From a virus, in IMG/VR virus record IMGVR_UViG_3300025889_001110, positions 1 to 21,479 of that record: a DNA stretch of 21,479 bases; one strand, given 5' to 3'. This document shows, piece by piece, positions 1-21,479 of this stretch. The position numbers and the translations under genes were made by a program. The notes under the pieces were generated by a model. It searched no databases. It saw only the letters and a program-made list of their open reading frames with translations, and had not been told where the DNA came from. Numbering within the stretch: the stretch's first letter is position 1; each line of letters begins with the position of its first letter.

Positions 1-14
1 TACTTAAAACACTA

Positions 15-212
15 ATGACAATTGAACAATTAAAAAAATTAATGAAGGACCTAGGCGCAAGCGAAGAGACCACAAGCGACGGTTTTACTTTTATTGAGCT
101 AGATAGTAAAAATTTAAAATGCCCACAAGCATCTAAATCTTGCCATCCAACCGGCTGGCCAAAGGGTAACCCTAAATGGACCAAGCAACAAGCAACAAGC
201 GATGACAAGTAA
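15..212 (+). CDS. Small hypothetical protein, possibly 5'-truncated by the window edge
   Basis: A 65-codon reading frame that I do not recognise. The N-terminal part is charged and looks helical; the C-terminal half is Lys/Gln rich and holds two Cys (about residues 36 and 43) and a Trp-Pro-Lys-Gly segment. No Shine-Dalgarno precedes the ATG, and the frame stays open to the window edge, so the true start may lie upstream. The last codons run into a tandem CAAGCAA repeat (182-200), so the C-terminus is repeat-derived. It reads rightward, against most of the window. It could be a chance frame. Confidence 0.4.
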   Translation: MTIEQLKKLMKDLGASEETTSDGFTFIELDSKNLKCPQASKSCHPTGWPKGNPKWTKQQATSDDK

Positions 213-314
213 CAAGCATTGTTTTTTTCCCTCCGGGTGGGGGGCCCGCCCTCAGGCACACACAGGGCTGCGGCAAATTGTCGCAGCGTCAATGTGTCAT
301 ATTGACAGGCAAAT
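183..314. repeat. Left copy of a diverged GC-rich direct repeat
   Basis: Three blocks occur here in the same order as at 873-976. First come CAAGCAACAAGC-type units (182-217), then GGGGCCCGCCC (241-251), then TGTCA-N3-TGACA (295-307). The spacing between blocks differs between copies. The copies flank the single gene at 449-799. The segment is far richer in G+C than the rest of the window. Confidence 0.55.
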
Positions 315-448
315 TGTCGCATGGGCCGTGACACAAGGCCACAGGCACAGGCCTGTGGATAACTTAAAATATTTTTCACGCTGCCACATTTCGAACACAT
401 TATTATGGGATCTTCTAGGATGTCAAATTAACAACAACGGAGGTGATT
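213..448. promoter_or_regulatory. Non-coding control-like region: hairpins, 14-bp repeats and a DnaA-box match
   Basis: No gene is supported here. Visible structure includes GGCAAATTGTCGCA twice (272-285 and 308-321). There is an inverted repeat GCTGCG/CGCAGC (267-272/282-287). CCACAGGC/GCCTGTGG forms a perfect 8-bp hairpin with a 4-nt loop (339-346/351-358). TTATCCACA, the DnaA-box consensus, lies on the minus strand at 354-362. A TGACACA motif at 325-335 matches the repeats at 2990-3022. No convincing -35/-10 pair was found for the gene starting at 449. An origin or operator role is inference. Confidence 0.45.
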
Positions 449-799
449 ATGGCATTAACATCAGACTACAGAACAGTGAACACGGAAGGATGGACCGAGG
501 ACCAGGTAAGAAACTTGAGCGAGTTCTGCTTTCCTATGATGACAATTGGAATGACAGAAATTTCGGACGAGACAATCGAAGAGATTTATTTACGTTTCAA
601 AATAAGGGAGAGATTAGGAATTTCTTCTTTTGTAAACAAAATAGATCCAAGATTATTTTGGACCACGCTGCAGAGTTACAAGGGTCTCAAGACAAATGTG
701 AGGTACGAAAAACGACATGTTTGGATCAACCGAATGGTCAAAACCATTGTCCAGGATCTTCAGTACGAAGGTATGGGAGAAGGGGACACAATCAGATAG
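449..799 (+). CDS. Hypothetical protein (116 aa) in a repeat-flanked cassette
   Basis: I do not recognise this protein. It is soluble, mixed charge, with no membrane segment, and is rich in Arg, Glu and Ile. The start is the ATG at 449 rather than the GTG at 443. A GGAGGTGAT Shine-Dalgarno, almost fully complementary to the 16S tail, ends just before it, and the GTG would sit inside that site. The gene is monocistronic and rightward. A strong intrinsic terminator starts 11 bp after the stop, and diverged direct repeats flank it. Higher G+C than the neighbours plus a private terminator resemble a phage 'moron' (an independently expressed acquired gene). That reading is inference; the coding call is fairly secure. 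Confidence 0.75.
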   Translation: MALTSDYRTVNTEGWTEDQVRNLSEFCFPMMTIGMTEISDETIEEIYLRFKIRERLGISSFVNKIDPRLFWTTLQSYKGLKTNVRYEKRHVWINRMVKTIVQDLQYEGMGEGDTIR

Positions 800-810
800 T
801 TTCAACCTCC

Positions 811-841
811 AACCCGGGCGAGAAATCGCCCGGGTTTTTTT
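811..841 (+). terminator. Strong rho-independent terminator
   Basis: CCCGGGCG (813-820), loop AGAAAT, then CGCCCGGG (827-834) followed by seven T (835-841). The flanking AA/TT extends the stem to 10 bp. It is 11 bp past the stop of the 116-aa gene, in its orientation. Confidence 0.93.
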
Positions 842-872
842 ATGCCTGGATAATGGATAATAGGAAAAAGGA

Positions 873-976
873 ACAGGCGACAAGCAACATGCGACAGGGA
901 ACAGGCTGAGATAGATATATTGGGCGGGGCCCGCCCACAAGCGCGCTGCGCGGTTATGTCACATTGACAAGAAATT
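873..976. repeat. Right copy of the diverged GC-rich direct repeat, with palindrome
   Basis: This copy contains GCGACAAGCAACATGCGACA (878-897) and the inverted repeat GGGCGGG/CCCGCCC (922-928/930-936). GGGGCCCGCCC (926-936) is shared exactly with 241-251, and TGTCA-CAT-TGACA lies at 957-969. It extends into the last codons of the VRR-NUC gene. The GC palindrome can fold as a 6-bp stem with 5-nt loop in either strand and might end leftward transcription, but no U-tract follows. Confidence 0.55.
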
Positions 977-1319
977 CCTGGACCTTGGTCCATGACTCAG
1001 CGACCGGGGTACATGGCTCACGGTTCACGAGTTTTAGAATATCTTTTCCTTCATAAAGTTTTATGGCTAAAGGATCGAGGGCCTTTGCCAAGATAAAAGT
1101 ATTGTTAGAATGTTTCATGTGGAACGCAATTTGGTGTGGTGAGAAGGTTAATTTTTTACGTTTCTCTACCTTTAATTCAATGGTAAAAAACTTTCCTTTT
1201 TCGTTGTAACATAATAGATCTGGCACACCTGCAGAGGCCCAACTTTCAAGTCTTGTAAAGGAAATTTGCTTGATGTTTTTCTTAACTTCTTGCCAAAATT
1301 TAGACTCATCTTTGGCCAT
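954..1319 (-). CDS. VRR-NUC (PD-(D/E)XK) nuclease
   Basis: A small stand-alone restriction-endonuclease-fold nuclease of the VRR-NUC family. Members act on branched or flapped DNA and are common next to phage replication genes. Visible motifs are GVPDLL with D34, then IELK with E48 and K50, forming the PD-ExK metal site, and the trailing helix SPHQ with Q63. An upstream acidic residue (E25) is also in place. At 121 aa it is the usual size for phage single-domain forms. The Shine-Dalgarno is weak. The final codons overlap the right GC-rich repeat, so the C-terminus may have been altered by that repeat. It is followed 22 bp upstream on the same strand by the 74-aa gene. Confidence 0.85.
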   Translation of the reverse strand: MAKDESKFWQEVKKNIKQISFTRLESWASAGVPDLLCYNEKGKFFTIELKVEKRKKLTFSPHQIAFHMKHSNNTFILAKALDPLAIKLYEGKDILKLVNREPCTPVAESWTKVQEFLVNVT

Positions 1320-1341
1320 ATATTTACCGTAAGTAGAGAGG

Positions 1342-1566
1342 CTATAATCTCTTTAAAATTTTACCCATACGAGCTCTTTCAGGCATTACTGTAAGCACAA
1401 TTCTATGAGATTCTCTCACTCCAATTAATTTATTCTGCATTAACTTTGCACCCGTAATATCGTAGAACTCACCATTAGGTAATACAACTTGAACTCTTGC
1501 ATCACCACCTACTGGTGATTTAATAAACTTATCTAATATTTGTCTGAATAATCTTCCTGATACCAT
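1342..1566 (-). CDS. Small conserved-looking hypothetical protein (74 aa)
   Basis: The function is not recognised. The protein is basic, with a central segment (about residues 24-58) that looks like alternating beta strands: a run of Val, then NGEFYDI, then HRIVLTV. No membrane segment or Cys motif is present. It probably shares a leftward transcript with the VRR-NUC gene 22 bp downstream. Its start lies next to the hairpin element at 1576-1636, and the terminase small subunit diverges from the other side. Confidence 0.7.
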   Translation of the reverse strand: MVSGRLFRQILDKFIKSPVGGDARVQVVLPNGEFYDITGAKLMQNKLIGVRESHRIVLTVMPERARMGKILKRL

Positions 1567-1575
1567 ATCTTTTTA

Positions 1576-1637
1576 GGTGGGGGCTCAGTATCAGCCGAAT
1601 GGATATCTTCCACGGTTTCGTAAGCCAACCCCCACCA
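1576..1637 (+). ncRNA. Hairpin-rich structured element, tRNA-like hints (tentative)
   Basis: GGTGGGGG (1576-1583) pairs perfectly with CCCCCACC (1629-1636). Inside, CCG/CGG encloses TGGA-TATCT-TCCA as a nested hairpin. On the plus strand it has a GCTCAGT..AGC segment, a TTCG loop and ends ACCA, all tRNA-like. At about 60 nt and without complete D, anticodon and T arms it is not a valid tRNA. It lies between divergent genes, in the leader side of the terminase small subunit. It could instead be a protein-binding DNA site. Confidence 0.4.
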
Positions 1638-1741
1638 ATGTTTATAAAGTTTTAGTTTTTAAAACCAGATTGATTAAAAACTAGCGCTACTCACGGAGGT
1701 AAGTTGCAGTTGACTTATACATTTTATTACTATATTAGTCA
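1638..1741 (+). promoter_or_regulatory. Leader/promoter region of the terminase small subunit
   Basis: AT-rich stretch with a TTGACT -35-like box (1710-1715) and TATATT (1731-1736) only 15 bp apart, close to the start codon at 1742. A clear GGAGGT (1695-1700) lies too far upstream to serve that ATG. It instead precedes a TTG-started short frame (1704 or 1710 to 1751) that overlaps the terminase start. Promoter assignment is therefore weak. Confidence 0.3.
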
Positions 1742-2326
1742 ATGGACATAACTGCGACAGAACGACTCATGGGAGTACCTAAACAATTAACACCAAAACA
1801 AATCAAATTCGCTCAAGAATTGGTTTACAATGAAGGTAGAAAAACAGCTACTCAATGTGCAATTGAAGCTAAGTATTCAGAAGATAGAGCTCACGTTACC
1901 GCATCAGAATTACAAAATCCAAAAATGTATCCATTGGTTGTTCAATACATCGGACAACTACGTCAAGAGATACAGAAAAAATACGATATTACTTTTGAAT
2001 CTCATATGGCCCAATTGGGTGATATGAGAAATAAAGCTTTAGATAGTAAAGCTTGGACTGCTGCTATTAATGCTGAAGTTGCAAGAGGTAAAGCTGCAGG
2101 ATTATATGTTGAACAAAAAATAATTAGAACTGGTAAGTTAGATGATTTATCTGAAGAAGAATTAGATAGTAGAATTGCAGAAGTATTAGATCAATACTCA
2201 CCAATACTTGAAGGTGTTGAACATGAAGATTTTAAAAAGAAAGTGAAAGAAACAAAAGCATCATCAGAACGTACAGTACCAAAATATATAGATATTGAAT
2301 CAGAAGAGATTTCATCTACAGATTAA
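1742..2326 (+). CDS. terS: Terminase small subunit
   Basis: DNA-recognition subunit of the packaging motor (Terminase_2-like). The N-terminal part carries the family signature: LTPKQIKFAQELV, then a Thr/Ala-rich helix-turn-helix ending ELQNPKMYPLVVQYI (about residues 16-70). A long helical middle (75-130) is consistent with the oligomerisation region, and the acidic, disordered C-terminus would contact the large subunit. At 194 aa it has normal length. No large terminase is in the window: the next gene is convergent and overlaps by 11 bp, which is unusual because terS and terL are normally adjacent. ATG 1742 is the first start after an in-frame stop, but it lacks a Shine-Dalgarno; M10 is an alternative. 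Confidence 0.82.
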   Translation: MDITATERLMGVPKQLTPKQIKFAQELVYNEGRKTATQCAIEAKYSEDRAHVTASELQNPKMYPLVVQYIGQLRQEIQKKYDITFESHMAQLGDMRNKALDSKAWTAAINAEVARGKAAGLYVEQKIIRTGKLDDLSEEELDSRIAEVLDQYSPILEGVEHEDFKKKVKETKASSERTVPKYIDIESEEISSTD

Positions 2327-2609
2327 TTTTTTCTAGTCTAACTATACACCCAGTTGGAAATACATTTCTATCACTAAAAGATTCCTCTCTTGAATCATAA
2401 CTTGCAAAAGTTTTTACTACCTTAGAATCTTTATAAAATATATATCCGTATGTAACCATCTCTGCAGGTTTCATTTGATTAAATTCTTCTACACTTGCAT
2501 GACCACTATCTCCTAAAATATCCAACCATACAATACGATAAAAATAAAATCTTTTTTTATCAATAACTAATGATTTAAATTTAGATTTTTTTCTTTTATA
2601 TTTTGGCAT
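2316..2609 (-). CDS. Hypothetical phage protein (97 aa)
   Basis: The function is not recognised. After a very basic N-terminus (residues 1-15, Lys/Arg rich) the chain looks like a compact beta-rich domain. Recognisable segments include WLDILGDSGH, a YGYIFYKDSK strand pair and FPTGCIVRLEKI at the end. An AAGGCAG Shine-Dalgarno precedes the ATG. The gene is convergent with terS, overlapping its 3' end by 11 bp. It is the only gene downstream of the repeat-rich block at 2610-3023 in the leftward direction, so that block may control it. Confidence 0.75.
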   Translation of the reverse strand: MPKYKRKKSKFKSLVIDKKRFYFYRIVWLDILGDSGHASVEEFNQMKPAEMVTYGYIFYKDSKVVKTFASYDSREESFSDRNVFPTGCIVRLEKINL

Positions 2610-2685
2610 ACTGCCTTATAGCACATTTTTTTCACCTTCCCAGGACTTCATCCTTTGCCTTATTTCAACCCTGTACGACTAGACG

Positions 2686-2949
2686 ATTGTAGTAATTTTT
2701 TAAAAATTGTAGTAAAAAAAAGTGGCTTATACCAACGATTGTAAGCTCTGTAGTAACTGTGTAGTAACTTTTAAATTGTCTATTATCTGCTAATATCAAC
2801 ACTTCTAGACGATTTTTTTCAGATTGTAGTAACTTTTGGGGGTCTGAACTTTTTTTGAAAAATATTTTTTTTATTTACCCTCAAAAAAATCCTTACAATC
2901 TTACAATGCGCATAAAATAAAGCTTATTTAACATTCAATTTACTACAAT
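2686..2949. repeat. Iteron-like repeats, consensus ATTGTAGTAA
   Basis: Copies lie at 2686-2695, 2706-2715, 2749-2757 (TGTAGTAAC), 2760-2768 (TGTAGTAAC) and 2823-2833, plus one inverted copy at 2940-2949. The first two start 20 bp apart and the third and fourth 11 bp apart, near whole helical turns. The words TAGACGAT (2680-2687 and 2806-2813) also recur beside them. Confidence 0.7.
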
Positions 2950-2962
2950 TTATCCGGAAAAA

Positions 2963-2980
2963 TGTGACATATTTGTCACA
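2963..2980 (-). terminator. Inverted repeat TGTGACA/TGTCACA, possible leftward terminator
   Basis: Perfect 7-bp arms (2963-2969/2974-2980) with a 4-nt loop. Read leftward the stem is followed by TTTTT, shortly after the stop of the 184-aa gene, so it may end that operon. The stem is low in GC. Its right arm is also one of the 11-bp TGNCACA repeats, so an operator is equally possible. Confidence 0.4.
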
Positions 2981-3022
2981 GTTCCATGTTCCGTGACACA
3001 TTTCTGCCACATTCATGACACA
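2970..3022 (+). repeat. Phased 11-bp repeats, consensus TTYNTGNCACA
   Basis: Three copies are exactly contiguous at 2990-3000, 3001-3011 and 3012-3022. A fourth, weaker copy (9 of 11) lies at 2970-2980 after a 9-bp gap. One repeat per helical turn places every site on one DNA face. Similar words occur at 325-335 and 954-963. Confidence 0.65.
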
Positions 3023-3023
3023 A

Positions 3024-3578
3024 TTAAACGTCTTTATACTTTCCAAGATTGATTTCAACTGGAGCACCTTCTCCAGGTCCTGAACCAAAGTACGTTGCAC
3101 CTTGTCGAATTAAAGAATATAATCCTCCGCTTCCATAACCAGATTTACCTAAAAAAGCATCCTTCATATCGGTTAATGCAAACTTTAAATCCTCTAAATT
3201 TTTAATATCTTTCTTATTATTAAAGTCAAAAGTGTCTTTAACAACGAGCTCACCTTTATCATTAATCTCAACTTTAGCCTTACCTAATAAAGTTTTTAAA
3301 TTATATCGATCATCTAGAATGTTTCTGAAAATACTTCTATTAATAGAATTAACTCCATAATCTTTATAATCAATAAAACCTTTATCCACACCTTTAACAG
3401 CTATTTCTTTTAATAAATTTTTATCAGACTCAGTTAAATCTTTTTCAGTGAAAGCTTCTTTACTGCCTAATAAATCAGAAACAAACATTCTAATATTTGG
3501 TGGAATCAAATTTTTAAGGCTTCCAATACCGGATTCTTGTTCCGATTCTAGATTGGTAATGTCTTTGATTTCGCTCAT
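3024..3578 (-). CDS. Hypothetical protein (184 aa), possible virion or internal protein
   Basis: The function is not recognised. The first part is acidic and disordered. The middle is helical, with alternating Lys/Asp/Leu-rich segments, and the C-terminus holds a Gly/Ser-rich stretch (GKSGYGSGG) and SGPGEGAPVEINLG. The start is taken as ATG 3576-3578 because the upstream in-frame candidate is a TTG without a ribosome site. A GGAG lies only 2 nt before the ATG, so translation is probably coupled to the overlapping 69-aa gene (65-bp overlap). It is the last gene before the repeat block at 2610-3023. Confidence 0.65.
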   Translation of the reverse strand: MSEIKDITNLESEQESGIGSLKNLIPPNIRMFVSDLLGSKEAFTEKDLTESDKNLLKEIAVKGVDKGFIDYKDYGVNSINRSIFRNILDDRYNLKTLLGKAKVEINDKGELVVKDTFDFNNKKDIKNLEDLKFALTDMKDAFLGKSGYGSGGLYSLIRQGATYFGSGPGEGAPVEINLGKYKDV

Positions 3579-3723
3579 ATCTCCATAATACAAAAAAAAT
3601 TATAATTAATAAAGGCTGAATTATAACAAATATTACAATATTTGCTAGGAAATATCCCATTCCGGTAATGTCACCAATAACTTCTAAGATATATACACAA
3701 TAATTAAAGATATCCTCTATCAT
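3514..3723 (-). CDS. Small membrane protein (69 aa)
   Basis: A strongly hydrophobic middle (about residues 22-47, rich in Ile, Val, Phe, with one Pro) predicts one long or hairpin-like membrane segment, followed by a basic Arg-rich C-terminus expected in the cytoplasm. The ATG overlaps the stop of the RecB-like exonuclease gene as ATGA, so it is likely translated by re-initiation. The last 65 bp overlap the next gene in another frame. Function is unknown. Position outside the lysis group argues against a simple holin call, though that remains possible. Confidence 0.55.
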   Translation of the reverse strand: MIEDIFNYCVYILEVIGDITGMGYFLANIVIFVIIQPLLIIIFFVLWRYERNQRHYQSRIGTRIRYWKP

Positions 3724-4409
3724 TTCTTATCTCTCTCATTGTAAAATTGATCGACTCGTCTTAGCCATTCAAATTTTGCCTGTCTAAATTCCTCTCCATC
3801 AAACTCAAATTTTTGAAAATAATTATCTTTGGTACAGATTAAATTAACACCTTTATTAACATTAGTACCATAGACTTCATTATGAGCTAGTGCATATGCT
3901 GCTAATTGTAATTTATAATCCTCTATCCATTCACGTCTTTTAGGCTTGTTAGATTGTTTAAAGTCGACTATACTTTCGGCCCCTTCATAAATACCTACTA
4001 CATCCGTAGCGCCCGCATATAACCCTGGATAATACAATGTGACCTCCAGGCCCCAATACTCTGTTAATCGGTCTCTAAGGCCGTTTATGAGGATCTGATG
4101 AGCCATTTTTTCTGCTATTTGGCCTACTTCTGTCAAATCTATGTGTGGTTCGTTCTTGATCCATCCTTCTAGAATATGGTGCATAATAGTTCCACGAGCT
4201 GCTGCTTGGTCCTTGATCCGTGTTGCCTGATCCTGGCCTACTCGTGCAGCCCAGGCGGCCAAAGATGCTTTCTTCTCTTCAGGTTGTGTTGCGGATAATA
4301 TCGTAGTGACTGATGGTAACTTCTCATCGGTTCCAACATCATAATGTCTCTTACCATCTACAAGAGCTCTAGTTGATGTCGGGTATTGATATAAACTATT
4401 TAATTTCAT
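3720..4409 (-). CDS. PD-(D/E)XK exonuclease, RecB/Cas4-like
   Basis: Single-domain nuclease resembling the RecB-family exonucleases used by phages for recombination or host-DNA breakdown. Motifs in order are RGTIMHHILEG (H77/H78, motif I), GATDVVG with D136 (motif II), SIVDFKQ with D149 and K151 (the D-x-K of motif III), and the QLAAYA helix with Q168 and Y172. At 229 aa it is close to usual for phage forms. No Fe-S cysteine set is seen, unlike true Cas4. Both ends overlap neighbours as ATGA, placing it in one leftward, coupled transcript with the FkbM gene upstream and the small membrane protein downstream. Confidence 0.88.
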   Translation of the reverse strand: MKLNSLYQYPTSTRALVDGKRHYDVGTDEKLPSVTTILSATQPEEKKASLAAWAARVGQDQATRIKDQAAARGTIMHHILEGWIKNEPHIDLTEVGQIAEKMAHQILINGLRDRLTEYWGLEVTLYYPGLYAGATDVVGIYEGAESIVDFKQSNKPKRREWIEDYKLQLAAYALAHNEVYGTNVNKGVNLICTKDNYFQKFEFDGEEFRQAKFEWLRRVDQFYNERDKK

Positions 4410-5119
4410 TTAGGTACTCCTATCATATTAAAGTTATAAACTTCTTTATTGTTTAAATCATACTTACCAATAATTTCTTTCCATTGATAATTAGGAAATA
4501 AATCTTTAATTTCTTTTTGATTGCCATTCGTGTGTTTAGTTTTAATGGTATGATATTCAGTGACAATAATAGGTCGATAATGTTTAATTAAATGATAAGC
4601 ACCTTGTAATACTTCAAGTTCATGACACTCCACATCAACTTTAATTAAATCTAATTTAGATAAAAATTTAAATTTATGATCTAAAGTTGTTACATGTAAA
4701 GGATAACCTGCATCCATCATAACATCTAATAATTTTACATTACCACTATTATCATGATGATTATGATCAACTAAACCAACTTTAACTTCACCTTTTTGAT
4801 TAGAGACAGCTTCTTGATAGGTATGAATATTACCACATTGATTGATAATAATATTAGCACATAACAATTGATGAATAAATCGTTGCATTTCAAATGCATA
4901 AACAAATCCTTGAGGAACTAATTTAGCTAATGGAATGGTATGAGTTCCAATATGAGCACCAACTTCAATAATATTAGAATCTGGTTTTAAATATTTTTTA
5001 CACTCATCATAAATTTCATTTTCCCAACCATCATATTTAACTAAGGATTCAGGAATATATTTATCATTTTCTAAATGTATAAATACACCTTTAGAGCATT
5101 TAGTCTGTTTCAGGTTCAT
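4406..5119 (-). CDS. FkbM-family methyltransferase
   Basis: Class I SAM-dependent methyltransferase. The SAM-binding loop is IIEVGAHIGTHT (about 50-61), followed by a second-strand acidic residue (E77 in AFEMQ). The family's hallmark is near residues 158-173, here LIKVDVECHELEVLQG, where most members have a Gly instead of C165. FkbM enzymes usually O-methylate sugars or small molecules. In phages a glycan, nucleotide or virion target is possible but unknown. An AAGGA ribosome site precedes ATG 5117-5119. The start overlaps the HNH gene by 20 bp and the end overlaps the exonuclease by 4 bp. Confidence 0.85.
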   Translation of the reverse strand: MNLKQTKCSKGVFIHLENDKYIPESLVKYDGWENEIYDECKKYLKPDSNIIEVGAHIGTHTIPLAKLVPQGFVYAFEMQRFIHQLLCANIIINQCGNIHTYQEAVSNQKGEVKVGLVDHNHHDNSGNVKLLDVMMDAGYPLHVTTLDHKFKFLSKLDLIKVDVECHELEVLQGAYHLIKHYRPIIVTEYHTIKTKHTNGNQKEIKDLFPNYQWKEIIGKYDLNNKEVYNFNMIGVPK

Positions 5120-5780
5120 TAAGTTCCTTATCTATTTCTAATAATTTAATCCACATCCATTTTTCTGATGAATTTTTAGCTCGGTTACATTGAAGACAAC
5201 AAAAAATAACATTACCTTTTTTATAGGTTCCTAAAGTATTGAATCGATCAATTGAAAAATTAGTATCAAATCTTCTTGAACCTTTCATACCCGGTTCATT
5301 TCTTAAATAGGTCCAAGGTTTTTCACATATTCTACAAAGTCTTCCATCGGATTCAGGAAATTTATCTTTCATTAATTGAATATGTAATATTAATTCTTCA
5401 TACATTTCCTGTTTAGTCATTTCAACGGCCCAAAATTTTTTCATTTTAGAACCTGAAGTTATATGTTTAGATTGACTAAGGAAAAATTGTTCTTTGTTTG
5501 CAACACTTGGTTTAAATTTTCGACCTATAGCTGCTACTATAAAACCTTTTTCACTAGAAAAATACTTTAGATATTGTTTAGAATATTTTCGTGCATTTAC
5601 TTGTTTCCATTTTGCACTCACACCTGCTCTACAATTTTTACAATAAGAATCATAAATATTATTATGATTCATAAATCTAAAATGGTAAAAGGGTAAAATA
5701 TCTTTACACCTTAAACACATTTTATGGTCGTTTTTTTCTGACATTGGTAACTCTATTTCCAATAGTTCTTTCTCTATCAT
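5100..5780 (-). CDS. HNH endonuclease with N-terminal zinc finger
   Basis: The N-terminal part has two CxxC pairs (C22/C25 and C47/C50), a DNA-binding zinc knuckle. The C-terminus has CRIC (C147/C150), then the FSIDR segment, GNVIFCCLQCNRAK and a terminal Trp-rich helix, which is the zinc-bound HNH pattern of phage endonucleases. Such genes are often mobile (free-standing homing endonucleases), which would fit its position between two methyltransferase genes in a tightly packed operon. The start could be M1 (5780) or M13 (5744). Neither ribosome site is strong, and M13 would cut the overlap with the 62-aa gene from 59 to 23 bp. Confidence 0.78.
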   Translation of the reverse strand: MIEKELLEIELPMSEKNDHKMCLRCKDILPFYHFRFMNHNNIYDSYCKNCRAGVSAKWKQVNARKYSKQYLKYFSSEKGFIVAAIGRKFKPSVANKEQFFLSQSKHITSGSKMKKFWAVEMTKQEMYEELILHIQLMKDKFPESDGRLCRICEKPWTYLRNEPGMKGSRRFDTNFSIDRFNTLGTYKKGNVIFCCLQCNRAKNSSEKWMWIKLLEIDKELNEPETD

Positions 5781-5910
5781 TCCATCTTAAATCTATTTCA
5801 GTGACTTGATCATTATCACCATGACAAATTTTAATTAAATGTCCCTGTGCAGTATCCGATATCCAATATTTTTTATAATTATTTATAATTATTGTTTTTG
5901 CATCAGACAT
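5722..5910 (-). CDS. Small hypothetical protein (62 aa)
   Basis: The function is not recognised. It has a hydrophilic, mixed-charge chain with Ile-rich N-terminus and a very basic C-terminus (RVTNVRKKRP). A clear AAGGAG lies 7 nt before its ATG, which makes the frame credible despite overlaps on both sides: 22 bp with the Methyltransf_24 gene upstream and up to 59 bp with the HNH gene downstream. The basic tail coincides with the HNH overlap, so it may be only overprinted sequence. Confidence 0.6.
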   Translation of the reverse strand: MSDAKTIIINNYKKYWISDTAQGHLIKICHGDNDQVTEIDLRWNDRERTIGNRVTNVRKKRP

Positions 5911-6443
5911 TTATTTTCTCCTTTGTCTGTGATTAAGAATCCATAAAACTCTAAACACTTAGCAATCACACTCATATTGTATTTAGGATAATCATCAAAT
6001 ACAAATCGTGCACCTGATTCTGCTCTATTAGCAAACCATACTGCTTCGGTAATAACATCTTTAGTCATATGGGGCCCATCAAAATGAACAAATGAAAATG
6101 TAGAATGTCTGTGTTCTGTATCATTCATAAACTGTGTGTCAGTCATATTACATAATACAAATTTACCTTTACTAGTATATTCTTTAAAATCATTAAGCAT
6201 AGTATCTCTCATACTATCTGTATAATCGCAGGTATAAGCACCTGTGTTATCATAATGTTGATATTCTAAGTTACCGTAAGGATCGACACCGACATGAAGG
6301 TAATTATTAACCACATTATCCATAATGATTTTTGAGCCGAGTCCTTCTCTAACACCAATCTCACATGTCTTTGCACCTTTACAGTCAAATCCTTTAGTCC
6401 ATTTATCCAATAATTCATAATCCGTACTATCTCCTCTTATCAT
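5889..6443 (-). CDS. Class I methyltransferase, Methyltransf_24-like
   Basis: SAM-dependent methyltransferase of the type often linked to glycan or macrocin-like O-methylation. The SAM loop reads TCEIGVREGLGS (about 26-37), with second-strand VGVDPYG (D54). The metal/substrate motif is FVHFDGPHM (D121, H124), and a later strand reads RFVFDDYP (D149-D150). The protein is 184 aa, short but with all core motifs. An AGGAG lies 8 nt before the ATG, which overlaps the 45-aa membrane gene as ATGA. With the FkbM gene about 0.8 kb downstream it makes two unrelated methyltransferases in one operon. The substrate is unknown. Confidence 0.8.
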   Translation of the reverse strand: MIRGDSTDYELLDKWTKGFDCKGAKTCEIGVREGLGSKIIMDNVVNNYLHVGVDPYGNLEYQHYDNTGAYTCDYTDSMRDTMLNDFKEYTSKGKFVLCNMTDTQFMNDTEHRHSTFSFVHFDGPHMTKDVITEAVWFANRAESGARFVFDDYPKYNMSVIAKCLEFYGFLITDKGENKCLMQKQ

Positions 6444-6577
6444 TGTAATGCTCCTAGTATAAATGCAATTGATCCAATTGCTGCCGATAAAAATATTAAA
6501 CCAAATATTATTCTTTTTGTTTTAATAATTATTTTACTTTTTTGTAAATTTTTTAAACGCATTTGTTTTGGTGTCAT
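6440..6577 (-). CDS. Tiny single-pass membrane protein (45 aa)
   Basis: A short frame with a basic N-terminus (residues 1-21, Lys/Arg rich) and a hydrophobic helix from about residue 22 to the end (IIFGLIFLSAAIGSIAFILG). Expected topology is N-terminus in the cytoplasm. AAAGGAA lies before the ATG, and both ends overlap neighbours as ATGA (the 47-aa gene upstream, the methyltransferase downstream). That double coupling is the main evidence it is translated. Function is unknown. Confidence 0.7.
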   Translation of the reverse strand: MTPKQMRLKNLQKSKIIIKTKRIIFGLIFLSAAIGSIAFILGALQ

Positions 6578-6717
6578 ATTATTCCTTTTATTCTTTTAAT
6601 TTTTTTAAAATCTTTTTTATCTCTCACCATTGTGTAAGAGTTGTTACCATCATAGTAATAACCCTCAATATTATAAGTCTTCTTTTTAGGCTTCTTCTTT
6701 TTTTCCTTCCTTAACAT
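6574..6717 (-). CDS. Tiny highly basic protein (47 aa)
   Basis: The frame starts inside the 3' end of the coiled-coil gene (32-bp overlap), with AAGGAG placed 5 nt before its ATG, and ends as ATGA on the 45-aa membrane gene. The N-terminus is almost all Lys, then comes a Tyr-rich patch (GYYYDGNNSY) and a second Lys-rich helix. It may bind nucleic acid, but this is inferred from charge alone. The excellent ribosome site and couplings support translation. Confidence 0.68.
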   Translation of the reverse strand: MLRKEKKKKPKKKTYNIEGYYYDGNNSYTMVRDKKDFKKIKRIKGII

Positions 6718-6907
6718 TTTTCTCCTTCAGTTTAGATTGAAGATATTTTTTTTGTTTAGTTAACATTTCAATTTCATCATGTAATTTTTTAATGACTCCA
6801 TTGAGTTCTTTAATTAACATAGATTCTAACACCAGTCTTTTAGTTTGATGTTTCATTGGATGAGAAGTTTTTAACTTATCCAGTCTATCTAAATCTTCTA
6901 AAGTCAT
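6686..6907 (-). CDS. Small coiled-coil protein (73 aa)
   Basis: Almost entirely helical, with Leu/Ile heptads from about residue 28 to 62 and a Lys/Glu-rich tail, which predicts a coiled-coil oligomer. A GAGG lies 6 nt before the ATG, which overlaps the zinc-finger gene's stop as ATGA. The tail overlaps the 47-aa gene. No enzymatic motif is seen. A scaffold or regulatory partner is possible. Confidence 0.7.
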   Translation of the reverse strand: MTLEDLDRLDKLKTSHPMKHQTKRLVLESMLIKELNGVIKKLHDEIEMLTKQKKYLQSKLKEKNVKEGKKEEA

Positions 6908-7077
6908 TGCATCCTCGCAGATTCGACTTTATCTAACAAATCATTGATAGACTCTTCAGTTATTTCTATCTCACCTTGATTGTCACATTTATTACAATCT
7001 TTAACAAGGTCTGGTTCTTTTGCAGAACCAATATAACCGTTCCCATTACATTCTGGGCAAATCATTTTACCACTCAT
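6904..7077 (-). CDS. Small zinc-finger protein (57 aa), DnaJ-type CxxCxGxG
   Basis: Two metal-binding half-sites are visible: CPECNGNGYIG (C7, C10) and CNKCDNQGEI (C28, C31). This spacing resembles the central zinc domain of DnaJ and of phage zinc-ribbon proteins, followed by an acidic helix. Its ATG overlaps the 85-aa gene's stop (TAATG) and its stop overlaps the coiled-coil gene (ATGA), so it is part of a coupled series. It is likely structural or protein/nucleic-acid binding; there is no J-domain. Confidence 0.75.
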   Translation of the reverse strand: MSGKMICPECNGNGYIGSAKEPDLVKDCNKCDNQGEIEITEESINDLLDKVESARMQ

Positions 7078-7334
7078 TAAAGTTTATTGTACGTTTTACC
7101 AAATAATGTTTCTGGTGTAATATCAGCTGGTGGTGTTAATTTAATACCAGTGATTTGTTCCATGAAAAAATTATTTTGATTATCTGCATCTAATAATCCT
7201 TCAATAAACATAACTGCTTTAACAGCTACTTGAGATGGATTTAATTCACCAAAGTCAAGGTTATCAGATTTAAGAAGATGACTTCTTAATTCTTTTTTCT
7301 TAGACTCGGTTAATTTCAGTTTTTTGTTTTTCAT
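7077..7334 (-). CDS. Hypothetical protein (85 aa)
   Basis: Not recognised. The first 18 residues are Lys-rich and helical. The middle contains a predicted helix (PSQVAVKAVMFIEGLLDAD) and the end is Pro/Thr rich. GAGG lies 8 nt before the ATG. The gene overlaps the 122-aa gene by 35 bp at its start and shares TAATG with the zinc-finger gene at its end. No membrane segment or metal site is visible. Confidence 0.7.
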   Translation of the reverse strand: MKNKKLKLTESKKKELRSHLLKSDNLDFGELNPSQVAVKAVMFIEGLLDADNQNNFFMEQITGIKLTPPADITPETLFGKTYNKL

Positions 7335-7668
7335 TTATATTCCTCACTTTCGTACTGATTTTATTTATAGCAGAAATAAATTTTTCTGCAAACTTTTTTC
7401 TCACTTTTCTTTTTATGTATTCAGAATCAAATCCTGCATTTTCGCATAATTCGATAAAGTGTGGATTCTTATAATCTTTTAAAAAATCCAAAGCTTCTTT
7501 TTTTTCTTTAGGGGTTGTATCATATCTTTCAGGACCAAACGCATCATATAATGTTTGACCTAAAACAGCCCTCCACAATTTAGTTTCGGGATCTATTGTT
7601 GGAGTTTGCTCCACTCGTATAGTTTGAGTACTATACCTACCTACTGATCTTGGTGATCCTATTGGCAT
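7300..7668 (-). CDS. Hypothetical phage protein (122 aa)
   Basis: The function is not known to me. The N-terminus (about 1-25) is flexible. A helical core follows, with LWRAVLGQTLYDAFG, ALDFLKDYKNPHFIELCENAGFDSEYIKRKVRKKF, then a Lys-rich helical tail. The repeated helix-turn pattern and basic end (residues 85-120) suggest DNA binding, as in small phage regulators, but no named family can be assigned. GAGG lies 6 nt before the ATG. It starts 2 bp after the ribbon-helix-helix gene's stop, so both probably share a transcript. Confidence 0.72.
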   Translation of the reverse strand: MPIGSPRSVGRYSTQTIRVEQTPTIDPETKLWRAVLGQTLYDAFGPERYDTTPKEKKEALDFLKDYKNPHFIELCENAGFDSEYIKRKVRKKFAEKFISAINKISTKVRNINEKQKTEINRV

Positions 7669-7670
7669 AT

Positions 7671-7862
7671 TTACCTCTTTTTCTTTCGTGTTGTTGTTGA
7701 TAATTTACCATTTAATGATTTAGCTTTTTCATTAACTAGTAATGTGATTGTTTGAGAACGACTTATAGTCATCTCAGGTACAATAACTTTCCGTATGGAA
7801 TCTATTTTATTGTAAGTTTCTTTTGATAAAGAAACATTTTTATATTTACTTATATCAGTCAT
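7671..7862 (-). CDS. Ribbon-helix-helix (Arc/CopG-like) transcriptional regulator
   Basis: 63 aa, the typical size for this fold. Residues 8-14 (NVSLSKE) form the DNA-contacting strand, followed by helix A (TYNKIDSIRKVI) and, after SRSQ, helix B (TITLLVNEKAKSL). The C-terminus is basic. Such proteins bind DNA as paired dimers on inverted repeats and usually repress their own promoter. An inverted repeat ATAACAT/ATGTTAT lies directly upstream (7881-7904). It is the first gene of the long leftward accessory operon down to 3024, so it may control all of it. AAAGG precedes the ATG. Confidence 0.75.
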   Translation of the reverse strand: MTDISKYKNVSLSKETYNKIDSIRKVIVPEMTISRSQTITLLVNEKAKSLNGKLSTTTRKKKR

Positions 7863-7880
7863 TAGTATAACCTTTCATTA

Positions 7881-7904
7881 ATAACATTCTATGTAGGATG
7901 TTAT
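7881..7904. promoter_or_regulatory. Candidate operator between divergent genes
   Basis: ATAACAT (7881-7887) and ATGTTAT (7898-7904) are perfect inverted arms separated by 10 bp, in the 65-bp gap between the leftward ribbon-helix-helix gene and the rightward 81-aa gene. Arm geometry suits a dimeric repressor. A leftward TTGAAT box (7914-7919) lies just outside, so binding could block that promoter. This is inference. Confidence 0.5.
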
Positions 7905-7927
7905 GTTAATTTATTCAAGATGTCAAT

Positions 7928-8173
7928 ATGAAATTTTTTCTAACAGTTTTTATTTGTTCAGCAATTGATAATACATGTATCATTCCCATAAATGAGCCGT
8001 ATATATACCCTAAAATGTATAATTCGCACTATGAGTGTGTAAAATCTGGACTTGCTGAGTCATATGAGATATTATATGCCGAAAAATTTTTTGATAAAAA
8101 TAATATTAATCAATATAAATTATATCCTAAATTTGGTTGTGATGAGGTTCCAGCAGAAGGTGATCCTGCTTAA
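7928..8173 (+). CDS. Small Cys-containing protein with hydrophobic N-terminus (81 aa)
   Basis: The function is unknown. The N-terminus (MKFFLTVFICSA) looks like a short signal or membrane-targeting stretch, followed by a Tyr/Pro-rich region and four cysteines in total (about 10, 17, 37 and 71). This could suit a secreted or periplasmic protein with disulphides. It is the only rightward gene for several kb. It diverges from the ribbon-helix-helix regulator, and its stop shares the TTAA at 8170-8173 with the convergent 42-aa gene. No clear ribosome site is seen. Confidence 0.68.
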   Translation: MKFFLTVFICSAIDNTCIIPINEPYIYPKMYNSHYECVKSGLAESYEILYAEKFFDKNNINQYKLYPKFGCDEVPAEGDPA

Positions 8174-8298
8174 CGACCTTGACCATTATATTTTTTAAAA
8201 GATCTTTTTTCTGATTTATTTAATCTTTTTTTATGACGGCCAGGACGTTTTTTAGGTTTTGGTCTAGGTACAAAATTTTTAAAGTTCTGTTTTGCCAT
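8170..8298 (-). CDS. Tiny very basic Pro/Lys/Arg-rich protein (42 aa)
   Basis: A short frame beginning inside the 3' end of the zinc-ribbon gene (20-bp overlap). Composition is dominated by Lys, Arg and Pro (VPRPKPKKRPGRHKKRL), with a Gly-Gln-Gly-Arg end. This is typical of small nucleic-acid-binding or ribosome-like phage proteins, but no family can be named. Its stop sits on the stop of the convergent 81-aa gene. The ribosome site is weak, so expression probably depends on coupling. Confidence 0.65.
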   Translation of the reverse strand: MAKQNFKNFVPRPKPKKRPGRHKKRLNKSEKRSFKKYNGQGR

Positions 8299-8503
8299 TT
8301 TCTTTTATAAAACTTTTATCTGAATCAGTTAATTTTAAATATCTAATACTACCATTTATATGTTGTTTGGTATCTTCACCACAATTTGTACATCTATAAT
8401 ATTCAGGAACGATTGCAACTAATATTGCATCTTCTTGACAGTATTCACACATACCATGAACTGTATCTATATTATTAAAAAATTTTATTGATTTAAAAGT
8501 CAT
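8279..8503 (-). CDS. Small zinc-ribbon protein (74 aa)
   Basis: Two CxxC knuckles (C19/C22 and C38/C41), spaced by a beta-rich segment (AILVAIVPEYYRC), define a zinc ribbon. The rest is short and charged. Phage zinc ribbons of this size often bind nucleic acid or RNA polymerase, but nothing here fixes the partner. The ATG overlaps the M15 peptidase stop as ATGA, so it is co-expressed with the lysis-like genes. Confidence 0.75.
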   Translation of the reverse strand: MTFKSIKFFNNIDTVHGMCEYCQEDAILVAIVPEYYRCTNCGEDTKQHINGSIRYLKLTDSDKSFIKENGKTEL

Positions 8504-8976
8504 ATTAAATCTACTGCCTTTCCTATTATTGGTTTATATTTAGTTCTTTTTTCTTCTTTAAAAGCTCTTAAAAATTGTTTTCTAGGTTTATCAGTCACAT
8601 AACTACAATGGACCCACCCACTATTAGGTTCTCCTGGAACATAGAATTCTAAAATCATTTGGTCAAAATCTAAGTTTTGATATATCCAATCAGCTACTTC
8701 CGCATTATCTTTACCTGGACATTCAAAATCAACGGCTTCCGCTTTACAGTGCTGACTATCAATTGAGCTTCCTATCTTTAAACATAAATCTGGACTACGA
8801 TAGCCGCTAGTAACTGTCACCGGTCCGAAATGGTCACGTACCGGTTGCAAAATATTTTCACACAATATTTTTAATTTTTCAATTTGATTAGCATTAGGAT
8901 TGTTATCGATACTTAATCTAACTGCGGTGTCAGATTTAATTAATTCTTGAAGAGTAAAGTTCCTTGAAAGGTTCAT
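8500..8976 (-). CDS. M15-family peptidase (endolysin-like, Peptidase_M15_3)
   Basis: Zinc D-Ala-D-Ala-type carboxypeptidase or endopeptidase that cuts peptidoglycan cross-links. The family's conserved positions are visible: the VTSGYRSP loop (55-62), SQHCKAEAVDF with zinc ligands H76 and D83, and GWVHCSY with H123. At 158 aa it is the usual length for phage single-domain members. It lacks a signal peptide, so release would need a holin, or it could be virion-associated. It overlaps the 72-aa gene upstream and the zinc-ribbon gene downstream by 4 bp each, in a group with a membrane/coiled-coil protein. Confidence 0.9.
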   Translation of the reverse strand: MNLSRNFTLQELIKSDTAVRLSIDNNPNANQIEKLKILCENILQPVRDHFGPVTVTSGYRSPDLCLKIGSSIDSQHCKAEAVDFECPGKDNAEVADWIYQNLDFDQMILEFYVPGEPNSGWVHCSYVTDKPRKQFLRAFKEEKRTKYKPIIGKAVDLI

Positions 8977-9191
8977 TTTGATTCAATAATTTTATCTATA
9001 CTATAACTTCCATCAATGTTCTTTACAAGAGATGCTTTTACTTGACCACACATTAGTTGTTTGTTTTTCATGTCCATATTTCTAGATGCGACACGTTTTT
9101 TTTCTAAACAGTCGCTGACTGTTTGTTGCAACCTATGTTCAATAAGTTCTCCGTTAAGAAATAAGCATAATGCAATTACAAGTTTCTCCAT
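8973..9191 (-). CDS. Small protein with hydrophobic N-terminus (72 aa), lysis-group neighbour
   Basis: The first 13 residues (MEKLVIALCLFLN) are hydrophobic and may be a signal or short anchor. The remainder is polar with cysteines at about 28 and 48 and a Lys/Arg-rich middle. It sits directly before the M15 peptidase (ATGA overlap) and after the TM/coiled-coil gene, a place where spanin or lysis accessory genes are found. No lipobox is visible, so an outer-membrane spanin call is not supported. Confidence 0.68.
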   Translation of the reverse strand: MEKLVIALCLFLNGELIEHRLQQTVSDCLEKKRVASRNMDMKNKQLMCGQVKASLVKNIDGSYSIDKIIESK

Positions 9192-9262
9192 TCACACTCC
9201 TCGTATTCGTTATTATAATCGTATTCTTGAAAAGAACCTTCGTTAATGAGTTCCATTTCCAT
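9176..9262 (-). CDS. Possible 28-aa acidic micropeptide
   Basis: A short frame bridges the 51-bp gap between the 72-aa and 125-aa genes, overlapping the end of one and the start of the other. It is very rich in Glu, Tyr and Asn. No ribosome site is seen before either candidate ATG (9262 or 9256). It may simply be the linker carrying the ribosome site of the next gene. Confidence 0.25.
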   Translation of the reverse strand: MEMELINEGSFQEYDYNNEYEECEWRNL

Positions 9263-9620
9263 TTGCAAATTTAATGTCTCTTGTTGCATCTTTTAATTTT
9301 TCAATATCTTTTTTTAATTTTGTAATTTCATCTGTGTGTTGTTTTAACATAACACCTGTATGTACATTATCTTCTAATTGTTTCTGCATTTTTTCAATTT
9401 GTTTTGCTTGCCATTCAAGGATCATGAACTGCTCCTGGTCGATTGGTTTTTGAACAGATGCCTCAAGTAAATCTTTTTCAAATAATTGATTTTTAGTTTC
9501 TAACTGGTTTAATCTTTCAATAACACCAAATGCAAACCAGGCGCCGATTACGATTGCACCAATCAATCCAATTAAATTCCTTAGTGGTAAACCCACATTT
9601 GTACTATCACTTATTTTCAT
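9243..9620 (-). CDS. Membrane-anchored coiled-coil protein (125 aa), spanin-like
   Basis: One membrane helix lies at about residues 15-34 (LIGLIGAIVIGAWFAFGVI). It is followed by a long polar coiled coil (about 36-115) with Leu/Ile heptads and many Lys/Glu/Gln. This is the architecture of inner-membrane spanins (Rz) and of some holin-associated proteins, and the gene stands two genes before the M15 peptidase. No Rz1 partner with a lipobox was found, so the role is inference. AAGGGA precedes the ATG. Confidence 0.72.
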   Translation of the reverse strand: MKISDSTNVGLPLRNLIGLIGAIVIGAWFAFGVIERLNQLETKNQLFEKDLLEASVQKPIDQEQFMILEWQAKQIEKMQKQLEDNVHTGVMLKQHTDEITKLKKDIEKLKDATRDIKFANGNGTH

Positions 9621-9655
9621 GAGTCCCTTTTATTAAAAAACGTTTATGGGATCAA

Positions 9656-9853
9656 CTACCAATTACTATTAGATTTTGTAACTCTATGTGCCAATACTTT
9701 TCCTTTATTTGGTCCATATTTTACAACATATCCAGAAGTTCCATTAGCATTGATATCCACTTCACTTCTTGCTTTTAACAAAGCTTTTGATTTAGAAAGT
9801 AAAGTTTGTTCTTTGTTTCTATTCTTAAACAAATGTGTAAATCTATCAATCAT
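9656..9853 (-). CDS. Small basic protein (65 aa)
   Basis: Function not recognised. The first half is a Lys/Arg-rich helix (DRFTHLFKNRNKEQTLLSKS) and the second half a short beta-like part with GTSGYVVKYGPNKGKVLAHRV, which could be a small SH3-like or DNA-contacting hairpin. AGGAAAA precedes the ATG. It is the first gene after the palindrome and TATAAT at 9865-9893, which may start a separate transcript for the lysis-like group. Confidence 0.68.
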   Translation of the reverse strand: MIDRFTHLFKNRNKEQTLLSKSKALLKARSEVDINANGTSGYVVKYGPNKGKVLAHRVTKSNSNW

Positions 9854-9864
9854 ATGTTTTCCTA

Positions 9865-9893
9865 ATTAAGTTAACTTAATATTATACTACAAT
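9865..9893 (-). promoter_or_regulatory. 16-bp palindrome next to a TATAAT box
   Basis: ATTAAGTTAACTTAAT (9865-9880) is a perfect palindrome. Immediately upstream on the leftward strand is TATAAT (9881-9886, within ATTGTAGTATAAT), with no good -35. The position fits a promoter plus operator for the genes from 9853 leftward. The ATTGTAGTA word resembles the repeats at 2686-2949. Confidence 0.4.
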
Positions 9894-9895
9894 CA

Positions 9896-10549
9896 TTATT
9901 TTTTAGAAGTGTTATTTGGTTCTATCTCATAGAACATTTTATCAGTATCTTCTGTAATCCAGTCCGAACCTTCGACATCCCAGACTGTATTTTGAACTTT
10001 AAAGTCAGGCCAATCGGACTCAGTAGTGTAATTATTAACATGCCACAAAATACGATTATTAGGCTGAGCTGCAAAATTCCCGTTATCAAGAGCCAATATA
10101 TGTGCACACTTATGTTCTTGAGGTATTTGAGAATGTTCCACATCAAGAATGTTAGGTTCAGGGTGGGCCCAATCAACAGTGAATAAATAATTTCCTGGAT
10201 AAAAGTTTTTATCCTTTCCACGAAACTTGCCATCTATACCAGCCAAAAAATCAAACACATGCACAGAAGGCCAATAGCTAAAACAGTTCCACAACTGTAA
10301 CTCGTCCGGGCGCATATCGGGCACTTGATCTCTAGAAAAACGTTTTTGGAAAAACGCTGAGATAGGCAGACGATAGTATACCGCGCCATTCGGAAGTAAG
10401 ACATGAAAGAGGAGCGCGCGGCCAGAGATACTTGCAATGCCGAAAATAACACAGTCTCTTTCACCTCTTTTCTTTTCATCCATATCGTAGAGATACTCTG
10501 TACGAATTTTACAATATATTGGTGGTATATTCGCGTTAAGGTAGGCCAT
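9896..10549 (-). CDS. Hypothetical protein (217 aa) downstream of PolA
   Basis: I do not recognise a family. The protein is soluble and beta-rich, with many Trp, Tyr and His residues. Notable segments include RDCVIFGIASISGRALLFHVLLPNGAVYYRLP, then FSYWPSVHVFDFLAG and LFTVDWAHPEPN. The Asn/Ser/Lys tail is short. No Walker, nuclease or zinc pattern is apparent. AGGAT precedes the ATG, and the gene begins 15 bp after the PolA stop, so it belongs to the replication transcript and may have an accessory replication role. G+C is somewhat higher than in its neighbours. Confidence 0.78.
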   Translation of the reverse strand: MAYLNANIPPIYCKIRTEYLYDMDEKKRGERDCVIFGIASISGRALLFHVLLPNGAVYYRLPISAFFQKRFSRDQVPDMRPDELQLWNCFSYWPSVHVFDFLAGIDGKFRGKDKNFYPGNYLFTVDWAHPEPNILDVEHSQIPQEHKCAHILALDNGNFAAQPNNRILWHVNNYTTESDWPDFKVQNTVWDVEGSDWITEDTDKMFYEIEPNNTSKK

Positions 10550-10564
10550 ATTTTTATCCTATAA

Positions 10565-12421
10565 TTATCCATAAATATCTCCCCAATTTTCACCTGATTC
10601 ATAATCAACTTTATTTGGGACTTCTAGTTTAACAGCATTCTCCATAATTTCAATGATTTTATCTGAGTGTTCTTTTGATTCTACAGATAAATCTAATTCA
10701 TCATGAATTTGTATGTGTGCTACAATTCCTTCTTTATATAAATCGACCATAGCTTTTTTAGTCATATCAGCTGCACTACCTTGAATCAATTTATTTAAAG
10801 CTTTATACGTATAAGCTCTTTTGATCCCTGGTCCATGTTCCCTGAGTGCCTCTTCTTGAGGCAAAGCTTTATGCATACCAAACATATTTGGTTCCCAAAG
10901 ATGAAACCTACATAATCGTCCAAGTAATGTTCTTATTTGACCATGACTCTGAGCTCTGTTTGATACAGCATTCATTAAATTTTTTACAAAAGGTACTTTG
11001 TCATGATACTGAGTAAATAATTCATCAGCTTTTTCTTTAGTTACACCAAGCTCAGCTTGTAATTTAGTCTTACCCATACCATAAAACAAACCTAAGTTAA
11101 TTGTTTTAGCTTGTGATCTAGGTATCTGTGCCATTTCTGCTACTGTTTGGTGAAAGTCTGTATCTATATTTTCATTATACTCATCAACGACATCATAAAC
11201 TGATGGAAATTTTTCTAATGCAGCATAATGTACAACAAGTCTTGGTTCTTGTTGTGAGTAATCAAAGCATCCCCAGGTACATCCTTGTTCAGGTAAAAAC
11301 AATGATCGTATCATTGGTCCTAGGTCCTTGTTCCTTGCTGGCAGTTGCTGTAAGTTTGGATTGTTATAACTAAATCGTCCAGTCACAGTACCACCAGCAT
11401 CAGAACGTATCTGATTTATTTCAGCATGAATTCTACCTTTGTGTTCGAATCTTAAAATAGTATCAATGAATGTAGTATGAGCCTTGTTAATTTCTCTAGC
11501 TTGTGCTATTTTCTGTACTAAAGGATGTTGATGTTCAGAAAGAAAATTTTTAGTAAAAGAGGGTGCTTGTGATTTCTCAGTTCTTGAATATTCTAAACCA
11601 AGTTTATCAAAAACTTTTGCAATACTTCTTGCAGCCCAGATTTGAGGATCAATTCCTGTTTCAGTTTTTACTTCATGCAACAACTTTTCTTCTTGCAGCT
11701 GTAATTGTGTTTTTAATGATAGAGCCCGTTCTCCATCTACTCTTACTCCTTTAAATCTCATGTCAACCAGACATGGAAATAAATCTGTTTCTAAATTAAA
11801 TATAGATTCTATATCTTGTTTGATAATTTCTGTTTTAAATTTTTGCCATAACTCCAAAGTTAATTCAGCGTCTTTTTCTGCATAAGCTCCAACATACATT
11901 GGTGGTAACTTCCACATATCTGCTTTTGGATCCAATCCTCTAGACTTTGCTTCTTCAGTTAATGCAGTTTCATTTTTACCATGACCTAAGTACTCCCATG
12001 ATAATGCATTTAGACTATAAGCAAATCTATTCTCATCAATTAATGATGCTGCAATCATAGTGTCTACTATTAAACCATTGATTTTTATACCTAAATTTCG
12101 TATCCAACATACGTCGTACATTGCATTATGAAATATTTTTATAGCAGGAGTTGCCATAGTATCTGCAAACCATGCTAATACTTTTTTTCGATCCATATTA
12201 CTCCCTGATCCGTGAGCAATGGGAAAATAAAATTTTCTACCTGCAACAGCTACAGCAATACCTACAACTTCACCTTCACCAATAACCGATCCAGATCCCA
12301 TTGTTTTTAAATTTGGATCTCTTGTTTCTAAGTCAACTGCAATCTCATCATACGATCGTAAATCAGGAAACTCTTCTGGCTCTATCCATTCTGTTTGTGC
12401 TGTAAATATTGGTACTCGCAT
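10565..12421 (-). CDS. polA: Family A DNA polymerase with 3'-5' exonuclease
   Basis: Replicative phage polymerase. The N-terminal exonuclease domain has Exo I AVDLET (D30, E32), a second motif with FHNAMYDVCW (N99, D103) and a third, YAEKDAE (Y180, D184). The polymerase domain has motif A FDYSQQEPR (D387), motif B RSQAKTINLGLFYG (R435, K439, Y447) and motif C QIHDELD (H573, D574). There is no 5'-nuclease domain, and no thioredoxin-binding insert was recognised; 618 aa is short and typical of marine podovirus or siphovirus forms. The residue matching E. coli Phe762 is Leu443. The start overlaps the 52-aa gene as TAATG. Confidence 0.97.
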   Translation of the reverse strand: MRVPIFTAQTEWIEPEEFPDLRSYDEIAVDLETRDPNLKTMGSGSVIGEGEVVGIAVAVAGRKFYFPIAHGSGSNMDRKKVLAWFADTMATPAIKIFHNAMYDVCWIRNLGIKINGLIVDTMIAASLIDENRFAYSLNALSWEYLGHGKNETALTEEAKSRGLDPKADMWKLPPMYVGAYAEKDAELTLELWQKFKTEIIKQDIESIFNLETDLFPCLVDMRFKGVRVDGERALSLKTQLQLQEEKLLHEVKTETGIDPQIWAARSIAKVFDKLGLEYSRTEKSQAPSFTKNFLSEHQHPLVQKIAQAREINKAHTTFIDTILRFEHKGRIHAEINQIRSDAGGTVTGRFSYNNPNLQQLPARNKDLGPMIRSLFLPEQGCTWGCFDYSQQEPRLVVHYAALEKFPSVYDVVDEYNENIDTDFHQTVAEMAQIPRSQAKTINLGLFYGMGKTKLQAELGVTKEKADELFTQYHDKVPFVKNLMNAVSNRAQSHGQIRTLLGRLCRFHLWEPNMFGMHKALPQEEALREHGPGIKRAYTYKALNKLIQGSAADMTKKAMVDLYKEGIVAHIQIHDELDLSVESKEHSDKIIEIMENAVKLEVPNKVDYESGENWGDIYG

Positions 12422-12579
12422 TATATTTTCTCCTTTAGTGAATCTAAATATTCTTGATCTTCTTTATTTAATTGTTCTTCTTTTTTCTTATTTCCAAATA
12501 TCTCTTCCCAACGTTGTTTATAAACATCGTTAGTGGGTCTAGATACACCGTCGTATTTTCTACCTTTTTCCTTTGCCAT
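12421..12579 (-). CDS. Small charged protein (52 aa) before PolA
   Basis: A short frame between DUF3310 and PolA. It overlaps the former by 20 bp and the latter at TAATG. It is highly charged, with a basic N-terminus (AKEKGRKYDG), a WEEIFG segment and a Lys/Glu-rich helical tail. No motif is recognised. Tight coupling on both sides and no other explanation for the 138-bp gap favour a real gene. It could modulate PolA. Confidence 0.68.
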   Translation of the reverse strand: MAKEKGRKYDGVSRPTNDVYKQRWEEIFGNKKKEEQLNKEDQEYLDSLKEKI

Positions 12580-12817
12580 GATCCATATCTTTCAATTTCT
12601 TTTTTTCTAATTCACAATAATGAATTATTTTTTCTAAATCTTCTATGCCATTTTTATTCATATAACGGCACACATACTTTATTACATTACCTTGAAAGAA
12701 TGACAAGTCATTCTTAGAAATAAATTCATAAGGTTGAATGTGAAAATCTTTGTAGTGATTCCCGCCTATCTGTTTATCTTGTGGAAATGCTTCATCAAAC
12801 ATATTTTTATTTGTCAT
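12560..12817 (-). CDS. DUF3310 family protein
   Basis: The family pattern is clear: GGNHYKDFHIQPYEFI (19-33), GNVIKYVCRYMNK (43-55), then GIEDLEKIIHYCELE (57-71). DUF3310 proteins are common among replication genes of tailed phages and may be nucleotide-binding, but their biochemical role is not established. It is 85 aa, typical. AAAGGAG precedes its ATG. Upstream, separating it from the helicase, is a 150-bp gap with a strongly structured element, which would form its 5' leader. Confidence 0.85.
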   Translation of the reverse strand: MTNKNMFDEAFPQDKQIGGNHYKDFHIQPYEFISKNDLSFFQGNVIKYVCRYMNKNGIEDLEKIIHYCELEKKKLKDMDHGKGKR

Positions 12818-12838
12818 ACTTTACTCCTTTAAGTTATT

Positions 12839-12968
12839 GTGGTAGTTGTTGGTTTAACGGGCATGATAATCTTTTGGGAATCGAAGGCCCCGAACCAACG
12901 TCGCTCGTTAAAGCGCGAAGCTACCACTCTCCGCTGAGACTTTCCTTCTATCCCGATCGGTTGAAAGT
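12839..12968 (-). ncRNA. Candidate structured RNA: three-way junction plus two hairpins
   Basis: P1 GTGGTAG/CTACCAC (12839-12845/12921-12927) encloses P2 GTTGGTT/AACCAAC (12848-12854/12893-12899) and P3 CGCT/AGCG (12902-12905/12912-12915). Inside P2, GGGC/GCCC (12859-12862/12887-12890) adds a further stem. Next to P1 are CTC/GAG (12929-12931/12936-12938) and ACTTTC/GAAAGT (12939-12944/12963-12968). Helices follow each other with few linker bases, and the gap is much richer in GC than its neighbours. The strand is assigned from the operon direction. tRNA-like words occur (GGTAGC, GGTTCG, TTCGATTCC) but no tRNA fits. Confidence 0.5.
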
Positions 12969-14437
12969 TACAAAGAATAGCCATAACGCTCCTTCTTTGG
13001 TTTCAATAAGTACAAATTTTCTTTAGTTCTGGTAATACCTACATACCAAACTCTATGTTCCTCATTTGATTTCTCTTCATTATTTTCAATTGAATCTCTA
13101 ATTTTTTTAGCGTTATCTAACACAACAATTACATTTTCACATTCACCACCTTTTGCTGCATGAATAGTTGATACTTCTATCCTTGGATCTGGTGATAGTT
13201 TTTCACCATTAGATAACATTGTTCTTATATAATAACATTCATCTTGATCTGCTTTTGTAAATACATTGTACCAAAGATCATCTGGTAAATATCCAAAATC
13301 AGATAGTTTATATAAAGCTTGTGTTTCTTTAAATTTTGGTGAACGCGATACGTATTCAGATAATTCTTTTGCATCAGCTAATGATAAAGCGCTACCTTTA
13401 CAAAGATGACTAAAGTTTAGAATAGCTTTGTATAATCTTGTATTGTAACTTTTACCAAATCTATTTTTAAAATATAAATTGTTTTGTCTTAATTGTTTTG
13501 AAATTTCATCTGAACGATATGTAGTTCTAGTTAATATTAACCAGTTACCTTTAGTTAAATCTATATGATCCATATTATATATATGTTGAACAGAACCTTG
13601 AATACCTTTTTTAGGTAAATAATCTTTTCGTTTTCTAACAGTAATTCTTTGCAATATAATATCTGTTAATTCTTGTACTGCTGGTGGTATACGATTTGAA
13701 TAATTTAATATCTCTTCTTCTGCAGGTTCATTTAAAAATCTATTAACATCCGCTCCTGCCCAGGCAAATATGGCTTGGTCATCATCACCAGCTAAATAAA
13801 TATCTTTTGATTTTTCTTTTAATACATCAAACATTCTCCATTGTATTGGAGATAAATCTTGAGCCTCATCAATAAATACCACATCAAACTCTTTACATTT
13901 TTCTTTTTCATCTACAAATTTTGTAATCATATCATTAAAATCATAAAGGGTATCACCTTTAAAATGATTATAATTTAAGTAAACATGACCTAATGTTTCA
14001 TAATCTAAATCATCACTGTATTCATTTGTATTAAATTCATCTTCTACAGAAATATTTTTAACTCTAGCTTTATTAATTAATTTGAAATATTCACTATTGA
14101 AATTTAAATAACCAGATTCATCACCTGAATCTGTCACTCTTAAATTTAATTCTTTACCTATTTGTTCATAATGTACTGGTTGTAAAACATTTTCTTCACT
14201 CATACCCAATGTATGAAATGCAAACGAGTGTAATGTTTGAAAGTTTCTTAAATCTTTCTTATCTAAATCAGAATTTCTTTCGAGCATTCTATCTTTAGCT
14301 TCATTAGCTGCTTTTCTAGTAAATGCAAAGTAACCTATTTTATTTAAGGGAGTACCTTTTTTAATATACTCATCTACATAATTTAATAATGTAGTTGTTT
14401 TACCAGTGCCTGGAGGTCCAAAAATCTTTTTAATCAT
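12968..14437 (-). CDS. Superfamily 1 (UvrD/PcrA-type) DNA helicase
   Basis: ATP-driven 3'-5' or related translocase for replication or recombination. Motifs are in order: Walker A GPPGTGKT (7-14), YFAFTRKAA (motif Ia, 36-44), TLHSFAFHTLG, Walker B FIDEAQD (188-194), motif III LAGDDDQAIFAWAGAD (215-230), motif IV near SNRIPP, motif V STIHAAKGGE (423-431), motif VI YVGITRTKE (465-473). At 489 aa it is compact, without large 1B/2B insertions. It begins at TAATG on the primase stop, so primase and helicase are translationally coupled, which fits a primosome pair. Its stop lies at the edge of the structured element. Confidence 0.95.
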   Translation of the reverse strand: MIKKIFGPPGTGKTTTLLNYVDEYIKKGTPLNKIGYFAFTRKAANEAKDRMLERNSDLDKKDLRNFQTLHSFAFHTLGMSEENVLQPVHYEQIGKELNLRVTDSGDESGYLNFNSEYFKLINKARVKNISVEDEFNTNEYSDDLDYETLGHVYLNYNHFKGDTLYDFNDMITKFVDEKEKCKEFDVVFIDEAQDLSPIQWRMFDVLKEKSKDIYLAGDDDQAIFAWAGADVNRFLNEPAEEEILNYSNRIPPAVQELTDIILQRITVRKRKDYLPKKGIQGSVQHIYNMDHIDLTKGNWLILTRTTYRSDEISKQLRQNNLYFKNRFGKSYNTRLYKAILNFSHLCKGSALSLADAKELSEYVSRSPKFKETQALYKLSDFGYLPDDLWYNVFTKADQDECYYIRTMLSNGEKLSPDPRIEVSTIHAAKGGECENVIVVLDNAKKIRDSIENNEEKSNEEHRVWYVGITRTKENLYLLKPKKERYGYSL

Positions 14438-16077
14438 TAGAAATTACTTTCTCTCTTTTGTATAACTTGTTCTTTTGGTTTCTCTTCGTCAGATAATAAT
14501 TCAGGAAACTTATTTAAAGATATTTTAACAACATTAACTGGTGGATTAGATTTTTCTTGACCTGCTGATTTTGGAAATCTTTTTTGATTAGTAAAATCTG
14601 CTTCAAATAATTCTTTCATCATTTCTCCAGTAACCATTCTATTATCTTTCCATTCTTTATTTTTTAAAGTATTAAAAAAACTTGCATAAACAAAGTATGC
14701 ATGACTATCTTCAATCAATACTGCTCCTGTTTTAAATGACGCGTGAGTCTGTGCTTTTGGTCCATTTAAATAAGTCAATAAATATTCCTCTAATAGTTCT
14801 TTTGGTGTTGTACCTTTTGGTGGAGGTGTTGTTAATTTAGGTGGAAATAAATTATCTAATATATCTTGAAATTCATTTTGTTTTATTTTTGGTGGAACCA
14901 TGTCTGCTGCTGCACCAATAATTGCTCTAATATTATCTAGTTCAATAATTTGTTTTATATTTTTTGCTCTTACTTCTTTTGTAGTTTGTCCATCAGATAA
15001 TGTTACATTAAATGTATATTGTGGTTCAGGATAAGTTATTTTCTGTAATCCTGATAATGCTGGGAAAACTCTTTTTTTATCTGATAAATATCCAAAAGCT
15101 CTCTTACGACACTCTGCTTTCATACATACTGGTTGTATTGGATCTTCAGTACAAGTATGTCCTTTAGTTTCTCTAACCCAAGATTTTAATTTCTTTTTAG
15201 TTTTATCTTCCGACCAATCTATAACTCCATTTGCATCCGGCTTAAAATATTTACCCGGTGCTGCAATAACCATTTTTTCCCAATCATCTGGATATTTCTT
15301 TTTAGCAAACACCATGTAGTTATATAAAAATCTATCTCTACCATCTGTTAATGGTTCTTTAGTTAATATTTGTAAACAAGGTGGACCATCATTAAATTCT
15401 TCTGCTCCACCATTTAATAAAGATCTGGTGTGTTCTATTGTAAATTCTTCTAATTCATCTGCAGTATAAGTATTAGCATCTATTACATCTATAAATTGAT
15501 CAAATGTAAATGTTGTACCATCTAAATTAAATCCAACTCTTTCTGTTTTATTGTAATAAGGTAAATTAATATATTGACCCATGTTCCATTTACCTTCAGC
15601 ATCTTTACCTAATTCTGTTTGCTTAGGATATATTTCAATATTGTTTGGAAGTTTTAATGTAAGTAGTAATCCTTCTAAAAAATTTCTTATTGCAACTGCT
15701 CTTATTTTTTCTTTAACAAATAAATATAAATGAAGTCCACCACTTTTAGATTTAACTGGAACAATTGGTAATTTATGTTCTGAAATAATATCTAAATATT
15801 TTTTATATGGAAAATTAGAATAACTATGTTGCTTATCATCAATATCTATAGCACCAAATTGTGCCATACCTTTATCATCACATGGTTGAATACCAATTGA
15901 TTGTCTACCATTTAAATGATCTAAATAATCTTGATCTTTAATTTCTCTGTGTGCCCAACCATAAACTGGTTTAGCTTTACCTGTACTTGGATCTATTGAT
16001 AATTTTTTTAAATTGGCTACACCAAAATTTCTTTGTAATCCTGAAAATATTTCTATAAATCTTTTTTCTTTATTCAT
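14437..16077 (-). CDS. Archaeo-eukaryotic-type primase (AEP), TOTE-like
   Basis: Likely makes replication primers. The N-terminal catalytic part shows the AEP pattern: FGAIDIDDK (D78, D80), SKSGGLHLYLF (H116) and NIEIYPKQ (E149), similar to the primase domain in TOTE-type elements. The middle contains PPC (C234), then HTC (C309), C318 and C323 near RAFG, a four-cysteine arrangement reminiscent of the Fe-S region of primase large subunits. The C-terminal third is Lys/Pro rich with PPKLTTPPPKG, then a winged-helix-like end. No helicase motor is fused; the SF1 helicase is the next gene (TAATG). 546 aa. Confidence 0.85.
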   Translation of the reverse strand: MNKEKRFIEIFSGLQRNFGVANLKKLSIDPSTGKAKPVYGWAHREIKDQDYLDHLNGRQSIGIQPCDDKGMAQFGAIDIDDKQHSYSNFPYKKYLDIISEHKLPIVPVKSKSGGLHLYLFVKEKIRAVAIRNFLEGLLLTLKLPNNIEIYPKQTELGKDAEGKWNMGQYINLPYYNKTERVGFNLDGTTFTFDQFIDVIDANTYTADELEEFTIEHTRSLLNGGAEEFNDGPPCLQILTKEPLTDGRDRFLYNYMVFAKKKYPDDWEKMVIAAPGKYFKPDANGVIDWSEDKTKKKLKSWVRETKGHTCTEDPIQPVCMKAECRKRAFGYLSDKKRVFPALSGLQKITYPEPQYTFNVTLSDGQTTKEVRAKNIKQIIELDNIRAIIGAAADMVPPKIKQNEFQDILDNLFPPKLTTPPPKGTTPKELLEEYLLTYLNGPKAQTHASFKTGAVLIEDSHAYFVYASFFNTLKNKEWKDNRMVTGEMMKELFEADFTNQKRFPKSAGQEKSNPPVNVVKISLNKFPELLSDEEKPKEQVIQKRESNF

Positions 16078-16093
16078 AAACTGTCTCTAGTTT

Positions 16094-16122
16094 ATGTGGG
16101 CGATTGCTCGCCCACACATAAA
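16094..16122 (-). promoter_or_regulatory. Strong intergenic hairpin between SSB-like and primase genes
   Basis: GTGGGCGA (16096-16103) and TCGCCCAC (16108-16115) form a perfect 8-bp stem with a 4-nt loop, prolonged by flanking TTTAT/ATAAA. No U-tract follows leftward, so a simple terminator is unlikely. An RNA-stability, processing or attenuation element lowering primase relative to the upstream protein would fit. Confidence 0.5.
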
Positions 16123-16127
16123 ATGAT

Positions 16128-16940
16128 TTAGAAGTTAGAAGCTTCACCTTTAGCAGAGTCATTAGACTCGCCATGTTTAACTTTAACATCACCTTTTGAT
16201 ACACTATCAGAAAAAGACTTAGCTTGTTGATACAATGCAGAATCTTGCACTGGACCAATCTTACTAACTTCCCAACCAAACCATGTACCTTTATCATTTG
16301 ACTGTTGAGTAGTTCTCAACTTATATGTATGACTGTAAGATGCTGGAGTGAACATACCGTTCTTTCCTTTCATCTTTATACTAACCATCATACTATTCCA
16401 TTTTCTACTAATCTTTAATTGCGTCGATTTCATGGCAATTAAAGCTGTAGATGGAGTATTACCTAGAACAACTACAAAATGACTTGCAGTCTTTTCGATA
16501 TAATTACCATTTGGTAATCTATCTTTATAAGATGCATCTCTTGTAGTTTTAGTCATGATATCACTATGAGACGGGTGAATAGCAACTGGTGCTCCAGAAC
16601 CTTCGCCTCTATCTTGCCATTCAATGTATTCTAACTTGTAATGACAAGGAACGACTTCAATTCCTTTTTCACCGTCGAACAATTCACCAGTAACAGAGTT
16701 GTAAATCATTCCAGGTTCTGCACCTTGAACATATTTACCATCTCTTTTATTTACTTCTGGAGATAATTGTCCGAGTATTTTTAAGAATGGTAATGCTAAA
16801 TCTTCATGAGTTAGGTTATCCACTCCTTGGTTTGCATCTGCTTCAAACATATTAACAGATAGCGCACCTGCATTAACTTTTTCAGTTACTGCATTATTGT
16901 TTCTTGGTTCTTGTTTCTTTATTATTTGTTCTTGAGACAT
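16128..16940 (-). CDS. Putative single-stranded DNA-binding / replication protein
   Basis: Identified by context and shape rather than by a firm family match. The core is beta-rich (about 45-235), with DLALPFLKILGQ, GMIYNSVTGE, GIEVVPCHYKLEYIEW and a later strand set HFVVVLGN and TYKLRTTQQ. The Ser/Asp/Lys-rich, disordered tail ends in Phe, as many SSBs do, though it is not strongly acidic. It precedes the primase in the same transcript, with a stable hairpin between. A non-SSB role, such as a replication or recombination mediator, is possible. It begins 11 bp after the stop of the 182-aa gene and has GGAGG before the ATG. Confidence 0.6.
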   Translation of the reverse strand: MSQEQIIKKQEPRNNNAVTEKVNAGALSVNMFEADANQGVDNLTHEDLALPFLKILGQLSPEVNKRDGKYVQGAEPGMIYNSVTGELFDGEKGIEVVPCHYKLEYIEWQDRGEGSGAPVAIHPSHSDIMTKTTRDASYKDRLPNGNYIEKTASHFVVVLGNTPSTALIAMKSTQLKISRKWNSMMVSIKMKGKNGMFTPASYSHTYKLRTTQQSNDKGTWFGWEVSKIGPVQDSALYQQAKSFSDSVSKGDVKVKHGESNDSAKGEASNF

Positions 16941-16951
16941 ATTTATTCCTC

Positions 16952-17500
16952 CTATGCTCTTGTTATTTTGGTTCTGTTTCCTGCGAACACATTAAAAAGA
17001 TCAGAGGGCATCTCTTGCCCAGATTCGAGACGCTCTCTGACCAACGCTTTAAGTGTCATAGGTTCAACCTTTAACTTCTGGGTAGGTTGATAGCCTTGAC
17101 CTTGTGCAAGGACAGCGTATTCTGCCGCCTTGTTATCCTCGTTACGACCAAAGGAAACAGTAACCTCATTTTTAATAAGATCACCCAGGCCGTTATCACG
17201 AAGCCATTTAAATGCTTCTTCCTTTTTTGCTACAGGAATTGAAGCACCGTAGACGGGTTTAATTTCTATTGCTGACCCGTCTGCTAATTTCATTGTACTA
17301 ATATTCATTTCAGTCATCATAGTTGGTATGACTTCTCCTGAAAGAGCTTCTTCTTGTTTTTTTAGCTGTTTTAAATTTTCTTCAGCTATTTTTATTTGAT
17401 CTTCTATATTCTTTAACTTAACCACTTGTTCAGCTAAAGATGAAACATCATTAGTTTGAGTTATTGACTCAGCTTGATCTGCTTCAAAGTTTATACTCAT
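16952..17500 (-). CDS. Coiled-coil phage protein (182 aa), replication-operon member
   Basis: The N-terminal part (about 20-55) is a coiled coil with heptad Leu/Ile and Lys/Glu-rich spacing. A globular part follows (60-115) with ISTMKLADGSAIEIKPVYGA, a helix EEAFKWLRDNGLGDLI and a strand VTVSFG. The C-terminal ~40 residues include LKALVRERLESGQEMPSDLFNVFAGNRTKI. The family cannot be named from memory, but its position directly before the SSB-like gene suggests a replication or recombination accessory. The start overlaps the 104-aa gene by 17 bp. Confidence 0.78.
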   Translation of the reverse strand: MSINFEADQAESITQTNDVSSLAEQVVKLKNIEDQIKIAEENLKQLKKQEEALSGEVIPTMMTEMNISTMKLADGSAIEIKPVYGASIPVAKKEEAFKWLRDNGLGDLIKNEVTVSFGRNEDNKAAEYAVLAQGQGYQPTQKLKVEPMTLKALVRERLESGQEMPSDLFNVFAGNRTKITRA

Positions 17501-17798
17501 AGTATTGTATCTCCTTATTTAGTGTTATTATTTCTTTCTTAGCACTTTTAATCATTTTAAAAGCTTTGTATTTCATATAATAAAAATCAAAAATTTTGTC
17601 AAGGTTAAAAATAAAAAAACCTATTATAGCTAAAATATAATGTCTAAATTTTATATCTTTATCTTTTTGAAATAAATTAAAATTTTTTATAAACTGTATA
17701 TCTTTCTTAGTTTGTTTTATAAAATTTTCTAATTCTAACTTTCTATCTTTCATACGATACAGTCTGTTTTGTATCTTCCATCGTTCTTTATCCGTCAT
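17484..17798 (-). CDS. Helical protein with one membrane segment (104 aa)
   Basis: The N-terminus is a highly charged helix (1-50, Lys/Arg/Glu rich), then a hydrophobic stretch (about 53-68, YILAIIGFFIFNL) predicted to be membrane-spanning or hydrophobic core, then a second Lys-rich helix. It is possibly a membrane-associated coiled coil. AAAGGAAA precedes the ATG. It overlaps the preceding gene by 11 bp and the following by 17 bp. Function is unknown. Confidence 0.68.
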   Translation of the reverse strand: MTDKERWKIQNRLYRMKDRKLELENFIKQTKKDIQFIKNFNLFQKDKDIKFRHYILAIIGFFIFNLDKIFDFYYMKYKAFKMIKSAKKEIITLNKEIQYYEYKL

Positions 17799-18147
17799 CT
17801 ATGTTTCCTTTTTCGTATAAGTTTATTTCAACTGGGTAGTATGTATGTTCTTGTCGATCCCATTTCAAGAGATTATATTTACCTCCAGTAATGTCTGCGG
17901 CAATAGAACACGCTACACCTATTATAGCTGGATCACCTGTTAATAACAAATAATCTTTTTCAGTATAATTCTTTAAAAGTTTTCTTAACTTAAAAATTAA
18001 AGGACCAGGTGACAAAATAATTTGGCTAAATTCAGGCAACAATGTGACAAGTTTGCCGTACTTTTGTGCACCCATAATATTAAATTTTGGTTTACCTGAT
18101 CTTGTACCAGGTAACTCTTGAATAATATAAACTGTAGAATCACTCAT
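17788..18147 (-). CDS. Hypothetical protein (119 aa), first gene of the replication operon
   Basis: An open frame extends 57 bp further to a TTG, but that codon lies within the promoter-like TTGACA, so ATG 18145-18147 is taken as the start. The protein has a small alpha/beta look: VYIIQELPG, QKYGKLVTLLPEFSQIILSPGPLIFKLRKLL, then DYLLLTGDPAIIGVACSIAADITGG. The LTGDPAIIG turn and hydrophobic helix could form a binding pocket. No catalytic motif was recognised. It leads the leftward operon of replication genes and diverges from the SNF2 helicase gene. Confidence 0.75.
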   Translation of the reverse strand: MSDSTVYIIQELPGTRSGKPKFNIMGAQKYGKLVTLLPEFSQIILSPGPLIFKLRKLLKNYTEKDYLLLTGDPAIIGVACSIAADITGGKYNLLKWDRQEHTYYPVEINLYEKGNIDDG

Positions 18148-18167
18148 AATTATTTTTACTTTCGCTG

Positions 18168-18204
18168 TTGACAAGTAAGTAGCGTTTATTATATAGATTG
18201 TCAA
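18168..18204. promoter_or_regulatory. Face-to-face promoter region between divergent operons
   Basis: Rightward: TTGACA (18168-18173), 16-bp spacer, TATATA (18190-18195), giving a start about 25 bp before the SNF2 gene. Leftward: a perfect TATAAT (18188-18193), and a TTGACA (18199-18204) that is too close to it to pair and instead faces TACTTA (18176-18181) at 17 bp. The two TTGACA boxes form an inverted repeat around shared -10 elements. Confidence 0.7.
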
Positions 18205-18229
18205 TAGAAAGACAACAATAAAAATTATT

Positions 18230-19663
18230 ATGAACTATAAATTTAAAACTAAACCTTATGCGCATCAAATAACTGCGTTAGAAAAATCTTGGAATAAAGA
18301 AGTATTTGCATACTTTATGGAAATGGGAACTGGTAAATCAAAAGTTCTTATTGACAACATTTCTATGTTGTATGACAAAGGTAAAATTAATGGTGCATTA
18401 ATTATTGCACCTAAAGGTGTATATCAAAACTGGTATGATACAGAAATTCCAGTTCATATGGCTGATCATATAGAAAAAGATGTAGTGTTATGGAAAGCTT
18501 TAATTAATCAAAAACAACAAAATGAACTTAATAAATTATTTGAGTCTACAGAAAAACTCCATATATTAGTTATGAATGTAGAAGCATTCTCTACTAAAAA
18601 AGGTTTAGACTTTGCAGCTAAGTTTATGAGTTGTCACAATACTTTAATAGCAATAGATGAATCTACTACAATTAAAAATCCAGATGCTAAAAGAACTAAA
18701 AATATTGTAGCACTTGGTAAGTATGCTAAGTATAGAAGAATACTTACTGGTTCACCTGTAACTAAATCACCATTAGATTTATATAAACAATGTGAATTTT
18801 TAGATGAATATTTATTAGAGTATAGTTCTTACTATGCATTTAGAACACGATATGCGATTATGAAATCTGCAAACTTTGGTGGTCGTTCTGTTCAAATAGT
18901 TGTAGGTTATAGAAATTTAGGTGAGTTGTCTAAAAAATTAGAACCATTTTCATATCGTTGTTTAAAAGAAGATTGTTTAGATTTACCTGACTACACTTAT
19001 ACTAAACGTGTAATTCAATTAAGTCCTGAACAGAAAAAATTATATCAACAAATGAAAGTATTAGCATTAGCAGAATTAGATGGAAAACAAATGACAACTC
19101 AATCTGCTATGGTTCAGTTAATGAGACTACATCAAATCACTTGTGGTCATTTTACTTCTGATGATGGTACCATTAAAGAAATTAAAAATGAAAGATTAAC
19201 TGCACTAGTTGATATACTTTCTGAAGTAGAAAACAAAGCTGTTATTTGGGCCCACTATAGACATGATATAAATGCAATTATTAATGCTGTAGAAAAAAAC
19301 TTTGGTAAAGATTCTTATGTAACTTACTATGGTGATACAACAAATGAAGACAGACAAAAAGCTATTAAAGAAATACAAGATCCTAATAGTCCTGTTAGAT
19401 TTATAATTGGTACACCACAAACGGGTGGCTATGGTATTACCTTAACGGGTGCTAATACAATGATCTATTATGCCAATGGTTATGATTATGAAAAAAGAAT
19501 ACAATCAGAAGCTAGAATAAATCGTGCAGGTCAAACTAGAAAAATGACTTACATAGATATTATTGCAGAAGATACTGTTGATGAAAAAATTGTAAAAGCA
19601 TTAAGAAATAAAATGAATATTGCAACTAAGATTACAGGAGATGAATTAAAAGAATGGATCTAA
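18230..19663 (+). CDS. SNF2-type superfamily 2 helicase/translocase
   Basis: ATP-dependent double-stranded-DNA translocase, in phages thought to remodel replication or recombination intermediates. Motifs are: Q-like PYAHQITALEKSW, Walker A MEMGTGKS (30-37), Ia LIIAPKG, DEAD-box variant IDES (142-145), III LTGSP (172-176), and C-terminal motifs IIGTPQTGGYGITLTGA and QSEARINRAGQ (425-435, VI). At 477 aa it has only the two-lobe motor, with no nuclease or chromatin domain. It is rightward, driven by the promoter at 18168-18195, and opposite to all other replication genes. It overlaps the 73-aa gene by 10 bp. Confidence 0.95.
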   Translation: MNYKFKTKPYAHQITALEKSWNKEVFAYFMEMGTGKSKVLIDNISMLYDKGKINGALIIAPKGVYQNWYDTEIPVHMADHIEKDVVLWKALINQKQQNELNKLFESTEKLHILVMNVEAFSTKKGLDFAAKFMSCHNTLIAIDESTTIKNPDAKRTKNIVALGKYAKYRRILTGSPVTKSPLDLYKQCEFLDEYLLEYSSYYAFRTRYAIMKSANFGGRSVQIVVGYRNLGELSKKLEPFSYRCLKEDCLDLPDYTYTKRVIQLSPEQKKLYQQMKVLALAELDGKQMTTQSAMVQLMRLHQITCGHFTSDDGTIKEIKNERLTALVDILSEVENKAVIWAHYRHDINAIINAVEKNFGKDSYVTYYGDTTNEDRQKAIKEIQDPNSPVRFIIGTPQTGGYGITLTGANTMIYYANGYDYEKRIQSEARINRAGQTRKMTYIDIIAEDTVDEKIVKALRNKMNIATKITGDELKEWI

Positions 19664-19875
19664 TTATATTTACTAATGATTTATATCATTTAATTCCTGT
19701 AACAAAAGAAATGCTATCAGGTATAGAAATTCCAAATGAAATAGATTGTATGGACTTATGTAAAATTATAAGAGAAAATTTTACAACTTATATTAGTTCT
19801 AAAAATATTCATGTCCTGAATGGACACAATGCAAATTTTTATGGATGTATATGTGGGGCCGAAGCCCCACAATAA
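19654..19875 (+). CDS. Small hypothetical protein (73 aa)
   Basis: Function unknown. The protein starts inside the SNF2 gene (10-bp overlap), so translation is probably coupled. It has a short hydrophobic start, a helical centre (MDLCKIIRENFTTYISS) and three cysteines: one near 32, then CIC (65 and 67) at the end. The last codons lie within the stable hairpin at 19852-19871, so the C-terminus (CGAEAPQ) is partly dictated by that structure. Confidence 0.7.
   Translation: MDLIIFTNDLYHLIPVTKEMLSGIEIPNEIDCMDLCKIIRENFTTYISSKNIHVLNGHNANFYGCICGAEAPQ
19852..19871. terminator. Stable hairpin between convergent genes, probable bidirectional terminator
   Basis: TGTGGGGC (19852-19859), loop CGAA, GCCCCACA (19864-19871): an 8-bp GC-rich stem at the junction of the rightward 73-aa gene and leftward Hsp20. 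Read leftward the loop is TTCG closed by C-G, the unusually stable UUCG tetraloop. Neither side has a long U-tract; rightward it is followed by AATAATTATTT. Confidence 0.6.
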
Positions 19876-20298
19876 TTATTTAACTTTTATTTCTTGAGCT
19901 TTAACTTCTTCCGGTTCATTAACTCCTAATTTAACAGTCAATACACCGTCTTCCATTTTAGCGTCATCAACAACTACATCATTTCTTAAAGAAAATTGTT
20001 TGTAGAATTTTCTGAATGCTAAACCTTTTTCAATGTATTCTTTTTCTTTGTCATCTACTTGACCAGAAACAGTTAATACACCATCTTTGTATTCAACTTT
20101 AACATTCTTTTTGTTGTAACCAGCAAGACCTAGTTCTATTCCATATTGTCCTTTTCCATATTTCACTACATTGTAAAATGGAAATGATTGTACTTTTGAT
20201 AAACTATCAAAGATAGAATCAAAAGAATCACCAAACATTCTATTGGAATTATCCCAAAGATCTTTTTGGAATTTATTTATTAAATCTAAACCTGTCAT
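19876..20298 (-). CDS. Small heat-shock protein (Hsp20/alpha-crystallin)
   Basis: ATP-independent chaperone holding unfolded proteins. The alpha-crystallin domain runs from about 45 to 130. The beta-strand pattern GIELGLAGYNKKNVKVEYKDGVLTVSG is followed by a charged loop, FRKFYKQFSLRNDV and KMEDGVLTVKL, which matches the conserved A-x-x-x-G-V-L-T-x-x-x motif. The C-terminal tail contains QEIKVK, a weaker version of the usual I-x-I anchor. The start is ATG 20298, not the upstream in-frame ATG, because AAGGAGG precedes it. Hsp20 genes occur in marine myoviruses and may help virion assembly. It lies 74 bp after the SpeD-like gene. Confidence 0.92.
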   Translation of the reverse strand: MTGLDLINKFQKDLWDNSNRMFGDSFDSIFDSLSKVQSFPFYNVVKYGKGQYGIELGLAGYNKKNVKVEYKDGVLTVSGQVDDKEKEYIEKGLAFRKFYKQFSLRNDVVVDDAKMEDGVLTVKLGVNEPEEVKAQEIKVK

Positions 20299-20372
20299 AT
20301 AAACCTCCTTGTTAATGTTAAGCAAAGTTTAGTGGCCAGCCTAATTGCTGCACCGATAAGTAATATAATTAT

Positions 20373-20753
20373 TTATTTGATATCTACAAGTCCTGTTTCG
20401 CGATTCAGGTATTTATATTCTATTTTAGATGTATTAAAATCTTGTTGTATTTTCTTACATATTTGTTCATGGTCAAACTCACCACAACTATATACATCAA
20501 ATTGCATTAATGCAGGTTTAACTTCATCCCATACATGCATGGCTATATGTGATGTTTCAATAATTGCAACAGCGGTAATGCCTCTATTACCTGGCATAGT
20601 ACAATATTTAACATATGGACCCATGAATACTTTCATATTTATATCCATAATAAAATTGTTTAACCAACTTTTTAAATAATTTTCATCTACTGGTGGATTA
20701 TTTATTTCTGCTCGGACAATAAGATGCTTATGCACCAACAAACTATTTTCCAT
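20373..20753 (-). CDS. speD: S-adenosylmethionine decarboxylase-like pyruvoyl enzyme (SpeD family)
   Basis: Auxiliary metabolic gene of polyamine synthesis, also found in cyanophages. Conserved positions are S68 (self-cleavage, becoming the pyruvoyl group), H69, H73 and C90 in IIETSHIAMHVWDE...FDVYSCG, with spacings close to bacterial SpeD. The residue before the Ser is Thr instead of the usual Glu, and the HT of the canonical HTWPE is HV. Both are variations that could change substrate; some SpeD homologues, including phage-encoded ones, decarboxylate arginine or ornithine instead. 126 aa is normal for the class. AAAGG precedes the ATG. It lies between the holin-like and Hsp20 genes. Confidence 0.87.
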   Translation of the reverse strand: MENSLLVHKHLIVRAEINNPPVDENYLKSWLNNFIMDINMKVFMGPYVKYCTMPGNRGITAVAIIETSHIAMHVWDEVKPALMQFDVYSCGEFDHEQICKKIQQDFNTSKIEYKYLNRETGLVDIK

Positions 20754-20766
20754 ATGTACACCTTTC

Positions 20767-21018
20767 TTAATCTAAGAATAAATTAAACAGACCTGTTAAA
20801 GCTAATATAGTTGTAAAAGCTCCACCAATTATCCAATATAATAATTGATCTGTCTTATTTTCGATCTTATCTACTTTCTTATCAAGTTTGTCAATATCAT
20901 CATGCATATGCTTGAGATGATTATCACGAATTATTGTAATGTCTTTTTGTAAACCTGTTACATGACCATATAAGTCTTGTATTGTTCCATCTAATGTTTC
21001 AGGTTTACGTTTAGGCAT
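20767..21018 (-). CDS. XhlA-like coiled-coil/TM protein, possible holin component
   Basis: The N-terminus is hydrophilic, then a helical coiled coil (about 20-60, with IRDNHLKHMHDDIDKLDKKVDKIENK). A C-terminal membrane helix follows (61-82, LLYWIIGGAFTTILALTGLF) with few residues after it. This layout matches the haemolysin XhlA-type lysis proteins of phages (83 aa, typical). It could also be a membrane anchor for another complex. It is separated by more than 11 kb from the M15 peptidase, so lysis linkage is not supported by neighbourhood. The start overlaps the previous gene as TAATG. Confidence 0.7.
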   Translation of the reverse strand: MPKRKPETLDGTIQDLYGHVTGLQKDITIIRDNHLKHMHDDIDKLDKKVDKIENKTDQLLYWIIGGAFTTILALTGLFNLFLD

Positions 21019-21479
21019 TATGGTGTATATGGTGGAATATAAGTTGGTGTTGGAATTGTATCTTCGTAAGGTATCAACTCATTAATTGTATATGTGAGAT
21101 TTGATTGAATTGGTTTTTTCATAGGCACCATTTGAGTTTTTTCTGTTCCTGTTTCTACAGGAAAACCAAATTCTCCTTTATTTAATTCTAAGCCAGTAGG
21201 ATCAATAACTTGTCCATCTATTAATTGAAGTTTATTATATTGAGACATGTCATCATAACCAACATAATCTTTAGGACCAAAAATACCTCTACCATAATCA
21301 ATAGCACTTCCTATTACTGGTCCTACTAAAGGAACACCTGTTAATAAACTAACAAGTCCTCCTAAAAATCTACCACCAAATCCAGGTTTAGTTTGTCCTA
21401 CCCTTGGATCACTTGATACGTACCCAAAGCCAGGCATACCAGGAGTACCAACAGTAGAAATAGAATTTCCTCTACCGAG
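21018..21479 (-). CDS. Hypothetical Gly/Pro-rich protein, truncated at the window edge
   Basis: The frame remains open to the right edge and the first internal ATG (21437) has no ribosome site, so the N-terminus is outside the window. The visible part is rich in Gly and Pro, with GFGYVSSDPRVGQTKPGFGGRFLGG, then a hydrophobic glycine-rich stretch LVGPVIGSAIDYGRGIFG (possibly membrane-active) and a Thr/Pro-rich C-terminus. Gly-rich amphipathic segments like this occur in internal virion proteins, but this is inference. The stop shares TAATG with the XhlA-like gene. Confidence 0.65.
   Translation of the reverse strand, partial: LGRGNSISTVGTPGMPGFGYVSSDPRVGQTKPGFGGRFLGGLVSLLTGVPLVGPVIGSAIDYGRGIFGPKDYVGYDDMSQYNKLQLIDGQVIDPTGLELNKGEFGFPVETGTEKTQMVPMKKPIQSNLTYTINELIPYEDTIPTPTYIPPYTP

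Follow-up and report, generated by a model that had tools for sequence, protein, structure and literature searches.

The element analyzed here shares parts of its architecture with several described RNAs. The pRNA of phi29-type phages is a phage RNA of ~120 nt that has a three-way junction and loop pairing and is present once per genome, and the exonuclease-resistant RNAs of flaviviruses combine a three-way junction with a pseudoknot. In contrast to the pRNA, the element has no Rfam match and lies among early genes, and no link to packaging genes was found. The flavivirus RNAs pair their loop with a downstream strand, whereas the element pairs its loop with an upstream strand, and no homology is implied. 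Transfer RNAs and tRNA-like RNAs have a 7-bp stem and GGTTCG-like and CCA words in common with the element, but no tRNA fold was found for the element, which has no D arm and no CCA end and whose apical loop is paired to a 5' segment. Orphan structured RNA motifs have been uncovered by comparative genomics of bacterial, archaeal and metagenomic sequence (for example, Weinberg et al. 2010, PMC2864571). Like these motifs, the element is a covarying multi-stem RNA from environmental sequence with no assigned function; unlike them, it has no Rfam 15 family, changes its neighbor genes, occurs as a single copy and is threaded by a reading frame. The candidate RNAs of Candidatus Pelagibacter ubique (PMC2704228) come from a similar marine, AT-rich, SAR11-related setting and some contain pseudoknots, but they are host 5' leaders, and a text search of that paper found no phage, helicase or DUF3310.

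The window is the whole 21,479-nt stretch of IMG/VR virus record IMGVR_UViG_3300025889_001110 that we analyzed. The source of the element is an uncultivated marine-type phage, in which it occupies the gap (12818-12967) between two replication genes on the minus strand, a UvrD-type helicase upstream (12968-14437; Pfam PF00580, E 7.6e-32) and DUF3310 downstream (12560-12817; PF11753, E 3.5e-11). An earlier note on this DNA had described the gap as GC-rich within an AT-rich operon, and the composition agrees, at 46.7% GC (50.8% in the core, 12839-12958) compared with 31.6% for the window. The minus strand is the operon sense at this site and the element is read there. Three further genes of the window were recorded: 5' of the helicase, a primase (14437-16077) matches PF22548, an archaeo-eukaryotic primase domain described from TOTE conflict systems, and proteins of 126 aa (20373-20753) and 149 aa (19876-20325) look by eye like an S-adenosylmethionine decarboxylase (polyamine synthesis) and a small heat-shock (Hsp20) protein, respectively.

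A folded RNA with a three-way junction and a long-range pseudoknot

Relatives of the gap were collected from IMG/VR with a helicase query, a second helicase query and DNA pattern scans. The first helicase scan returned 80 loci, many of them with the gap; in L022 (helicase 78% identical) and L023 the helicase and DUF3310 genes nearly abut and the gap is absent. Much more diverged copies were reached by the pattern scans and the second query, and at least 132 distinct copies were obtained, the window's minus-strand 12837-12968 among them; since copies share ancestry, such counts overstate independence. A covariance model built from 28 copies, including that of the window, matched 71 of 71 chosen sources at E < 1e-11 with one match each, and the family is larger than the collection. 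Covariance model R1 matches the element over its full length (12837-12968, minus strand) at 140 bits (E 3e-34), a score given by construction because the training alignment contains the window copy. R1 could also be used to align 71 diverged copies.

The shared fold is a three-way junction of P1, P3 and P2/P2b, and RNAalifold recovered these four helices unaided from 28 distinct copies. In the window copy, all on the minus strand, P1 (7 bp) pairs GTGGTAG (12921-12927) with CTACCAC (12839-12845), P2 (7 bp) pairs GTTGGTT (12893-12899) with AACCAAC (12848-12854), P3 (4 bp) is the hairpin CGCT-TTAACG-AGCG (12902-12915), and P2b continues P2 for 5 bp by pairing CGGGG (12888-12892) with GCCCG (12858-12862), after which comes a conserved UUA bulge, part of a GUUAAA motif. 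The 3' strands of P1, P2 and P2b are placed by the RNAalifold fold and by pairing across the 71 copies. In that set P1 is paired in 98.8% of cells, with double changes at 5 pairs, P3 in 97.3% (double changes in 4 of 4 modelled pairs) and P2b in 93.7% (4 of 5 pairs), while P2, at 99.4%, is nearly invariant in sequence. The weakest helix is hairpin H, TCTC-AGCG-GAGA (12928-12939, minus strand), with 74% of cells paired and double changes present. Outside the helices, the UC after P1 and the GUUAAA motif are conserved as unpaired letters, and GTTAAA appeared unprompted in 87 of the pattern-scan matches listed. A second pseudoknot, between UAAC of the P3 loop and GUUA of the bulge, was considered and dropped: both are mostly invariant, and where the P3 loop does differ (AAGA or CACACA), its partner does not follow.

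Over the 71 copies, 94.2% of cells are paired compared with 83.5% in shuffles and 23-56% when the partners were slid, and 222 double-change cells were observed versus 71 expected, with double changes at 18 of 27 pairs; having been fitted to the structure, this alignment is biased in its favor, but the unaided 28-copy fold agrees. Folding energy of the single sequence, a check proposed in the earlier note alongside covariation in related gaps, was unremarkable (z about -1.1 to -1.4, with 18-24 of 200 shuffles folding equally well), so that the case is carried by the compensatory changes among relatives. We counted 103 G-U cells and 9 A-C cells, the latter being what would be G-U cells of the opposite strand (hairpin H left out), indicating that the selected molecule is the minus-strand RNA in operon sense and arguing against the structured DNA origin that had been offered as one interpretation of the gap. 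At the level of sequence comparison, compensatory changes beyond both shuffled and slid controls thus show that the element is a real folded RNA of ~130 nt, read from the operon-sense strand, with a three-way junction of P1, P3 and P2-P2b.

Covariation also shows a long-range pseudoknot, PK-A, that locks the junction; its two strands are a segment immediately 5' of the junction and the apical loop of P2b. GGGAtaGAAGG (12944-12954) pairs with the loop sequence CCTTCgatTCCC (12876-12887) in two minus-strand helices, GGGA (12951-12954) with TCCC (12876-12879) and GAAGG (12944-12948) with CCTTC (12883-12887). Relatives replace both strands, as in GAGAAA/TTTCTC (L174), GCGA/TCGC (L190), ATGGAG+GAGAAG/CTTCTC+CTCCAT (L239) and AGGA+CATAATGA/TCATTATG+TCCT (L341). 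In a swap test that counts Watson-Crick pairs only and uses the segment boundaries of the alignment alone, 38 de-duplicated copies formed a mean of 9.68 pairs with their own loop, 7.53 with the loops of other copies and 6.67 with shuffled loops, and none of 50,000 permutations reached the observed mean. A permissive first version (1 in 20,000) had a high background and is not the one relied on; an earlier energy-based version agrees with the Watson-Crick result. The evidence fits pairing inside one molecule or between two. The fold first proposed for the gap, a junction of P1, P2 and P3 with two adjoining hairpins, therefore holds as to the junction but is incomplete, the RNA being larger and including P2b and the pseudoknot; of the two hairpins H stands moderately, and the other, at 12940-12968, is rejected because its strand belongs to PK-A.

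A pseudoknot, a multi-stem junction and conserved unpaired letters are together the layout expected of ribozymes, and the element might be catalytic, by self-cleavage or otherwise, and process the polycistronic message. We consider this very unlikely, as no Rfam ribozyme matched, the element is larger than most ribozymes and no cleavage-site signature or catalytic motif was recognized.

Relation to described families

Searches for a described relative were negative. Rfam 15 at gathering threshold gave no match for the window, nor over the element in 11 diverged loci, and permissive scans returned chance matches only (E 3-10). ARAGORN found no tRNA or tmRNA and Rfam RF00005 and tmRNA were likewise negative, in line with the earlier view that the RNA, despite its tRNA-like words, cannot fold as a tRNA. 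No copy was found in cultivated phages by blastn with the window gap and four diverged copies, nor in four whole pelagiphage genomes with covariance model R2, which gave one sub-threshold partial match (E 0.27). Searching open-licence papers in full text for structured RNAs of phages brought up no account of the element, and an earlier description elsewhere is possible. These results support the assignment, also made in the earlier note, to no described family, and the well-supported RNA adds to phages a component unseen in the cultivated ones tested here. Some genes of the uncultivated phages that bear it resemble those of phages of Pelagibacter, an abundant marine bacterium.

A pattern scan of host genomes (GTDB contigs) gave one match, on a contig of an archaeal MAG, where the element is that of phage copy L018. 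This contig, LSSG01000033.1 of Thermoplasmatales MAG SG8-52-3 (L327, 7700-8000), carries the end of the helicase and the start of DUF3310 as well, and is probably a phage contig binned into the archaeal MAG.

Reading frames through the element

In the window, an open reading frame of 51 codons (12829-12984, minus strand) bridges the two genes, its ATG overlapping the end of the helicase gene and its stop touching the DUF3310 ribosome-binding site. An ATG-started frame is open through the entire element in 105 of 130 copies compared with 36 of 1300 dinucleotide-shuffled versions, counts that concern related copies and not independent events; several clades with differing ATG positions and frames show it, and the ATG usually overlaps the end of the upstream gene. 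A frequency so far above that of shuffles would suit an ordinary small protein gene whose RNA pairing is a by-product, but the bridge frame falls in all three frames relative to the fold (55, 36 and 17 copies), codon positions differ about equally (e.g. 633/719/687) with no third-position excess, and changes in the frame are mostly non-synonymous (1100, versus 330 synonymous). A Pfam search with the bridge ORF had no match, and the pairs covary. Since the frames differ and the codon positions change equally, there is no conserved protein; with neither a conserved frame nor purifying selection on amino acids, we find a protein gene hardly credible and keep the frame as a bridge only.

The presence of the frame follows the orientation of the next gene. 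By automatic count, 89 of 96 copies have it when the next gene lies on the same strand, and 11 of 22 when that gene lies on the opposite strand (Fisher p 1.2e-5). Nine of those 11 were judged to be misassigned in-operon loci (L195, L199, L215, L254, L257, L308, L337, L344 and L354), giving a hand-corrected 98 of 105 in-operon and 2 of 13 convergent copies, a correction made after the result had been seen. The simplest account of the in-operon frames would be that ribosomes are kept moving to the downstream gene. The frame would be held open so that they reach the downstream genes, by translational coupling and/or by avoidance of Rho-dependent polarity, and the amino acids would be immaterial. 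Such frames may be a natural case of translation routed through a folded RNA without protein selection, and they bear on how compact operons tolerate non-coding insertions.

Placement, exchange and possible roles

The gene upstream of the element is a UvrD helicase in most copies; elsewhere it is an SNF2 helicase, an HNH endonuclease, a PD-(D/E)XK nuclease, a methyltransferase, a small open frame or a sigma factor, the last on a contig (L272) that also has a gp5-like baseplate gene. The labels HNH, methyltransferase, sigma factor and gp5-like were assigned by reading the sequence and by resemblance to genes of the window, not by family search. In every copy the element is co-directional with the upstream gene, whose stop codon usually precedes P1 by 35-64 nt. 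At three loci the upstream gene runs into the element, its coding sequence and stop reaching the PK-A 5' strand or P1 (L269 5667-5799, L333 2395-2520, L301 759-889), and ribosomes translating that gene must therefore disrupt the fold.

Most copies lie between the UvrD helicase and DUF3310, often with a start codon 6-20 nt after the element, and the bridge frame closes at the DUF3310 start site. This arrangement favors a leader that regulates DUF3310 and DNA polymerase in cis, riboswitch-like or as an attenuator, perhaps sensed through translation of the bridge frame. The earlier note had suggested a leader of DUF3310 and PolA, which is right as to position at this site but does not extend to a role specific to those genes, as the neighbors vary elsewhere. 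The same RNA precedes unrelated genes or has no same-strand gene downstream, and in some DUF3310 copies (L239, L261, L263) a Shine-Dalgarno sequence is not evident. A riboswitch leader consistently precedes the genes of one pathway and reaches their start signals, whereas here several copies face convergent genes. Because the neighbor genes change, the element is unlikely to regulate DUF3310 or PolA, and we regard a cis-acting leader as quite unlikely.

At six SNF2 loci (L256, L331, L339, L342, L362 and L425) and after the sigma factor of L272 the next gene is convergent, so the RNA is a transcript end there. It does not have the features of an intrinsic terminator: no U run follows P1 in the 13 loci read, and a terminator scan of the window was empty. 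Constant placement directly after a stop codon, co-directional and including transcript ends that face convergent genes, together with a compact pseudoknot fold, would be consistent with a 3'-end stabilizer that blocks 3'-to-5' exonucleases and protects the mRNA of the upstream gene (helicase, nuclease, sigma factor). We rate this as somewhat unlikely, since the upstream genes have no common theme, close relatives dispense with the element at the same gene, and there is one copy per record though many genes could use it.

Exactly one copy was found in each of 18 whole records searched (up to 67 kb). Twenty records without the element at the helicase/DUF3310 junction, many of them fragments, contained none elsewhere in the record, which suggests that it is dispensable, and no protein family tracked its presence in a gene-content search for a partner protein. 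Comparison of L162 with the window gave 50% amino acid identity for the helicase and 80% nucleotide identity for the element, whereas against L174 and L190 the corresponding values were 63-68% and 69%; L169, the closest helicase relative (89%), has no element. These disagreeing identities show different histories for the element and the adjacent helicase, as far as sequences can tell, and indicate that the element moves or recombines separately from its neighbor. The L174 element is closer to that of the window (79%) than to that of L162 (69%), so several exchanges are likely. Patchy presence, shifting location and a history unlike that of the helicase would also fit a selfish mobile RNA of no benefit to the phage, whether recombination or an activity encoded by phage or host moves it. 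Random insertion would not usually leave a single, strictly co-directional copy, no encoded protein for mobility was found and the structure is under strong selection, making a selfish element improbable.

The element is independent of location, with orientation fixed while position changes, occurs once per record searched and is strongly constrained in structure, which argues that the function lies in the RNA itself, in trans or on whichever transcript carries the element. The reading that we tentatively favor, at modest confidence and a little short of calling it probable, is a mobile, location-independent and probably trans-acting accessory phage RNA, with bridge frames where it lies in operons; protection of mRNA 3' ends ranks next. 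The element would be transcribed with early genes, as their 3'-untranslated region or as a stretch between cistrons, and would act irrespective of its site. Most likely it would be a stable RNA that targets the host or the infection in trans, in host takeover or counter-defence for instance, and not a regulator of its neighbors. Location independence is what suggests the action in trans; against it, one copy per record would also fit a selfish element or an element stabilizing the whole transcript. A further possibility, held with less confidence, is that the element represents a new class of RNA, mobile, single-copy and pseudoknotted. Such an RNA would act in trans in the course of infection and would shift from the 3' end of one early gene to that of another, and at each in-operon landing site a bridge ORF, independent of sequence and frame, would be kept through the folded RNA so that translation of the operon goes on. 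The sigma-factor contig L272 carries two other RNAs, a glutamine riboswitch and a tRNA gene (7623-7674 and 7902-7972), and a gene that by eye resembles phosphate-binding PstS.
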